Shown here: positions 1-64,000 of the stretch, piece by piece | How the letters are laid out: each line of letters begins with the position of its first letter | Position numbering within the stretch: position 1 is the first letter of the stretch | Source: Sheuella sp. | Lineage (GTDB): Bacteria; Pseudomonadota; Gammaproteobacteria; Burkholderiales; Burkholderiaceae_B | Reading direction: 5' to 3' | DNA length: 64,000 nucleotides | Assembly: GCA_030650995.1 (NCBI GenBank) | Contig: JAUSCY010000072.1 | Location: forward strand, 29,570-93,569 | Translations under genes and position numbers: made by a program | The notes under the pieces: generated by a model | What the model saw: only the letters and a program-made list of their open reading frames with translations | The model's database searches: none | What the model was told of the DNA's origin: nothing

Positions 1-368
1 CTGGTCAGCGCAGCATCCCAGCGTCCTGCTGTTTGCAGCAGATCACCCCGGTTGTTATGTGCTTCGGGGTAGTTGGGATCAATGGCGATGGCTTTGTTGT
101 ATTGAACCAGTGCCTCGTCGAGGCGGTGCAAGTCCTGCAGCACATTGCCATAATTGTTGCGAACACGCGCCTCGTAAGGATCAATCGCAATCGCTCGTGC
201 GAGCAACGTCGCAGCGCGCTCGAGTTTGCCTGACTGATACGCGAGCACCCCAAGCATATGTAAAGCATCAAAATGCTTGGGGTGTTTTTTTAAAACGCTT
301 TCATACAGCGCTCTTGCTTCGTCGAAGCGTCCATGCTGATGGAGCGCTAAAGCTTCCTGAAACTTCAT
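1..368 (-). CDS. Tetratricopeptide repeat protein, 3' end outside window
   Basis: The true reading frame is on the minus strand and stays open to the left edge, so the ORF track shows only shadows of it. It starts at an ATG whose upstream in-frame stop is also the stop of the 48-aa gene before it. The 122 visible codons read MKFQEALALHQHGRFDEARALY and continue as about three TPR units of 34 residues, with the usual alternation of small residues and Ala/Leu/Tyr and the closing AIAIDP motif. TPR arrays are protein-interaction scaffolds. In this order of bacteria an N-terminal array like this often precedes a glycosyltransferase or other catalytic domain, but that part is outside the window, so the function is open. 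It probably shares a transcript with the preceding small gene (9 bp gap). Confidence 0.85.
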   Translation of the reverse strand, partial: MKFQEALALHQHGRFDEARALYESVLKKHPKHFDALHMLGVLAYQSGKLERAATLLARAIAIDPYEARVRNNYGNVLQDLHRLDEALVQYNKAIAIDPNYPEAHNNRGDLLQTAGRWDAALT

Positions 369-377
369 TGCCAGAAA

Positions 378-524
378 TTAACGATCTTTGGCTTTAAGTT
401 TGGTGTAGACAGTATTCACAATCGTCGCGCGAATAGGTTCGATACCAGAAGCTGGTTTAACTGTCGAAGTGTCTTTTTTAGGCTTTTTTGCCTCTTTACT
501 GGACTTCTGTTGACCTTTGGCCAT
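378..524 (-). CDS. Small Lys-rich conserved hypothetical protein, 48 aa
   Basis: Too short for the ORF track but well supported. ATG is preceded by a good ribosome binding site (GGAG about 8 bases upstream) and the frame reads MAKGQQKSSKEAKKPKKDTS and ends KLKAKDR before TAA. The protein is strongly basic in its first half (Lys-rich, no hydrophobic segment), with a short possibly helical tail (IRATIVNTVYTKLKAKDR). As far as I recall, similar MAKGQ-K-NKEAKKPKK proteins occur in many Burkholderiales as short hypothetical genes. A basic charge like this would suit binding to nucleic acid or the ribosome, but that is only an inference. It is divergent from arfB and 9 bp upstream of the TPR gene, likely cotranscribed with it. 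Confidence 0.75.
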   Translation of the reverse strand: MAKGQQKSSKEAKKPKKDTSTVKPASGIEPIRATIVNTVYTKLKAKDR

Positions 525-582
525 GATTTACTCCCGTGATTCAACGATAATTGAGTGTACAGTCCAATCGCAAAAATTCACA

Positions 583-987
583 ATGCACGCTCCTCTTGTC
601 ATTCCAGAATCAGAAATTGAGGTCACGGCTGTCCGTGCCCAAGGTGCGGGGGGCCAAAATGTCAATAAAGTATCGAGCGCTGTGCATCTGCGCTTCAACA
701 TTCCCCGTTCATCTTTACCTGCTGATGTAAAAGTACGTCTGCTCGCGCTGAAAGACAGCCGCATCACACGTGATGGCTCTATTGTTCTCAAAGCACAGAC
801 TCATCGCAGCCAGGAAATGAATCGCACGGAAGCCTTCGCCAGACTGCATGAGCTTGTCAACAGCGTAGCGCGTCCCCCGAAGGTCAGATACGCAACTAAA
901 CCCACCTTTGGTTCCAAACAACGGCGCCTTGAAAGCAAGAGCAAACTCTCAGCAACCAAGGCGCTCAGAAGCCGGGCAATCGATTAA
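583..987 (+). CDS. arfB: Alternative ribosome-rescue factor, peptidyl-tRNA hydrolase ArfB
   Basis: ArfB (YaeJ) enters stalled ribosomes that lack a stop codon and hydrolyses the peptidyl-tRNA. The protein carries the release-factor catalytic GGQ motif at residues 23-25 in the typical context RAQGAGGQNVNKVSSA, and a basic C-terminal tail (SKQRRLESKSKLSATKALRSR) of the kind that inserts into the empty mRNA channel. At 134 aa it is close to the E. coli length of 140. I chose the ATG at 583 because the protein then begins MHAPLVIPESEIEV, matching the family N-terminus. The ORF-track start at 517 is a TTG lying inside the divergent small gene. No strong ribosome binding site is visible. It is divergent from the 48-aa gene, so promoters for both probably lie in the short gap. 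Confidence 0.93.
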   Translation: MHAPLVIPESEIEVTAVRAQGAGGQNVNKVSSAVHLRFNIPRSSLPADVKVRLLALKDSRITRDGSIVLKAQTHRSQEMNRTEAFARLHELVNSVARPPKVRYATKPTFGSKQRRLESKSKLSATKALRSRAID

Positions 988-999
988 AAGCTTCGCTAG

Positions 1000-1022
1000 C
1001 CGATCAGCGTGCGTTTGATCGG
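1000..1022. terminator. Possible hairpin between convergent genes
   Basis: CCGATCA and TGATCGG form a 7-bp stem with a 9-base loop just after the arfB stop and before the end of the convergent hydrolase gene. There is no T-run on either side, so it is at best a weak or Rho-assisted terminator. Confidence 0.3.
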
Positions 1023-1041
1023 TCGGGCAAGCGCAGCTCTA

Positions 1042-2688
1042 TCACTTAATCTGCGGACATTGCCATTTACCCGACGTAATGTCTAGCTTGCAGTTGTAGA
1101 GATTACCCTGGGAGCGAAAGATCGGCAGTGTAGGTGTCGGCGCAAAAAGTTTTTCCTCTGCAGCTGCGTTGACGATCACCGCCGCATCATCAGGCAGTAA
1201 GTGGCGCTGCGCAACCAGCAGATCGCTTGCCTGCCTGACGCGCATGACGTACTCGTTCAAACCCCCTGGATAACGTTCCTGCAGACTCAGTCGCGTATCC
1301 GTTGTCGTCGCACGCTCTCTGGCGGTCGTAGCAAAAGGTTTGTAGGATCCGGCCAACCGGCACACTGATTTCGATACCGGCGCATTCGGTCTGCCATGTG
1401 TACCAAGTGGTACTGAAACATCAGGCAGACGCACACCGCCCACAGGATTATCGTCCGCATCTGTCACGGGCACCATTACAACGGCATTGGGCAAATAGCG
1501 TGGAGCAGAAAAAACACTTTCGTTGTCACGAGGCTTACGTAAAGTCATCAGCGTGGTTGGAGCAGGCGCAACGCTGCTTGCGACCCACTGGTTCAAGGCA
1601 ACAAGCTGCGCACGCAATGGTGCGGACCAATCCAGCTGACCATGTGCAAATTCACAATCCTTATCTTGCTCACGCACATTCAGATGCGCCGCACCGGCGA
1701 GGTCATACATTCGCATATTGGGCAATATTGCCCGTTCTTTGCTTCCCTCTGCACCGGTGCGTGTCAGCGAAGCACGGCCCCCCATATAGTCAATGTTGTA
1801 ATGCGTGACAAACAGTTTTGGCACAGGTTCTTTACGGGCACTGAGTTTCACAAACAGTTCGTCATAGGAAAAAGGTTCCTCATGCACGCCGCGGTGTTCA
1901 GGAACCGCTGGTCCGGGTGTGCTGCTGGCAACCGAAGCGGGGCCAGTCCCGGAAGCCATCAGCGGCAATTGTCCTGCGGCACCTCCAACCAGATGGAATC
2001 CATTGATGACTTGCTTGCCACCAACAACATTAAATCCATTGAGCAAAAAACTTTTCAGAAATCGGGATGTCTGGGAATACCCCACAGCATATGTTCTGCG
2101 TACCGCGCCGGCCAGAGGGTTTTGCTTGGATGTGTCATCCGTCAGATAGCGCGCCATGTCACGCACAGCTGCGAAACCCACGGCCTCGACAAATCGTGTA
2201 CTTCCTTTTTCATCAACAAAAGTGGGAAGTTCAATGCCTTGTCCAAGCTCCCATTGCACAGCGGCGACCATAAAACCCTGTTCCTCGAGAAATCCGATAC
2301 CCGCATCCAGGGAACCAATCATCAGCGGACGCGCGCGCGGACTGTTGTAAAAAGCATGGCTGATAGGCAATCCGCGGTTGGGCACATCGATCAGCAGTCC
2401 GCCATGACTACGCTTAGGGTCCTCAGGTGTAATCAAGACAAAACGCGTTTTGTATTGCACACGGCCGTTTTTCAGGCGGGCTGCTTTTTCAAGATCGGGG
2501 ATTTTTTCAGTCGGATCCAGCTCCCCCACCGCCTCCCCCTCAAGACGCACGTATGGGATGGATTTATAAGAGCCAATCGGCGTTGTACTGGATACTGTCA
2601 GTGCAGTGATTTCAGAGTGAGCGACCGGTGCAGTACATGCAAGCACCGCAGTCAGGCAGACCGTCGATAAGTGTTTTTTTGATTGCAT
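1042..2688 (-). CDS. Secreted alpha/beta hydrolase-domain protein
   Basis: A 548-aa exported protein with a Sec signal peptide (MQSKKHLSTVCLTAVLACTA, likely cut after AHS). It resembles the large Abhydrolase_10 / alpha/beta hydrolase domain family of Proteobacteria. The likely nucleophile elbow is GYSQTS at residues 203-208, after a region with the oxyanion-type sequence LIDVPNRG near residue 100; the late AHLNV motif could supply the catalytic His. Substrate unknown; members are annotated only as esterase/lipase-like. The gene is monocistronic by appearance, convergent with arfB and separated from the upstream Cys-repeat gene by about 80 bp. The start ATG gives a proper signal peptide directly. 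Confidence 0.75.
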   Translation of the reverse strand: MQSKKHLSTVCLTAVLACTAPVAHSEITALTVSSTTPIGSYKSIPYVRLEGEAVGELDPTEKIPDLEKAARLKNGRVQYKTRFVLITPEDPKRSHGGLLIDVPNRGLPISHAFYNSPRARPLMIGSLDAGIGFLEEQGFMVAAVQWELGQGIELPTFVDEKGSTRFVEAVGFAAVRDMARYLTDDTSKQNPLAGAVRRTYAVGYSQTSRFLKSFLLNGFNVVGGKQVINGFHLVGGAAGQLPLMASGTGPASVASSTPGPAVPEHRGVHEEPFSYDELFVKLSARKEPVPKLFVTHYNIDYMGGRASLTRTGAEGSKERAILPNMRMYDLAGAAHLNVREQDKDCEFAHGQLDWSAPLRAQLVALNQWVASSVAPAPTTLMTLRKPRDNESVFSAPRYLPNAVVMVPVTDADDNPVGGVRLPDVSVPLGTHGRPNAPVSKSVCRLAGSYKPFATTARERATTTDTRLSLQERYPGGLNEYVMRVRQASDLLVAQRHLLPDDAAVIVNAAAEEKLFAPTPTLPIFRSQGNLYNCKLDITSGKWQCPQIK

Positions 2689-2767
2689 TAAGTTAAGTGA
2701 CCCTAACAGCCCTGCACATGTGCGATGAGCTTTATTATTAATCGAAGCTTTTTAATCAGCAATCAAC

Positions 2768-3106
2768 TCAGTTTGAAACGCAGCTTTTGCCAGAAGAGTA
2801 GTAACCACTCGGGCAACTCCCTCCACCATTGAAAAATGCATGGCAACTGTTAGACGAAGACGCTACGCAAGAGTTTCCTGAACTGTAGTACCCGCTTGGA
2901 CAACTGCCGCCCCCGGGATTTGCAAAAGCATACAGCGAAGAGGAGCCTGAAGGCACGCACGAGTTTCCTGAAGAATAAAAACCACTCGGACAGCTTCCAC
3001 CAGCAGGGTTGGCATAGCCCGAGGCATGCGGCAACGGGTTACGACAGGCAGCGCTGGCACTCACAACCAACGCAAAAAACATCAATAACGCAGTAACTAT
3101 TCTCAT
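2768..3106 (-). CDS. Small secreted Cys-repeat protein
   Basis: A 112-aa protein with a clear signal peptide (MRIVTALLMFFALVVSASAA). The mature part consists of three copies of a unit reading GGSCPSG(F/Y)YSSG(N/K)SCV, each with two cysteines, joined by linkers with an AFANPG or AFFNG motif. Two further cysteines lie near the N-terminus and before repeat three. The regular spacing suggests one intra-unit disulfide per repeat and an extracytoplasmic, perhaps surface, location. I do not recognise a named family. It stands alone: divergent from the Lon-domain gene and upstream of the secreted hydrolase. Confidence 0.7.
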   Translation of the reverse strand: MRIVTALLMFFALVVSASAACRNPLPHASGYANPAGGSCPSGFYSSGNSCVPSGSSSLYAFANPGGGSCPSGYYSSGNSCVASSSNSCHAFFNGGGSCPSGYYSSGKSCVSN

Positions 3107-3184
3107 TATTTCCTCACAAATTAATTTTTTTTACTGATTGCTGCACTACATTACTGCAAACAACTCATTAACTCCAGACACACG

Positions 3185-3829
3185 ATGCCAATGCCAACTG
3201 AAACGCTTCATATTCCTCTGTTTCCTCTTGGTGCGACGTTATATCCCGAAGGTGTGATTGCCTTGAAAATTTTCGAGGTACGCTATCTTGATATGACCAA
3301 AACCTGCTTACGACAGGCCTCGCCATTTGGAGTAGTGACGCTCGACCATGGCTCTGAAGTGAGAGTCGCCGGGCAAGATATAGATTTCCATGCGACAGGC
3401 ACACTTGCCACCATCATTCATTTTGATGCAGTGCAACCAAACCTGTTCATGATCCGCGCGCAAGGTGGCAGGCGCTTTCGAATCCTTCAGCGAGAATTAG
3501 CCAGCAATGGCTTATGGTGGGCACAGGTCGAACCGATAGGTCCGGATGAGGAGATAGAAATACCGTCCGAGCTGCAACCGACAGCGAAAGCGCTGAGAAA
3601 AATCATCGAAAATATCAATCAGCAAGAAATCCCAGAGGATCAGCAGCCCTTTTTAAAACCTTATCGCCTCAATGATTGTGCCTGGGTTGCCAACCGGTGT
3701 GCTGAGCTTCTTGACCTGCCGGCTGCCCAGAAGCAGCACTTGCTAACCATGGAAAACCCACGTTTACGACTGGATATGATTCAGGATATTCTGGAAGATA
3801 TGGGTTTATTCAAAAACGAATCAGATTAA
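3185..3829 (+). CDS. Lon N-terminal (substrate-binding) domain protein
   Basis: A 214-aa cytoplasmic protein that is only the Lon protease N-terminal (LAN/PUA-like) domain, without the AAA+ and protease domains. Family hallmarks are the opening IPLFPLGATLYPEGVIALKIFE and the following RYLDM segment. Stand-alone Lon-N proteins are common in Proteobacteria and presumably bind peptides or act as adaptors, but their role is unsettled. The start could be the first or the third codon (MPMPTE); no strong ribosome binding site separates them. The next gene, a Bug receptor, starts 20 bp downstream but is functionally unrelated. Confidence 0.88.
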   Translation: MPMPTETLHIPLFPLGATLYPEGVIALKIFEVRYLDMTKTCLRQASPFGVVTLDHGSEVRVAGQDIDFHATGTLATIIHFDAVQPNLFMIRAQGGRRFRILQRELASNGLWWAQVEPIGPDEEIEIPSELQPTAKALRKIIENINQQEIPEDQQPFLKPYRLNDCAWVANRCAELLDLPAAQKQHLLTMENPRLRLDMIQDILEDMGLFKNESD

Positions 3830-3849
3830 AAATACGAGACATTATCTTC

Positions 3850-4836
3850 ATGAAGAAATATATAACTGCCGCAACTCGACTTCTTGTACTGGCATGCCTG
3901 GGACTCACCAGCATTTGCTCTACAGCGCAAACTGCCGCAACCTTCCCCAGCAAACCCATCAAAATCGTCGTGCCATTTGCTGCGGGAGGATCGACCGATG
4001 CGCTGGCACGCCTGCTCGCCCAGAAACTAACGAGCGCCTGGGGGCAAACAGTGATTGTCGAAAACAAACCAGGGGCTGGCGCAACACTGGGTGCCGACTA
4101 CGTTGCTAAAGCCCCAGCTGATGGCTATACGCTGTTGATGGGGGCTGCGCACCACACGATCGCCCAAAATGTTTACAAAACCTTGCCCTACCATTTTGGT
4201 CGTGACCTCGCACCAGTCAGTATCATGGCACTCATCCCGAACGTCGTAGTAGTCAATGACAAAGTCCCGGCAAAAACTATCCAGGAACTCATTGCCCTGG
4301 CGAAAAAAGAGCCTGGCAAACTCAACTATGGTTCGGCCGGCGCAGGTACCGCGCATCACCTGATAGGTGCCATGTTTAATCTGCAGGCGGGTGTTGACAT
4401 CGTGCATATCCCTTACAAAGGTAGCTCACCCGCGGTCGCCGACCTGGTCAGCGGTCAAGTGCAACTGATGTTTGATACGGTGTCTTCCGCACTGCCTCAA
4501 ATCAAGGCAGGTAAAACCCGTGCGCTCGCGGTTACAACTAAAACACGCTCATCTGCCTTACCGGACGTACCAACATTAAATGAAACCGTTTTGCCTGGTT
4601 TCGATGTCGGAACCTGGTTTGGAATTCTCGCTCCTGCTGCGACACCAGCGGATGTTGTCGCCAAACTCAGCAATGAAATCATCAGGATCGTGCAGGCACC
4701 CGACATGCAAAAACAGTTGCTTGATATGGGTTCCGAACCAATCGGCAGCACCGCTGAGCAAATGAAAGTACAGATCAATAAAGAACTGGATGCCTTTGGA
4801 ACCCTGACCAAACAAATCAAGCTGACGGTGGATTAA
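3850..4836 (+). CDS. Bug/TctC-family periplasmic substrate-binding receptor
   Basis: A 328-aa tripartite-tricarboxylate-type solute receptor. The leader MKKYITAATRLLVLACLGLT ends in a cleavage site near STAQ. Mature landmarks are KIVVPFAAGGSTDALARLLA (ligand-pocket loop), IVENKPGAGATLGADYVAK, LNYGSAGAGTAHHL and VHIPYKGSSPAVADL, all in the expected order. Bug proteins bind carboxylates or amides in the periplasm and usually act as orphan receptors, without TctA/TctB membrane genes nearby, as here. The ligand cannot be read from the sequence; the downstream aldo/keto reductase (88 bp gap) may or may not be linked. Confidence 0.93.
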   Translation: MKKYITAATRLLVLACLGLTSICSTAQTAATFPSKPIKIVVPFAAGGSTDALARLLAQKLTSAWGQTVIVENKPGAGATLGADYVAKAPADGYTLLMGAAHHTIAQNVYKTLPYHFGRDLAPVSIMALIPNVVVVNDKVPAKTIQELIALAKKEPGKLNYGSAGAGTAHHLIGAMFNLQAGVDIVHIPYKGSSPAVADLVSGQVQLMFDTVSSALPQIKAGKTRALAVTTKTRSSALPDVPTLNETVLPGFDVGTWFGILAPAATPADVVAKLSNEIIRIVQAPDMQKQLLDMGSEPIGSTAEQMKVQINKELDAFGTLTKQIKLTVD

Positions 4837-4924
4837 GGCGATCTTAAAGAACACGCAGGCCCGCCGTCATGTAAGCTTTTGAAAATTCAAAAAAACAATT
4901 CCAACCTATATCTGAGCCACGCAT

Positions 4925-5944
4925 ATGTCTTCCAATTCTCCTGTCTATCAAACGCTAGGCAATAGCGGTCTTCGTGTTCCACGACTGTGGCTTGGTGCCA
5001 TGATGTTTGGTGATCAAACCGAGGAAAGTGTTGCACGTGAAATGATTGCCGTCACGCGCGATGCAGGACTCAACGCAATCGACACCGCCGACAACTATGC
5101 TGGCGGCGCGTCTGAAAAAATGGTGGGTAAGCTGATTGCCCAGGATCGCTCAAGATGGGTGGTTGCCACCAAAGTTGCCAACCCGATGGGTACAGAACCC
5201 AATGATCGCGGCCTGTCCAGACGCTGGGTCATGCAGGAAGTCGATAACAGCCTGAACCGTCTGGGAATTGATTGCATTGATATTTATTACATGCATCGTG
5301 ACGATGAAACCGTGCCGATCGAAGAGGTTCTGTCAACATTTGCGCGTCTGATCGAAATGGGCAAAATCCGTTATTACGGCATTTCAAACTTCCGTGGCTG
5401 GCGTGTCGCCAGAATGGTTGAAACCGCACGGTGCATGGGAGTACCTCAGCCCATCGTCTGTCAGCCCCCCTACAGTGCTGTCACGCGATTAATCGAGACC
5501 GAGCTCATTCCAAGCTGCAATCATTACGGCGTAGGTGTGGTGGCCTATAGCCCGCTGGCGCGCGGCGTGCTGACGGGGAAATATCAACCAGATGCCGCAC
5601 CCGATGCAAATAGTCGTGCCGGCCGGGGTGACCGCCGGATGCACCAGACAGAATTCCGTCCAGAGTCCTTTAATGTTGCCAATGCCCTGAAGGCGCACGC
5701 ACAAAGCCGGGGACTGTCCCCGACTCAGTTTGCTATTGCCTGGGCCCTGAACAACCAGTGTATGAGCGGTGTGATTGGCGGCCCCCGTACCCTGGATCAG
5801 TGGAAAGATTACGTGGCGGCGCTCTCTGTAGAAATCACTGCCGAGGACGAGGCTCTTGTCGATCAGCTCGTGCCACCCGGATATGCCTCTACCCACGGTT
5901 TCGTCGATCCGCAATATCCGATTCAGGGACGTCGATCGCTTTGA
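4925..5944 (+). CDS. Aldo/keto reductase
   Basis: A 339-aa NADPH-dependent oxidoreductase of the aldo/keto reductase superfamily (TIM barrel). The catalytic tetrad is visible: Asp in IDTADNYAG, Tyr in the same segment, Lys in VVATKVA and His in YYMHRDDE. The cofactor region near the C-terminus (VIGGPRTLDQWKDYVAAL) also fits. It belongs to the YajO/Tas-like group rather than the small-molecule human-type enzymes; the substrate is unknown. It is preceded by a Bug receptor on the same strand and followed 48 bp later by the cyanophycin-synthetase-like gene. Confidence 0.9.
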   Translation: MSSNSPVYQTLGNSGLRVPRLWLGAMMFGDQTEESVAREMIAVTRDAGLNAIDTADNYAGGASEKMVGKLIAQDRSRWVVATKVANPMGTEPNDRGLSRRWVMQEVDNSLNRLGIDCIDIYYMHRDDETVPIEEVLSTFARLIEMGKIRYYGISNFRGWRVARMVETARCMGVPQPIVCQPPYSAVTRLIETELIPSCNHYGVGVVAYSPLARGVLTGKYQPDAAPDANSRAGRGDRRMHQTEFRPESFNVANALKAHAQSRGLSPTQFAIAWALNNQCMSGVIGGPRTLDQWKDYVAALSVEITAEDEALVDQLVPPGYASTHGFVDPQYPIQGRRSL

Positions 5945-5992
5945 ACAAGTAGGCGATAATAGGGGCATTAGGAACAACTTTCTGAACGCAAC

Positions 5993-8167
5993 ATGAACAA
6001 GCGTGACATGAATATCCAGCGCATTACTTTTTTGCGTGGCCCCAATATCTGGACGTATTACTCAGCCCTCGAAGCACTCATCGATATCGGTGAGCTTGAG
6101 GACTGCCCATCCGATACTGTTCCAGGCATGTACGAGCGCCTGACAACCTGGCTGCCCAGCCTGATTGAGCATCGCTGCAGCCCCGGTGTACGGGGTGGAT
6201 TTCTGCAACGCTTAAAAACCGGTACCTGGCCTTGCCATGTACTGGAACACGTCACACTCGCGCTGCAAGATTTAGCGGGGGTTCCCGGTCATGGCTTCGG
6301 TCGTGCCCGCGAAACCGAAAAACGCGGAGTCTATAAAGTCGTCGTCAGTAGCTGGCAGCCTGAAGTCACCCGCGCGGCCTTGTATGCTGGCCGTGACCTG
6401 GTGATGGCATCGATCGAAGACACACCCTACGATCTAGACGAAGTCCTGGAAAATCTGCGCGATCTGACTCAAAGCCTTTGTTTCGGACCCAGCACAGCCT
6501 CAATCGTGATGGCTGCTGAAGACCGTGAAATCTCTGCCATTCGCCTGAGCGAAGGCAATCTGGTGCAATTCGGCTATGGCGCAAAACAGCGCCGTATCTG
6601 GACAGCAGAAACAGACCAGACCAGTGCGATTGCCGAAACCATATCGCGCGATAAAGACTTGACCAAGTCCTTACTCGATGCCGTGGGCGTACCCATCCCC
6701 AAAGGTCGCGCAGTCAGTAATGCCGAGGATGCCTGGGAAGCCGCCCAGGATCTGGGGCTGCCGGTTGTAGTCAAACCCGTTGACGGCAACCATGGACGCG
6801 GCGTATTCATCAATCTCGAAACGCGAGAGGAAGTTCAAGCCGCCTACGCTGTCGCGGTTGACGAAGGCTCGGGCGTTCTGGTTGAACGATTCATCCTCGG
6901 TAACGAGCATCGTTTACTGGTCGTTGGCGGCAAGCTTGCCGCCGCTGCAAAAGGCCAGACTGCCAGCGTGACAGGTGACGGTAAACACACCGTTTCAGAA
7001 CTCATTGAAATCCAGATTAACTCCGATCCCCGTCGTGGCCGAGGTGAAGAGCAACCCCTGAACCCAGTGCGGATTGACTCCGCCGCACGCCTGGAACTTA
7101 AACGTCAGGGATTTGAATCCGACAGCATCGTTCCAGCGGGCGTTGAGGCACTCATCCAGCGCAACGGTAATGTCGCTTTTGACTGCACTGACGAAGTTCA
7201 CCCTGATGTGGCCTATATTGCAGGTCTTGCAGCCAGAGCTGTCGGTCTGGATGTCGCAGGCATTGATCTGGTCGCTCAGGACATCTCCCGCCCCCTGCAC
7301 GAGCAAGGCGGCGCCATAGTCGAGGTCAACGCCGGCCCTGGTTTGCTCATGCACATCAAACCAGCGGAAGGTCAGTCCCGGCCTGTTGGCAAAGCAATTA
7401 TTGATCACATTTTTCCTGATAACGAAAAGGGACTAATACCTCTTGTCGGTATTTCAGGCACCTATGGTAACGAAATCGTCGCACGCTTAGTGTTTCACCT
7501 CATGAGTTTGCAGGGGTGGCGAACGGGCATCGCCAGCCAGGATGGTTTATCTGTCGGCAAACGTCATCTGAAAAGCGGCAATTGTGCGACCTGGAGCGAT
7601 GCCAGGCGCTTGCTGCTGAACACAGAGGTTGAGGCTGCAGTCATCGAAAACGATGGTCTGGAAATTTTACTGAACGGGTTGGCTTACGATCGTTGCGAAG
7701 TGGGCATTGTCACAAACATCGTCTTCACTGATGCGATGAAACGTGAGGATGTCGCACACCATGACTTTGAGAATGCCGAGCAGCTGATCAAAATCTACCG
7801 TACCCAAGTTGATGTCGTACTCCCGACAGGTACCGGCGTGCTGAACGCAGATGATGAAAACGTTGTTGCCATTGCAGAGTTTTGCGATGGTGGCGTGATT
7901 TTTTTCAGTCCTAACCCAGAGCAGCCGGTTATCGTCTCGCACCTTGCACAAGGTCATCGTGCTGTCTTTGTTGAGCACGGCAAAATAGTTTTTGCTGAAG
8001 GTGCTGGACGTATGGTGCTATGTGATGTGGCGGCAGTTTGCATCACGGACCAGGGGCGTAATGTTGAGCAAGTGCGCTACGTACTTGCGGCGGCAGCGGC
8101 TGCCTGGGCACTGAAGCTGCCGGAATCACTGATTCAGGCAGGACTTGAAGGGTTTGCGCAGGCATAA
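5993..8167 (+). CDS. cphA: Cyanophycin synthetase-like protein with degenerate Mur-ligase ATP site
   Basis: Cyanophycin synthetases build multi-L-arginyl-poly-L-aspartate using an ATP-grasp domain (adds Asp) and a Mur-ligase-like domain (adds Arg). This 724-aa protein has the family N-domain (about 1-160), a good ATP-grasp domain (about 215-470; VVKPVDGNHGRGV and IVEVNAGPG) and a shortened Mur-like domain. The place where CphA1 has the P-loop GTNGKTTT reads GISGTYGNE (486-494), so the ATP-binding Lys is lost, and the EVARGGILREGL motif is replaced by ENDGLEILLNGL. Standard CphA1 is about 850-900 aa. The shape recalls cyanobacterial CphA2 and the second, CphA-prime type paralogue of Burkholderiales. 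No full-length cphA or cyanophycinase is adjacent. The start could also be the ATG 15 bases later (MNIQRITF). Confidence 0.85.
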   Translation: MNKRDMNIQRITFLRGPNIWTYYSALEALIDIGELEDCPSDTVPGMYERLTTWLPSLIEHRCSPGVRGGFLQRLKTGTWPCHVLEHVTLALQDLAGVPGHGFGRARETEKRGVYKVVVSSWQPEVTRAALYAGRDLVMASIEDTPYDLDEVLENLRDLTQSLCFGPSTASIVMAAEDREISAIRLSEGNLVQFGYGAKQRRIWTAETDQTSAIAETISRDKDLTKSLLDAVGVPIPKGRAVSNAEDAWEAAQDLGLPVVVKPVDGNHGRGVFINLETREEVQAAYAVAVDEGSGVLVERFILGNEHRLLVVGGKLAAAAKGQTASVTGDGKHTVSELIEIQINSDPRRGRGEEQPLNPVRIDSAARLELKRQGFESDSIVPAGVEALIQRNGNVAFDCTDEVHPDVAYIAGLAARAVGLDVAGIDLVAQDISRPLHEQGGAIVEVNAGPGLLMHIKPAEGQSRPVGKAIIDHIFPDNEKGLIPLVGISGTYGNEIVARLVFHLMSLQGWRTGIASQDGLSVGKRHLKSGNCATWSDARRLLLNTEVEAAVIENDGLEILLNGLAYDRCEVGIVTNIVFTDAMKREDVAHHDFENAEQLIKIYRTQVDVVLPTGTGVLNADDENVVAIAEFCDGGVIFFSPNPEQPVIVSHLAQGHRAVFVEHGKIVFAEGAGRMVLCDVAAVCITDQGRNVEQVRYVLAAAAAAWALKLPESLIQAGLEGFAQA

Positions 8168-8207
8168 CTTCGTAGCGATCAGTCACCCGCCTGACCATGC
8201 AATATAA

Positions 8208-9137
8208 CTACCAGCTTGCAATAGCGCCTAGCAAGGCCTTTTGCATAGGCTGGGTGCCTAGCGCATGACCACATCCTGGCAGACGGACTAGCCTCGCGCC
8301 GGGGGCAACAGCCAGGATGGCTTCGCTGTTTGTGACCGGGCACAGTGCATCGTCCTCTCCATGAATCAGCGTGATGTCCATCCGGTTCAGGTTATCAGGC
8401 GCCAACAGCGCATCTGGCGTAACAAAACAGTGATTCATCAGGTAATGACACTGAATCTGGTATCTGGGAATCTGGGACACACCTGAAAGTAACTGCAACG
8501 CTTGCGCAGGTGCGGGATAGTCGTTCATGGCTGACTCGTATTGGGCCCAGGACAATGCCAATGCAGACTGACTGACCAGATTATTTTGCTCGCAAAAAAC
8601 GCGATGGCCAAAAGCCAGCAGACTCTCTGAACTGTTCAAAGGCAAGTGGCTTTTCAGGGCCTGCCAATGCGTCAGGCAAGCTGCGGGCGGATGATTCATA
8701 AAGCGGTCGATCTCTGCAGGGCTGCACAAAAATGGACTACGCAACAAAAAATGCTCGACTGCAAACGCGTATTTTTGCGCGTAGGCAAGCGCCAGCGCCC
8801 CTCCCCAGGAGCCTCCCACCACGGACCAGGTATTTAATCCGAAGAATTGTCTCAAGCGCTCCAGATCCTCGACCAGATCAGCGGTCTGGTTTTGCTCGAG
8901 TGGGTGAACTGAACGACTGTTTCCACAGCCCCTCTGGTCGTATTGAATAATCAGAAAACGTTCAGGATCAAAAAACCGACGGTGCATGGGGCTCGCACTA
9001 CTTCCCGGGCCACCATGCAACCAAACAACCGGCTTGCCCTTTAAATTGCCACTTATTTCCCAGTGCAGGCTATGTCCATCGCCCACAGGCAACCAGCCGT
9101 GACGAATCGGAGTCAAATCAGGAAAAAGTTCAAACAT
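8208..9137 (-). CDS. pip: Proline iminopeptidase (S33 family)
   Basis: A 309-aa cytoplasmic alpha/beta hydrolase that removes N-terminal proline from peptides. The oxyanion motif HGGPG is at residues 41-45, the nucleophile elbow GGSWGG at 108-113 (Ser110), the catalytic Asp in HGEDDALCP and the His in GCGHALG. The first 70 residues (LPVGDGHSLHWEISG, YDQRGCGNS) are typical of Pip. It is convergent with the cyanophycin-synthetase-like gene, with 40 bp between stops. No partner genes for proline use are adjacent. Confidence 0.92.
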   Translation of the reverse strand: MFELFPDLTPIRHGWLPVGDGHSLHWEISGNLKGKPVVWLHGGPGSSASPMHRRFFDPERFLIIQYDQRGCGNSRSVHPLEQNQTADLVEDLERLRQFFGLNTWSVVGGSWGGALALAYAQKYAFAVEHFLLRSPFLCSPAEIDRFMNHPPAACLTHWQALKSHLPLNSSESLLAFGHRVFCEQNNLVSQSALALSWAQYESAMNDYPAPAQALQLLSGVSQIPRYQIQCHYLMNHCFVTPDALLAPDNLNRMDITLIHGEDDALCPVTNSEAILAVAPGARLVRLPGCGHALGTQPMQKALLGAIASW

Positions 9138-9194
9138 GCAATTGCGCTAAAAGGCGTCGAAATTCATCACTACAGCAGAGAAGAGGACTAGAAA

Positions 9195-9599
9195 TTAACG
9201 ACGTCCGGCGCGATTCTCTGGGCCACCACGGTTAACCTGACCATCGGCAGGACCATCGCCGCGCGTCATCCCTGCACCCGGAGCACCTGCTCCGGCACCC
9301 GGCCTGACACCCACACCAGCAGCGCCCGCACCAGGCGCTGCACCGACCCCCGGGGCGCCAACTCCGGGCGCGACACCAACTCCTGGAGCACCTACGCCAG
9401 GCGCAACACCGACACCTGGAGCGCCTACGCCTGCACCAGGTAAAACGCCCACACCCGGCGCGCCACGATCAACCGGGCGCACAACACAACCAACAGGAAA
9501 GCCGGGCCCTGTGCAATAGACAACAGCCCAGGAGCTTTGTGCGTACACAGCCAAACCAACGCATGCTAAGACCTTAGTTGCCTTGAGAACATATTTCAT
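9195..9599 (-). CDS. Secreted elastin-like Gly/Val/Pro/Ala repeat protein
   Basis: A 134-aa protein with a signal peptide ([20 protein letters not shown], cut near SWA), a short Cys pair ([11 protein letters not shown]) and then low-complexity sequence built from [12 protein letters not shown] and related units, ending in a charged tail ([12 protein letters not shown]). The repeats resemble elastin VPGVG-type units. The start is supported by AAGGA upstream of ATG. Function is unknown; a flexible, disordered envelope or extracellular protein is the natural guess. It lies divergent from malate synthase G across a 257-bp AT-rich gap. Repeat length probably varies between strains through slippage. 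Confidence 0.65.
9275..9475. repeat. Short imperfect repeats encoding [12 protein letters not shown] units
   Basis: The DNA under the elastin-like protein is a run of related 12-18-base units such as ggcgcgacaccaactcctgg and variants. It is markedly GC-richer than the flanks, and is the only such stretch in the first 10 kb. Confidence 0.6.
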
Positions 9600-9856
9600 C
9601 GCGAATCCTTGTTTAAAAAATCATTCGCCAGAGAGTGTTTTAAGTTTAATGTTTTTGCTCTCTGCACATTAAAAACTCTTTTACTTTTGTACCCTAAATT
9701 TAACGATCAAATGTTACAAACCACTCAAAAATCAACAATACAAACTTAATTACGTGTTTTTCTGGGTTTAATAACCGTAAAGCCCAACTGATTACCTATT
9801 AATTAGTAAAATAGTCAACTATTCGTCCGATTGATCCATTTTCAAGGTTCCTCAGA
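9600..9856. promoter_or_regulatory. AT-rich divergent regulatory region upstream of glcB
   Basis: A 257-bp gap between two divergent starts, strongly AT-rich compared with its neighbours. It holds a perfect 14-base inverted repeat AATAGTCAACTATT at 9810-9823, about 34 bases before the glcB ATG, which could be an operator. I cannot assign firm -35/-10 boxes. Confidence 0.4.
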
Positions 9857-12079
9857 ATGACAGCCCGCACAACTTGCAACCACCTCCAAGTCGCAACTGT
9901 TTTATATCGCTTCATCGAAGATAAAGTTCTGCCCGGCACAGGGGTAGACAGTACAAGTTTCTGGAAAGGGTTTGATGCACTGGTACATGATCTGACGCCT
10001 AAGAACTCAGCGCTGCTTAAAGAGCGTGATCGTATTCAACTCGAAATGGATGCATGGCATCGTGCGCACCCCGGTCCAGTCAGCGACATGGCGGCATATC
10101 GTAAACAACTTGAAAAAATTGGTTATCTGGCTGCTGTACCTGCCGAGGCGATCGCCACGACCACGAATGTCGATGCGGAGCTCGCACTGCAGGCTGGCCC
10201 CCAGTTAGTGGTACCTGTTCTGAATGCACGTTACGCTCTAAATGCAGCCAACGCACGCTGGGGCTCACTGTACGATGCACTGTACGGAACCGATGCAATT
10301 GCCGAGACGGATGGGGCCACCAAATCGGGTCCGGATGGCAAGGGTTACAACCCCGTGCGCGGTGCAAAGGTAATTGCCTTTGGCCGGACGTTCCTGGATC
10401 AGGCGGCTGCGCTGACAACAGGCTCACACGCCGACGTCAAACAATATGCTGTGGTCGACGGCAAACTCGTGATCACCCTGAAAGATGGCAGCACAACGGG
10501 GCTGGCTGACCCGAAGAAATTTATTGGTTACCAGGGCAGTGCCTCTTCACCCTCGTCGATCCTCCTGGGTAACAACGGTCTTCACATTGATATCCGGATC
10601 GACAGCACACAGGGTATTGGTCGGGATGACCTGGCTGGCGTGAATGACATTGTGCTTGAATCGGCACTGTCTACCATTCTCGATCTCGAGGACTCGGTTG
10701 CCGTGGTTGATGCAGATGACAAAGTTCTGGCCTACGACAACTGGCTCGGTATTCTGAAAGGTACTCTGGTTGAGAGCGTCACCAAGAACGGCAAGACGTT
10801 CAACCGCACACTGAACGAAGACCGTAAATACACAGCCGCTGCCGGTGCATCCCAGGCAAAAGACGGCATCGTCACGCTTCATGGCCGCTCTTTGCTGTTC
10901 CTGCGTAATGTCGGTCACCTGATGACCAATCCGGCAATCCTGGACGAGCACGGCAACGAAATTTTCGAAGGCATCCTTGATGCTGTGGTCACCGTTGCGA
11001 TCGCCATGCACGACATGAAACGCAGCAAGGACCACAAATTCGGTAACTCGCGAACAGGTTCGGTTTATATCGTTAAACCTAAAATGCACGGTCCTGCTGA
11101 AGTTGCTTTCGCCAACGAGCTGTTTGGTCGCGTAGAAAACCTGCTTGGCTTGCCTGCCAATACGGTCAAGCTGGGCATCATGGACGAAGAGCGCCGTACC
11201 AGCGTAAACCTTAAGGCCTGCATTAACGAAGCACGGGCACGTGTTGCGTTCATTAACACGGGCTTTCTCGATCGCACCGGTGACGAAATGCATACCGCGA
11301 TGCATGCTGGTCCGATGATCCGCAAAGGCGATATGAAATCCAGCGCCTGGCTTTCTGCCTATGAGCGCAGCAATGTGCTGACAGGTCTGTCCTGCGGTCT
11401 GCGCGGCCGGGCTCAAATTGGTAAAGGCATGTGGGCCATGCCTGATCTGATGGCAGCCATGCTCGAGCAAAAAATCGGTCATCCCAAAGCAGGGGCAAAT
11501 ACGGCCTGGGTGCCCTCGCCCACCGCCGCAACCTTGCATGCCCTGCACTACCATCAGGTCAACGTGGCCGAGATCCAGAAAGATCTTGAAAAAGTCGCAA
11601 ACAATCCTGAAATTGATCGCCTGCTGAACGACATTTTGCAAGTTCCTGTGGCATCTAATCCGAAATGGACCCCAACAGAAATCCAGCAGGAACTAGACAA
11701 TAACGCACAAGGTATTCTTGGCTACGTGGTTCGCTGGATCGATCAGGGTGTTGGCTGCTCGAAAGTACCTGATATCCATAATGTGGGCCTCATGGAAGAC
11801 CGTGCGACCCTGCGGATATCCAGCCAGCACATTGCCAACTGGCTCCTGCATGGCATCGTCACCGAGGCGCAAGTCAACGAGACGTTCCAGCGTATGGCCA
11901 AAGTCGTCGATCAGCAAAACGCTGGTGATGCCCTCTACAAGCCAATGGCCGGCCATTTTGATACATCGATGGCTTACAAAGCAGCTTGCGACCTGGTGTT
12001 CAAAGGTCTTGAGCAGCCAAGTGGCTATACCGAGCCCTTACTGCATGCCTGGCGGCTGAAGGTTAAAGCACAGGCCTGA
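9857..12079 (+). CDS. glcB: Malate synthase G
   Basis: Condenses glyoxylate with acetyl-CoA to malate and CoA in the glyoxylate/glycolate route; cytoplasmic, Mg-dependent. At 740 aa it has the length of isoform G rather than the 530-aa isoform A. Landmarks include the N-terminal helical clasp (about 1-100), the isoform-G insert around residues 140-260, [16 protein letters not shown] with the active-site Arg, [33 protein letters not shown] with the metal-binding Glu, and [18 protein letters not shown]. No glcDEF or isocitrate lyase gene lies nearby, so it stands alone here. It is preceded by an AT-rich region that probably carries its own promoter. Confidence 0.96.
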
Positions 12080-12111
12080 GCGTTCAACAGTAAGAAATAG
12101 CCCAGATCATA

Positions 12112-12148
12112 TGCCACCTGTCATTTCACAATGAAGGTGCCATTTTTC
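12112..12148 (+). terminator. Weak terminator after glcB
   Basis: ATGCCACCT and AGGTGCCAT flank the glcB 3' side and pair with one mismatch, followed by TTTTT. The inner part (TTCA-CAA-TGAA) can extend the stem. It sits between convergent genes. Confidence 0.35.
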
Positions 12149-13143
12149 TATTGTTTAGTCGCAGCAAAGACGTCTGCCAAAGCTTCCCAACGCTTAGTTT
12201 CCTGACCGACCAATGCAGCGTATTCGGCCGAGGGCATCCCACCAGGCAAGGCAGCCATGCCATCCAGTGTTTTTAACATTTCAGGTCTTTTGAGCATGGC
12301 AAGCACTGCTTTGTAAAGCTTTTCTTTGATGGCCTCTGGCAATCCTTTAGGTGCCTCAAGTCCATACCAGGTCGTAGCCTGAAAGCCTGTCAGACCGCTT
12401 GACTCTGAAATAGTTGGAACATCGGGAAGTAAAGCCACACGATTGAGCGAAGTCACAGCCAACGCTTTAACCATTCCCGCCTTCATCTGTGAAACTGCTG
12501 ATCCTGCGGTATCAATGGAAAACGTCACACGTCCCGCAATCAGATCGGTCATCATTGGCGAAGCACCTTTATAAGGTACATGTACCATTTTCAGGCCCGC
12601 CTGTTTAGCCAGTAACTCTGCATTCAGATGCTGAGGCGTGCCGACTCCAGCCGAACCAAAATTAACTTGGCCAGGACGTTTTTTTGTATCGGCCAACAAT
12701 TGATCAAGGGTGTCATAAGGAGAGGATTTCGTGACGATCAGCACGTTTGGCACGACAGCAACTGTTGTGATGTGCGTGAAATCAGAGTCGAAATTAAATG
12801 ACAGATCTGCGTACAACATCCCGGCTGCAGTATTGCCCACATTACTCAATAACAAGGTGTAGCCATCTGCCGCGGCCCTCGCAGCGATCGCGGTGCCAAG
12901 CGTACCACCTGCGCCAGGCCTGTTTTGGACCACAACCGTCTGACCAAGCTCAGCCTGCAGGTTTTGAGCCACGGCACGCGCCAGGATATCGGTTGTTCCC
13001 CCAGGCGGGAACGGAGCAATAAGAGTAATAGACTTATCCGGCCAGGTCTGCGCGGATACTGGTGTGGCAGCAATCAGGCTGACAAGAGTCAAGGCTGCGG
13101 TAAAACCTGCCCCGAGCTTATTTATTAAATGATCAAAAGACAT
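12148..13143 (-). CDS. Bug/TctC-family periplasmic receptor, divergent from M20 peptidase
   Basis: The ORF track starts at 13203, but the natural start is the ATG at 13143, which gives a proper signal peptide (MSFDHLINKLGAGFTAALTL, cut near VSA-Q). The 331-aa product has ITLIAPFPPGGTTDILARAV, VVQNRPGAGGTLGTAIAARA, VNFGSAGVGTPQHLNAELLA and VHVPYKGASPMMTDL. It is transcribed divergently from the M20 peptidase, separated by 76 bp. In this family a receptor gene divergent from, or leading, a catabolic gene often serves the same substrate, so the ligand may be an acylated amino acid or dipeptide; that is inference. Confidence 0.93.
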   Translation of the reverse strand: MSFDHLINKLGAGFTAALTLVSLIAATPVSAQTWPDKSITLIAPFPPGGTTDILARAVAQNLQAELGQTVVVQNRPGAGGTLGTAIAARAAADGYTLLLSNVGNTAAGMLYADLSFNFDSDFTHITTVAVVPNVLIVTKSSPYDTLDQLLADTKKRPGQVNFGSAGVGTPQHLNAELLAKQAGLKMVHVPYKGASPMMTDLIAGRVTFSIDTAGSAVSQMKAGMVKALAVTSLNRVALLPDVPTISESSGLTGFQATTWYGLEAPKGLPEAIKEKLYKAVLAMLKRPEMLKTLDGMAALPGGMPSAEYAALVGQETKRWEALADVFAATKQ

Positions 13144-13219
13144 CTGAGCGTATCCGTTATAAAGTAACTTATTGTCATTATTCCGTGCAAACAACCGGAA
13201 CACAAACGAGGATTACCCA

Positions 13220-14680
13220 ATGAACGCCAGAGTCCCTAATCTCGATACCGCTCAAGTGCTAGCCGAAGTCAGTCAGGCGTGGGACGAGGATCTCGTAGGC
13301 CAGCTGAGCGATTACATTGAAATTCCAGCTAAATCCCCAGCCTTTGATCCTGACTGGGCGAAGTCTGGATATCTGGATACCGTGCTGGAGCGGGCAGCGC
13401 AATGGGTCCGGGAACAAAAAGTAGCGGGGCTGACGCTTGAAATCATCCGTCTGCCCGGCCGCACACCCGTCATGTTTTTTGAGGTGCCCGCCACGCGCCC
13501 TCAGGCGCAAGGCAGCCAGACCGTGCTGATGTATGGCCACCTGGATAAGCAGCCAGAGTTCGATGGCTGGCGTGCGGGTCTTGGCCCCTGGACCCCAAAG
13601 TATATCGATGGCAAACTTTACGGACGTGGAAGCGCCGATGACGGTTATGCAACCTATGCAGCGATTACAGCGATTCAAGCACTGAAATCCCAGCAGGTCG
13701 AACATCCACGCATCGTTGGTCTGATCGAAACATGCGAAGAAAGTGGCTCACCTGATCTGCTGCCCTATGTAGATGCACTCAGAACCAGTATGGGCGACGT
13801 CGGTCTCGTGATCTGTCTGGACAGTGGCGCAGGCAACTACGATCAGTTGTGGTTGACCACGAGCTTGCGCGGGATGGCTGCGGGCACGTTGAAAGTTGAA
13901 ATTCTCACTGAAGGCATCCACTCAGGTGATGCGTCAGGTTTGGTGCCCTCAAGCTTCAGAATTATGCGCCACGTACTGGATCGACTGGAAGACAGCGAAA
14001 CAGGTCGCCTGTTACCTAAAAGCTTCCACTGCGAAATCCCCCCCGATCGGCGCGCGCAGGCACAAGCAACCGCGTCCATTCTGGGTGAAGAAATTTATAA
14101 ACGTTTCCCTTGGGCGCATCATGATTGTGGCGGCTCCTCACTCGTCGCCCTGCCCACTACCCTGGATCCGGTAGAAGCCTTGATTCGCCGCACCTGGATG
14201 CCAACGCTCAGCGTGACGGGTGCGGAAGGCTTTCCTGCTTTGAAAGATGCAGGCAATGTCCTGCGTCCTTACACTGCGTTCAAGCTGAGCTTGCGCCTGC
14301 CACCACTGATTGATGCGGCACAAGCCGTGGAGGAGCTCAAAACCCTGCTCGAGGACAATGCACCTTACCAGGCAAAAGTAACCTTTGAAGGTGGTAGTGC
14401 CTCAAGCGGCTGGAATGCACCCGCCATTACGCCGTGGTTCGAGCAGGCGCTCAACGATGCCAGCCAGGCGCATTTTGGCGCACCCGTCGGCTACATTGGT
14501 CAGGGCGGCACGATCCCGCTGATGAATCTGCTGAGTGAAGGTTTTCCAACCGCCCAGATGATGGTGTGCGGTGTGCTCGGCCCCAAATCCAACGCACACG
14601 GGCCAAACGAGTTTTTGCACGTTCCATACGCCAAGCGCCTGACAGCGGCAGTCGCTCAAGTGATTGCACAAATGCCTTAA
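13220..14680 (+). CDS. M20-family metallopeptidase (carnosinase/dipeptidase-like)
   Basis: A 487-aa di-zinc exopeptidase. The start is the ATG at 13220, preceded by GAGGA; the ORF-track start at 13172 overlaps the divergent promoter. Metal-site motifs are in order: His in MYGHLDKQPEF, bridging Asp in GRGSADDGY, Glu pair in ETCEESGSPD, Asp in ICLDSGAGN and the C-terminal His in SNAHGPNEFLHV. The insertion of a lid domain in the middle is as usual for M20. The family includes carnosine, Cys-Gly and acyl-amino-acid hydrolases. It begins a block with a D-aminoacylase-like gene, a NIPSNAP protein and a Liv importer, suggesting use of peptides or modified amino acids as nutrients. Confidence 0.9.
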   Translation: MNARVPNLDTAQVLAEVSQAWDEDLVGQLSDYIEIPAKSPAFDPDWAKSGYLDTVLERAAQWVREQKVAGLTLEIIRLPGRTPVMFFEVPATRPQAQGSQTVLMYGHLDKQPEFDGWRAGLGPWTPKYIDGKLYGRGSADDGYATYAAITAIQALKSQQVEHPRIVGLIETCEESGSPDLLPYVDALRTSMGDVGLVICLDSGAGNYDQLWLTTSLRGMAAGTLKVEILTEGIHSGDASGLVPSSFRIMRHVLDRLEDSETGRLLPKSFHCEIPPDRRAQAQATASILGEEIYKRFPWAHHDCGGSSLVALPTTLDPVEALIRRTWMPTLSVTGAEGFPALKDAGNVLRPYTAFKLSLRLPPLIDAAQAVEELKTLLEDNAPYQAKVTFEGGSASSGWNAPAITPWFEQALNDASQAHFGAPVGYIGQGGTIPLMNLLSEGFPTAQMMVCGVLGPKSNAHGPNEFLHVPYAKRLTAAVAQVIAQMP

Positions 14681-14779
14681 ACCCTTGAATAAAGAAACCC
14701 AGTACCCCTTCGACGCAAAAGATCGCTTATCCAGCATGCGTCACCACGAGACAAGATTCACCCACTTAAAACGAAAAAA

Positions 14780-16492
14780 ATGATAACGCACACATTAATT
14801 ATCCGCAACGGCACCATCGTTGATGGCACAGGAAACGAACCATTCACCGGTGATATCAAAATCGTCGATGGACTGATACAGGCAGTCGGTCAAGTCAGCG
14901 GATCTGCTGACGAAGAAATCGATGCGAAAGGCCTGCTGGTCACACCCGGTTTTGTTGATATCCATACGCACTACGATGGTCAGGTCACCTGGAGCCATCA
15001 AGTCGCGTCCTCCTCACAGCTTGGTGTCACGACGGTTGTCATGGGTAATTGCGGTATCGGTTTTGCTCCCTGTAATGAGGAGCATCGCGCCATCATGATG
15101 CGTCTGATGGAAGGAGTCGAAGATATCCCGGGCGTAGTACTTGAGGAAGGTCTGCCATGGAACTGGCGTACTTTTCCAGAGTATCTCGATGCGCTTGATG
15201 CCAGAAATTATGATGCAGACATCGCCACCCAGATCGGCCATGCCCCCCTCAGGATTCATGTCATGGGTGATCGTGGTGCAGCACGTGAACCCGCGACTGA
15301 TGCAGACATTGCTGCCATGGCCCAGATAGCAGGTGAAGCCGTGCAGGCTGGCGCCTTAGGTTTCAGTACATCACGCACAATTTTGCATCGCAGCAGTGAC
15401 GGCATGAACACCCCTACTTTAGGTGCGGCTGAAAAAGAACTGGTGGGCATCGCGCTGGGTCTGAAAAAGGTCGGGATGGGTACGCTCCAGCTGGTCACAG
15501 ATTTTGATGACGTAGATTCAGAATTTGCCATGCTCAGACGTATTGTCGAGCAATCAGGACGCCCTCTTTCGCTGACGTTACTGCAGCATGAACACCTGCC
15601 CGACAGATGGCGCCGTGTCATGCATCACATGCATGAAGCAACTGATGCGGGTTTGAAAATGAAAGCGCAAGTTGGTGCGCGGCCTGTCGCTCTGATTTTC
15701 AGTTTTGCTTTATCACTATGCTCGTTTTCGCAATTACCAACCTACGAATCACTCAAAGATTTACCCGCCGATGAGCGACTTAAAAAACTTCGTGATCCGG
15801 AAATCCGGGCAAAAATTCTTTCTGAAGAACATCACGAAGAGATGTACAAGCGACGCGTAGCGAATTTTGAAAATCTGTATCCACTTGGTGATCCGCCAGA
15901 ATACGAACCGCATCCTGATACCAGTATCGCAGCGATCGCTGCGCGCGAAGGCAGACCACCCGCTGAAGTTGCTTATGACATTTTGCTTGGCAATGATGGT
16001 CAGGCTCTGCTGTATCGGCCGCTCTACAACTATTTCGAAAAAGATCTCGAGGTGCTGCGCGAGATGCTGCTTGATCGTGACACCGTGCCGGGCTTGAGCG
16101 ATGGTGGTGCGCACTACGGCTTTATCTGTGACGCAAGCTTTCCCACTTACCTGCTCACACACTGGGCGCGCGATCGTACGCGCGGTGAAAAACTGCCTTT
16201 GGCGCAACTGGTCAAATGGCAAACTCAAGATACGGCAGCCACTGTCGGGTTGAAAGATCGTGGATTGCTCAAACCTGGATACAAGGCAGATATCAACATC
16301 ATTGATTTTGAAAATCTACACCTGCACGCACCAAAAATAGTCTATGACTTGCCAGCGGGAGGACGACGACTCGGACAAAAAGCCGATGGCTATCGCGCAA
16401 CTATTGTTTCCGGAGTTGTCACGTATCGCGATGGTGTAGCAACAGGCGCTCACCCAGGCAAACTGATTCGCGGCGCCAAACAGGCACCATAG
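14780..16492 (+). CDS. N-acyl-D-amino-acid deacylase-like amidohydrolase
   Basis: A 570-aa metal-dependent amidohydrolase of the Amidohydro_3 / D-aminoacylase group. It opens with the beta-sandwich start (IIRNGTIVDGTGNEPFTGDI), has the metal pair in DIHTHYDGQVTW, the VVMGNCGIGFAPC segment typical of N-acyl-D-amino-acid deacylases, and the late Asp in GLSDGGAHYGF. The closing beta-sandwich strand is LKPGYKADINIIDF. It is about 90 aa longer than the classical D-aminoacylases, with an insert around residues 310-390. Predicted to deacylate an N-acyl-D-amino acid or related amide. It lies 100 bp after the M20 gene on the same strand. Confidence 0.83.
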   Translation: MITHTLIIRNGTIVDGTGNEPFTGDIKIVDGLIQAVGQVSGSADEEIDAKGLLVTPGFVDIHTHYDGQVTWSHQVASSSQLGVTTVVMGNCGIGFAPCNEEHRAIMMRLMEGVEDIPGVVLEEGLPWNWRTFPEYLDALDARNYDADIATQIGHAPLRIHVMGDRGAAREPATDADIAAMAQIAGEAVQAGALGFSTSRTILHRSSDGMNTPTLGAAEKELVGIALGLKKVGMGTLQLVTDFDDVDSEFAMLRRIVEQSGRPLSLTLLQHEHLPDRWRRVMHHMHEATDAGLKMKAQVGARPVALIFSFALSLCSFSQLPTYESLKDLPADERLKKLRDPEIRAKILSEEHHEEMYKRRVANFENLYPLGDPPEYEPHPDTSIAAIAAREGRPPAEVAYDILLGNDGQALLYRPLYNYFEKDLEVLREMLLDRDTVPGLSDGGAHYGFICDASFPTYLLTHWARDRTRGEKLPLAQLVKWQTQDTAATVGLKDRGLLKPGYKADINIIDFENLHLHAPKIVYDLPAGGRRLGQKADGYRATIVSGVVTYRDGVATGAHPGKLIRGAKQAP

Positions 16493-16552
16493 AACAGGCC
16501 CTCTAAAAACAAACTTACTTTATTGATCATTATTTTCAGGAGACAAATCAGC

Positions 16553-16870
16553 ATGGCGATTTACGAATTACGCACCTACACCGTCACGGTCGGAAAAATG
16601 AACGACGTCGTCGAGTTATATAAAACACTGGGCTGGCCCGCGCTCTCAAAACACCCTAAGAAACTGTGCAGCTATTTCACAGGTGATATTGGTGCACTGA
16701 ATCAGATCATTCATCTCTGGAAATTTGATGATGAGGCTGATCGCCGCGTCTTCTGGAATGGTGTATTCACTGATCCCGAGTTCATGAATTTTGCCAAACA
16801 ACTGCGTCCATTGCTGCAACATCAGGAAAACAAGCTAATGCTTGGCGCTCCCTGGGGTCCGCAGATCTGA
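16553..16870 (+). CDS. NIPSNAP-family small protein
   Basis: 105 aa from the ATG at 16553, which has AGGAG upstream; the ORF-track start at 16523 lacks this. The start IYELRTYTV and the pattern WKFDDEADRRVF belong to the NIPSNAP/ferredoxin-like dimeric alpha-beta barrel fold. NIPSNAP proteins often accompany catabolic genes in Burkholderiales; their biochemical role is not settled. It follows the amidohydrolase by 60 bp, precedes a strong terminator and probably ends that transcript. Confidence 0.85.
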   Translation: MAIYELRTYTVTVGKMNDVVELYKTLGWPALSKHPKKLCSYFTGDIGALNQIIHLWKFDDEADRRVFWNGVFTDPEFMNFAKQLRPLLQHQENKLMLGAPWGPQI

Positions 16871-16904
16871 GCGCGTTCCCCTTAAGGGTAATGACCGACA
16901 GGGC

Positions 16905-16932
16905 AAACCCTCATTTAATGAGGGTTTTTTTT
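16905..16932 (+). terminator. Rho-independent terminator after the NIPSNAP gene
   Basis: Perfect inverted repeat AAACCCTCATT / AATGAGGGTTT around one central T, followed by a run of eight T. This is a textbook intrinsic terminator, separating the amidohydrolase transcript from the Liv operon. Confidence 0.92.
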
Positions 16933-17001
16933 ATCGTGAATTCATTGATAATGAACCACACACACCCACAAAGAGGCGTGCGATAAATAATTGGAGACAA
17001 A

Positions 17002-17886
17002 GTGTCAGATTTTATTGTGATGAATTTACAAGTACTGTTCTCGGGGCTTGCCCTTGGGGCCATCTACTCTCTGGTCGCACTCGGATTTGTATTGATTATC
17101 CGCGCCACAAACGTCGTCAACTTCGCCCAGGGCGATTTCGCAATGCTGGGTGGCTTTTCGATGGTCGCGTTTCTGGCAGCAGGCGCACCCTACTGGCTTG
17201 CGATTCTGCTGGCACTACTCTCGATGGGAATATTCGGTCTGATTTTTAATCTGGGCGTCTACTACCCTCTTAGACATCGCTCATTCTTGCCGGTCATTAT
17301 CAGTACCCTTGGGGCATCGATTTTCATGCAGAACACCGTTCTGTATTTTTTCGGTCCACAGCCACGCCCAATGGAAAAGGTATTCAAGACCTCTGCGATC
17401 GAGATCGGCGGTGTATTCATGGATACACAATACCTCACCATACTGGGTGTCACGGCTATTGCCGTCGCGTTTCAATACTTTCTCTTTGAACGCACATTGT
17501 TTGGTAAAAAACTTCAGGCAACGTCCCAGGATAAGGATATGGCGCGCTTAGTGGGCATCCCCGTCGCGACCATGATTGCCTTTACTTTTTGCTACAGCGC
17601 GATTTTGGGAGGAGTGGCTGGCATTCTGGTGTCTCCCGTACTGTTCGTCTCAATTGGCATGGGCTCCATTATTGCGCTCAAAGCCTTTTCCGCGACGATC
17701 ATTGGCGGTTTTGGTGATGTAACAGGCTCGATCGTGGGAGGGTTGCTGCTTGGGGTCGTAGAAGCCTTTGGTGCGCATTACATTTCAGTCCCCTACAAAG
17801 ACGCGTTTGCTTTTCTTCTGTTGTTCATCTTTTTGCTCTTGAGACCTCAAGGCATTTTCGGTGAAAAAATCTCGGAGAAAGCATGA
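17002..17886 (+). CDS. livH: Branched-chain amino acid-type ABC permease LivH
   Basis: 294-aa inner-membrane permease of the HAAT family with about eight hydrophobic segments. Start is GTG with GGAG upstream (MSDFIVMNLQVLFSG). The first segment LALGAIYSLVALGFVLI and the following NVVNFAQGDFAMLGGF motif are LivH hallmarks; the loop FSATIIGGFGDVTGSIVGG near the end contacts the ATPase. It overlaps livM-G by 4 bp (ATGA), so translation is coupled. The operon order is permease, permease-ATPase fusion, ATPase, then binding protein. The substrate need not be a branched-chain amino acid; context points to modified amino acids or amides. Confidence 0.93.
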   Translation: MSDFIVMNLQVLFSGLALGAIYSLVALGFVLIIRATNVVNFAQGDFAMLGGFSMVAFLAAGAPYWLAILLALLSMGIFGLIFNLGVYYPLRHRSFLPVIISTLGASIFMQNTVLYFFGPQPRPMEKVFKTSAIEIGGVFMDTQYLTILGVTAIAVAFQYFLFERTLFGKKLQATSQDKDMARLVGIPVATMIAFTFCYSAILGGVAGILVSPVLFVSIGMGSIIALKAFSATIIGGFGDVTGSIVGGLLLGVVEAFGAHYISVPYKDAFAFLLLFIFLLLRPQGIFGEKISEKA

Positions 17887-19619
17887 AAAAAATACTCACA
17901 CTGCTGGCGATCGGCTTGCTGATCGCTGTCCTACCTTATTTCTTCAAGGTTTCTCCTTACATCCTGAATATTTTCATGCAGGCCGTCACGTATTCAATTG
18001 CCGTACTGGGCATGACGGTTGTGCTGGGTTATACGGGACAAATTAACCTCGCTCAGGCCACTTTTTTCGGACTCGGTGCCTATGCTGTAGGTTTGGGGAC
18101 TGTCGATGGAGGCATGAATTTCTGGATCACGCTGGTGCTCGGTATCGCGGTCGCGACTGTCTCTGGCTTTATCTTGGGCCTGACGACTCTCCGACTGAAG
18201 GGGCATTATCTGGCGATGATCACGATCAGTTTTCAGCAAATTTTTGATCTGGTGCTGAATAACTGGATTGACTTCACAAAAGGGCCCGATGGAATTGCGG
18301 GTATCGCCCGACCATCGCTGTTCGGCTACACGCTTTCTGATGATCGTGCCTATCTTCTGATGTGTGCAATCGTGCTGTATGCGGCAATTTATTTTGTCTG
18401 GAAGCTGCCCCAGACATCGACGGGTCGGGCAATGCGCGCGATTCGCGAGAATGAGCTTGCCGCTGAGGTCAATGGCGTTAATAGTCTTAAAGTCAAAGTC
18501 ATCGCCTTCACCATCAGTGCAGGCCTCGCGGGTCTGGGTGGCGCACTATATGCCGCAGGCTTTGCATACATCAGTCCGGATAACTTCAACTTCGCACGGT
18601 CAATTGAATTCCTGACTATGGTGTTGCTTGGTGGCGCACAGTCCGCCTTCGGTGGCGTGCTCGGGACGAGCTTGCTGATTTTGCTGCCGGAGTGGTTACG
18701 CTTTCTTAAAGAGGTTTATCTGGCGGCCTACGGCCTGGCAGTGATCCTTATCATGGTGTTCTTGCCTACAGGAATCTGGGGACTGATCAGCGCGCGGGTG
18801 GCTAAATACAAGAAGGTCGTACCAATCGATGTCTCCTCAATCGCCCCACTCGATGTCACCGTACCGATTACAGACCCGACACCTATTCTCAAGCTTGAGA
18901 ATGTACAGAAGCATTTCGGCGGCGTCAGAGCCGTTGATGGGATCACCCTCGAGGTGACCCGCGGCACAGTCCACGCACTGATTGGTCCGAATGGTTCGGG
19001 CAAGACCACGACCCTGAATATACTGAGCGGTATTTACAAGGCAACCGCCGGCAAGATGAGTTTTGACGGCGTGGACATTACCGAAATGGCACCCTATGCA
19101 CGGGCCGGTCTGGGTATGGGACGTACGTTCCAGAATATCCGTCTGTTCCCTGCCCTGTCAGTCGTTGAAAACGTCATGGTCGGCGCACAACGTGAAAATA
19201 ATCCGATCGCACCCGGGCAAGCCGCCTTACGTGCACGCGCCTTATCGGCATTGAAATTTGTGGGCATGGCGGAAAACGCCGAAGTCATTGTGCAGAATTT
19301 ACCTTATGGTCATCAGCGACTGGTTGAAATCGCCCGCGCGCTGGCCGGACACCCTAAGTTCTTGCTACTGGATGAACCTGCTGCGGGTCTGAACCAGACA
19401 GAAAAACAGGAGCTCGTTGCCTTACTCAAACGCCTCAGAGGACATGGCTTAACGATTTTCCTCATCGAACATGATATCGGTCTGATAGAACAAGTCTCTG
19501 ACAGAATCACCTGCCTGAATTTTGGAAAACAAATTGCCGAAGGCGAGCCGAGCTATGTGTTGCGCCATCCTGACGTGATTACCGCCTATTTAGGGGAGAG
19601 CTCACATGGCGCTGCTTGA
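17883..19619 (+). CDS. LivM-LivG fusion: HAAT ABC permease plus ATPase
   Basis: A 578-aa single polypeptide. Residues about 1-305 are a LivM-type permease (VVLGYTGQINLAQATFFGLGA, about nine membrane segments). A linker of about 30 aa (VPIDVSSIAPLDVTVP) leads to a LivG-type ATPase from about 335 to 578, with Walker A GPNGSGKTT at 368-376, signature LPYGHQRLVEIARAL, Walker B FLLLDEPAAGL and switch His in FLIEHDIG. In E. coli these are two proteins; fusions like this are found in Burkholderiales and elsewhere. The upstream overlap with livH and the 14-bp overlap with livF fit a tightly coupled operon. Confidence 0.93.
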   Translation: MKKILTLLAIGLLIAVLPYFFKVSPYILNIFMQAVTYSIAVLGMTVVLGYTGQINLAQATFFGLGAYAVGLGTVDGGMNFWITLVLGIAVATVSGFILGLTTLRLKGHYLAMITISFQQIFDLVLNNWIDFTKGPDGIAGIARPSLFGYTLSDDRAYLLMCAIVLYAAIYFVWKLPQTSTGRAMRAIRENELAAEVNGVNSLKVKVIAFTISAGLAGLGGALYAAGFAYISPDNFNFARSIEFLTMVLLGGAQSAFGGVLGTSLLILLPEWLRFLKEVYLAAYGLAVILIMVFLPTGIWGLISARVAKYKKVVPIDVSSIAPLDVTVPITDPTPILKLENVQKHFGGVRAVDGITLEVTRGTVHALIGPNGSGKTTTLNILSGIYKATAGKMSFDGVDITEMAPYARAGLGMGRTFQNIRLFPALSVVENVMVGAQRENNPIAPGQAALRARALSALKFVGMAENAEVIVQNLPYGHQRLVEIARALAGHPKFLLLDEPAAGLNQTEKQELVALLKRLRGHGLTIFLIEHDIGLIEQVSDRITCLNFGKQIAEGEPSYVLRHPDVITAYLGESSHGAA

Positions 19620-20334
19620 ACTTAAAAATGTAGAAAGTTATTACGGCAACGTACAGGCGCTTAAAGGTGTCTCACTTCATGTTAACCAGGGTGAGATCGT
19701 TACCTTGCTCGGTGCCAATGGTGCAGGAAAAAGCACCACCTTACGCAGCATCTCTGGCCTGGTCTCTGTCACGAGTGGAGATATTTTATTTGACGGCCAG
19801 ACTGTGTTGCACACCCCATCAGAAAAAATTGTCAGTCGCGGGATTGCACACGTACCTGAAGGGCGGAGAATTTTTCCGGGATTGACCGTCAAAGAAAACA
19901 TCATGATCGGCAGTTCTGCCCGTGGCAATATCGGACGCGTGCAGCTCGAATCCGAAGTAGAGGAAATGTTTGAAATATTTCCTCCCCTTGAGAGGTTGTC
20001 CAAAGCACTGGGATGGAGTCTTTCAGGTGGTGAACAACAAATGCTGGCGGTCGCGCGCGGGCTGATGTCCAAACCAAAACTATTGTTGCTTGACGAGCCT
20101 TCGCTCGGCCTGGCGCCACTCATTGTGCAGCAGCTATTTGCCACGATTCGAAAAATTCGTGAACGGGGCATGACAATTCTGCTCGTGGAACAAAACGCCA
20201 ATATGGCACTTTCAGTGGCAGACCGAGGCTATGTCCTGGTGACAGGCGAATTAACGGTCGAGGGCACACCCGAGCAACTGCTGAATAATGAAGAAGTACG
20301 GTCCGCCTACCTGGGAGGCGGACAGAAAAAATAA
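19606..20334 (+). CDS. livF: HAAT ABC transporter ATPase LivF
   Basis: 242-aa ATPase subunit. Walker A is GANGAGKSTT, signature LSGGEQQMLAVARGL, Walker B LLLLDEPSLGLAP, switch region LLVEQNANMAL. The N-terminus MALLELKNVESYYGNVQALKGVSL matches LivF rather than LivG. The start overlaps the end of the LivM-G gene by 14 bp. Together with LivM-G it gives the two different nucleotide-binding subunits expected of this importer class. Confidence 0.94.
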   Translation: MALLELKNVESYYGNVQALKGVSLHVNQGEIVTLLGANGAGKSTTLRSISGLVSVTSGDILFDGQTVLHTPSEKIVSRGIAHVPEGRRIFPGLTVKENIMIGSSARGNIGRVQLESEVEEMFEIFPPLERLSKALGWSLSGGEQQMLAVARGLMSKPKLLLLDEPSLGLAPLIVQQLFATIRKIRERGMTILLVEQNANMALSVADRGYVLVTGELTVEGTPEQLLNNEEVRSAYLGGGQKK

Positions 20335-20444
20335 ACGTTTTATCAAGAGCACATTTTTTTCCATAAATAGTTCAAGTTCTGTTTGCAATCAAAGCGCATG
20401 TTTTTTTTGAATTAAAAATTTATAAGAACAACTGGAGATATTTC

Positions 20445-21578
20445 ATGAAAACTAAATTTTTTTCTTTGAGTGCTGCTGCATTAATGGCGGCAATCACGAT
20501 CAATGTTCAAGCTGCAGATCCGATTAAATTCGGCATGATGGCAGAAAGCTCTGGTCCGAACGCTGAGGCAGGCGTCTATCAGATCAATGGTGCAAAAATG
20601 GCTGTTGAGGAAATCAATGCAGCGGGCGGCGTACTAGGTCGTCCCCTTGAGCTGCGCGCGGAAGACAATCAAAGTACGAACCCCGGTTCGGTCTTGGCGA
20701 TTTCCAAACTAACCAGTGGCGGTGATATAACTGCGCTGATTGGCTCCGTACGCAGCACGCAGATTCAAGCCGTTGCACCGACCGTTGCGAAAGCCGGTCT
20801 GCCTATGGTGATTGGTGGGACCGACTACAGCCTGACGCACGTCAATAACCCATGGATTTTCCGTGCCCGCCCAAATGATGGCTACTCAGCGAAAGTCATC
20901 GCCGACTATGGCGTCAATACCCTGAAGCTAAAAAAATGGGCGATTGTGCACTCCACAGATGCCTTTGGCAACGGCGGTAAAAACAATCTGGTCGAAGCAC
21001 TCAAAGCGCTCGGCATCACACCTGTTTCTGTGCAAGGCTTTACCAGTAACTCCCAGGATTTCACACCTATCGTATTAGCGATCAAACAATCTGGCGCGGA
21101 TGTTATCTCGAGCTACATCGCCAACTCAACTGATGTGGGTATTTTCGCTAAACAATTGCGACAGCTCGGTGTGAATGCGACCTGGGTCGGCTCACCCTCC
21201 CTTTCAACCGACACGGCAATGAAACTCGCTGGCGATGCGTTGCATGGCACATACTCAATAGCTGATTACGCTGTTGAATCCAGTCCAGAAACAAAAGCTT
21301 ATGCTGAAAAATATAAAGCAAAATACAAGATCGAAGCTGACCTGTACTCTGCCTGGGCGTACGATGCGGTCAAACTGCTAGCGATGGCAATCACAAACGG
21401 CAAGAGTACCAAGCCAGCTGACATCCAAAAAGCACTACATGGGATTCAGGGCTACAAAGGTGTCGAAGGCACGTATAACTTTGACAAAAATGGTGATGGA
21501 TTACATGGTTACAACATCGTGAAAAACGAGAAGGGCAATATCGTATTCGTTAAACATATCGATTTTGCACCGAAGTAA
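20445..21578 (+). CDS. Periplasmic branched-chain amino acid-type binding protein
   Basis: 377-aa type I periplasmic binding protein (LivK/Peripla_BP_6). Signal peptide MKTKFFSLSAAALMAAITIN, cut near VQA. Mature motifs include IKFGMMAESSGPNAEAGVYQ, GAKMAVEEINAAGGVLGRPLEL and DAVKLLAMAI. It lies 110 bp after livF on the same strand and most likely delivers substrate to that importer. The leader between livF and this gene shows no clear terminator; a separate start site for higher expression of the binding protein is possible. Confidence 0.92.
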   Translation: MKTKFFSLSAAALMAAITINVQAADPIKFGMMAESSGPNAEAGVYQINGAKMAVEEINAAGGVLGRPLELRAEDNQSTNPGSVLAISKLTSGGDITALIGSVRSTQIQAVAPTVAKAGLPMVIGGTDYSLTHVNNPWIFRARPNDGYSAKVIADYGVNTLKLKKWAIVHSTDAFGNGGKNNLVEALKALGITPVSVQGFTSNSQDFTPIVLAIKQSGADVISSYIANSTDVGIFAKQLRQLGVNATWVGSPSLSTDTAMKLAGDALHGTYSIADYAVESSPETKAYAEKYKAKYKIEADLYSAWAYDAVKLLAMAITNGKSTKPADIQKALHGIQGYKGVEGTYNFDKNGDGLHGYNIVKNEKGNIVFVKHIDFAPK

Positions 21579-21642
21579 TTTGACCTGTACTGTCCATGTG
21601 TAAAGGTCACTCTCTCACAGAGAATGATTTGAATTTCTACAC

Positions 21643-21676
21643 GGCCTACCTTAAGCTTTATGCATGCAGGTAGGCC
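21643..21676. other. Stable hairpin between two binding-protein genes
   Basis: GGCCTACCT and AGGTAGGCC form a perfect 9-bp stem with a 16-base loop that holds AAGCTT and TGCATGCA. There is no T-run, so it may be a 3'-end stabiliser for the binding-protein mRNA or a regulatory hairpin 21 bases before the next start codon. Confidence 0.5.
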
Positions 21677-21697
21677 GATTTCATTGAAGATCAAAAT

Positions 21698-22609
21698 ATG
21701 CAAAAAATACGTCTGGGTGCAATTTCCCGCAATTATTTCAATATGCCCATCTGGATTGCCGCGCATACAGGCATGTTTGAACAAGTGGGTCTGGACGTAT
21801 CAATCGAGCTGTACGAACCGATCGACGAAGTCTGGAAAAGACTTCAGGATGGCAGACTGGATCTAGCACTGGGAGTCACTGAGCACATCATTCTGGATAG
21901 CGAAAGTGGTGGCCACCTCGAAATTATCGGTGGCAATGTCAACCGCTTGCCCTTCTCTCTCATCACAGGCAAGGGCATACATAGTTTTCAAGATATGAAA
22001 GGTCGCACAATTGGCGTGTCCTCGGTCCAGGCCGGTAGCTCATCGCTGGTGATGAAAATCATGGGATCGCACGGTTTGCACTATCCCCAGGACTACAACA
22101 TTGTTGCTGTAGGTCCGATTCTCGCTCGGTGGGAGAAACTACAAAACGGTGAAATCGATGCAGGCCTACAAGGTGCGCCGTTGAACTATATCGCCCAAGA
22201 CCTTGGCTTTCATTCCCTGTGCGAGCCGCGCGATCAATTCCCCTGGTTTCAATTCACATCATTGAATGTGGATGCTCACTGGGCCAAGGCACATCACGCA
22301 GCGGTTGTTGCTTTCATGAAAGCATTTATACGTGCGCATATATGGTTTTATGAGAATAAACAAGGCAGTCAGAACATTGCAATGCAAGAGACTGGCATCA
22401 CAGCGCAATATGCAGATCGTGCATGGGAAGAATATACCTCTGCGGAAATATTCCCACGAGACGCTCGTGCTAACCCGGAATCGATCCAGTCCTTGATTGA
22501 TATCAGCGCCTTGCTCAGGCATGTCCCCAAGCGCGCAGAGTCGCGCGCAAAATCCTATATCAATTCAGTCTATATAGATGAGGCAAATCTCGGATTAAGC
22601 GCAGGCTGA
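21698..22609 (+). CDS. NMT1/SsuA-like substrate-binding-fold protein without signal peptide
   Basis: 303-aa type II periplasmic-binding-protein fold. The start MQKIRLGAISRNYFNMPIWI runs straight into the first beta strand and helix of the NMT1/THI5/SsuA family (IAAHTGMFEQVGLDVSIELY), and later MKGRTIGVSSVQAGSS and GEIDAGLQGAPLNYIA keep the family layout. There is no hydrophobic leader, so unless a start further upstream was missed, the protein stays in the cytoplasm. It could be a cytoplasmic sensor or enzyme of the THI5/dihydroxyphthalate-decarboxylase-like type rather than a transporter subunit. It follows the Liv binding protein by 119 bp and may share its transcript. Confidence 0.75.
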   Translation: MQKIRLGAISRNYFNMPIWIAAHTGMFEQVGLDVSIELYEPIDEVWKRLQDGRLDLALGVTEHIILDSESGGHLEIIGGNVNRLPFSLITGKGIHSFQDMKGRTIGVSSVQAGSSSLVMKIMGSHGLHYPQDYNIVAVGPILARWEKLQNGEIDAGLQGAPLNYIAQDLGFHSLCEPRDQFPWFQFTSLNVDAHWAKAHHAAVVAFMKAFIRAHIWFYENKQGSQNIAMQETGITAQYADRAWEEYTSAEIFPRDARANPESIQSLIDISALLRHVPKRAESRAKSYINSVYIDEANLGLSAG

Positions 22610-22664
22610 CTGTTGCAGCCATTCACTGAAGCTCTTAACTGAAGATCTTAATTGTGAAGCCCTT

Positions 22665-22684
22665 GTCACCGCAGTGACGTTTTA
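22665..22684 (+). terminator. Weak hairpin between convergent genes
   Basis: GTCAC-CGCA-GTGAC followed by GTTTTA. Just upstream are two tandem 13-mers (ACTGAAGCTCTTA / ACTGAAGATCTTA, 22625-22650). Confidence 0.35.
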
Positions 22685-22954
22685 GCCGCCTTCAATTCTG
22701 GGAATAAAGAAAACCTCACACCCGGCAGGAACTTTCTGGGTATAGACCACCTCGTGAATCACGCCATCAATCGCGATGGAAGTTTCTTCCTCGAGGTGCT
22801 CCCCCAATCCTGGAAACAGGGTATTCATCGCACTGAGAACACCGCGAACGGTGGTCGCCTGCACATTGAATTCCCTGACGCCACCGGTATAACGTCTGCT
22901 AAAACCGCCGGTCAACATGACCCGGACGGTTTGAGGCAAGTCGGTATCAGCCAT
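22682..22954 (-). CDS. MoaD/ThiS-family ubiquitin-like sulfur carrier
   Basis: 90 aa from the ATG at 22954 (MADTDLPQTVRVML); the ORF-track start lies inside the upstream gene. It has a beta-grasp pattern, and it ends in the Gly-Gly (FFIPRIEGG) needed for C-terminal adenylation and thiocarboxylation. It overlaps the end of the molybdenum hydroxylase large-subunit gene by 8 bp, so translation is coupled. Known family members donate sulfur for molybdopterin or thiazole. Encoded here it may serve cofactor assembly or sulfuration for this one enzyme; that role is inferred from position. Confidence 0.83.
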   Translation of the reverse strand: MADTDLPQTVRVMLTGGFSRRYTGGVREFNVQATTVRGVLSAMNTLFPGLGEHLEEETSIAIDGVIHEVVYTQKVPAGCEVFFIPRIEGG

Positions 22955-25226
22955 TATGCGCGTCGATCGCCGCAAGCACCTTTGGAGGTGACATGGGCAA
23001 GTCAGTCATACGACAGCCTGTGGCCTGAAAAATTGCATTGGCCATTGCTGCCATAGGAGGCACGATGTTGGCCTCGCCAACGCCTTTGACTCCGAAAGGA
23101 TGCAAGGGGTTGGGGACCTCGACAATCACAGCTTCGATCATCGGCAGGTCGGAAGCCACCGGGATTCTGTAATCCAGGAAACCTGCATTCGCCAGACGAC
23201 CATTTTTGTCGTAGATGTATTCTTCGTTCAAGGCCCAGCCGATCCCCTGCACGACACCGCCATGAATCTGACCTTCGACATACTTGCGGTGAATCGCACG
23301 ACCAACGTCCTGCGCGGCGACGAAACGCAACACAGTGACTTTACCCGTATCAGGATCAACTTCCACATCGCAGAACTGTGTTGAAAAGCCAGGAGCGTTA
23401 CCACCCGCATTGACAGAGGCCTCTACACCGATCGGTCCACCTGTGACGGAGCGCTTGGCAGCGATCGCTTTAAGCGACAGCGGCGCAAAATCACCCACGC
23501 TCATATCAGCGGGTTTGGCAAAACCATCTTCCCAGACCACTCCGGTGACATCGACGTCCCACATCAGAGCGGCGCGCAAACGCAACTCATCAATGATCTT
23601 GTTACAAGCATCGACAACGACCATGCCTGTTGCAAAGGTCACGCGCGAACCGCCTGTTACGTGGTTATAGCCAATCGATGCTGTGTCAGCCACAGTCGAG
23701 CGCACGGATTCGTAAGGCACACCAAGCGTTTCTGCAGCCATCAATGCCATCGAGGCGCGAGAGCCACCTACATCCATACTACCGGTGGCGATAATGACGG
23801 TGCCATCTTCGTTGATATGCACGCTTGCGGTTGACTCTCCACCACCGTTGAACCAGAATCCTGAAGCTACGCCCCTACCCTGATTTTTACCCAGCGGTTT
23901 TTTATATTCGGGATGATCAAGCAGGACCTGAATCGTCTCAGCAAAACCGTCGTGAGAGTGTTTAGGTCCCCAGGAGGTCGGCGAACCAGCTTTTACTGCA
24001 TTTTTTAAACGCAGTTTTAATGGATCCATACCGATTTTCGTAGCCAGAATATCCAGCACACTTTCAACAGCGAAAGCTGAGATCGGCGAACCTGGAGCGC
24101 GGTATGCAGCGGACTTGGGGCGATTGCTCACCACATCTAGCCCGACTGCGCGCGTATTGGCAATCTCGTAAGGAGCGAAGCAGCACATTGTCGCGTTCAT
24201 GACGGGCGAGCCTGGAAATGCGCCCGCCTGGAACTTGAACAGTCCGTCTGCAGCAACGATAGTGCCGTCTTTTTTGACACCGATCTTGACCGTCATCGAT
24301 GCGCCCGAGGTAGGACCTGTCGCTTTAAAAACATCTTCACGGCTCATCATGATTTTCACAGGATGTCCGGTCAGTCGCGAAAGCAGCAAAGCAACTGGCT
24401 CGACATAGACAACAGTTTTACCACCGAAGCCACCGCCGATCTCCGCCGGATGGACCAGCAGATCACTCAGATTAATGCCTAATAGTTTTGCAGTATAGGC
24501 ACGCACAACAAAGTGCCCCTGGCTCGAGGACCAAAGTTCGCACTGACCGTCAGCGCCGTAGCGAGCCAGACATGCATGCGGTTCAATGTAGCCCTGGTGA
24601 ACAGGCGCAGTCTTGAAACTCATTTCAACGACTTCGTCTGCCGAAGCAAATCCAGCCTCAAGGTCACCGACTTTAAACTCGGTACGCTTTGCAACGTTCG
24701 AAGGTTTCGTTGGCGCGGGCTCGACACCACGCGTGACCATGTCCGCATAGAGCAGCGGAGCGTTATCGGCCATGGCCTCGTCCACATCAATGACATGTGG
24801 CAACACTTCATATTCAACTTCGATCAGCTTGATTGCCTGTTCAGCGATTGCGCGTGTTGAAGCAGCGACTGCAGCCACTGCATGGCCTTCGTACAAAGCC
24901 TTCTCACGCGCCATGATGTTACGCGTCATGTGCCAGTAATTGACAGCGACGCGCTCAGGGCCAACGTAATCAAATTTATGATCTGGAAAATCCTTTCCGG
25001 TAATCACGCACTTGACGCCAGGCAATGCCAAGGCTTTCTCGACGTTGATCGAACGGATATTGGCGTGCGCATGGGGTGAGCGCAGAATTTGCGACCACAA
25101 CATACCTGGCAAATCGTAATCTGCTCCATACTGAGCAACGCCAGTTACTTTTTGAACGCCATCGGGACGCACAGGACTGGTGCCGACAACCTTCATGGGT
25201 TTTGTTGAGTTCAGGTGAGTTGTCAT
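22947..25226 (-). CDS. Molybdenum hydroxylase large (Moco-binding) subunit, xanthine dehydrogenase family
   Basis: 759-aa catalytic subunit of a CoxL/XdhA-type hydroxylase that inserts oxygen from water into an organic substrate. Motifs: VGTSPVRPDGVQKVTGVAQYG at the start, the PAEIGGGFGGKT loop that contacts molybdopterin, AYRAPGSPISAFAVES (the active-site loop, neither the CO-dehydrogenase AYRCSFR nor the classical AYRGAG), and GVKGVGEANIVPP near the end with the base Glu. Substrate unknown. The operon runs FAD subunit, 2Fe-2S subunit, this subunit, MoaD-like protein. A formamidase-like gene is divergent from the operon, fitting attack on an N-heterocycle or aromatic, but this is inference. 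Confidence 0.93.
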   Translation of the reverse strand: MTTHLNSTKPMKVVGTSPVRPDGVQKVTGVAQYGADYDLPGMLWSQILRSPHAHANIRSINVEKALALPGVKCVITGKDFPDHKFDYVGPERVAVNYWHMTRNIMAREKALYEGHAVAAVAASTRAIAEQAIKLIEVEYEVLPHVIDVDEAMADNAPLLYADMVTRGVEPAPTKPSNVAKRTEFKVGDLEAGFASADEVVEMSFKTAPVHQGYIEPHACLARYGADGQCELWSSSQGHFVVRAYTAKLLGINLSDLLVHPAEIGGGFGGKTVVYVEPVALLLSRLTGHPVKIMMSREDVFKATGPTSGASMTVKIGVKKDGTIVAADGLFKFQAGAFPGSPVMNATMCCFAPYEIANTRAVGLDVVSNRPKSAAYRAPGSPISAFAVESVLDILATKIGMDPLKLRLKNAVKAGSPTSWGPKHSHDGFAETIQVLLDHPEYKKPLGKNQGRGVASGFWFNGGGESTASVHINEDGTVIIATGSMDVGGSRASMALMAAETLGVPYESVRSTVADTASIGYNHVTGGSRVTFATGMVVVDACNKIIDELRLRAALMWDVDVTGVVWEDGFAKPADMSVGDFAPLSLKAIAAKRSVTGGPIGVEASVNAGGNAPGFSTQFCDVEVDPDTGKVTVLRFVAAQDVGRAIHRKYVEGQIHGGVVQGIGWALNEEYIYDKNGRLANAGFLDYRIPVASDLPMIEAVIVEVPNPLHPFGVKGVGEANIVPPMAAMANAIFQATGCRMTDLPMSPPKVLAAIDAHNG

Positions 25227-25229
25227 GAT

Positions 25230-25706
25230 TCAGGCTCCGCGCATTTCACGGGCAGCGTCAAGCACGGCCTCGATGATTTTGTTGTAGCCCGTGCAACGAC
25301 AGAGGTTGCCTGCAAGCCAGAAACGCACTTCTTCTTCAGTCGGGTCAGGATTACGCTCAAGCAAAGCACGTGCAGCGATCAGAAATCCTGGCGTACAGAT
25401 ACCGCATTGAAGTGCGGCATGCTCAAGAAATTTACGCTGCAAAACATGTAGCTCTGCTCCATTGGACATGCCTTCGATCGTCTGAATTGATTTACCGTTA
25501 GCCTCGACACCGAGCACCAGGCACGAACAAACCATGCGACCATCGAGCGTCACACTGCACGCTCCGCAATCGCCTGTCCCGCAGCCTTCTTTGGTGCCGG
25601 TCATGTGCAGATCATCACGCAACACATTCAAAAGCGTCTGCTGTGTTTCGCACAAAAATTCTACTGGGTCACCATTAATGACCGTTGATACATGATGCTT
25701 AGACAT
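25230..25706 (-). CDS. Molybdenum hydroxylase 2Fe-2S subunit
   Basis: 158-aa CoxS-type subunit that passes electrons from Moco to FAD. The first [2Fe-2S] motif is EGCGTGDCGACSVTLDG (plant ferredoxin-like), followed by the second domain with QCGICTPGF and the LCRCTGYNKIIEAV pattern. All eight cluster cysteines appear present. It abuts the FAD-subunit gene without gap and is 3 bp from the large-subunit gene. Confidence 0.95.
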   Translation of the reverse strand: MSKHHVSTVINGDPVEFLCETQQTLLNVLRDDLHMTGTKEGCGTGDCGACSVTLDGRMVCSCLVLGVEANGKSIQTIEGMSNGAELHVLQRKFLEHAALQCGICTPGFLIAARALLERNPDPTEEEVRFWLAGNLCRCTGYNKIIEAVLDAAREMRGA

Positions 25707-26579
25707 TTATTTTTTCCCCTGGGCTCGGTTCAAGGCCACGACTGCCGCACGGCGAGCCAGCACACCTGCTACTTTGATACGGAACGCTTTGGTTCCACGT
25801 TTGTCATCGATTGGTCTGGCCGCGGCACTCGCAGCGGCGGCAAGCTTGGTTAAAGCTGCTTCATCAACCTTGGTACCAATCAAAGCTGCCGCAGCTTCCG
25901 GAACGAGCAACGCCCGCTCCGCCACAGCACCCAACACGACTCGCGCCTGTGTACAGACGCCCTGTTCGTCCAGGCTCAGATTCACAGCACAACCCACCAC
26001 GGCAATATCCATCTCAGAGCGAGGGGTAAAACGCAAATATGCATCGCCCGAACGCGCAGGACGCTGCGGAAGAAAAAAGGATGTGACCAGCTCACCACGC
26101 GCGAGAGTTGTTTTACCTGGACCGGCTGCGATCTGCTCAACGGGTATCTCACGTACTCCGTTGGGGCCGACAATGCGTGCCACAGCCGATGCAGCGATCA
26201 TCGCAGGCACCGTATCGGCTGCTGGTGAAGCATTACAGACATTACCGCCGACCGAGGCACGGCCTCGCACCTGAACAGAGCCGACCCAGTTCAGGCCATC
26301 CGTCACACCGGGCCAGACACTGACAAAAGCCTTGTTTTCGACCAAGTGCATACAGGGCACGGCAGCACCGAAACGATAACCACCGTTTTCGGTCGCGATG
26401 TTGGTCATTTCGCTGATTCCTTTGACGTCAAGAACCAGCTCGGGCTTAGTCATACCATTGCGCATCTGGATCAACAGATCTGTGCCGCCTGAAAGGACTT
26501 TTGCCAGTCCTTGTGTACTGGCCAGAAGCGCCGAAGCTGCCTCGACCGTTGTAGGTGATTCAAAACGCATTTCGTTCAT
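25707..26579 (-). CDS. Molybdenum hydroxylase FAD subunit
   Basis: 290-aa CoxM-type subunit. It opens with MRFESPTTVEAASALLA, followed by the FAD-binding motif AKVLSGGTDLLIQMRNG and the second one VRGRASVGGNVCNASPAADTV (TIGGN-like loop). The C-terminal CO-dehydrogenase flavoprotein domain begins around residue 175. It is the first gene of the four-gene operon, whose promoter should lie in the divergent gap upstream. Confidence 0.94.
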   Translation of the reverse strand: MNEMRFESPTTVEAASALLASTQGLAKVLSGGTDLLIQMRNGMTKPELVLDVKGISEMTNIATENGGYRFGAAVPCMHLVENKAFVSVWPGVTDGLNWVGSVQVRGRASVGGNVCNASPAADTVPAMIAASAVARIVGPNGVREIPVEQIAAGPGKTTLARGELVTSFFLPQRPARSGDAYLRFTPRSEMDIAVVGCAVNLSLDEQGVCTQARVVLGAVAERALLVPEAAAALIGTKVDEAALTKLAAAASAAARPIDDKRGTKAFRIKVAGVLARRAAVVALNRAQGKK

Positions 26580-26721
26580 CTCGCTTCCCTGATCATTTTT
26601 TGTCTGACTCCATTTATACCTAACGGATAATTCATTCTATTCTATATACAAAGTAAGTTAAAACAGGTTAGTAAAGTTAAAACCCGGCATAAGACCCCAA
26701 ATAAAAAGGCATTAAGACAAC
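26580..26721. promoter_or_regulatory. Divergent promoter region with 9-bp direct repeats
   Basis: AT-rich 142-bp gap between the hydroxylase operon and the divergent hydrolase. AGTTAAAAC occurs twice at 26656-26664 and 26675-26683, 19 bases apart (about two helical turns), a spacing that suits a regulator dimer. CTAAC and GTTAG also occur as an inverted pair. Confidence 0.4.
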
Positions 26722-27558
26722 ATGAACCCAGCAATCGAATCTCAATTCAACCCCCGTACGACCGTACCAGATGTAGGTATCTACACCGCTCGGGGGGATA
26801 AGCTCAGCGCCCAAGCACGCGCCAACTATGCGTTTGAATCTGATGTGCGCTATGGAAATGGCCCTCTTGCAGACCTCGACTTTTTCCCCGCCAAGTCAGC
26901 AGGACGCCCACTTGTTGTGTTTTTGCACGGAGGTTACTGGCGCGCCAGGGATAAAAAAGACTATAGCTTTGTCGTAAATGCCCTGCATTCAGCAGATTGC
27001 TCGGTCGTTGTCATGAATTACGACCTCTGCCCCGCTGTCAAACTCTCTCAAATCGTCCAGCAAGTCAAAGACGGCTTAGTATGGCTTGCCTCCCAGGCTG
27101 AACGCTGGGATTTTGACGCTAAACAAATTTTTGTCTCCGGACATTCGGCAGGCGCACATTTGCTTGCTGCGGTGCTGGCGCAGACAGGCCAGTCTTATCA
27201 GCTTCCTGCAGGCATCATTAAAAAGGCGTATCTGCTCAGTGGTGTCTACGACGTCGAACCTGTGCTGGAAATTTCCGTCAATGAGGAAATTCGGCTTTTA
27301 CCTGATGAGGTACACGCCATGAGCCCCTTGAGATTTAAATTCAGTCCGGAAACTTCGTACGAAATCTATGCCGGAGGTGGTGAGCCACGCGACTGGATTC
27401 GTGAGTCCAGCAGATTTGCCCAACATTTGAAAGAGCAAGGCTGTGCCGTCCAATATCAGACGATAGGTGACTTGAATCACTACTCCCTCATGTTTGAGTT
27501 TGAAACACCAGAGGGCCTTATTGCTTCACAAATTCGAAAAGACATCACACCGATCTAA
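26722..27558 (+). CDS. Alpha/beta hydrolase, kynurenine formamidase-like
   Basis: 278-aa cytoplasmic hydrolase. HGGYWRARDKKDYSF is the oxyanion/HGGYW motif of arylformamidases and carbamate-type esterases; the nucleophile elbow is SGHSAGAHL; the C-terminal His is in IGDLNHYSLM. Kynurenine formamidase cleaves N-formylkynurenine, but nearby kynureninase or dioxygenase genes are absent, so another amide or ester is likely. Divergent from the molybdenum hydroxylase operon and followed 16 bp later by a Bug receptor, making a joint catabolic unit plausible. Confidence 0.83.
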   Translation: MNPAIESQFNPRTTVPDVGIYTARGDKLSAQARANYAFESDVRYGNGPLADLDFFPAKSAGRPLVVFLHGGYWRARDKKDYSFVVNALHSADCSVVVMNYDLCPAVKLSQIVQQVKDGLVWLASQAERWDFDAKQIFVSGHSAGAHLLAAVLAQTGQSYQLPAGIIKKAYLLSGVYDVEPVLEISVNEEIRLLPDEVHAMSPLRFKFSPETSYEIYAGGGEPRDWIRESSRFAQHLKEQGCAVQYQTIGDLNHYSLMFEFETPEGLIASQIRKDITPI

Positions 27559-27574
27559 CAGTGAAGGATTGAAT

Positions 27575-28591
27575 ATGAATTTTACAAAACCCAGAGCATC
27601 CAGACTCGTGCTGCAATCATTGTTGGGATTGCTCGGTCTTTGTGCCGCGCAATCCTCATTCGCGCAAACAGCCTCTGCGAATAACGCCGCCGCCTATCCA
27701 TCCAAGGCGATCAGACTGATCGTTCCTTTCGCACCCGGTGGTGTCACTGATACCAGCGGGCGAATCGTGGCGGAAGGTTTGTCCAGACGTCTGAATCAGC
27801 AAGTCATCATCGAAAACAAGCCTGGTGCCTCAGGAAATATCGGCGCTCAGTTAGTGTCCACGGCCTTACCGGATGGCTATACGTTATTGCTCGCACTCGA
27901 TGGCACGCTGGTTATCAATCCACATGCTTATGAAAAAGTAGGCTTTAACGCACTTAAAGATTTCGCACCGGTCGCCAAGCTTGGCGACTCGGTGATCATA
28001 CTGGTTGCAAATCCGGGCCAGCCTTTTAAAACACTGAAAGACATGGTGACTGCATCCAAAGCAACACCCCAGGGACTATCTTTCGGCACCTCCGGCAATG
28101 GGAGCATTACCCATATAGCAGGCGAATTACTGAAAGAAAAATCCGGAGCAAATTTAGTACACATTGCTTACAAAGGCGGTGGCCCTGCCGCTGCAGACGT
28201 GACGGCGGGTCACACACCTCTAGCATTCAGCTCTGCTTCATCGGTGAGCCAGTACATCCAGTCTGGCAAGCTGATCGCATTAGGCGTACCAAGCGCAAAA
28301 AGATCAATCGCTTTTCCTGACATTCCGACGTTTACTGAGTCAGGCGTGCCTGGTGTCGAACTCAATTCATGGGTGGGGATTCTTGCACCGACTGGCACGC
28401 CAGCACCGATCATTGACAAACTCAACAGGGAAATCAACGCGGTGCTCGCAGACCCAGCGGTCAAGGAAAGATTACTTGTCTCGGGCATCATCGCCGCGCA
28501 AGGCAGTCCTGCGGACTTTGAGAAGGAAATTCAAAAAGACTATGCGCTCTATGGCAATGTCATCAAGCAAGCCGGCATCAAGGTCAATTAG
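27575..28591 (+). CDS. Bug/TctC-family receptor following the formamidase-like gene
   Basis: 338 aa from the ATG at 27575 (MNFTKPRASRLVLQSLLGLL) with AAGGA upstream; the ORF-track start is inside the previous gene. Signal peptide is cut near SFAQ. Family motifs: IRLIVPFAPGGVTDTSGRIV, IIENKPGASGNIGAQLVS, LSFGTSGNGSITHIAGEL and VHIAYKGGGPAAADV. Its 16-bp distance to the hydrolase implies one transcript, so the ligand may be that enzyme's substrate or a related acid. Confidence 0.93.
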   Translation: MNFTKPRASRLVLQSLLGLLGLCAAQSSFAQTASANNAAAYPSKAIRLIVPFAPGGVTDTSGRIVAEGLSRRLNQQVIIENKPGASGNIGAQLVSTALPDGYTLLLALDGTLVINPHAYEKVGFNALKDFAPVAKLGDSVIILVANPGQPFKTLKDMVTASKATPQGLSFGTSGNGSITHIAGELLKEKSGANLVHIAYKGGGPAAADVTAGHTPLAFSSASSVSQYIQSGKLIALGVPSAKRSIAFPDIPTFTESGVPGVELNSWVGILAPTGTPAPIIDKLNREINAVLADPAVKERLLVSGIIAAQGSPADFEKEIQKDYALYGNVIKQAGIKVN

Positions 28592-28607
28592 GATTCATCT
28601 CACATAG

Positions 28608-28635
28608 AAAAAAGGGCCTGAAATCACTCAGGCCC
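28608..28635. terminator. Bidirectional terminator between convergent Bug genes
   Basis: GGGCCTGA / TCAGGCCC, an 8-bp stem with a 6-base loop. AAAAAA on the left becomes a T-run for the minus-strand transcript; the plus side has a weaker TTATCTCATT. It sits between two convergent receptor genes. Confidence 0.8.
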
Positions 28636-28661
28636 TTATCTCATTAGTACCGCAATTTAAA

Positions 28662-29720
28662 TTAGCTTGCTTCGATTTTGATGTTGTTCTTCTTAATCAC
28701 ATCACTGAAAAGCAACGACGTCGCTTTCAGGTATCGCGCAAACTCTTCGCTTGGGCGATAGTCGTTTTCTACGGCGATTCGCATGAAAATCTCTGCAACA
28801 TCTGGCGACTTCATCACAGTACCCATGGCCTGGCTTAACTGCGCCACAATTTCTTTGGGCGTACCTTTAGGTACCAAAACACCAAGCCATGCACCCAGAT
28901 CAAATCCTGGTATGCCGGCAGCTGTCGCGAGAGGGGGAATGCCCGGCGTCACCACACTACCCTTTAAAAGCGAAACACCGTAAGCCTTGGCCCGGCCATC
29001 ACGCACAAAAGGCATCGTCGCAGCTGCGGTCTCCAGGCAATACGTTACACGCCCAGTCACAACATCGGTCAAAGCGGGTGATGAACCTTTATAGGGAACA
29101 TGCACGGCTTTCAATCCCAGTGCTGCGTTAAACGACTCGGCGATCAGATGCGCAGTCGCTCCCGTGCCTGAGGAAGCAAACGTGTACTTGCCAGGATTAT
29201 CTTTAATCAGCTTGACCAGCGCCGCAGCGTCTTTCGCAGGAAAATCTGGCGCGGTGACCAGGACATAAGGAGACAGGCCCATCATCGCTACAGGGATCAG
29301 ATCTCGCTCAGGGTCATACGGTGTAGGCTGAAACAAAGGCAAGACCGTAACGGGGCCACTGGAGCCAGCCAGGATCGTATATCCGTCACCAGCCGCCTTG
29401 GCAGCCATATCGGTGCCGATCATGCCGCCTGCTCCAGCCTTATTCTCCACTACGATCGACTGGCCAAGTACGCGCGTCAACCCCATTGCGAGCGCACGCC
29501 CACCTAGATCCGTTGCCTGGCCTGGTGGCCACGGCACAATCATTTTGATCGTTTTATTCGGGTAGGCACCCTGGGCTGCGGCATTGGCGGACAGTCCTAA
29601 TCCCGACGTCAAAGCTAGTGCCGAAGCAGCGCCCAGCATTTTCCTGCGAGACGGATTGTGATCTGACGTGGATAATTGCGTTTCAGATTGCACAACTTCT
29701 ACTTGTGGGTTTTTTTTCAT
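28662..29720 (-). CDS. Bug/TctC-family receptor with twin-arginine leader
   Basis: 352 aa; the start ATG has AGGAGA 8 bases upstream. The long leader carries a Tat-like motif (PSRRKMLGAASALALTSGL) rather than a plain Sec n-region, and is cut near AAAQ. Mature part: IKMIVPWPPGQATDLGGRAL, VVENKAGAGGMIGTDMAAKA, YTFASSGTGATAHLIAES and VHVPYKGSSPALTDV. Its start codon overlaps the start codon of the divergent acyl-CoA ligase (CATG). The PWPPGQATD pocket loop departs from the common PFxxGGxxD pattern, hinting at a distinct ligand. Confidence 0.92.
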   Translation of the reverse strand: MKKNPQVEVVQSETQLSTSDHNPSRRKMLGAASALALTSGLGLSANAAAQGAYPNKTIKMIVPWPPGQATDLGGRALAMGLTRVLGQSIVVENKAGAGGMIGTDMAAKAAGDGYTILAGSSGPVTVLPLFQPTPYDPERDLIPVAMMGLSPYVLVTAPDFPAKDAAALVKLIKDNPGKYTFASSGTGATAHLIAESFNAALGLKAVHVPYKGSSPALTDVVTGRVTYCLETAAATMPFVRDGRAKAYGVSLLKGSVVTPGIPPLATAAGIPGFDLGAWLGVLVPKGTPKEIVAQLSQAMGTVMKSPDVAEIFMRIAVENDYRPSEEFARYLKATSLLFSDVIKKNNIKIEAS

Positions 29721-31302
29721 GAATATCTCCTGGTCTTATTCTTTATACGTGCTCGCCGAGCGCTTTGGCGATCGGCCTGCAGTCATGGATAGTCTGGATC
29801 AGGCGCTTAGCTTTAATCAGTTGAATAAATTTGCACATGCAGTTGCAGCAAAACTTATCGCACTAAGTATCCAGCCGGGTCAAGCGATTGCATCCCTGTT
29901 ACCGAACTCCCTTGAAGCAGTCTGGACATCTTACGGTATTAGACTGTCTGGTGCAGCTGAAATTCCACTGAGCTGGGGGTATACCCTAGATGAAATACAG
30001 TGGTGTGAAACTCTGGCAAAGTTTGAATATATCCTGACAACACGCTCGCGTGAGGCTGAGCTTCAGGCGATGGGGTTTCGCACACTCTGTGTAGAAGCGA
30101 TGATCGCTATACACCATGCAAACACAATTCAGGATGTAGTAATCGATAGATTCCCTGCGGTGCGGGCGGAGCTGACTGGACGTATTCTTTTCACCTCAGG
30201 TACAACAGGCAAACCCAAGGGCGTTACCTATACGCACGGTGCCCGCTGGGCAGGTGAGCAACTGCTTAAAGCCACTCTTCCTTTTTTCCCCAAGCCGGGT
30301 GAAAAACTTCTCTTGATGACTCCCTTTGTTCATGGCGCTTCGCTACTGACTTATGCCTGGTGCGACTATGGTGGGACGGTTGTCCTTCATCAGGGCGTGG
30401 ATACAGACCGCATCTCACCGCTATTACAGCGTGGAGAAATCACAGCAATTTTTGCTCCTCCGACAGTACTGGCAAAAATCACTTCAGCATTTGAAGGTCA
30501 AATCTTCGATTCAATCCAGTGTGTGTTTACCGGCACCCAGCCTCTCACTGCCGCGCTTTATCAAAAGGCTAGCAAAATGTTTGGTCATAATATTCGCGTT
30601 ACTTATGGAAAATCAGAATGCGTCAATCCAATTACAGTACTGGACCCACAAGCCACGAGTGATTATTTTGCAGATCAGCGTAACGGTTCAGGCGCATGTG
30701 TCGGTTGGCCCGCTCCAGGAGTTGAAATAAAAATTGTTCAACATGAAACGACCGGACAAGTCATTTCCAGCACAGCGACTGAAGACGCAACGGACGGGGA
30801 AATTTACCTGCGTGCTTCACACATGTCAGCCGGGCTGATTGATCAAGATGGTTTCAGACCATATCTGCCTGATGGCTGGCACCAAACGGGAGACCTGGGA
30901 CACTTTGACGAACAGGGGCGCCTGATACTGACCGGACGGGTAGCAGATGTTATCAAGACTGGCGGCTATCGGGTCAACCCAGATGAAATAGAGGCCGTAC
31001 TCGCGCACAATCCATATGCGGCGCAGATTTGCGTCACCTCGATTCCCTCGGACTACTGGGGAGAAATCATCATTGCTGTTGCAGAAAGCGCTGATGCGAG
31101 ATGGCAAAATCATTGCCAGTCATTGTTGAGTACTATGTCTCGTCACAAACAGCCGCGTCACTATTTGTCTGTGGACAGTTTGCCACGTAATCCACAAGGG
31201 AAAATCAGCAGAAAACAAGTTAGCAAAATGATTCTCCAGAGGCATCAGTTGAAGGACGGCCCTTACCCCGAATTACTTGCTCTCGATCCGCAACCAGAAT
31301 GA
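29719..31302 (+). CDS. AMP-binding acyl-CoA synthetase family protein
   Basis: 527-aa adenylate-forming ligase. The P-loop-like motif is FTSGTTGKPKGVTYTHG; later motifs are TYGKSECVNPI (A5-like), GWHQTGDLGHFDEQGRLILTGRVADVI (A7/A8) and the A10 lysine in NPQGKISRK. It activates a carboxylic acid to an acyl-AMP and then usually the CoA thioester. The ATG at 29719 overlaps that of the divergent receptor, so its promoter must lie inside the receptor gene or it uses an in-frame start further upstream (29668). An MFS carrier follows after 4 bp, likely an uptake system for the acid. Confidence 0.88.
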   Translation: MNISWSYSLYVLAERFGDRPAVMDSLDQALSFNQLNKFAHAVAAKLIALSIQPGQAIASLLPNSLEAVWTSYGIRLSGAAEIPLSWGYTLDEIQWCETLAKFEYILTTRSREAELQAMGFRTLCVEAMIAIHHANTIQDVVIDRFPAVRAELTGRILFTSGTTGKPKGVTYTHGARWAGEQLLKATLPFFPKPGEKLLLMTPFVHGASLLTYAWCDYGGTVVLHQGVDTDRISPLLQRGEITAIFAPPTVLAKITSAFEGQIFDSIQCVFTGTQPLTAALYQKASKMFGHNIRVTYGKSECVNPITVLDPQATSDYFADQRNGSGACVGWPAPGVEIKIVQHETTGQVISSTATEDATDGEIYLRASHMSAGLIDQDGFRPYLPDGWHQTGDLGHFDEQGRLILTGRVADVIKTGGYRVNPDEIEAVLAHNPYAAQICVTSIPSDYWGEIIIAVAESADARWQNHCQSLLSTMSRHKQPRHYLSVDSLPRNPQGKISRKQVSKMILQRHQLKDGPYPELLALDPQPE

Positions 31303-31306
31303 ACCT

Positions 31307-32602
31307 ATGACCTCACATAAAAATAATAACGCAGCCTTTGAGACAACTTCTGTTAACAAGACACAACCAACTGGCGCAACAAGCGGGCTCATCGTAGTAC
31401 GAATTTTTCTGGCGTTCGCCTCTGGATATTTTTTGTCTTATGCATTGCGCGCAGTCAATGCTGCATTAGCACCGGTTCTTGCCGAAGATCTCAAACTATC
31501 CGCAGGCGAACTAGGCTGGCTATCCTCTGCATATTTTTTAGCTTTTGCAGCGATGCAAATACCAGTTGGCATCTGGCTTGATCGCTATGGTGCGCGTCGT
31601 ACCGAATCAGCACTCCTGATTGTGGCCGCGACGGGTGCGGCAATCGTAGGGGTGGGAGACTCTCTCTGGCTCAACTCACTTGGACGTATTCTGATTGGCG
31701 CGGGAGTCGCACCATGTCTGATGGCCTCTTATGCATACTTTCGACGCTGCTTTCCGCCAGCGCAGCAGCCGCGGCTCGTCATGGGGATGTTACTGGTTGG
31801 TGCAGCAGGTGCTCTGGCAGCGACACAGCCAGCACTGGCCATGGCTAACTGGATAGGCTGGAGACAGATCTACTTCATGTCAGCAGCCCTGCTGGCTTTG
31901 AGTGCGCTGGCCGTATACTTTCTGACGACAGACGCTGATCTTCAGTCACCCCAAGCGGGCGATCACACAGACAGCACTAACATCTGGAAGCTGACCACCC
32001 ACCCCGTCATGTTAAGGATCGTACCAGTCTGCATATTTACGATTGGTGGATTTTCTGCGATGCAGACCTTATGGGCAGGACCCTGGCTCACCCAGACGTT
32101 AGGTATGAGTCCCGATCAAGCCAGCATGGTCTTGCTCTACCTGAACGCATCACTCATGGTGAGTTATCTTGTAATGGGAACTGCGAGCCCATGGTTATTG
32201 AAAACAGGCCTGAGCTTGGCTAAGCAGTCTCTTATCGCATTAATCTGGATACCACTTGTTTTTATCAGCATGATTGTCTGGCAAAGTCAGGCGTCATGGA
32301 TATGCTGGCTTCTTTTTGCACCTGTTATTCCTGCAATGTTTTTGTTGCAAACACAAGCCGCCCTGGCCTTTCCCGGTAATGTGGCAGGCAGAATCCTGAC
32401 CACATCCAACCTGATGATTTTTGTCGGAACCTTCCTCGTGCAATGGGCAATCGGACTGGCGGTTGATACCTTCAATAAACTCGGGATGACACACGCAGCA
32501 GCTTTAAAAATGGCCTTTATCAGTCTGGTCGTCTTGCAAATACTGAGTCTGATCTGGTTTGTGATGCGCGCGCCTGAACGCGCATCACAGGTCAAGCAGT
32601 AG
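31307..32602 (+). CDS. MFS transporter
   Basis: 431 aa from the ATG at 31307, 4 bp after the ligase stop. About twelve hydrophobic segments; the loop 2-3 signature is GIWLDRYGARRTESAL. The N-terminal ~35 residues are polar and cytoplasmic. Close coupling with the ligase suggests it moves the ligase substrate across the inner membrane; the family (nitrate/sugar-phosphate-like MFS_1) does not fix the substrate. Confidence 0.88.
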   Translation: MTSHKNNNAAFETTSVNKTQPTGATSGLIVVRIFLAFASGYFLSYALRAVNAALAPVLAEDLKLSAGELGWLSSAYFLAFAAMQIPVGIWLDRYGARRTESALLIVAATGAAIVGVGDSLWLNSLGRILIGAGVAPCLMASYAYFRRCFPPAQQPRLVMGMLLVGAAGALAATQPALAMANWIGWRQIYFMSAALLALSALAVYFLTTDADLQSPQAGDHTDSTNIWKLTTHPVMLRIVPVCIFTIGGFSAMQTLWAGPWLTQTLGMSPDQASMVLLYLNASLMVSYLVMGTASPWLLKTGLSLAKQSLIALIWIPLVFISMIVWQSQASWICWLLFAPVIPAMFLLQTQAALAFPGNVAGRILTTSNLMIFVGTFLVQWAIGLAVDTFNKLGMTHAAALKMAFISLVVLQILSLIWFVMRAPERASQVKQ

Positions 32603-32626
32603 TTTCCAAGCGCTTGTTTCTCAGCA

Positions 32627-33598
32627 CTAGTCTTTGTTCGCCATACCCAGACGCTCAATCGTCTTTTTCTCAGTATAAAAACTATCTTTTGCGTATTTTG
32701 TGTAATCAGCCGTATTCATGTAAATAACTGGCTGGTCATACTGTTTGAAAACCGCAAGTACCGCTGGATCATCGAGTGTTTTCTTGAAGGTATCGTGAAT
32801 GACCTTTACAACTTTCGGATCCATTCCTTTGGGACCACAGACACCAAACGGTGAGTCCGAGACAGTTTCATAGCCAAGCTCATTGAGCGTTGGCACGTCA
32901 GGCCAGCGTGTCGTGCGCTTACTGCCATAGGTGGCAAGCAGCCTCAACTTGCCCGCATCGACCAATGGCCCCCATCCAGTCGAATCACTCATCGCCATGA
33001 CATGCCCCCCCAGGACAGCCTGAAGATTGTGGGCACTGCCCTTGAAGGGGATCTGGGAAAGCTTGATTCCCGCGCGTTGTGCAAACTCCTCGACTGCAAG
33101 ATGCGGGCTGGTACCGGTGCCGGGCGTGCCATAAGTGAATGTATCGGGATTCGCTTTGGCGAAAGCAACAAGATCTTTGATATTTTTAATCGGTGAGTCA
33201 ATCGGCACGACTAACCCGAACGTATAACCCGTCAGGCAGATAATCCAGGTAAAGTCCTTAAGTGTGTCGAACTGAACTTTTTGCATGTGTGGAATACGAA
33301 ACACACCGACCGGGATTTGCGCCAGCGTATAACCATCTGGTTTGGAGTTAATCAATTCAACCGCGCCAAGTGTGCCACCCGCACCAGGCTTATTCTCGAC
33401 AATCACACTTTGTCTCATAATTTTTCCTGCGCTTTCGGCCAGTGCACGCATGACAACATCTGTCGATCCACCCGCAGGCCAGGGGCAAATAAGCTTGATA
33501 GTGCGAGTGGGAAAAGTCTGGGCACTCGCATAACCTGGCAATAGTGATGTAGCAGCCAAGGCGGCTGTTGAAGCGAGAAAGTCACGGCGATCTGTCAT
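32627..33598 (-). CDS. Bug/TctC-family receptor with Tat-like leader
   Basis: 323 aa. The leader MTDRRDFLASTAALAATSLL has a twin-Arg DRRDFLA core as in Tat signals and is cut near ASAQ. Family motifs: IKLICPWPAGGSTDVVMRAL, IVENKPGAGGTLGAVELINS, FTYGTPGTGTSPHLAVEE, SQIPFKGSAHNLQAVL. It is convergent with the MFS gene (24 bp between stops) and divergent from the next Bug gene. Confidence 0.92.
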   Translation of the reverse strand: MTDRRDFLASTAALAATSLLPGYASAQTFPTRTIKLICPWPAGGSTDVVMRALAESAGKIMRQSVIVENKPGAGGTLGAVELINSKPDGYTLAQIPVGVFRIPHMQKVQFDTLKDFTWIICLTGYTFGLVVPIDSPIKNIKDLVAFAKANPDTFTYGTPGTGTSPHLAVEEFAQRAGIKLSQIPFKGSAHNLQAVLGGHVMAMSDSTGWGPLVDAGKLRLLATYGSKRTTRWPDVPTLNELGYETVSDSPFGVCGPKGMDPKVVKVIHDTFKKTLDDPAVLAVFKQYDQPVIYMNTADYTKYAKDSFYTEKKTIERLGMANKD

Positions 33599-33767
33599 TG
33601 TTGTCTCCTACCTTCTTTTATATGTTTATTAAACACATGGTAAATCCCGATTTACTCCTTGGCAAGCACAGACGTATTCTTTGGGCTGAGTAATTAAAGC
33701 AAGTAGTCGTTAAAGCGAGTGTTAAATATCCATCCTCGCTCACAAAGAAAATAAAAGTGAGAATTAC

Positions 33768-34742
33768 GTGAAAATAATGAAAAAACTCTTTACTGGCTGC
33801 GCGCTGGTATTGCTTGCAGGCTCAGCGTTGGCACAGACACCAACCTATCCCTCAAAACCTATCCGCTGGATCGTTCCCTACACACCAGGCGGGTTCACTG
33901 ACAATGTGACACGGTTGGTCACTGCAAGACTCCAGACATTGCTTGGTCAGACGATTGTGATTGAAAACAAGCCCGGGGCGAATTCAATTATTGGCGCCGA
34001 CATGGTGGCCAAGGCTAATCCCGATGGATATACCATTCTGACTGTCATCACCGCCCATGCAGCCAATGCAACTTTGTATGAGGGACGTTTGCCTTTTGAT
34101 CATTACAAATCACTTGCTCCAATTTCTCTGGTGGCGATCTCGCCTTTAATCCTGACCGTCAGTAAAGATTTTCCAGCCAAAAATGTAAGCGAACTCATTG
34201 CCTACGCCCGGGCAAACCCTGGCAAAGTGTCATTCGGCTCTTCAGGGGTTGGCTCAGCCGCACACTTGACTTCAGAATTGCTCGCCCATACAGCGGGCAT
34301 TCAAATGGTGCACATACCTTATAAAGGTACTGCACCCGCACTGGCGGATCTGATGGCAAACAATATCCAGATGCTTGTCGATGTGCCTAGCTCCATGATG
34401 CCTCACGTCAATAGCGGCAAGGTCAACGGTATTGGCATGTTCGCCAAGGATCGCCTGCCCGTTGCGAAAGATGTCCCCACCCTGCCCCAGTCAGGCGGAC
34501 CTGCAATCGTGTCCTCGAGCTGGGTCATGTTCCTGGCACCTGGCGATACACCTCCAGAAATAATCAACAAACTCTCGCAGGCCGTAAACGAAGTCGTTCA
34601 AACACCAGAGCTCAAAACCCGTTTTGCTGATCTGGGAATTATTGCAATTGGTAGCACTCCCGCGGAAACGAAAACTTTCCTGAAAGATGAAATCAACAAA
34701 TGGGGCCAAGTTATCAAGACAGCCAATGTGAAGGCTGAATAA
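33768..34742 (+). CDS. Bug/TctC-family receptor upstream of senB
   Basis: 324 aa with signal peptide MKIMKKLFTGCALVLLAGSA, cut near ALAQ. Motifs: IRWIVPYTPGGFTDNVTRLV, VIENKPGANSIIGADMVAKA, VSFGSSGVGSAAHLTSELLA, VHIPYKGTAPALADLM. It precedes senB by 32 bp on the same strand, so senB may be read through from the promoter of this gene; no terminator is seen between them. A functional link to selenium is not supported by the family itself. Confidence 0.92.
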   Translation: MKIMKKLFTGCALVLLAGSALAQTPTYPSKPIRWIVPYTPGGFTDNVTRLVTARLQTLLGQTIVIENKPGANSIIGADMVAKANPDGYTILTVITAHAANATLYEGRLPFDHYKSLAPISLVAISPLILTVSKDFPAKNVSELIAYARANPGKVSFGSSGVGSAAHLTSELLAHTAGIQMVHIPYKGTAPALADLMANNIQMLVDVPSSMMPHVNSGKVNGIGMFAKDRLPVAKDVPTLPQSGGPAIVSSSWVMFLAPGDTPPEIINKLSQAVNEVVQTPELKTRFADLGIIAIGSTPAETKTFLKDEINKWGQVIKTANVKAE

Positions 34743-34774
34743 CAGAAGGTTGAATAACACTCGCGTACGCTTAA

Positions 34775-35761
34775 ATGAAGAAGATCACGGTGACAACAAA
34801 TATCGTCATTGTCACCCCTGCTAAATCAGGTACCTTGCATGGCAACAGGACGACCGCGCTGCGCTGGGAGCAACACCTCTGCGCAGCGGGTTTCCAAACC
34901 GAAGTCCTGACAGACTGGCAGCAAGGCAATCAGGACATCATGATTGCCCTGCACGCTGCACGTAGCCATGCATCGATGCGTGCATGGAAACAGCATCATC
35001 CAGAAAAACCATTGATTCTTATCATGACAGGCACGGATTTATATCGTGACTTGTTTGCAGGTAATGCCCAAGCGCTGGCGTCACTGGCACTAGCCGATCA
35101 GATTGTTCTATTGCAGCCTGAGGCAATCAAATGCATTCCCGAGACGTATCATTCGCGCTGCCGAGTGATTTATCAGTCAGTTGCTGCCCGCCGCCGTATT
35201 CCAAAACACGGACGATGTTTCATGGTGACAGTTATTGGGCATCTTCGCGATGAGAAGGATCCCTTACGCACAGCCCACGCATTGCAGCGCATACCGAAAA
35301 CAAGCCGTATACAAGTTTTTCATCTGGGTATGTCCATGCAGGAAAAATATACGCATGAAGCACAGAGACTGGCTTCTCTGGATCAACGCTATCACTGGAT
35401 TGGTCCTCGCCGACATCAGGACACGATGCGCTGGCTTGCCAGCAGTGAACTGATGGTCATCTCAAGCATCATGGAAGGTGGTGCGCATGTTGTATCGGAA
35501 GCGATCGCCCTGGGCATCCCCGTGATTGCCTCCGACATTGATGGAAATCGTGGCCTGCTAGGCAATGACTATCCTGGATTTTTTCCTGTCGGCGATACCG
35601 CCTCACTATCAAACCTCTTAAGCCAGGCAGAGTCAGACCCCGCATACATGCATGCGCTGCATGAGTCACTCGAAAAACGACAGGAGCTTATCAATCCAGC
35701 GAGAGAGTACAGCGAGATTCTGAAGCTTGTCAATGAACTACTCGACAAGCAGAGTGCATGA
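34775..35761 (+). CDS. senB: Selenosugar synthase SenB (glycosyltransferase, TIGR04348-like)
   Basis: SenB joins selenophosphate-derived selenium to a UDP-sugar, making the selenosugar used for selenoneine. The 328-aa protein has the TIGR04348 / SenB layout: an N-terminal segment with GTLHGNRTTALRWEQHL, ALHAARSHASM, IMTGTDLYRDLF and then a GT4-like C-domain with GHLRDEKDPLRTA, YHWIGPRRHQDTM, SSIMEGGAHVVSEAI and GNRGLLG. SenA, SelD and EgtD genes within the next 7 kb, on the opposite strand, confirm the assignment. A start a few codons later (GTG, VTTNIVIV) is also possible. It converges on egtD with 74 bp between stops. Confidence 0.88.
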   Translation: MKKITVTTNIVIVTPAKSGTLHGNRTTALRWEQHLCAAGFQTEVLTDWQQGNQDIMIALHAARSHASMRAWKQHHPEKPLILIMTGTDLYRDLFAGNAQALASLALADQIVLLQPEAIKCIPETYHSRCRVIYQSVAARRRIPKHGRCFMVTVIGHLRDEKDPLRTAHALQRIPKTSRIQVFHLGMSMQEKYTHEAQRLASLDQRYHWIGPRRHQDTMRWLASSELMVISSIMEGGAHVVSEAIALGIPVIASDIDGNRGLLGNDYPGFFPVGDTASLSNLLSQAESDPAYMHALHESLEKRQELINPAREYSEILKLVNELLDKQSA

Positions 35762-35805
35762 TTCGGACTGTTTAGAACTTTACGTTTTACAACTGTTGTT
35801 CTTTA

Positions 35806-35847
35806 AGTTCAGCTTCAGATACGTGGAGTTCAGCCTCAGATACGTGC
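35806..35847. repeat. Tandem 21-bp repeat spanning the egtD stop
   Basis: AGTTCAGCTTCAGATACGTG(G) and AGTTCAGCCTCAGATACGTG(C) lie head to tail with two mismatches; the second copy contains the egtD stop codon. Looks like a small duplication of the 3' end of the gene between convergent egtD and senB. Confidence 0.7.
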
Positions 35848-36783
35848 AAAAAAAACAGCAAACCATTTTTGTGAGTCAGTCCAGTACTCAGCCTCGGAAA
35901 ATCCAGCCTCAGATAGCATTTCCATGAATGTTTCAATCTGATATTTATAACTATTCTCTGTGTGTATTGACTCACCTGATTTAAAGTGGCGCTCACCCCC
36001 TGGCCAGGTGACGACCAAATCACGACGCGCATACAGATGCATCTCAATACGAGACAATGCCTGATTGAAAAATGCATCGTGTCCCCAATCAGAAAGATTA
36101 AAGTCACTAGAAATCAGACTATTTATATGCGTCAGCATATTGCGGTTAAACGCGGCGGTAATGCCTAGCTCATCGTTATAAGCAGCGTGTAAAATCTTAT
36201 CGTCTTTGACTAAATCTACTCCAATGAGCAGTCCACCCCTTTTAGCACTCGCAGGATTCGATTGTTGTGGCGCAATAGAATTATCAGCCAACGCTTTAAA
36301 CTTTTTTAATAAACCGACGGCTTGATCAGGATCAAAGTTTCCGATCGACGAACCAGGGTAAAAACATATTTTTCTATCATTGCGCATTGCTTCAGGCAGC
36401 GTAATGGTTTGTGTCAAATCCGCACTCAGCGCACGCATATCAATATCCGGATAAGCCTTACGCATCTGTACCAGAGCGCTCTCCAGGAAGTCTCCAGAAA
36501 TATCAATTGCCAGATAATTTTTAGGTTGAACGCTTGAAAAAAGCTCTCCGGCCTTATGACAATTTCCCGCCCCTAAATCTATAAGCGTATCAACTGAGCC
36601 TAAGGCGCGAGCAATCGCTTCGCGATGAGCACTCATCACGGACTGTTCGCTACGCGTGGGGTAATACTCAGGCATCATCGTGATCAGTTCAAACAGTCGA
36701 CTTCCCACCGCATCATAAAAATACTTCGGTGAAATAAAAGCACTGTCATTTAACAGACCATCAATGATTGATTGATTATTCAT
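35836..36783 (-). CDS. egtD: L-histidine N-alpha-methyltransferase EgtD
   Basis: Uses three S-adenosylmethionine molecules to convert histidine to hercynine (histidine betaine), the imidazole scaffold of ergothioneine and selenoneine. The 315-aa protein has the family start ISPKYFYDAVGSRLFELIT, EYYPTRSEQSVM, the SAM loop IDLGAGNCHK, FYPGSSIGNF with the histidine-binding region, and GVDLVKDDKIL. The C-terminal SRIEMHLYAR and the Glu of SGESIHTENSYKY complete the substrate pocket. It is the last gene of the selenoneine operon, 18 bp after a permease gene. No separate egtB/egtC lies in the window, so its hercynine most likely goes to SenA. Confidence 0.94.
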   Translation of the reverse strand: MNNQSIIDGLLNDSAFISPKYFYDAVGSRLFELITMMPEYYPTRSEQSVMSAHREAIARALGSVDTLIDLGAGNCHKAGELFSSVQPKNYLAIDISGDFLESALVQMRKAYPDIDMRALSADLTQTITLPEAMRNDRKICFYPGSSIGNFDPDQAVGLLKKFKALADNSIAPQQSNPASAKRGGLLIGVDLVKDDKILHAAYNDELGITAAFNRNMLTHINSLISSDFNLSDWGHDAFFNQALSRIEMHLYARRDLVVTWPGGERHFKSGESIHTENSYKYQIETFMEMLSEAGFSEAEYWTDSQKWFAVFFARI

Positions 36784-36801
36784 ATTTCAATAATAAAAAG
36801 G

Positions 36802-37596
36802 TTAACCTGCGCAGTGAATTTGAATACGCCGTAATCGGGCACTCAGCGCATCAACAGCGATCACAAGTACAAACATCGCGATCAGTGCGGTAGAGGCTTG
36901 AGACTCACGCAAGAGAGACAACTCGTAATACAAAATTTGTCCTAAGCCACCTGCACCGACAAATCCCAGAATAGTGGCCATGCGAATATTCATCTCCCAT
37001 CGGTACAGGGTGTAGGACAATAACTGGGGGGCAACTGCTGGCAACGTTCCATAGAAAAATGCGGTAAAAGGCCTCGCACCACTCAGAATAAGTGCGCGCG
37101 CAGCGTCATCAGAGCGATTTTCGAGTGTTTCGGCGAACAATCGTCCCAGCACACCGATTGTGTGCAGCGCAAGTGCCAGCGTACCCGCAAAGGGCCCCAG
37201 GCCGACGAGAAGAACCATTAAAGTTGCCCAGACGAGTTCTGGTACAGCACGTAAAAAATTTAATAGTAATCTGACGCTTTGCTTTAAAAGCTGACCGAAG
37301 CGACCAGTTGCAGGTAACGCGAAAAGCAATCCAAACAGAGCAGCGAGCAAGGTCGCGACGGCTGAAATAGCAAGGGTTTCAATTGTGCCGTAGGCAACTT
37401 TGAGTAAAAAATCCGGACTCAGATCTGGCGAAAAAAAACGCGCTACAAAAGTACGCATGCTGGAAAGCGACTGCGTACTGAATAATTCAAATGGGTTGAA
37501 TTGCAGAAAACTAAAACTTGCGCAGACAGCCGCAATGCAAACTAAGGACAGGGCAAAACCTCGCCAGGGCATTGCAGGTTTAGGATATATATTCAT
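36802..37596 (-). CDS. Phosphonate-type ABC permease, first copy (putative selenium-compound importer)
   Basis: 264-aa PhnE-family inner-membrane permease with about six helices. The ABC contact loop is seen in ALILSGARPFTAFFYGTLPAVAPQLLSY, and the segment MNIRMATILGFVGAGGLGQIL is the PhnE/TupB-like EAA region. It overlaps the upstream permease gene by 4 bp. With the second permease, ATPase and binding protein it forms a complete importer embedded between selD and egtD. Family members carry phosphonate, phosphite or related oxyanions; the placement suggests a selenium oxyanion or other Se compound, as is inferred for related systems annotated as putative selenate transporters. Confidence 0.88.
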   Translation of the reverse strand: MNIYPKPAMPWRGFALSLVCIAAVCASFSFLQFNPFELFSTQSLSSMRTFVARFFSPDLSPDFLLKVAYGTIETLAISAVATLLAALFGLLFALPATGRFGQLLKQSVRLLLNFLRAVPELVWATLMVLLVGLGPFAGTLALALHTIGVLGRLFAETLENRSDDAARALILSGARPFTAFFYGTLPAVAPQLLSYTLYRWEMNIRMATILGFVGAGGLGQILYYELSLLRESQASTALIAMFVLVIAVDALSARLRRIQIHCAG

Positions 37597-38450
37597 GGAA
37601 GACCCTTGCGGATCAAGTAACTGACCAGATCAGCCACGAATACAAGGATCAGGAACACGATTACGATACTCGACACTTCGCTTGCGTTGAGCATTTTCAT
37701 TGATTGATCCATCAGTTGACCCAAGCCACCTGCACCAACAAAACCCATAATGACGGATGCGCGTATCGCACATTCCCACCGATAAACAGTATAGGATGCG
37801 AGCTCCTGTGCAGCGCCAGGCAAAAGACCATATAAAAATGCCATGGTTCGGCCGCTGCCTGACAGAAGCAGTGCTCGGCAAGCTCGCGTATCGCTTGACT
37901 CAAGGATTTCCGAGTAAACCTTACCTAGCATTCCTGAGTAGGTCAGCGCGATTGCCAGTACACCCGCGGCAGTCCCCAGCCCAAAGACGCGAACAAGCAA
38001 AAGTGCCCAGACAATTTCAGGAACGCCGCGGAGGAATAAAAGTAAAAAACGCGCACACATACGTAAAACATATCCAACACCCCGGCCCGGACCAGGACCG
38101 ATTCTGGATATAGAAAGACTGTAGGTCAATAACAAACCAAGGGGGATAGCAAGCAATATGGCCAGTGCGATTCCAGCCGTCGCCATTGCGAGCGTTTCGA
38201 TGACAGCGGTTAAAAGCAGCGTTAAAAACTCTGTGCTAGTTGCAGGTGGGAAAAACTGAGAAAGAAAATGAGCAAAAACATCCAGATTTTCAGAATCAAA
38301 TATTGCGAAAGGATCAAACTGAGCGATGATCAGCAATGGCCAGAGGATGACTATGCCTAGAATGACAGACAACAGCCTTTTACCTGCAGCGGGATCGCGG
38401 GCAGGTGCTGGGGCTAAAACAGAATGTATTGATGTATTCAAATACGCCAC
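37593..38450 (-). CDS. Phosphonate-type ABC permease, second copy
   Basis: PhnE-family permease, partner of the previous gene; their middle and C-terminal parts are clearly paralogous (CRALLLSGSGRTMAFLYGLLPGAAQELASY, IRASVIMGFVGAGGLGQLM). The ORF track starts at 38522, 71 bp inside the ATPase gene. A GTG at 38450, only 1 base after that gene's stop, is the start I prefer because it avoids the overlap; no strong ribosome binding site decides it. From this GTG the protein has about 285 residues, with the first membrane helix at RLLSVILGIVILWPLLI. Confidence 0.85.
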   Translation of the reverse strand: MAYLNTSIHSVLAPAPARDPAAGKRLLSVILGIVILWPLLIIAQFDPFAIFDSENLDVFAHFLSQFFPPATSTEFLTLLLTAVIETLAMATAGIALAILLAIPLGLLLTYSLSISRIGPGPGRGVGYVLRMCARFLLLFLRGVPEIVWALLLVRVFGLGTAAGVLAIALTYSGMLGKVYSEILESSDTRACRALLLSGSGRTMAFLYGLLPGAAQELASYTVYRWECAIRASVIMGFVGAGGLGQLMDQSMKMLNASEVSSIVIVFLILVFVADLVSYLIRKGLP

Positions 38451-38451
38451 G

Positions 38452-39255
38452 CTATGGTTCGCAAGGCTCAGTATCTGCGAGTGTGATGCCTTGCAAGGGA
38501 ATCGCTCCAGATTCTGCGTCATAGAGGTCGTTTAACATCGCGCGGGTCACTTGCAAAACAGGTAAATCAAATGCAATACGTCCAGACTTGATACCAATAA
38601 TGCGCTCAAACCATTTCAGAGCGATATCCACCGCGTGCAAACTCGCAACAAACGTCACACCACCCTGCGAGGCCGTGGCGTGAAGTTTCGAAATCGTGAT
38701 CTCAGACAGTGTTGGATCCATCGCTGACACAGGCTCATCAGCCAGTATCAGCGATGGAGACTGATACAAAATCCTTGCGACGCCGACTCGCTGTAGCTGC
38801 CCGCCTGAAAGTACATCACAACGCTCAAAAATTTTATCTGCGATCTCGAGTTGCTGCAGCACATGAAACACACCCGGAATATCCTGAGGATAAATCAAGG
38901 ACAGTAAAGCACGCGCCTGAGACCACTGCCCGAGTTTTCCAGCAAGTACCGCCGTGATGACACGCTGTTTGGCAGGAAGTGGCGGCTGCTGATGAATCAT
39001 TCCAATCTGCGTGCGCAAACGACGCAATGCAGACTTATTTAATTGCCAGACATCCTGACCAAGCAAACTGATTGCGCCGGCGCTTGGCCGCACAGAGGTC
39101 GCTAATAAATTAAGTAAAGAAGTCTTTCCCGCACCAGATGAGCCGATCACGGCGATTTTTTCACCACTGCGCGCATGCAATGAAATGTCTCGCAAAGCAC
39201 TGTGGCCATTCGGATGAATAAGCGAGACATTATTTAATTCAAATGCAGGTTTCAC
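38452..39255 (-). CDS. Phosphonate-type ABC ATPase (PhnC-like)
   Basis: 267-aa nucleotide-binding subunit. Walker A GSSGAGKTSLLN, Q-loop near IGMIHQQPPLP, signature LSGGQLQRVGVARIL, Walker B LILADEPVSAMDP and the switch His in FVASLHAVDIAL fit the PhnC group. The start ATG overlaps the binding-protein stop by 4 bp (ATGA). The protein couples ATP use to import through the two downstream permeases. Confidence 0.92.
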   Translation of the reverse strand: MKPAFELNNVSLIHPNGHSALRDISLHARSGEKIAVIGSSGAGKTSLLNLLATSVRPSAGAISLLGQDVWQLNKSALRRLRTQIGMIHQQPPLPAKQRVITAVLAGKLGQWSQARALLSLIYPQDIPGVFHVLQQLEIADKIFERCDVLSGGQLQRVGVARILYQSPSLILADEPVSAMDPTLSEITISKLHATASQGGVTFVASLHAVDIALKWFERIIGIKSGRIAFDLPVLQVTRAMLNDLYDAESGAIPLQGITLADTEPCEP

Positions 39256-40142
39256 TTAATTAACCCAGCCGAACGGGCCGCTTGTTCGATACCGTCGTAA
39301 TTCGATGCTTTTGTTGGAATGAATTTCGATGCGCGCTGCAAATCCATCAACTCTTTCTGACCCGCGTCCGACGCGTCAAGCTTTAGAAATGCGGCAGCAA
39401 TTTTTTTAATCAGCTCAGGATCGAGATTGCCACGGACTGTCCAGTTGTAATCAAAGTAGGGAGGCGTGGTCTCAAGCACTCTTACTTTTTTTGCATTTTC
39501 ATTGCCTGTCTCAATTAGCTTATCCCAGACTGATGCGTTTAGTACGCCAGCCTGTGCCTTGCCACCGGCAACAAACGCGACCGTTGCGTCGTGCGCACCA
39601 GAAAAGGCGATATTTTTAAAGTCTTTGTCTGGATTGATTCCGGCTTGAATCAAAAAATAACGTGGCATCAAATGACCCGAAGTCGATGAAGGTGAGCCAA
39701 AAACAAAATTCTTACCCTTCAAATCGGCCAGAGTTTTAATGGGGCTATCTATCGGTACGATAAACCGGCTTGTAAATACCTCATCTTCCTTACGCTGAAC
39801 AATTGGGATAGCTGTTCCATTTGTGCGGATTTTGGCCTGTACAAACGTAAAGCCCCCCAACCAAGCCATATCGATCTTGTCTGTTGCAAGCGACTCAACG
39901 ACCGCGGCATAGTCTGTGACGGGAATAAACTGCACACGCATCCCTGTCTCTTTGGCGAGGTAGTCACCGAGAGGTTTAAATTTACGCTGCAACTCAGTTG
40001 GAGACTCATCAGGAATCGCCGAAACTCTCAACACGGGTTGCGCCTGCGTGGCCACAACAGGCACGCCTGCAAACAAAAAGGCAGACATCGCGAAAAGACA
40101 ACGTGAGAGATATCTATTCAGTACTTTGGATGAGGTGAACAT
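39252..40142 (-). CDS. PhnD-like periplasmic binding protein, putative selenium-compound receptor
   Basis: 296 aa with signal peptide (RYLSRCLFAMSAFLFAGVPV, cut near TQAQ). PhnD-type motifs: VSAIPDESPTELQRKFKPLG, DYAAVVESLATDKIDMAWLGGFTFVQA, GKNFVFGSPSSTSGHLMPRYFL and AFSGAHDATVAFVAGGKAQAGVLN. The second motif resembles oxyanion-binding loops. Related proteins next to selenium genes are annotated as putative selenate ABC transporter binding proteins; the ligand has not, to my knowledge, been proved for this one. It lies 50 bp after selD in the same operon. Confidence 0.87.
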   Translation of the reverse strand: MFTSSKVLNRYLSRCLFAMSAFLFAGVPVVATQAQPVLRVSAIPDESPTELQRKFKPLGDYLAKETGMRVQFIPVTDYAAVVESLATDKIDMAWLGGFTFVQAKIRTNGTAIPIVQRKEDEVFTSRFIVPIDSPIKTLADLKGKNFVFGSPSSTSGHLMPRYFLIQAGINPDKDFKNIAFSGAHDATVAFVAGGKAQAGVLNASVWDKLIETGNENAKKVRVLETTPPYFDYNWTVRGNLDPELIKKIAAAFLKLDASDAGQKELMDLQRASKFIPTKASNYDGIEQAARSAGLIK

Positions 40143-40192
40143 AGTTGATCTCTATCAAATGGGTATCAAAGTTAAAAGAAAATTAAAGTGAG

Positions 40193-41239
40193 TTATGCGC
40201 GAACAACTACGCCACTGCCCTGCACAACCTGACCAATCTTGCGGGCATCTTCAAAACCATGCTGTTTGAATAATGCGAGGACAGCCTGCTCGCTCGCCGG
40301 ATCGCAGGCGAGTAATAATCCACCACTCGTCTGCGGGTCAGTCAGAAGATTTTTTTGCCAGTCTTCAATACTTGCGTCCAGCTGAACTTCCGCACCAAAT
40401 CCAGCCCAGTTTCGCGCTGAAGCACCGGTCACAATATTCTGTTTTGCAAAATCAACGGCCTGTTCAATGACCGGAATGTCTTTCCAGTTCAACTGCCCCT
40501 GCACCTTGGCACCACGGCACATTTCAAGCAGATGACCAGTCAGTCCAAAGCCTGTTACATCTGTCAAAGCATGCACGCCAGGCATATCAGCCAGTGCCAC
40601 ACCAGGTGTATTGAGCTTGGTTGTATAGCGAATCATCGCCGCATAACCGGCATCATCGAGTTTTTCCTGCTTGAGTGCCGCACTCAATACACCGACTCCA
40701 AGAGGTTTGCCCAAAATCAGGCTGTCACCGACACGTGCACCGCTGTTTCGTTTGAGCTTATCAGGATGAACGATCCCCAACACAACGAGTCCATAGATCG
40801 GTTCAACCGTATCGATCGAGTGACCCCCGGCAATTGGTATTCCTGCTTCAGCGCAAACAGCCTCACCGCCAGCGGTAATTTTTTGAATCACTTCAACAGG
40901 TAATACATTGATCGGCATACCAAGCAGGGCCAACGCAAAAATCGGCTGTCCACCCATCGCATAAATATCAGAAATAGCATTGGTAGCAGCGATACGCCCA
41001 AAATCGTAGGGATTATCAACAATCGGTGTAAAAAAATCGGTCGTGGCGATGATTGCCTGATTGGGATTCAACAGATAAACAGCAGCGTCCTCATTATTTT
41101 CACTGCCTGCCAACAATGCAGCAGGCAGATTTCTGATTGGTGATGCTTTCAGAATATCGCTTAGTACACCAGGTGCAATCTTGCAGCCACACCCGCCGCC
41201 ATGGGCCAGTGAAGTCAGTCGAATTTCCGGTTTGTTCAT
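40193..41239 (-). CDS. selD: Selenophosphate synthetase SelD (SenC role in selenoneine synthesis)
   Basis: Makes selenophosphate from selenide and ATP. The second ATG (41239) is the better start: AAAGGA lies 8 bases before it and the catalytic residues then fall at Cys17 and Lys20 (AHGGGCGCKIAP), as in E. coli SelD. Cys, not selenocysteine, is used. The length, 348 aa, equals the usual 347. Further motifs: ATTDFFTPIVDNPYDFGRIAA, NAISDIYAMGGQPIFAL, IAGGHSIDTVEP, LTDVTGFGLTGHL and TDPQTSGGLLLA. In selenoneine clusters this SelD homologue is called SenC. It may also feed tRNA selenation or Sec synthesis, but no selA/selB/selU is in the window. Confidence 0.95.
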   Translation of the reverse strand: MNKPEIRLTSLAHGGGCGCKIAPGVLSDILKASPIRNLPAALLAGSENNEDAAVYLLNPNQAIIATTDFFTPIVDNPYDFGRIAATNAISDIYAMGGQPIFALALLGMPINVLPVEVIQKITAGGEAVCAEAGIPIAGGHSIDTVEPIYGLVVLGIVHPDKLKRNSGARVGDSLILGKPLGVGVLSAALKQEKLDDAGYAAMIRYTTKLNTPGVALADMPGVHALTDVTGFGLTGHLLEMCRGAKVQGQLNWKDIPVIEQAVDFAKQNIVTGASARNWAGFGAEVQLDASIEDWQKNLLTDPQTSGGLLLACDPASEQAVLALFKQHGFEDARKIGQVVQGSGVVVRA

Positions 41240-41276
41240 GTTTGTCATCCTTTAAATAGTGAAAGACTTGCTTGCT

Positions 41277-42431
41277 TCACATGGCGCAGGTTCTAAACCC
41301 ACAAAAAATATCAGATCGGTGTTTTTGATAAAAATTTCTATAACCCGGGCGTTTCATTCTGTCTGGCGTGATCCAGCTTGCACCACGCAGCACCTGGTGA
41401 TGCCCATCCATCCAGGGTTCTGAATAATCATGGTAAGGATCAGAGGAAAATCCTACGAAAGGACTAAACACTGACGAGGTCCACTCCCAGGTAAAAGAAT
41501 GGGCAACCTGACCTGAATGAAAAGCGGAGCTCTCGCCTAAGCATTGCCACTCTGCCTCGGTGGGCAATCTTCTGCCCTTCCACGCACAATACGCTTGAGC
41601 AAGATCATAGCTGAGATGAACCGCTATCGCTTGAGGAGAAAGCTTGCGCCATTGAGTGAAGCGACGCTCAAACCACTCACCCGATCTGAACTCCCAGTAT
41701 TCAGGTTTTAGGTCAGCACCTGCCTGGCTAAGAAAATCAATGATTTCCTGATTTGTCACGAGCGATGGTGAAATCGCAAAGGGTTCAAGTGCAACGGTGT
41801 GCGACCACTTTTCATTATCAAAGAAAAATCCTTGACCTGGCTGAGCCCCCATTTGAAAGGATCGTGCATCAAACTCGATATCACCTCGGCTGGATAACAA
41901 GGTATTTAAGGTTTCGATTTCAAGTTTCTTTTCTTCAAATCGCTTTTGAAGATGTTCAGGTAATGGATACCCAAGACTTTGTCGCGTGTAAGCGAATGCC
42001 TCGTTGTGCATGTCCTGATGAAAAATCGCAAGCTGAACAAAATAAGCGGTTTGCAGATCAATAGAATTCACAAGCAGTGATTGTGTTTGATTGAATATGC
42101 CGACCAGATAACTCCTGGTCTGCGTGACATTGGGTAATTCAAGTTGCCATCTGGTGTCATGGGCGATATTCGATGAGTTATAAAAATGATCTGAACCCTT
42201 GAGGAAAGAGGGGTTATCGCTGAGCCCCTTTCTATGAATCCATAACTCGCTGAACCAGGCTACGTGGCCAAACTCCCAGAGAGGAAGATTGACCTTTTCA
42301 CTTTGACGGATATCTAGCATCTCACTGGATAAATCATCAAGCAACGACAAGGTCAACTCTTGAGACTCAGATAACCAACACGCCATTTGGTGCGCGCTCG
42401 GTGGCGGTGCGTAATCATTAAAGTCAGTCAT
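41277..42431 (-). CDS. senA: Selenoneine synthase SenA (EgtB-like iron oxygenase)
   Basis: 384-aa non-heme iron enzyme that joins hercynine with a selenosugar oxidatively, the last carbon-selenium bond-forming step. Residues 1-150 are a DinB-like four-helix domain with His56 in WEFGHVAWFSELW and the HxxxH pair His138/His142 in FHQDMHNEAF, the expected three-His iron site. From about 190 a formylglycine-generating-enzyme (C-type lectin) domain follows: SFQMGAQPGQ, RLPTEAEWQ, TWEWTSSVFSPF, VLRGASW and FCGFR. SenA and EgtB share this layout; assignment as SenA rests on the adjacent selD and the nearby senB. Separated from the transporter gene by 7 bp and from selD by 37 bp. Confidence 0.9.
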   Translation of the reverse strand: MTDFNDYAPPPSAHQMACWLSESQELTLSLLDDLSSEMLDIRQSEKVNLPLWEFGHVAWFSELWIHRKGLSDNPSFLKGSDHFYNSSNIAHDTRWQLELPNVTQTRSYLVGIFNQTQSLLVNSIDLQTAYFVQLAIFHQDMHNEAFAYTRQSLGYPLPEHLQKRFEEKKLEIETLNTLLSSRGDIEFDARSFQMGAQPGQGFFFDNEKWSHTVALEPFAISPSLVTNQEIIDFLSQAGADLKPEYWEFRSGEWFERRFTQWRKLSPQAIAVHLSYDLAQAYCAWKGRRLPTEAEWQCLGESSAFHSGQVAHSFTWEWTSSVFSPFVGFSSDPYHDYSEPWMDGHHQVLRGASWITPDRMKRPGYRNFYQKHRSDIFCGFRTCAM

Positions 42432-42438
42432 TCACTTT

Positions 42439-43986
42439 TCAACTTGATACGGCATGACGATCGGCTCGCAGTTTGAGCCCGCGAGGCACTAGCCAGACCT
42501 CGGAAAATTCAAACAAGGCATGGACTGCGAGCGCTAACCCCGCAGCAGGAATCGCACCAGCCAGCAACATCAGATGATCGTTGAGTGCAAGACCCTGAGC
42601 GATTCTTTCGCCAAATCCACCTGCACCGATGAACGCAGCAATGGTGGCCGTTCCAACATTGATCACTGCGGAAGTTTTAATGCCTGACAAGATACTGCGC
42701 ATCGATAGTGGCATCTCAATCGTAAACAAGCGGTAAAAACGACCTAATCCGAGCATTTTTGAGCACTCTTGAATATCGGCGGGTATATCACTGAGACCTG
42801 AATAGGTATTGCGGACAATTGGAAGCAATCCATACAACACTAAAGCACATATCGCAGGGACGGTACCAATTTTTCCTAGTAACGGAATAAACAAGGCGAA
42901 CAGCGCGAGTGAGGGGATCGTGTGAATCACACTCACTGTGCCGAGTACAAACTGCCGCACAGCCGGTAATTCAAAACTCAACACACCCAGCGGCACACCA
43001 AGCAGGATTGAAAAGATAAGAGAAACAAAAACCAGTCGCGTGTGCTCACCAAGCAAGCGCCAGAAATCATTAGCAAAAAGAGTATTCAGAAAATTACGGG
43101 AACTCTGGGGCGTGTTCTCCCCAGCTAAAAATGTGCGTGCAATCTGCAGGAAACCTATTTTGTCTTGCTCGGCCTGACTATTCATATCGATCATCACCGA
43201 TTCTGAAATCGTATCTTTCAGTTTTTCCAGAGACACCCATGTTTTTGGCAGGCGCACCGGCAAATCGGACCGGTGTAACAGCACGGCCTCATAAGCAGGA
43301 AAATAGTGGCGGTCATCCTCAAGAATCAGTAAAGGATAGCGTTTGAGCATCGCGTCTGTAGTGTAGGCATCGATCACATCAATTTGCTTTGCCTCCAGCG
43401 CACCATAAATCAGGCCATGATCAATGCCTCGTGGGGTTTGTTGAGGTAAGTCATAACGTGCTTTTAAGCCAGCCCATCCGTCCTGACGTCCAATGAACTC
43501 CTGGGTCAGGCCCATTCTCAACTGCGGATGTTTGGTTAAATCTGAAATTGAACGGATATTTAACTGCTCAGCAAGATCTCTGCGCATAGCTAGAGCATAG
43601 GTATTATTGAATCCTAGCGGCACGCCTGCAGAAAGACCGAGTGGCGCCAATAACTGATTCATTTCTCGCAGATCAAGGTCTTTCGGACTTTGAAGGATTT
43701 CGCGCGCAATCGTACCGGTGTACTCGGGATAAATATCGATTTCACCTGCTTTGAGTGCCGCGACTAATATCCCGGTATTACCCAGCCCAGAGCGCAATAT
43801 CACTTGCGCCTCATGTGCACCCTTCGCTGTCAGGGCAATCACTTCACCTAAAATATATGACTCAGTAAAACGTTTTGAGCCGATGGTCAGCGTCTTGTTC
43901 GTATCCGCCAGAACAGGCTGAATGATGACCAAAAACCCAACAATGAGACACACGCATAAAGCCGAACATTTCAACAGCCATTTCAT
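42439..43986 (-). CDS. Fused binding-protein/permease of an OpuC/EgtU-like ABC importer
   Basis: 515 aa from the ATG at 43986, which overlaps the ATPase stop by 4 bp (ATGA). It begins with a signal-anchor-like segment (MKWLLKCSALCVCLIVGFLV), then a type II osmoprotectant-binding domain (about 28-285: LTIGSKRFTESYILGEV, LGNTGILVAALKAGEIDIYPEYTG, IYGALEAKQIDVIDAYTTDA) and a C-terminal permease domain (about 305-505; INVGTATIAAFIGAGGFGERI). The EgtU ergothioneine importer of Gram-positives has the opposite order, permease first. Betaines are the known ligands of the superfamily, and hercynine, ergothioneine and selenoneine are all betaines. Encoded 7 bp before senA, import of one of these is a good hypothesis. 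Confidence 0.85.
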   Translation of the reverse strand: MKWLLKCSALCVCLIVGFLVIIQPVLADTNKTLTIGSKRFTESYILGEVIALTAKGAHEAQVILRSGLGNTGILVAALKAGEIDIYPEYTGTIAREILQSPKDLDLREMNQLLAPLGLSAGVPLGFNNTYALAMRRDLAEQLNIRSISDLTKHPQLRMGLTQEFIGRQDGWAGLKARYDLPQQTPRGIDHGLIYGALEAKQIDVIDAYTTDAMLKRYPLLILEDDRHYFPAYEAVLLHRSDLPVRLPKTWVSLEKLKDTISESVMIDMNSQAEQDKIGFLQIARTFLAGENTPQSSRNFLNTLFANDFWRLLGEHTRLVFVSLIFSILLGVPLGVLSFELPAVRQFVLGTVSVIHTIPSLALFALFIPLLGKIGTVPAICALVLYGLLPIVRNTYSGLSDIPADIQECSKMLGLGRFYRLFTIEMPLSMRSILSGIKTSAVINVGTATIAAFIGAGGFGERIAQGLALNDHLMLLAGAIPAAGLALAVHALFEFSEVWLVPRGLKLRADRHAVSS

Positions 43987-44735
43987 GATGCGGCACTCGT
44001 CTGCGGGAAAGTCTCCTGACGCCACGCAGAAATAAATCTGGTGACATAAGGCGTTGAAGGATTATTCATAAAATCGGCCATGACACCATCCTGAACAACC
44101 GATCCCTGATCCATCAATACGAGATGTTTCGCCAGCAACTGCGCCTCAGTCAAATCATGAGTGACCAGTAAAACGGTTTTTTGCAATTGTGCAAATAAAA
44201 CCCTGAGCTCTTGTTGCAGATCGTGTCGCACAATAGGATCCAGCGCCCCGAGCGGCTCATCGAGTAACAATATCTCAGGGTCAAGCATCAACGCGCGCAT
44301 CAGCCCGACGCGCTGGCGCTGCCCGCCCGAGAGCTCTTGCGGATAACGCGACATCATTTTCAGAGGGAGTGACACAAGCTTGCAGAGTGACTCAAGGCGA
44401 TCTTGTAAAAAATCACGATCCCGCTTGAGATAGCGTCCGACAATCAAGACATTTGCTTCTACAGACAGATGCGGAAATAAGCCGCCTTGCTGAACCATAA
44501 AGCCGAGTTTTTGGCGATATACCGGCAAATCCATCTGAAAAATATTCTGACCGTCAACTAAGATTGAGCCCTGGTCGGGGGCAATCAGTGCGCTCAACAG
44601 CCTTAAAACGGTTGACTTGCCTGAACCACTCGAGCCAATCAAAGCAGTAGTCGTGCCTTTTTCGAAGGATAAATTGACGTTTTTAAGTTCAAAATCATCA
44701 CTCAAACGTTTAGATACAGACAAAAAACTGATCAA
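43983..44735 (-). CDS. OpuC/EgtV-like ABC ATPase
   Basis: 250-aa ATPase, first gene of the selenoneine operon. Walker A GSSGSGKSTVL, Q-loop GFMVQQGGLFPHL, signature LSGGQRQRVGLMRAL, Walker B ILLLDEPLGALDP, switch His in LLVTHDLTEA. It lacks the C-terminal CBS pair that OpuA/OpuC-type osmoregulated ATPases carry, which argues against osmotic control. The start is a TTG (MISFLSV) with GAGG 5 bases upstream; no ATG is available at the right place. Together with the fused gene it forms a complete two-gene importer. Confidence 0.86.
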   Translation of the reverse strand: MISFLSVSKRLSDDFELKNVNLSFEKGTTTALIGSSGSGKSTVLRLLSALIAPDQGSILVDGQNIFQMDLPVYRQKLGFMVQQGGLFPHLSVEANVLIVGRYLKRDRDFLQDRLESLCKLVSLPLKMMSRYPQELSGGQRQRVGLMRALMLDPEILLLDEPLGALDPIVRHDLQQELRVLFAQLQKTVLLVTHDLTEAQLLAKHLVLMDQGSVVQDGVMADFMNNPSTPYVTRFISAWRQETFPQTSAAS

Positions 44736-44822
44736 AATGACCTCAACATCAAAGACGACTATACAGTTTGAGCTGCCGTCACTTATATTAATTGGAAAAA
44801 CTTCTGCTCAGAGTAAAAGAAT
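44736..44822. promoter_or_regulatory. Divergent promoter region of selenoneine operon and fsr-like gene
   Basis: 87-bp gap between the TTG start of the operon and the ATG of the MFS gene. Minus-strand TATAGT is a possible -10 but I find no convincing -35. The gap is the only substantial non-coding space in front of the nine-gene operon, so its promoter and any selenium- or histidine-responsive site should be here. Confidence 0.45.
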
Positions 44823-46049
44823 ATGAATAGCACTACAGCTGCCAAAACGGCAGGTCCTGATATCTCGGCACAAAGTGCCGCAATCCCGATTCTGGTTTCT
44901 CTGAGTTTTTGTCATTTGCTCAATGATCTCATCCAGTCATTGATCCCTGCTCTATACCCCTTATTCAAACAGGAGTTTGACCTGGATTTTGCGCAAATTG
45001 GCATCATTACACTCGCTTTTCAAATGACAGCCTCGTTGCTTCAACCCACGGTGGGGTTTTATACCGATAAAAAACGACAGCCCTTTTCGCTTGCCTTTGG
45101 CATGTGCTCGACACTGATTGGACTGTTGCTTTTATCCGTCGCACACAATTATGTTGCGATTCTGATTGCAGCGTCACTGGTTGGTACAGGCTCTGCTATT
45201 TTTCACCCTGAGGCCTCACGCGTTGCACGCATGGCTTCGGGTGGCCGCTATGGAACGGCACAAGCTTTCTTTCAGGTGGGCGGCAACCTTGGTCAGGCAT
45301 TCGGACCATTGCTGGCAGCATTTATCGTATTGCCACGCGGCCAGGGTGCGATTGCCTGGGTTTCGCTGGCGGCCTTAGTCGGCATGTCGATCCTGACACG
45401 GATTGGTCTCTGGTACCGGGCCCGCACACGCCCAAGCCAAACGGCAACAGCCAAGTCACGCGTCAATACCCATGGACTATCCCAAGGGCGGGTTTTGTTC
45501 CTGATCAGTATTCTGATGCTTCTTCTTTTCTCAAAGAATGTTTACAGCTCAAGTCTCACATCATTTTTTACTTTCTATCTTATTGAGCGCTTTAATTTGC
45601 CGATTCAAGCAGCTCAAATCCAGCTGTTCATTTTCATGGCGTCTATCGCAGTAGGTACTCTAGTGGGTGGTGCGCTAACTGATCGCATTGGCCGGCGCCC
45701 CATGATCTGGATCTCGATTCTGGGCACCCTGCCTTTCACGCTGGCACTACCCTACGCAGATTTGTTCTGGACAGGCGTTCTAACTATTATTATTGGTTTA
45801 CTGATGGCCTCCGCGTTCCCTGCGATCCTGGTGTTTGCCCATGAGCTGATTCCTGGTCGCGTCGGACTCGTCTCCGGGATATTCTTTGGTCTGTCATTCG
45901 GATTAGGCGGCCTGGGTGCCGCCTTGATGGGCTACATCGCCGACTCACATGGTATTTCTTATATTTACATGCTGTGCTCTTATCTACCGGCCATCGGTCT
46001 GGTCGCCTGGTTCCTGCCGGACCTGACACCACGCAATGTTGAAATCTAG
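44823..46049 (+). CDS. MFS transporter, fosmidomycin-resistance (Fsr) type
   Basis: 408-aa twelve-helix carrier. LSFCHLLNDLIQSLIPALYPLFK near the start and FFQVGGNLGQAFGPL in the middle are the Fsr signature; GFYTDKKRQP is the loop 2-3 motif and GGALTDRIGRRPM the 8-9 motif. Fsr proteins export small polar compounds such as fosmidomycin and perhaps sugars. It is divergent from the selenoneine operon, so a part in export of a pathway compound is conceivable but unproved. The ion-channel gene starts 5 bp after its stop. Confidence 0.9.
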   Translation: MNSTTAAKTAGPDISAQSAAIPILVSLSFCHLLNDLIQSLIPALYPLFKQEFDLDFAQIGIITLAFQMTASLLQPTVGFYTDKKRQPFSLAFGMCSTLIGLLLLSVAHNYVAILIAASLVGTGSAIFHPEASRVARMASGGRYGTAQAFFQVGGNLGQAFGPLLAAFIVLPRGQGAIAWVSLAALVGMSILTRIGLWYRARTRPSQTATAKSRVNTHGLSQGRVLFLISILMLLLFSKNVYSSSLTSFFTFYLIERFNLPIQAAQIQLFIFMASIAVGTLVGGALTDRIGRRPMIWISILGTLPFTLALPYADLFWTGVLTIIIGLLMASAFPAILVFAHELIPGRVGLVSGIFFGLSFGLGGLGAALMGYIADSHGISYIYMLCSYLPAIGLVAWFLPDLTPRNVEI

Positions 46050-46054
46050 CGAAA

Positions 46055-46585
46055 ATGCAAAATAAATATCACTATTCTGACTTACCGAATTTTTGGCATT
46101 TCATCACAGATCTTGTCAGAGCTGTGAGCGCTAACCACGAGCTCCCTTCGGGCTTAACGCTCTTGCTTATTTTGATGCTGACCGTTCATGGATTATTTGT
46201 ACTTTTTCTGACAGTCCTTTTTCACCGTGCGGTAGATAAATATCTGAAACCAAAAAGCTTATTTCTCTCAGGCGTCCTGTATTTTATTGCGATCAATCTG
46301 GTGTTCTTCAGCCACTTTGCAGATTTATTAGTCTGGACATACGCCACACTCTTCGTTGGCGCAGTCGAGGATCCGATCAACGCTTTTTATTTTGTTGGCG
46401 AGATGTATACAACGCTCGGGTTTGGCCAATTCAGTGTTGCGCCAGAGTGGCGAATACTACCTATTATCATTTCAATAGGCGGTATTTTTTCAGCGTCGAT
46501 CTCCGCTGCAGCCTTGTACTCTATGCTCAACGCATTGATCGGAAAATTCAAATATTCTCCTCTCGAAAGCGGAAAAGGATTTTAA
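46055..46585 (+). CDS. Small ion-channel family membrane protein
   Basis: 176-aa protein with about three or four membrane segments (TLLLILMLTVHGLFVLFLTV, LSGVLYFIAINLVFFSHFAD, LPIIISIGGIFSASISAAAL). Before the last helix a pore-loop-like stretch reads GEMYTTLGFGQ; TLGFG takes the place of the potassium-channel filter TVGYG. Belongs to the Ion_trans_2-like group; the conducted ion is unknown since the filter is changed. Likely cotranscribed with the Fsr-type gene (5 bp). Its stop codon directly abuts the stop of the convergent dioxygenase gene. Confidence 0.75.
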   Translation: MQNKYHYSDLPNFWHFITDLVRAVSANHELPSGLTLLLILMLTVHGLFVLFLTVLFHRAVDKYLKPKSLFLSGVLYFIAINLVFFSHFADLLVWTYATLFVGAVEDPINAFYFVGEMYTTLGFGQFSVAPEWRILPIIISIGGIFSASISAAALYSMLNALIGKFKYSPLESGKGF

Positions 46586-47644
46586 TTAGCCAGGGTAAAG
46601 AGGTGCGTTAACTGCAGCATCTGTGTGCATCACACCTCCACGCACGCCTGGCTCGACAGAACCGTATCGCTGCGCGAACACTTCAGGCAATGCTCGCGCC
46701 TCTGACGAAGACAACCATAACCGGAGCAAATGACGCTTTTTAGCAGGATCGCTCCAGTCCTCGAACGCAGTACGATCATGCAGCAAGTTATGGTTATGCA
46801 CAAATTGCATATCGCCAGGCTCAAGTCTCATCAGGAAATTCAGTCGCTGATCATTGGCTAACTGATCAAAACAATCAAGCGCCTCCACATGCAGCGGCGT
46901 CAACCGCAGAGCATCTTCAAAGCGCTGGGCAGAATCAATATACTGACGCTGATAGATTGTCGACATCAGCCCCTCATACCAGTTAAATACTGGAATTTCA
47001 AAAAACGGTTTTTGACCTTCTGGAACTTCTCCCCGGCGATCGGTTGCAATCGGATCAAATAATGCGCAAGCTAACTCAGGATAGTCTCGACGCATTTCGT
47101 TATAAATAGTATTGGAGGACACCAAGGCGGAGTCGCCACCTGATTTAGCCTGCTGTAAACAAATCAGTCCGACAATATCGCTTGAGTCAGTATGGTAAGT
47201 CTGGCGTTCGTGAGTCTGATAAATTCGGACCTGTGGATCATCCGCACGCAACCCCATATCAATCACATGGCCGAGCAAATGACCTTTTGCATTTTGCGGA
47301 CGTGCATTGCCTAAATGTGCTCCCAGGCCGTAAAAGACCGCAGCACTCAACGCTCTCGACCACTCTTGGACGGGGACTGATCGGATCAGGGCAAAGCCGG
47401 CGCCATGAATCAGTCGGTCATGTATTGCGCGCAAACGATGACCCAGGGTGGGGAGAACAAAGTTGTCGCGGTTGATGCAACTGATATCGGAATTGATTGA
47501 GAGACAGCGTGTGGCGGCCGTTTCGAGCTCCCGGATCTCTGAATCGTTGAGTATGAACTGCCAGTCCGCACGTGCGTTGATTTCGGGGCCAAACCAGGCG
47601 GCTGGAGTGTCGATTTGGGGAGGAAGTTGATTGATACGCATCAT
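46586..47644 (-). CDS. TauD/TfdA-family 2-oxoglutarate dioxygenase
   Basis: 352-aa Fe(II)/2-oxoglutarate oxygenase with the double-stranded beta-helix fold. The HxD iron motif is in TYHTDSSDIVGL; the distal His lies in FVHNHNLLHDRTAF; the 2-oxoglutarate Arg is probably in KKRHLLRLWLSS. The start ATG (MMRINQLPPQIDTPAAWFG) matches plant-type/Burkholderiales TauD-like proteins. Substrate unknown. It lies next to a betaine-type pathway, but co-location with the selenoneine operon is loose (three genes away, other side of fsr). Confidence 0.85.
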   Translation of the reverse strand: MMRINQLPPQIDTPAAWFGPEINARADWQFILNDSEIRELETAATRCLSINSDISCINRDNFVLPTLGHRLRAIHDRLIHGAGFALIRSVPVQEWSRALSAAVFYGLGAHLGNARPQNAKGHLLGHVIDMGLRADDPQVRIYQTHERQTYHTDSSDIVGLICLQQAKSGGDSALVSSNTIYNEMRRDYPELACALFDPIATDRRGEVPEGQKPFFEIPVFNWYEGLMSTIYQRQYIDSAQRFEDALRLTPLHVEALDCFDQLANDQRLNFLMRLEPGDMQFVHNHNLLHDRTAFEDWSDPAKKRHLLRLWLSSSEARALPEVFAQRYGSVEPGVRGGVMHTDAAVNAPLYPG

Positions 47645-48008
47645 GTGTGGACTGAAGATACCTTGGGTGATTGAAACTCTGCGACTAATGTTGAAGCTCT
47701 GGGACTAACGTAACGAATAAGAATACAGACAGCTTGCAACGTCATGTCGCTACAGCGTTGCATCGCTGCAGATTATATAGACAGCAGTTGCACCGGCAAC
47801 ACAACTGTCACACGCACAAGGCATAATGGAATCTGCAAATAATATTTAAAATACGTCTCATTCTTATTTTAAGTGTCTAACTTACAATTCTGCTGGTCTA
47901 AATCAATTGCATGTCTATGCTGCAAGTTGGTTATTTTTTTATCTATACATACCTGTTCGTATCTTGAATGTAATTTTTTTCTTCTTTGGAAAACGTAGCC
48001 TGCGCGCA
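47645..48008. other. 364-bp non-coding region upstream of the porin
   Basis: AT-rich stretch between the start of the dioxygenase gene and the likely start of the porin. It holds a 20-bp tandem repeat (47671-47710) and an inverted pair TGCAACG (47735-47741) / CGTTGCA (47756-47762). These are candidate operators; no RNA gene or convincing ORF is seen. Confidence 0.45.
47671..47710. repeat. 20-bp tandem repeat near the dioxygenase start
   Basis: TTGAAACTCTGCGACTAATG and TTGAAGCTCTGGGACTAACG head to tail, 17 of 20 bases identical, 27 bases upstream of the dioxygenase ATG. The spacing of two helical turns suits a bound regulator. Confidence 0.6.
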
Positions 48009-49304
48009 ATGAACTTGGTTGTGCTGCTTGCGTTCGCCCAGTCCAGTTATGCCACAGATGAAGACTTCCAACATTTCACAGCAAAAGTACAAAGCACCTG
48101 GGTCTGGCAAAAACACCCTTCTTTTAATGCCCCCTATTCTGGGCCGAGCAGCTTGTCCGGGGATAACGAAATCGCCCACAGCCTGACTGGGACCGCATTT
48201 TTAGGTGCCCGCCCATGGAAAGGTACAGAAATATTTATTGATCCAGAGGTCGCCCAAGGCACTCCCTTTTCCGGGTTGAGAGGCTTTGGTGGCATGACAA
48301 ATGGCGAAGCTCAAAAGGCGGGCTCAACATCTGCAGTCACCTATTGGGCGCGTGCTTTTATCCGTCAGACCGTGGGTTTTGGCGGAGGCACAATAGAGCA
48401 AGAAGCGAGCTTTAATCAGTTTGCCGGAAATGTCGACAAACGCAGACTGGTTTTTACCGGTGGCGTATACGCTATCACCGATATATTCGATCAGAATAGT
48501 TTTTCACACGATCCGAAAACCCAGTTTTTAAACTGGGCCATGATGGATTACGCAGCCTGGGATACGCCTGCTGATGCGCGCGGCTACACCCGCGGGATTG
48601 CGCTTGAGTATTACCATGATGACTGGGCGTTCAGGGTGGGACGTAATCTGCTGTCCGTCGAATCAAACGGGTTGCAACTGAATGGCGACTGGTCAGGCTC
48701 TTACAGCGACAACCTTGAAATCGAAAAAGCACACGAGATATTCGGTCAGCCTGGGAAATTGCGTGCGTTATTTTTTCGTAATCAGGCAAATTTCGGTAAT
48801 TTCAATGATGCCATCAACTACGCCGCTAAAAACGGTGGCGCACCAGACGTAGCCAACGTTCGAACTCAGCAAAGCAAATATGGTTATGGTCTGAGCCTTG
48901 AGCAAAATATCACTGAAGATTTCGGTGTGTTCGCCAGATATAGCTGGAATAACGGTCAGACCGAAGCCTATTCATTTACAGAGGTCAACAACTCTGCGCT
49001 GATCGGTGTATCAATCAAAGGCAATAAGTGGAATCGTCCGGATGATGTGTTGGGACTAGCCTACGCATCGAACGGCATCTCTAATTCAAATGTTGATTAC
49101 CTGAAAGCCGGTGGCTCAAACTTTTTCTGCGGAGATGGCAATATCAACTATCAGCGCGAAGGTATCCTGGAGATGTATTACAGCTTGAAGATCAATAAAG
49201 TCTTATGGGCGACTGCGGATTTTCAGCGCATCAATAACCCCTGCTATAACGCAGACCGGGGTCCAGTCAATGTCTACTCGGTACGCTTGCATTTCGAGTA
49301 TTAA
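48009..49304 (+). CDS. Outer-membrane carbohydrate-selective porin-like protein
   Basis: Beta-barrel porin of the OprB/carbohydrate-porin type. The barrel ends in the terminal signature YSVRLHFEY (C-terminal aromatic). Internal landmarks are WVWQKHPSFNAPYSGPSSLS at the N-terminus, GGVYAITDIFDQNSFSHDP in the middle and GLAYASNGISNSNVDYL late; a loop Cys pair (FFCGDGN, NPCYNA) may form a disulfide. The start is uncertain: the ORF-track ATG (47907) lies in AT-rich sequence and gives an odd leader, whereas ATG 48009 gives a very short signal peptide (MNLVVLLAFAQSSYA). Something between (a TTG at 47964) is possible. The barrel length, about 430 aa, fits the family. Confidence 0.82.
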   Translation: MNLVVLLAFAQSSYATDEDFQHFTAKVQSTWVWQKHPSFNAPYSGPSSLSGDNEIAHSLTGTAFLGARPWKGTEIFIDPEVAQGTPFSGLRGFGGMTNGEAQKAGSTSAVTYWARAFIRQTVGFGGGTIEQEASFNQFAGNVDKRRLVFTGGVYAITDIFDQNSFSHDPKTQFLNWAMMDYAAWDTPADARGYTRGIALEYYHDDWAFRVGRNLLSVESNGLQLNGDWSGSYSDNLEIEKAHEIFGQPGKLRALFFRNQANFGNFNDAINYAAKNGGAPDVANVRTQQSKYGYGLSLEQNITEDFGVFARYSWNNGQTEAYSFTEVNNSALIGVSIKGNKWNRPDDVLGLAYASNGISNSNVDYLKAGGSNFFCGDGNINYQREGILEMYYSLKINKVLWATADFQRINNPCYNADRGPVNVYSVRLHFEY

Positions 49305-49360
49305 GCACTGCCACACTGCAAGCCTTAACCATTACTTCAATAAAAATTTCTCAGCCTGAC

Positions 49361-50059
49361 TCACCAGTTAATCGGCAGACCTGCATAGTCAATAAACTGC
49401 GCCCCCTCCGATACACTCAATGCATCCATCGCATCGAGCATCCCGCGTGCAGACGTTTCAGGTAACAGACAATCCTCTTGTCTGACAAAAGGTGCCGTCA
49501 GACCAGACACAACCGTTCCAGGCTGCAATGCAACAAAAATAGACGCAGGTTTTTTACGCAGTGTCTCAATTGCCGCAGTTTGAAGCATCATGTTCAGAGC
49601 TGCTTTGGCCGAGCGGTATCCATACCAGCCACCCTTCTTATTATCAGAAATACTGCCAACTCGTGCGGATAACTTGGCATAAATAGCCCGCTGCTTGCCT
49701 TCAAGCAAAGGAATGAAATGTTTCATCACGAGCGCAGGACCAATTGTATTGACTTGAAAACTGCGCATCAGTCTGTCTGCATCAAGCGCCTGCAAGCTTT
49801 TTTCTGGCCCCTGTCCGTCAATCGTCAGCGCACCTGTCGCATCGATGATTAAGTGAAAGGGTCCGGCAGACGAAACCGAAATCGCAGCACGCGCAATACT
49901 GCTTTCATCTTCCAGATTGAGCGCCGGTTCAGACTGTCGGGAGAGCTCAGAAACACCCGAACACCCCGGGTCAGCATTCAATGCGCTGACACAGGCTGAA
50001 CCAATTGAACCTGTCGAGCCAATCACCAGCGCACGATAGCCTGTAATTAAGGATTTCAT
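49361..50059 (-). CDS. SDR-family oxidoreductase
   Basis: 232-aa short-chain dehydrogenase/reductase. The nucleotide loop is VIGSTGSIGSACVSAL, the Asn/Ser region IIDATGALTI, and the catalytic YxxxK is YGYRSAKAAL. It resembles the C-factor/CsgA-like SDRs. It begins 4 bp after the TIGR03643 gene, so the two form an operon divergent from the FAD oxidoreductase. Confidence 0.88.
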   Translation of the reverse strand: MKSLITGYRALVIGSTGSIGSACVSALNADPGCSGVSELSRQSEPALNLEDESSIARAAISVSSAGPFHLIIDATGALTIDGQGPEKSLQALDADRLMRSFQVNTIGPALVMKHFIPLLEGKQRAIYAKLSARVGSISDNKKGGWYGYRSAKAALNMMLQTAAIETLRKKPASIFVALQPGTVVSGLTAPFVRQEDCLLPETSARGMLDAMDALSVSEGAQFIDYAGLPINW

Positions 50060-50063
50060 AGCG

Positions 50064-50336
50064 CTACCTTTTCATGCCATGGGATTGTTTATATTGCGTT
50101 GGACAATAGGCACGCATCACCTCTACACTGCGCAGCGATGCATGTTTCGTTGCTCGACCAGTCACTCTTGTGCGCCACAGTCTGAAAGACGATGGCTTTA
50201 AATGCAAACGCATGAATGTAATGACATCAGATTCGCGCAAGCCAAACAGTCTCTCGATCGCTTCAAACGGAGTGCGGTCCTCCCAGGCCATTTCAATGAC
50301 TCTGGAACGATCCACCTCATTTAACTGAATTCGCAT
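50064..50336 (-). CDS. TIGR03643-family small protein
   Basis: 90 aa from the ATG at 50336 (MRIQLNEVDRSRVIEMAWED); the ORF-track start 14 codons upstream adds a non-conserved leader. The sequence (RTPFEAIERLFGLRESDVI, RLHLKPSSFRLWRTRVTGR) matches the TIGR03643/DUF2805 family, a helix-turn-helix-like protein of unknown function often near photolyase or flavin genes. Operon with the SDR gene; 27 bp separate its start from the divergent FAD-oxidoreductase start. Confidence 0.88.
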   Translation of the reverse strand: MRIQLNEVDRSRVIEMAWEDRTPFEAIERLFGLRESDVITFMRLHLKPSSFRLWRTRVTGRATKHASLRSVEVMRAYCPTQYKQSHGMKR

Positions 50337-50363
50337 ACTTTTTATCCCAGCAGAATACGAAAA

Positions 50364-51335
50364 ATGACCACACAACATATCGCAGTAATTGGCGCCGGCA
50401 TCTCAGGCTTGAGCTGCGCCACTGCTTTACAACATGCCGGCTACAACGTAGAACTTTTTGACAAAGGGCGAGGTATTGGTGGTCGACTTTCGACCCGGCG
50501 CAATGATCTCTGGCAATGTGACCATGGCGCACAATACTTCACGGCTAGACATCCAGAATTTATTTTACAAACTGAACAATGGATCCAGACTGGTGTCGTT
50601 GCAATATGGGATCCAGTGTTGCAAGTCTATCAGGATGCGCAATGGAGTAAACCTCAAACTAAACTGCATCGTTATGTCGGCACGCCCGGGATGTCAGCGC
50701 CAGCTCGAGCCCTGGCACAAGATTTATCGGTGCAGACCGCGACCACCATTCAGTCTATCGCACATAACGCTGAAGGCTGGAGCCTGACAAGCACCGAGCA
50801 CGGCTTACTACCCAAGCACTACACGAAAATTGTCTTCGCGATTCCTCCGATCCAGGTAGCGGCTATCCTGGGTTCGCACTCCGAAAAAATCTCTGCTGTG
50901 ACAGACAGCATTGTCATGCAGCCTTGCTGGACTGTCATGATGCAGTTCGATTCACCCATCAGCATGCCTTTCGATGCCGCATTCATCAATACGGGCCCGC
51001 TGAGCTGGATCGCTCGCAACAACAGCAAACCCTCAAGAAAAGGTGAGGAATCTTGGGTCATGCACGCTACACCGGCCTGGTCTGAACTCAATCTTGAATG
51101 TTCGGCACAGGATATTGGCCCACGCATGATTGAAGAATTTCGCATACTGGGCGGCCCACAGCCTGCCACATGGTCTGCGCACCGGTGGCGCTACGCAAGC
51201 TCTGATCCCTCCATATCGATTGAATCTGTATGGGATTCAGCAACACAAATCGGTCTCTGTGGAGACTGGCTCAATGGCGGTCGCGTAGAAGGTGCCTGGC
51301 TCAGCGGAAAGACTCTCGCGCAGAAGATGCTCTGA
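50364..51335 (+). CDS. FAD/NAD(P)-dependent amine-oxidase-like oxidoreductase
   Basis: 323-aa renalase/amine-oxidase-type flavoprotein. The N-terminus has the dinucleotide loop IAVIGAGISGLSCATALQHAG and the following motif GRGIGGRLSTRR; IGLCGDWLNGGRVEGAWLSG near the C-terminus is the FAD-closing motif. Cytoplasmic, no leader. Together with the TIGR03643 and SDR genes it recalls a group linked with photolyase and sigma-E/ChrR photooxidative-stress regulons in other bacteria, though those regulators are absent here. Confidence 0.9.
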   Translation: MTTQHIAVIGAGISGLSCATALQHAGYNVELFDKGRGIGGRLSTRRNDLWQCDHGAQYFTARHPEFILQTEQWIQTGVVAIWDPVLQVYQDAQWSKPQTKLHRYVGTPGMSAPARALAQDLSVQTATTIQSIAHNAEGWSLTSTEHGLLPKHYTKIVFAIPPIQVAAILGSHSEKISAVTDSIVMQPCWTVMMQFDSPISMPFDAAFINTGPLSWIARNNSKPSRKGEESWVMHATPAWSELNLECSAQDIGPRMIEEFRILGGPQPATWSAHRWRYASSDPSISIESVWDSATQIGLCGDWLNGGRVEGAWLSGKTLAQKML

Positions 51336-51347
51336 ATCCCAGACCTG

Positions 51348-52310
51348 CTATGTCTGGGGGTCTGGACACACATGTATTTCAATCGTGGCGTGCACAATCT
51401 CCTCGTGTATGGAGATTGCCTGACGAATCATTGTGGGGGTCAGGTCACGATCATGGGTCACTACGGTCAGCGCACAGGAATATACTTTTTTCCCGACACG
51501 CCAGACATGCAAATCGGTGACCTTGGTATCGCCTGAGGCAGATGCGGTCTCGACTGCCTCACGAATTTCCTCGACCACAGGGTGATCCATTTCGCGGTCC
51601 AGCAGGACTTTCCCTGTTTCTTTAATCAGGCCTTGAGCCCAGACTGCAACAAGCACCCCACCCAGGACGCCCATTAACGGGTCCAGCCAGGACCAACCCC
51701 AGACCCAGCCACCAATCAGCGCGACAATCGCCAGAACCGAAGTGGCCGCATCAGCAATCACGTGGATATAGGCAGACTTGAGATTGAGGTCCTGATGGTG
51801 TCCATGTCCATGCTCATGCCCATGCCCGTGATCATGTCCTTGCCCGTGATCATGGTGTACGCGCCCCAGGATCATGGCACAAACAACATTCACGCCGAGG
51901 CCCAGTATCGCAACAATAATCGCTTCTTTGTAATGAATCGGCTGTGGGTCAAACATGCGCTCGACCGAACCAAAGATCATCATTGCTGCAACCCCGAGCA
52001 GAAACACTGCGCTTGCAAAACCACCCAGGATTTCAATTTTCCAGGTGCCGAATGCAAACCTCGGGTCGCGCGCATATCGACGCGCGGCGGAATAGGCAAA
52101 GGCACTGAGTCCGATTGCGACAGCATGAGAGCTCATATGCCAGCCATCTGCCAGCAAGGCCATAGAGTTGTACCACCAGCCAGTCGAGATTTCGACCAGC
52201 ATCATCGCAAAGGTGATCCACATCACGACGCGGGTACTTTTCTCAGCCGCCTGACTGCTTGAATCAAATACATGATCATGCAACCAGTCGGACAAATCAT
52301 CGGAATGCAT
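51348..52310 (-). CDS. dmeF: CDF-family cobalt/nickel efflux transporter, DmeF type
   Basis: 320 aa from the ATG at 52310 (MHSDDLSDWLHDHVFD), whose HDHVFD start is typical of DmeF. Six membrane helices with LLADGWHMSSHAVA (the CDF metal-site motif with HxxxD-type residues) and a cytoplasmic His-rich loop of about twelve histidines (HHDHGQGHDHGHGHEHGHGH). The C-terminal ferredoxin-like dimer domain begins about residue 220. Exports divalent metals such as cobalt or nickel from the cytoplasm. It is preceded 4 bp upstream by a DUF1993 gene. No metal-regulator gene (dmeR) is adjacent. Confidence 0.9.
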   Translation of the reverse strand: MHSDDLSDWLHDHVFDSSSQAAEKSTRVVMWITFAMMLVEISTGWWYNSMALLADGWHMSSHAVAIGLSAFAYSAARRYARDPRFAFGTWKIEILGGFASAVFLLGVAAMMIFGSVERMFDPQPIHYKEAIIVAILGLGVNVVCAMILGRVHHDHGQGHDHGHGHEHGHGHHQDLNLKSAYIHVIADAATSVLAIVALIGGWVWGWSWLDPLMGVLGGVLVAVWAQGLIKETGKVLLDREMDHPVVEEIREAVETASASGDTKVTDLHVWRVGKKVYSCALTVVTHDRDLTPTMIRQAISIHEEIVHATIEIHVCPDPQT

Positions 52311-52314
52311 GGTG

Positions 52315-52824
52315 CTAGTCCCGGTTACCCAGAAAATCACTTTTCCCGATCTCAACACCGCCGTGTCGCAGCAGATTGTAGGCAGTCGTCAAATGGAAAT
52401 AAAAATTCGGCGTGATCCAGGTAATGAGATATTGTTCTGCTGTAAATTCAAATTTCCACTCACCAATATTGAATTTAATTTCTTTTTCTTCCTGCCCATC
52501 CATCTGCGCAGGCTTGATCTGCTCGAGAAAATGAATCGTTTTTTCAATACGGGTAGCAAGCTCAGCGAAAGTCGTTTCGTTATCTTCCATTTTCAACAAC
52601 TCAGCACCTGAAATACGTGCGCAACCATGGCGCACCTGATCTGTCAGGATTTGGATTTGTTTGGTCAGGTGAAACATATCAGGAAACAGTCTGGCCTCGA
52701 GCAACGCGCTAGGGACGATTTTTTTGGTCGTTACATGAGCATCAGCCTTTTTGAGGATATTGAGTAAATTATTCAACATCTTGCTGAACTGGGGAATTGA
52801 GGCTTTATACATAGAAATAGACAT
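52315..52824 (-). CDS. DUF1993-family protein
   Basis: 169 aa from the ATG at 52824 (MSISMYKASIPQFSKMLNNLL), with a strong AAGGAG site; the ORF-track start is eight codons earlier. The sequence pattern (DMFHLTKQIQILTDQVRHG, PNFYFHLTTAYNLLRHGGV) belongs to DUF1993, a DinB-related four-helix fold. Histidines in both motifs could bind a metal. Function unknown; the tight link to dmeF is worth noting. Confidence 0.9.
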   Translation of the reverse strand: MSISMYKASIPQFSKMLNNLLNILKKADAHVTTKKIVPSALLEARLFPDMFHLTKQIQILTDQVRHGCARISGAELLKMEDNETTFAELATRIEKTIHFLEQIKPAQMDGQEEKEIKFNIGEWKFEFTAEQYLITWITPNFYFHLTTAYNLLRHGGVEIGKSDFLGNRD

Positions 52825-52899
52825 GACAGCTCCTTGAACGAAAGTCATCTAATATTACGACAACAAAGATGACAACAAACTCACACACATCACTCAGGC

Positions 52900-54171
52900 A
52901 TGGGGACAATGCATCCTACTGAGCATACCAACAGCTCCGCCCAGCCCTTTTATCTGGTCTATCCGATTCTGACTGCGCTTGGACTTTCCATGGGTCCCGC
53001 ACTGTCTATTGGTATGGGACGATTTTCCTACGCACTGTTTTTGCCAATGATGCGTGAGGATTTGCACTGGAGCTATTTTCTTGCTGGCGCCATGAATACG
53101 GGCAATGCGATTGGTTACCTGATCGGCGCACTCAGCATGGCATGGCTGATCAGACGATTTTCGGCCGCGCAGGTCTTTGTAGCGGGTGGGCTGATCGGCA
53201 ACCTCTTCATGGCTTTCTCGGGTTTCTTTACAGATCCCGTGGCATTTTTTATATGCCGGTTACTGACCGGGGTCGCAAACACCTACGTTTTTGCAGGCGG
53301 CAGCGTGCTGGCCGCTCAACTAACCAATATGCACCCTAATCGAGCAGGATGGCTGATGGGTATTTATTACGGCGGAGGGGGGCTTGGGATCATCATTCCA
53401 AGCTTTCTGGTACCTGAAATGGTGCTGACGGGACAAGACTTGGGCTGGTTACACCCCTGGCAACTTGCCTGGTATGCGATTGCAGCGGCGAGTTGTGCGT
53501 GCTTACTGCTGATGTGGTTTCCTGCACATAATATTCCCGCCGTCACACCCAGAAAGACTCATGCGGATAAAACGTCGGTGCGCCGCTATGCACGCATGGT
53601 GAGTGCGTATGTGATGTTTGGCATGGGTTATATCGGTTACATGACTTTTGTCATTGCGCTGCTGATGCAACTTGGTATGACAGGAATGCGGCTGAATATC
53701 TTTTATGCGTTGCTCGGCCTGGCCGTCATTGCATCTTCACGCATCTGGGCAGGCGCCCTGGATCGTTACAAAGGAGGCGAGACACTAGGGATTATTAATA
53801 TGCTAATGGGGCTGGCCTGTCTGATTCCTGCACTCATTGCCATGTTCAGCCGGCAACCGGACAACGAGCTTGGATGGCTGTCTGTTTCGGCTATTTATAT
53901 GTCCGGGATAATTTTCGGATCAGGTTTACTGACGGCTGTCGCGACGACCACCGTATTTGTCAGGCATAACCTGCCACAGTCACAATGGGTCGCTGGGATT
54001 GCGGTTTTCACAAGTCTGTTTGCCGTCGGTCAGGTGGTCGGTCCCACTCTGATTGGCTGGGTCTCGGATGGTCGTGGCGGTCTGGCCAGAGGTTTTGTCA
54101 TTTCGGCCGGCATATTATTGCTTGGGTCCATACTGGCCTGGCTGCAAAAACCCCTGACTCCCGACACCTGA
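52900..54171 (+). CDS. MFS transporter, YbfB/YjiJ type
   Basis: 423-aa twelve-helix carrier. LGLSMGPALSIGMGRFSYALFLPMMREDLHW near the start (cited in part: GMGRFSYALFLPMM) and GAMNTGNAIGYLIGAL are hallmarks of the YbfB/YjiJ group, a predicted exporter family of unknown substrate. Either the first ATG or the one three codons later may start it. No partner gene. Confidence 0.88.
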   Translation: MGTMHPTEHTNSSAQPFYLVYPILTALGLSMGPALSIGMGRFSYALFLPMMREDLHWSYFLAGAMNTGNAIGYLIGALSMAWLIRRFSAAQVFVAGGLIGNLFMAFSGFFTDPVAFFICRLLTGVANTYVFAGGSVLAAQLTNMHPNRAGWLMGIYYGGGGLGIIIPSFLVPEMVLTGQDLGWLHPWQLAWYAIAAASCACLLLMWFPAHNIPAVTPRKTHADKTSVRRYARMVSAYVMFGMGYIGYMTFVIALLMQLGMTGMRLNIFYALLGLAVIASSRIWAGALDRYKGGETLGIINMLMGLACLIPALIAMFSRQPDNELGWLSVSAIYMSGIIFGSGLLTAVATTTVFVRHNLPQSQWVAGIAVFTSLFAVGQVVGPTLIGWVSDGRGGLARGFVISAGILLLGSILAWLQKPLTPDT

Positions 54172-54195
54172 TTCTACATAATCCTGCACCCCGAC

Positions 54196-55458
54196 TCAGT
54201 CTGCCGTCTGGATGGGTGCGCCCACCACAACAGGTAATGCAGGTTTGCGTGCCATCCAGAACACCACCGATCCGGTTGCTGCGATCATCGCCAGCACCGT
54301 GAATCCTAATTTATAGTTTCCAGTGGCATCGCCCATTACGCCTGCCAGCAATGGGCCTGAAACTTGTCCCACTGCCGTGAGCATCGCAGACAGGCCCAGA
54401 ATCATTCCAATAGATTTACGACCAAAGTAATCGGCGCGTATCGCCTGCATGAACGGTCCGCGTATGCCCCACGCCAGACCATGTGCGACGGCGAAGATCA
54501 CCAGCATTGCCGTGCCCGTCGCGTAAGTCAGCATGAGCAAACCGCCAGCGTGCATCAGCATACAAATCGCAGCGACCCGGCGTTTTTCAAACTTATCACC
54601 GAGGTAGCCACCCAGCAGCACGCCTGTCACCTGAAAAAAAGTCATCAGGGTAATAAACACTGAGGCATGTCCAATGGTGTAGTCAAGCGATATCCGCATG
54701 TGATTGATCGCATGCGTGTTGACTGCCGTCACAACGATCAGTGCCAGACCATGGCCGATCGAGAGCAGCCAGAAAGAACGTGTGCGTAACGCCTGCTTTG
54801 CAGTGAATTCCGGCTCTGGGCGATAGTTTTTCAAATCAATCGCGGACGAAGTTTTAGGATCTGGTTTGATCCCATCGATATACATCCCAAAATCTTCTGG
54901 CCGACGTCGAAAGACACAGGCAAGAGGAAAACCAACGATCATTGCGACCACACCACAGGTAAACGCCGTCTCACGCCAGCCAAAATACTGGATCGACCAC
55001 GCCACGATCGGCACAAACATCCCGCCCAGAGCCAGTCCCAGACCGACCATGGATAAAGCACGCGCCCGTTTTTTCTCAAACCACTGAATCACAGCCACAT
55101 TAAGCGGAAAGTAGCCTGCCATCGAGGCTCCGATCGCGATCACCACGACTGCGCCATAAAACTGACCCAGCGTATCAATCTGGCTGAGTAGAATAAACCC
55201 GATACCGAAAGCGATGACACCGATTTTGATGACGCCCTGGGCACCGAACTTATCGAGAAACCAACCCAGCAGCGGACCAATGATCGCCGCCTCCATTGAT
55301 TGCATCGCCGAAGCGCCAGAAACAGACGTCTTGGACCAGCCCTTTTGCTCAATCAGGACTGCAATGTAGGCGCCAAAAGCCTGATGCAACATCATGGATT
55401 GGATAAACTGCAAGCTGGCAGCAGCCATTACCATGCGCCAGCCGTAAAAAATTTTCAT
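54196..55458 (-). CDS. MFS transporter, oxalate/formate-antiporter-like
   Basis: 420-aa carrier of the monocarboxylate/OxlT-like MFS group with twelve predicted helices. N-terminal MKIFYGWRMVMAAASLQFIQ (the GWRMV start is typical), loop motif GWFLDKFGAQGVIK and the second-half motif GGYLGDKFEKRRV. Probably takes up or exchanges a carboxylic acid. Convergent with the YbfB-type gene, divergent from the nitroreductase across 114 bp. Confidence 0.88.
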   Translation of the reverse strand: MKIFYGWRMVMAAASLQFIQSMMLHQAFGAYIAVLIEQKGWSKTSVSGASAMQSMEAAIIGPLLGWFLDKFGAQGVIKIGVIAFGIGFILLSQIDTLGQFYGAVVVIAIGASMAGYFPLNVAVIQWFEKKRARALSMVGLGLALGGMFVPIVAWSIQYFGWRETAFTCGVVAMIVGFPLACVFRRRPEDFGMYIDGIKPDPKTSSAIDLKNYRPEPEFTAKQALRTRSFWLLSIGHGLALIVVTAVNTHAINHMRISLDYTIGHASVFITLMTFFQVTGVLLGGYLGDKFEKRRVAAICMLMHAGGLLMLTYATGTAMLVIFAVAHGLAWGIRGPFMQAIRADYFGRKSIGMILGLSAMLTAVGQVSGPLLAGVMGDATGNYKLGFTVLAMIAATGSVVFWMARKPALPVVVGAPIQTAD

Positions 55459-55572
55459 TGATACACGAGTTTTGTGATTAAGATGAACAGCAAATTGACA
55501 TATAAATTATTACATGTGAACAAGGCTGATTCTGGCGTTGTTTTCCACATACTGAAACTAGGAATCTGTTAA

Positions 55573-56406
55573 ATGAATGCCCCTGCCAGTCAAGAACTGA
55601 AACAACTGCTCGATGCACGCTATGGCCAAGGCCCCCAGACACTGGATGCAATGAATGAAACCATCGCTACGCTGATGCAGCACCGCTCGGTGCGAGCCTT
55701 TACGGATCAGCCATTAGCGCCCAACACCCTTGAACTGCTGATCGCTGCAGCACAGTCAGCCTCTACCTCCTCCAATCTGCAGACCTGGAGCGTTGTGGCT
55801 ATTCAGGATCCCGCGCGCAAACAGCGTTTATCCGATCTGGCCGGCAAACAGGCCTTCATCAACACAGCCCCTCTTTTTCTGGTCTGGATTGCCGACCTCG
55901 CGCGTATGCAGGTGATGGGCGACAAACGCGAAAAACCCTATGGGAGCCTGGATTATCTGGAAATGATGCTGGTCGCCACGATTGACTCGGCGCTGGCAGC
56001 CCAGAATGCCGCCATCGCCGCAGAGTCTCTAGGGCTAGGTACGGTCTATATCGGTGCGATTCGCAATAACCTCGAGGGCGTGGCGAAAGAACTCGGTCTG
56101 CCACCACGTGCCTTTGCGACCTTTGGTATGTGTGTCGGTCACCCGGATCAGACTCAGCTAAGCGCCATCAAACCCCGGTTACCCCAGGCCTCTGTGCTGC
56201 ATAAAGAACAGTACAACCTTGGGATACACGAACAAGTTGTGCCCGGCTATAACGAGACGATGGATGCGTTTTATGAAGCTCAAAAAATGAAACCACTTGG
56301 CGCCTGGGATCTGCACTCATTGAATCGTGTGCGCGGTCCCGAGGCGATGGCGGGTCGCGACACCATGGTGAGCGCCTTGAACAAACTCGGTTTTGCGCTG
56401 AAGTAA
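55573..56406 (+). CDS. Nitroreductase-family NAD(P)H-dependent FMN oxidoreductase
   Basis: 277-aa flavoprotein of the NfsA/FRP group. The start region LMQHRSVRAFTDQPLAPNTLELLIAAAQSA and the FMN-phosphate motif QHRSVR are typical, followed by STSSNLQTWSVVAI, GLGTVYIGAIRNN and the NfsA-like C-terminus (GRDTMVSALNKLGF). Uses NADPH to reduce nitroaromatics, quinones or flavins. Not obviously coupled to neighbours. Confidence 0.92.
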   Translation: MNAPASQELKQLLDARYGQGPQTLDAMNETIATLMQHRSVRAFTDQPLAPNTLELLIAAAQSASTSSNLQTWSVVAIQDPARKQRLSDLAGKQAFINTAPLFLVWIADLARMQVMGDKREKPYGSLDYLEMMLVATIDSALAAQNAAIAAESLGLGTVYIGAIRNNLEGVAKELGLPPRAFATFGMCVGHPDQTQLSAIKPRLPQASVLHKEQYNLGIHEQVVPGYNETMDAFYEAQKMKPLGAWDLHSLNRVRGPEAMAGRDTMVSALNKLGFALK

Positions 56407-56425
56407 TTCGATCTCGCGATCAAAT

Positions 56426-57294
56426 TCAGTCAGACTTGATATTCAACGTTTTGACCAGCTGGCGATACTTGGCAATTTCTGCAGTAATGAAGGCAGAAAA
56501 TTCTGCTGGTGTCGCCGCCCCCTCTGTTTGCACTCCCTGCAAATCCAGTGTCTTTTTGGTGTTTGGATCCATCATCGCAGCTTTGACGGCCTTGTCTATT
56601 CTGGCGACCAGCTGCGGTGACATTCCCTTAGGCCCCATCACCGAATACCAGTTCGTCACATCAAAGCCCGTAATGCCGACTTCAGCAAAGGTCGGAATAT
56701 TTGGTAATTGAGGTAGACGTTTGGGTGTGGATATCGCGAGAGCCTTGAGCTTGCCTGTTCTGATCTGCTCGAGCACAGGAGGCAAGGTATCGAAGTTCAT
56801 CGTGATCTGACCTGCCAGCAAATCAACAATGGCCTGTCCACTGCCTTTATAAGGCACGTGATTCAATGTCACGCCCGCTTTCTGTGCAAACAATGCCCCT
56901 TGCCAGGTGCTGTGTGCTCCCGATCCCGGATGACCCATAGGTCAACTCGCCTGGCTTGGACTTAGCCAAGGCGATCAGCTCGGCCACTGAGTTAACAGGC
57001 ACCGAAGTATTGACGACCAGCACGTTGGGGACATAGCCTAGATATGTAATGGGCGTGAAATCTGTAGCCGGGTTGTAGGGGACATTTTTCAAGACAAAAG
57101 GCGAAATCGCGTTCGAATTGGAATGCCCCATCAGCAAGTTGTAGCCATCAGGTGCCTCCGCCCGGCGCGAAACCAACAACCAGATGAACCGCTTTATTCG
57201 GCCATTCCTGCTGAGCGTAACCGGATCCTGCCCACAAACTGAGCATACATAGCGCACTGGTGCGCAGGCTCTTCATGAGAGTGCAATTGGACAT
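56426..57294 (-). pseudogene. Broken Bug/TctC receptor gene (deletion plus +1 frameshift)
   Basis: Three ORF pieces add up to one Bug receptor. Start ATG at 57294 (AGGAG upstream) gives a normal signal peptide and VHLVVGFAPGGGT, but the next codon is TGA. The homology resumes in another frame at APDGYNLLMG, with the usual 45 or so residues between them missing: a deletion of about 130 bp that also shifts the frame. Farther on, QHLA-R-GIV should read [13 protein letters not shown]; one extra A in CTGGCAAGGGGCATTG near 56900 shifts the frame again. The remaining C-terminus ([16 protein letters not shown] to KTLNIKSD) is intact. Two lesions imply real decay rather than one sequencing error. Confidence 0.85.
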
Positions 57295-57437
57295 ATAGTC
57301 TCCTCGCGCGATTTTTATTGTGAATAAATTCTTTTTTGTCAGATTCATTCTAACCACAGGTCGTGCGCAATTGGTGCAATGCGAACGCTTGATGTATCAT
57401 TTTTGTATAAATAAAACTTCAACTCGACGAGACAACT

Positions 57438-59045
57438 ATGTCAGCTGTGCAGCAAATCGATGCAATCATTGTGGGTGCTGGTTTTTCAGGCATGTACCAA
57501 CTTTTAAGCCTTCGCGACAAGCTCGGACTTTGCGCTAAAGTTCTCGAAGCAGGCGACGGCGTAGGCGGCACGTGGTACTGGAATCGCTATCCGGGAGCCC
57601 GTTGCGACTCCGAAAGTCACTCCTACATGTTTTATTTTTCAAAAGAGCTGGTTCACGAATGGGAATGGTCCGAGCGTTATCCCCAGCAACCAGAGATTTT
57701 GCGCTATCTGAATTATGTTGCAGACAAATTCAAACTACGTCCTGACATCTCGCTGAATACGCGGATGCAGACGGCAAAATACGACGATGCGACCAATCGC
57801 TGGCTCGTGACAACCGATCGGGGTGATCAGTACAGTGCCAAATACCTGATTACCGGCGTAGGCTGCCTGTCCTCGGCCAATCTGCCAAAGATCGAAGGTC
57901 TCAGTGATTTCAAAGGCAAGTGGTATCACACAGGCCAGTGGCCACATGAAGGTGTGGACTTCAAAGGTAAGCGCGTCGCGGTGATCGGCACAGGCTCAAC
58001 GGGTATCCAGGCAATCCCTGTGATTGCCGAGCAAGCCTCACATCTGACGGTATTCCAGCGTACGGCAAACTTCAGTTTGCCCGCGCGCCATCACCCGCTG
58101 TCCGATGAATTCAAACAATACGCAAAAGAACACGCTGAAGACATCTACAAGATCATGACCACAAACACCAATGGTCATCCTTTTGCAATCGTTGACCGTT
58201 CGGCCCTCGAGGTCTCGGATCAGGAACGCGAAGCGATCTTCGAAGAGCAATGGAAAATGGGCGGATTTCAATTCCGCGCAGCATTCAATGACATCCTCAC
58301 TAGCCAGGAAGCTAACGATACAGCGGCTGAGTTCATCCGTAAAAAAATCCGTGAAATCGTGCGCAATCCCAAGACGGCCGAGTTACTCGCTGATATCGAT
58401 CACCCGTTCGCGGCTAAACGTCCGCCAATTGATGCGGACTATTTTGAAACCTATAACCGCGATAACGTCGAGTTGATCAGCATCCGCGAAACACCGATTG
58501 AGCGCATTACCCCTAAAGGTATCAAAACCAGCGATCGCGAATACGAATTTGACATCATTGTGTTCGCAACCGGTTTTGATGCGATGACAGGCTCATTGCT
58601 CAAAATGGATATCACTGGCCGCAACAAGCGTAGCCTCAAAGACTACTGGAACGCTGGCCCACGCACTTATCTGGGATTACAAGTACCGGGCTTCCCGAAC
58701 ATGTTCACCATTACGGGGCCCGGTAGTCCATCGGTACTGTGCAATATGCCGCCCGCAATCGAACAACATGTGAACTGGATCACGGACTGCATCCGTCATA
58801 TGCAGGAAAAGGGTCTGGAACGCGTTGAAACCACCGAGCAAGCCAGTGACTACTGGCAACAGCAGGTCGACGACGCAGCTAATGCCACGCTGTTGCCAAA
58901 GGTCAAACACTCCTGGTATTTAGGCGCTAACGTACCTGGCAAGCCACAGGTGTTCATGCCTTATGCGGGCGGTTTGGCACGCTACCGCGAAATCTGCAAT
59001 GAAATGGTCGCCAAGGACTATCAGGGGTTTGAGTTTTCGCACTAA
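57438..59045 (+). CDS. Type I Baeyer-Villiger monooxygenase (cyclohexanone monooxygenase-like)
   Basis: 535-aa FAD- and NADPH-dependent monooxygenase. Rossmann loop 1 is IVGAGFSGMY (about 11-20), the family fingerprint FKGKWYHTGQWP is at 158-169 (pattern FxGxxxHTxxWP), and loop 2 is VIGTGSTGIQ at 183-192. FATGFDAMTG appears late, as in other BVMOs. These enzymes turn ketones into esters or lactones. No esterase partner gene is adjacent; the gene ends just before the umuDC operon and is unrelated to it. Confidence 0.94.
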   Translation: MSAVQQIDAIIVGAGFSGMYQLLSLRDKLGLCAKVLEAGDGVGGTWYWNRYPGARCDSESHSYMFYFSKELVHEWEWSERYPQQPEILRYLNYVADKFKLRPDISLNTRMQTAKYDDATNRWLVTTDRGDQYSAKYLITGVGCLSSANLPKIEGLSDFKGKWYHTGQWPHEGVDFKGKRVAVIGTGSTGIQAIPVIAEQASHLTVFQRTANFSLPARHHPLSDEFKQYAKEHAEDIYKIMTTNTNGHPFAIVDRSALEVSDQEREAIFEEQWKMGGFQFRAAFNDILTSQEANDTAAEFIRKKIREIVRNPKTAELLADIDHPFAAKRPPIDADYFETYNRDNVELISIRETPIERITPKGIKTSDREYEFDIIVFATGFDAMTGSLLKMDITGRNKRSLKDYWNAGPRTYLGLQVPGFPNMFTITGPGSPSVLCNMPPAIEQHVNWITDCIRHMQEKGLERVETTEQASDYWQQQVDDAANATLLPKVKHSWYLGANVPGKPQVFMPYAGGLARYREICNEMVAKDYQGFEFSH

Positions 59046-59074
59046 CTACGTGGTGGCATTTATTTCGGATTTGA

Positions 59075-59112
59075 ATTTTGAAATACTGTATATTTATACA
59101 GTATTTCAAAAT
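59075..59112. promoter_or_regulatory. LexA box within a 38-bp perfect palindrome
   Basis: The core CTGTATATTTATACAG (59086-59101) is a canonical SOS box. It sits in a larger perfect palindrome: the 18-base arms ATTTTGAAATACTGTATA and its complement flank a central TT. It lies 14 bases before the umuD ATG and 29 bases after the monooxygenase stop. The core is strong evidence for LexA repression of umuDC; the long arms could also form an RNA hairpin. Confidence 0.93.
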
Positions 59113-59126
59113 ATTAAAAAGATCCG

Positions 59127-59570
59127 ATGCCTGCTCGCACCACAAATACCCCCCAACCTACCCCACTGCCTGTCCTGAGCTGGCCGGTTGGCGTCATCGA
59201 CGCCAGCGTCAGAGCCGGGTTCCCCTCGCCTGCCGAAGACCATATGGTCAAGCGCATCGACCTGATGGAGCAGCTCATCCAGCACCCGCAGGCCACATTC
59301 CTGCTGCGTATCCGGGGCGAATCCATGCGCGATGCGGGTATTTTTGATGGCGATGTGGTGCTAGTCGATCGGGCGATTACTCCGGGTCACGGCCAGGTTG
59401 TCGTCGCAGTCATTGACGGTGAGTTCGTCTGCAAAACGCTTTATCAGCGTGCCGGTCGTATCAAACTCAAAGCCGCCAACGTCACCTTTGCCGACATCGT
59501 GCCTAAAGAAGGTCAGACACTCGAAATCTGGGGTGTGGTGATCGCGGCAATCAAACAGTTCCGTACCTGA
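59127..59570 (+). CDS. umuD: DNA polymerase V autoproteolytic subunit UmuD
   Basis: 147-aa S24 serine peptidase. RecA filaments trigger self-cleavage to UmuD-prime, which joins UmuC as DNA polymerase V. The predicted cleavage site is Ala30-Gly31 (VRA|GFPSPA), with catalytic Ser66 in RGESMRDAG and Lys103 in FVCKTLY; these are shifted by six from E. coli Ser60/Lys97. The core layout (FDGDVVLVDRAI, IWGVVIAAI) is complete. It sits directly behind a LexA box and 24 bp before umuC. Confidence 0.95.
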   Translation: MPARTTNTPQPTPLPVLSWPVGVIDASVRAGFPSPAEDHMVKRIDLMEQLIQHPQATFLLRIRGESMRDAGIFDGDVVLVDRAITPGHGQVVVAVIDGEFVCKTLYQRAGRIKLKAANVTFADIVPKEGQTLEIWGVVIAAIKQFRT

Positions 59571-59594
59571 ACACAGACAAAAGAGAAGCCCGCC

Positions 59595-60926
59595 ATGTTT
59601 GCTCTGGTTGATGGAAATAACTTTTATGTCAGTTGCGAGCGGGTATTTCGTCCCAACCTGCAGCACACCCCTGTAGTCGTGCTGTCCAATAATGATGGCT
59701 GTGCGATTGCACGCAGCAACGAAGCGAAAGCGCTGGATATCAAAATGGGGGCGCCCTGGTTCCAGATTCAGCACCTGTCTGAATCTCACGGACTGGTCGC
59801 TCTTTCAGCCAACTTTGCGCTGTATGGCGATATGAGCGACAGGATGATGTCGATCGCAGCGGGTCTGGGACCCACGCAGGAAATCTACAGCATTGACGAA
59901 TCCTTTATCGGTCTGGATGGCGTGCGCGGCAATCTTGCCAGACGCGCACGCATCATTCGCAGCCGGATTTTGCAATGGACGGGACTACCCTGCGGAATCG
60001 GAATCGGCGCGACCAAAACACTCGCTAAACTCGCCAATTACATCGCAAAAACTGCAGAACGTAAACCTGGCAGCTATCCGCAAGAGTATGCACAGGTCTG
60101 CGACCTCTCCAGCATCAGTCTGGAGGAACGCCAGTACTTACTCGGTTTGACTGAAATCGGTGAGGTATGGGGAGTGGGTCGCCGCTATGCGGCACAACTC
60201 AAAGAATACGGCATGCACACGGCACTCGATCTGTCGCGTATGGATCCAGCCGTTGTACGCAGTCGCTGGTCAGTCGTGCTCGAGCGCACCGTACGGGAAC
60301 TCCAAGGCACTGCATGCATACAGATCGAAGACATCGCACCCGATAAAAAGGAAATCGCCTGTACGCGATCTTTCGGGCATCCCGTCACGCAACGCTCTGA
60401 TCTGCAGGAAGCCATCAGTGAATTCACCAGCCGGGCCTGTGAAAAATTACGCCGACAAAATAGCCACGCCAATCAGGTGCTGTGCTTTATCCGCACCAGC
60501 CCGTTCAGGAAAGAAAAGCAGTACAGCCGCTCGATCTGTATCCGGCTGCCAAGACCATGCGCCGACACGAAGATCATTACTCAATCAGCCATACAAGGGT
60601 TGAATTTAATTTATAAATCCGGATACAAGTATGCAAAAGCAGGGGTCATGCTGATCGATCTGCAACCTGCCGATACCACTCAGCTCAATCTCGATATTGG
60701 CCTGACGGACGATCTCTGCGCAGAGGATCGCACACCGGAATCCCGGGTCGACCAGTCGCGGCTGATGCAGACAATGGATGCTGTCAATCTTCGCTACGGA
60801 AAAAGCACCCTGCTCCTTGCCAGCGCAGGATTAGGGGGCGTTAACCGGAGCTGGTCGATGAAACAGGAAAGACGTACGCCGCAATACACGACGCGCTGGC
60901 AAGACATCCCGATCGCGCGAGCGTAA
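59595..60926 (+). CDS. umuC: DNA polymerase V catalytic subunit UmuC
   Basis: 443-aa Y-family translesion polymerase. Catalytic motifs MFALVDGNNFYVSCERVF (first Asp), IYSIDESFIGLDG (SIDE-type Asp/Glu pair) and the helix-hairpin-helix EIGEVWGVGRRY are clear. The C-terminal little-finger region (KEIACTRSFGHPV) and DUF4113-like tail are full length for the E. coli type (422 aa). Works with UmuD-prime in error-prone bypass. Convergent with the next Bug gene, 16 bp between stops. Confidence 0.95.
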   Translation: MFALVDGNNFYVSCERVFRPNLQHTPVVVLSNNDGCAIARSNEAKALDIKMGAPWFQIQHLSESHGLVALSANFALYGDMSDRMMSIAAGLGPTQEIYSIDESFIGLDGVRGNLARRARIIRSRILQWTGLPCGIGIGATKTLAKLANYIAKTAERKPGSYPQEYAQVCDLSSISLEERQYLLGLTEIGEVWGVGRRYAAQLKEYGMHTALDLSRMDPAVVRSRWSVVLERTVRELQGTACIQIEDIAPDKKEIACTRSFGHPVTQRSDLQEAISEFTSRACEKLRRQNSHANQVLCFIRTSPFRKEKQYSRSICIRLPRPCADTKIITQSAIQGLNLIYKSGYKYAKAGVMLIDLQPADTTQLNLDIGLTDDLCAEDRTPESRVDQSRLMQTMDAVNLRYGKSTLLLASAGLGGVNRSWSMKQERRTPQYTTRWQDIPIARA

Positions 60927-60942
60927 TCAGCACAGCACGCAC

Positions 60943-61971
60943 TTAATCTACTTTAATGTTTGCCTGTGCTGCAATTTTTCTGGCCTCGACAATCTCTGCG
61001 CGAATTGCTTGGGGCCAGTCCGACATGGGATTCCAGAAAACATCAAACCCGGTCTGCTGCATTCTTTCCTTTACAGCAGGATCGGCAATCACATCAGACA
61101 AGGCCTTTTGCAATCGCTCTTTCACATCCTTAGGCAAGCCTTTGGGGCCCACAATCGCCTGCCAGGCAACCGCCTCGTAGCCCTTATAGCCTAACTCATC
61201 CATCGTCGGCACATTCGGCAACAAAGCCGAACGCTGCAGCCCCGTGACCGCCAGAGGCCGCACACGTCCGTTACGCGCCTGGGGCGTCGTTGCAAGAATC
61301 GTGTCATAAGCAATCGGGATCTGCCCACCGATCAGGTCATTCATCGCAGGCGCACTGCCTTTGTATGGAATATGCGGGACCTTCAAGCCGGTGAAATGAT
61401 TGAATAGTGCCCCGGCAAAGTTCGAGGTTGTACCATTGCCGTAACTGCCGTAAGAGTATTTATCAGGATTCGCCTTGATCAAGGCGACCAGTTCAGCAAC
61501 GCTCTTGGCTGGTACGTTCGGATTAACAATCAGCGCCAACCCCAGGGTTCCGATTTTGGCAATCGGATCGAAGGCAACAGACGCGTCATAAGGCATTTTT
61601 TCCATCAGTGCCGGATTCAGTACAAAAGTCGAATTCGACCCCAGCAAAATGGTGTAACCATCCGGTTTGGCATTGGCTACATAGGTTGCGCCAATCGTGG
61701 ATCCCGCACCCGACTTGTTTTCCACCACAACACTTTTACCAAGCTTGTCACTCAGCTCCTTGGCTAGCAATCGTGCGATGACATCAGCAGCTCCGCCCGC
61801 AGGAAAAGGGGCGACCAGCGTAATCGTTTGCTCGGGATAGGCGGCCTGAGCACTGAGGGCAGCACAAGAAAGCAGACCCGAGGCAATCAGCTTTGGAAAA
61901 GCCGAACGCAGCAGGCCTTTGAAACGTAAGAGATTCTGACGAACTGAAACCGAACAGTGATTCTGACTCAT
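60943..61971 (-). CDS. Bug/TctC-family periplasmic receptor
   Basis: 342 aa with signal peptide (FPKLIASGLLSCAALSAQAA). Motifs: ITLVAPFPAGGAADVIARLL, VVENKSGAGSTIGATYVANA, YSYGSYGNGTTSNFAGALFN and PHIPYKGSAPAMNDLI. No TctAB partner. It is upstream of nothing obvious; the MFS gene 100 bp away on the same strand precedes it and could be functionally linked (uptake of the same acid), but they are not tightly coupled. Confidence 0.92.
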   Translation of the reverse strand: MSQNHCSVSVRQNLLRFKGLLRSAFPKLIASGLLSCAALSAQAAYPEQTITLVAPFPAGGAADVIARLLAKELSDKLGKSVVVENKSGAGSTIGATYVANAKPDGYTILLGSNSTFVLNPALMEKMPYDASVAFDPIAKIGTLGLALIVNPNVPAKSVAELVALIKANPDKYSYGSYGNGTTSNFAGALFNHFTGLKVPHIPYKGSAPAMNDLIGGQIPIAYDTILATTPQARNGRVRPLAVTGLQRSALLPNVPTMDELGYKGYEAVAWQAIVGPKGLPKDVKERLQKALSDVIADPAVKERMQQTGFDVFWNPMSDWPQAIRAEIVEARKIAAQANIKVD

Positions 61972-62071
61972 TGATTTCCCAATGCGAAAATTAGAGATAA
62001 CGCAGTATTACCGGACTGGGATAATTTTCAACCAAGGTAAACCCTTTCTTGCAGTGCAATATATGCAGCAC

Positions 62072-63373
62072 TTAACCACTCATATTGGAATTCACAGCAG
62101 CCTGCCTGCTCCATAAAATATGTCGCCAGCGCACGCCGATGGCAACAGTAAACAACAATCCCAGGATCGAATAAACCGTTGCTGTCACCGAAAAACCAAA
62201 CTGATTAATCAAGGGGCCCGATAACATCAGTCCCATCGGGAGACCCCAGATGGCGAGCATGCGCATACCCATCACACGACCGCGATAAGCGGGGTCCGAG
62301 GCTTTGAGCATGACGCCAGCCAAAGGCACCAGGCACACATTTTGAGCAAAGCCCGCACAAATCAGTAAAACAATTCCAACCGGCATCAGGGTGGTCTGAG
62401 CAAAGGCTAAATCAATTGCAAACCATAGCACCGCGGAGATCAGCATTAACCGGGAGGGTCCCACCGAAAACCGATTCAGGCTCACCACAACAGATCCTAG
62501 CAGCGAGCCGGCTGCGTAGCTTGCGCCCAGCAATCCCAGACCCGCTTGACCAATTTCATAGACGTTTTTTGCGACAAACGGCAGCAAGCCCAGAAACAGA
62601 GGATATGCCAGGATATTGACAAGAAAGGCCAGACAAAAGGCACCGAGCAGCTCGGGCTTGCGCCAGACATAACCAAAGGCCTGCAACAAATCCTGATAAG
62701 GCGTGGAACGTTTGCGAGGTGCGGCTGCCGACAGATCAGTCGGAGTTGGTGAATGGCTCGTGGCAGCGGAGTGATTGCGCCGTGGATCAGGCGCCACACC
62801 GCTTGCGAGTAAACAGCTCACCAGATACAAGCACGTTACAAAAATATATGCAGGTATCAGGCCAAAGAGTGCGAACACCCCTACTCCGGCAAGCGCGCCT
62901 GCAATTCTGGCAGAGTCAGTCGTGACACGCGACAAGCCCAGGGCACCAATCATCTGGTTTGATGGCAAGGTCTGTGCGATCAAGGCAAAGCGCATCATAA
63001 TGTCTGAGGGCTTGATCATGCCAGATACCGCAGCGATGACCAGAACGATTAATGGTGTCAGCAAATTACAAGCGGCCAGGACGACGAGCAATATAGACAG
63101 CAACGCATACAAAAATCGCGTCATCATGAACAGGCGCCGATAACCCATACGGTCACCTGCGACACCGAACAGCGGCGAGATCAATGAACCGGCATACTGC
63201 AGCGCTCCGAAGACAACGAGCAGCAACACCGACTCTGATTCGACCAGTACGTACCAGCCGAGAATCAGTACTTCCATTTCGAATGCCCACGAAGCAAACA
63301 AATCCGCAGGCCACTGAAAACGAAAACTCCGGATACAAAAAGGTGCAAAAAAAGTAGGTCGGACAACAGTCAT
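62072..63373 (-). CDS. MFS transporter (EntS/MFS_3-like)
   Basis: 433-aa protein with about twelve hydrophobic segments, of the MFS_3 / enterobactin-exporter-like group. The first segment is preceded by SFRFQWPADLFASWAFEMEV and the loop 2-3 motif is FGVAGDRMGYRRLFM. A longer cytoplasmic central loop (ATSHSPTPTDLSAAAPRKRS) separates the halves. These proteins usually export small molecules; no biosynthetic genes are nearby. Start 63373 gives a short hydrophilic N-terminus. Confidence 0.87.
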   Translation of the reverse strand: MTVVRPTFFAPFCIRSFRFQWPADLFASWAFEMEVLILGWYVLVESESVLLLVVFGALQYAGSLISPLFGVAGDRMGYRRLFMMTRFLYALLSILLVVLAACNLLTPLIVLVIAAVSGMIKPSDIMMRFALIAQTLPSNQMIGALGLSRVTTDSARIAGALAGVGVFALFGLIPAYIFVTCLYLVSCLLASGVAPDPRRNHSAATSHSPTPTDLSAAAPRKRSTPYQDLLQAFGYVWRKPELLGAFCLAFLVNILAYPLFLGLLPFVAKNVYEIGQAGLGLLGASYAAGSLLGSVVVSLNRFSVGPSRLMLISAVLWFAIDLAFAQTTLMPVGIVLLICAGFAQNVCLVPLAGVMLKASDPAYRGRVMGMRMLAIWGLPMGLMLSGPLINQFGFSVTATVYSILGLLFTVAIGVRWRHILWSRQAAVNSNMSG

Positions 63374-63417
63374 TAAAGAAACACACTCGAAACGTTGGAA
63401 TTCATATCAGTAAAAAT

Positions 63418-64000
63418 CTACTCAACCTTAGCACCAGAATCTTTGATTGCTTTGGCAAACTTCGCAATTTCAACATTCAGATATTGCGCAAACTGCTCTG
63501 GTGACATGACATTAGAAAAAGCACCCATCTCAGCGAACCTCTCTTTGACATCCGGCAGGACAAGCGCTTTATTCACATCGGCATTGATTTTTTTCACAAT
63601 CGCTGCAGGGGTGCCTGCAGGCGCATACAGACCGAACCAGGATACGGCTTCAAAACCTGGCACACCTGCCTCCGCTACAGTTGGAATATCAGGCAGAATG
63701 GCACTGCGCTGCGCACTGGTAATCGCCAGAACGCGCAACCTGCCACCACTGACATGTTTAAGCGAAGTAGGTATGGGGTCAAACAACATAGGGATCTGGC
63801 CACCGAGCAAATCGGTTAAAGCTGGATTACCCCCCTTGTATGGAATATGAGTCAACTGCACCCCGGTGGCCGTCTTGAACATCTCCCCGGCAAGATGCGC
63901 ACCACCACCTGGTCCACTCGAACCGTAATCCAGACCGCCCGGCTTAGATTTGATATAGGCGATCAGTTCAGACACATTATTAACCGGGACGTCCGCATTC
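63418..64000 (-). CDS. Bug/TctC-family receptor, 5' end outside window
   Basis: The frame is open to the right edge, so the M at 63975 in the ORF track is internal. Visible part from NADVPVNNVSELIAYIKSKPG through LDYGSSGPGGGAHLAGEM, THIPYKGGNPALTDLLGG and FDPIPTSLKHV to the C-terminus DSGAKVE. This covers domain 2 and the C-terminal part of a Bug receptor; the signal peptide and pocket loop VPFxxGG are missing from view. It lies 44 bp upstream of the MFS gene start, probably cotranscribed with it. Confidence 0.9.
   Translation of the reverse strand, partial: NADVPVNNVSELIAYIKSKPGGLDYGSSGPGGGAHLAGEMFKTATGVQLTHIPYKGGNPALTDLLGGQIPMLFDPIPTSLKHVSGGRLRVLAITSAQRSAILPDIPTVAEAGVPGFEAVSWFGLYAPAGTPAAIVKKINADVNKALVLPDVKERFAEMGAFSNVMSPEQFAQYLNVEIAKFAKAIKDSGAKVE

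Follow-up and report, generated by a model that had tools for sequence, protein, structure and literature searches.

Ten genes lie between positions 34775 and 44735 of the window, i.e., of the whole stretch of 64,000 nucleotides of Sheuella sp. DNA analyzed here. Nine of them are encoded on the minus strand (44735–35836) in the order proV–opuBC–senA–selD–phnD–phnC–phnE1–phnE2–egtD, and senB alone (34775..35761) is located on the plus strand. When counted from egtD back to proV, the nine minus-strand genes are separated by 18, −4, −71, −4, 50, 28, 7 and −4 bp, and three of these junctions are 4-bp overlaps that read ATGA or GTGA. The value of −71 bp presumes the longest open reading frame for phnE1 (37593..38522), the true start of which is probably located downstream of position 38522, as judged by comparison with the related locus L115. 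The start of opuBC was set at position 43986, where the gene shares an ATGA overlap with proV; the longest open reading frame begins at 44025. The ends of senB and egtD are only 74 bp apart, so that the two genes converge. Coordinates, order and strands of all ten genes agree with the original prediction, and its description of gaps of 50 bp or less with repeated ATGA overlaps also held. An Rfam search of the region from 30 to 50 kb of the window returned no RNA element, and promoter and terminator scans performed no better than on shuffled sequence. A short imperfect repeat resembling cagcctcagata (35805–35910) extends from the end of egtD into the senB–egtD gap, and a gene for an MFS-type transporter (44823–46049, plus strand) diverges from proV with a gap of 87 bp.

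The SenABC pathway for selenoneine was reportedly described for Variovorax paradoxus by Kayrouz and co-workers in 2022. Here, family membership was judged against the curated NCBIfam cut-offs. The product of senB, the selenosugar synthase (a Se-glycosyltransferase), reached 373 bits with TIGR04348 (cut-off 300) and matched the solved SenB structures in the PDB with an E value of about 5e-57. The residues studied in connection with the structures of the Variovorax enzyme are N20, T23, H58, R155, K158, E231 and E239 (PMC10891094). Their counterparts in the protein from the window are N24, T27, H60, R158, K161, E234 and E242, such that all catalytic residues tested are shared with the Variovorax protein, and the equivalents of N20, T23, K158 and E231 are accompanied by the EGGAHV motif that completed our feature test for SenB. 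The original prediction had allowed for the possibility that SenB belongs with unrelated GT4 enzymes, which is contradicted by the TIGR04348 score and these residues. The selenophosphate synthase SelD, which fills the role of SenC as in Variovorax (40193..41248, minus strand; 522 bits with NF002098, cut-off 299), and the histidine N-alpha-methyltransferase EgtD, which forms hercynine (35836..36783, minus strand; 354 bits with TIGR03438, cut-off 291), are each the only copy found in the 91% complete genome, and both reside in the operon. SelA was not found in this 91% complete genome, and the idea that SelD serves Sec decoding was therefore rejected. MnmH, for which selenophosphate is the substrate in tRNA selenation, is encoded in the genome. 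Since SelD occurs as a single copy in a genome that also contains MnmH, the enzyme from the operon probably feeds both selenoneine formation and tRNA selenation.

SenA (41277..42431, minus strand), the putative selenoneine synthase, is more divergent. With NF041186 it scored 390 bits and missed the cut-off of 420; with the EgtB model it scored 198 bits, far below the cut-off of 360. Two relatives from the same clade reached 379 and 394 bits with NF041186. A true EgtB from the same family (genome G098) gave 588 bits with the EgtB model and still 386 bits with the SenA model, and a score near 390 can therefore not by itself separate SenA from EgtB. A phylogenetic tree was calculated for 102 sequences, in which EgtB forms a separate side with a support of 100 and the SenA from the window lies outside of it. 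The grouping with EgtB that the original prediction had considered as an adverse outcome was accordingly not recovered, and an identity as EgtB was rejected on the basis of this separation and of the EgtB model score. The notion that the protein is an EgtB, that the locus produces ergothioneine and that SenB has an unrelated role could draw on the presence of EgtD and on the homology of SenA and EgtB; however, with the score so far below that of the true EgtB of the family, with full support for the split in the tree and with the catalytic residues of SenB intact, it is very improbable. No EgtB was found in the genome; the only FGE-type protein found besides SenA (C113) gave a weak, partial match with the SenA model.

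Within the tree, SenA is part of a clade of 36 sequences (support 98) that are mostly linked to SenB and stem from Polynucleobacter and metagenome-derived Betaproteobacteria. This clade is distinct from that of the characterized Variovorax SenA, and it groups with OvsA and with another SenB-linked clade on a short branch (support 95). OvsA forms a different selenium compound, ovoselenol. Both this grouping apart from Variovorax SenA and the score below the SenA cut-off would be compatible with an OvsA-like enzyme that attaches selenium to histidine, in which case the locus would yield ovoselenol or another 5-selenohistidine and not selenoneine. We consider this improbable, as the PDB match to SenA (1e-66) is better than that to OvsA (8e-51), egtD is located inside the operon, and the residues Y336, N366 and F367 represent the Y/N/F triad common to EgtB, Variovorax SenA and the SenA studied here instead of the OvsA-type M/Q/A, so that an OvsA identity is disfavored. 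The significance of the triad was derived from sequence differences among PDB entries: the two OvsA entries carry different residues at three positions of the active site, namely M/Q/A in 8u41 and Y/N/F in 8ux5, and because natural OvsA-type proteins in genomes G003 and G356 carry M/Q/A, 8ux5 appears to be an engineered protein. Given the Y/N/F triad and the presence of egtD in the operon, hercynine is the likely substrate of SenA and selenoneine the likely product of the locus. The complete selenoneine pathway claimed in the original prediction is thus well supported by score and residues of SenB, tree position and triad of SenA, single copies of SelD and EgtD, and the lack of any detected EgtB. 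The OvsA-type proteins in G356 (L222) and G003 (L224) belong to the family of the window; no SenB was found near them, and both genomes also hold SenA-type proteins.

We then linked these genes with information about their genetic environment in a sample of 300 genomes of the order Burkholderiales, 87 of which contain SenB above the cut-off. Layouts were counted on the SenB loci that were fetched with flanks of about 10 kb on each side, and 55 of these hold both senA and senB. The orientation of senB had originally been thought unusual, as had the inclusion of egtD, and neither view can be upheld: in each of the 55 loci, senA and senB are encoded on opposite strands (53 divergent, two facing), and egtD is present within the fetched 10 kb or so in 19 of them. 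Two other features are unusual: senB points towards the end of the operon, whereas senB of Variovorax paradoxus diverges from senA, and two importers are included in the operon. The locus further differs from the Variovorax system in that egtD is part of the operon and in that SenA belongs to another clade and stays below the NCBI cut-off. A wider scan revealed further relatives with a facing senB. Two Polynucleobacter-type genomes from another family, G402 (L246) and G407 (L264), show exactly the gene order of the window including opuBC, but proV was not detected beside opuBC in either of them. Locus L115 in the Polynucleobacter-type genome G076 also shares gene order and facing senB but lacks opuBC. 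Within the genus of the window, G350 (L216) contains a Variovorax-type sen cluster together with an opuBC gene, G320 (L217) has only egtD and an EgtB-type gene, and G376 has no match to the SenA family. This patchy occurrence within one genus suggests that the trait was spread by horizontal transfer.

A second sen layout is found in Polynucleobacter-type loci (L138, L144, L161, L247, L249 and L250), where phnDCEE–senA–selD–egtD faces an opuBC–senB pair; the binding protein is more distant but still a TIGR04553 member, as checked in L247. The Polynucleobacter-type genome G450 carries two senA–egtD–senB loci (L262 and L263) without selD beside them. In 34 of the 89 fetched SenB loci, senA is absent from the fetched flanks (among them L035, L038–L043, L046, L047, L049, L050 and L052), and 14 of these 34 have a neighboring gene for a SpoU/TrmH-like RNA methyltransferase, as named by eye. 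Most of the highest TIGR04348 scores belong to loci without senA, and for this reason the model may extend to proteins that have a different role.

The first of the two importers is encoded by phnD (39252..40142), phnC (38452..39255), phnE1 and phnE2 (36802..37596), all on the minus strand. The phnD-like substrate-binding protein, a candidate selenite binder, exceeds the curated cut-off of TIGR04553 (368 vs. 250 bits), a family labeled by NCBI as putative selenate transporter protein. Among its partners, the PhnE-type permease PhnE2 exceeds the cut-off of TIGR01097 (237 vs. 217 bits), whereas PhnE1 (193 bits with the same model) and the PhnC-type ATPase (219 bits with TIGR02315, cut-off 266) remain below. 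TIGR04553 and SenB occur together in 36 of the 300 genomes, with 51 containing SenB only, 30 TIGR04553 only and 183 neither (p = 6e-7, uncorrected for relatedness). In the SenB-negative genomes G058, G166 and G171, TIGR04553 adjoins selD; across the SenB-negative genomes, its association with SelD has a p value of 0.08. The ligand residues of the phnD-like protein (Y78, F123, STS at 153–155, H184, D231 and the capping Y232) match the set established for phosphite binding by PtxB and Prochlorococcus PhnD (PMC5700983), including the STS–H motif and the capping tyrosine; the difference from these proteins lies in the membership in TIGR04553 and in the linkage to selD and sen genes. As the residues are of the phosphite type, they point to a small anion with three oxygens as the putative ligand. 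Selenite and phosphite have the same pyramidal shape. For this reason selenite is favored over selenate as the candidate ligand, even though the residues would fit phosphite equally well.

The second importer is encoded by opuBC (42439..43986) and proV (43983..44735), both on the minus strand. OpuBC is a fusion of a substrate-binding domain with a permease (PF04069 and PF00528), is related to AfProX and EgtUC, and is the only protein with an OpuAC domain found in the 91% complete genome. Its partner, a ProV-type ATPase (PF00005; 227 bits with TIGR01186, short of the cut-off of 327), also occurs beside opuBC in stand-alone pairs, and it is to such pairs that the opuBC of the window is closest (60% identity). 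Homologs of opuBC are located beside sen genes in several lineages and layouts (L129, L131, L135, L137, L138, L144, L161 and genome G350). In the genus of G076, SenB is present in 18 of 20 genomes with opuBC and in 21 of 101 without (p = 6e-9); in 12 of the 18 the distance between opuBC and senB is 11 kb or less, and in two more (G393 and G456) opuBC adjoins another sen gene. In a tree of OpuBC, the sen-linked copies appear in several parts, and the well-supported branches enforce at least five label changes, which suggests that opuBC has been repeatedly recruited into, or repeatedly separated from, sen loci. The most informative result for opuBC comes from genomes without SenB, where 21 of the 24 genomes with a member of the OpuBC family encode EgtD, as compared to 4 of the 40 that lack one (p = 5e-10, the controls being a non-random choice). 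The link persists when larger genomes only are considered (17/20 vs. 3/15, p = 2e-4) and when counted by family (13/13 vs. 4/29, with a family taken as positive if any of its genomes was). Relatedness was left uncorrected in the association tests across the order.

Because the OpuBC family tracks EgtD even where senB is missing, its ligand is probably a histidine betaine, i.e., hercynine, ergothioneine or selenoneine, a proposal based on gene association for which the binding pocket argues caution. Like EgtU from Streptococcus pneumoniae, OpuBC combines a betaine-type binding domain with a permease and conserves the quaternary-amine cage and the carboxylate clamp (PMC9732360). In contrast to EgtU, the domain order is reversed with the binding domain coming first, and Phe, Tyr and Phe replace Gly244, Phe293 and Tyr337, the first two of which are the ergothioneine-specific positions of the EgtU pocket (PMC9732360). 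Membership in EgtU was rejected on account of the Phe and Tyr at these two positions. Comparison of sen-linked with unlinked OpuBC proteins revealed no difference in the ligand pocket (the misaligned unlinked rows L230 and L238 were left out).

These pockets also bear on a more conventional explanation, in which the enzymes make selenoneine and the transporters are ordinary ones, phnDCEE serving phosphite or phosphonate and proV–opuBC glycine betaine for osmoprotection, and in which their location in the locus reflects chance or a general connection to stress. The phosphite ligand set of the phnD-like protein, the Phe and Tyr in OpuBC that are of the type found in AfProX, a glycine betaine binder, and the fact that no second OpuAC-domain protein was found in the genome would all fit. 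We nevertheless regard ordinary transporters as unlikely, since both systems are recurrently linked to sen genes, TIGR04553 adjoins selD also where senB is absent, and OpuBC follows EgtD in SenB-negative genomes.

The general picture that emerges is that of a self-contained selenoneine island equipped with its own importers for selenium and for histidine betaines, to which we assign a probability of roughly two in three. Against it stand the score of SenA below the curated cut-off, its position outside the Variovorax SenA clade and the closer position of OvsA on a short branch, together with the phosphite-type pocket of the phnD-like protein, the Phe and Tyr in the OpuBC pocket and a p value of just 0.08 for TIGR04553 with SelD alone. 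According to the island reading, phnDCEE would import a selenium oxyanion, most likely selenite, from which enzymes encoded outside the operon are assumed to form selenide. SelD would then provide selenophosphate, from which SenB would form the selenosugar, and EgtD would trimethylate histidine to hercynine. SenA would couple selenosugar and hercynine, and breakdown of the coupled product would yield selenoneine; the roles of all four enzymes are taken over from those of their characterized homologs. In addition, proV–opuBC may import external selenoneine, ergothioneine or hercynine, as the gene associations suggest. A more far-reaching idea, which we advance tentatively and at somewhat less than even odds, is that the opuBC fusion represents an undescribed importer family of the Burkholderiales for EgtD-derived histidine betaines (selenoneine, ergothioneine, hercynine) that has a pocket unlike that of EgtU and was recruited into selenoneine operons more than once, here next to a dedicated selenite importer.

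The SenABC pathway and the putative selenium role assigned by NCBI to the phnD family were already known; the present analysis adds the operon in which these elements are integrated, the finding that it is conserved in another family, and an importer family that is linked to EgtD. The two ABC importers are the more informative part of the locus. According to two reviews, prokaryotes have no known selenium transporter that is both specific and of high affinity (PMC9312934, PMC13188914). The operon places a defined candidate for a selenium importer in one transcription unit with selenium-using enzymes, and the importers thereby offer a testable answer to the question of how selenium for selenoneine enters the cell. 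The proV–opuBC pair, in turn, is a candidate for a Gram-negative uptake route for selenoneine or ergothioneine, a role that is backed by the link to EgtD in genomes without senB.
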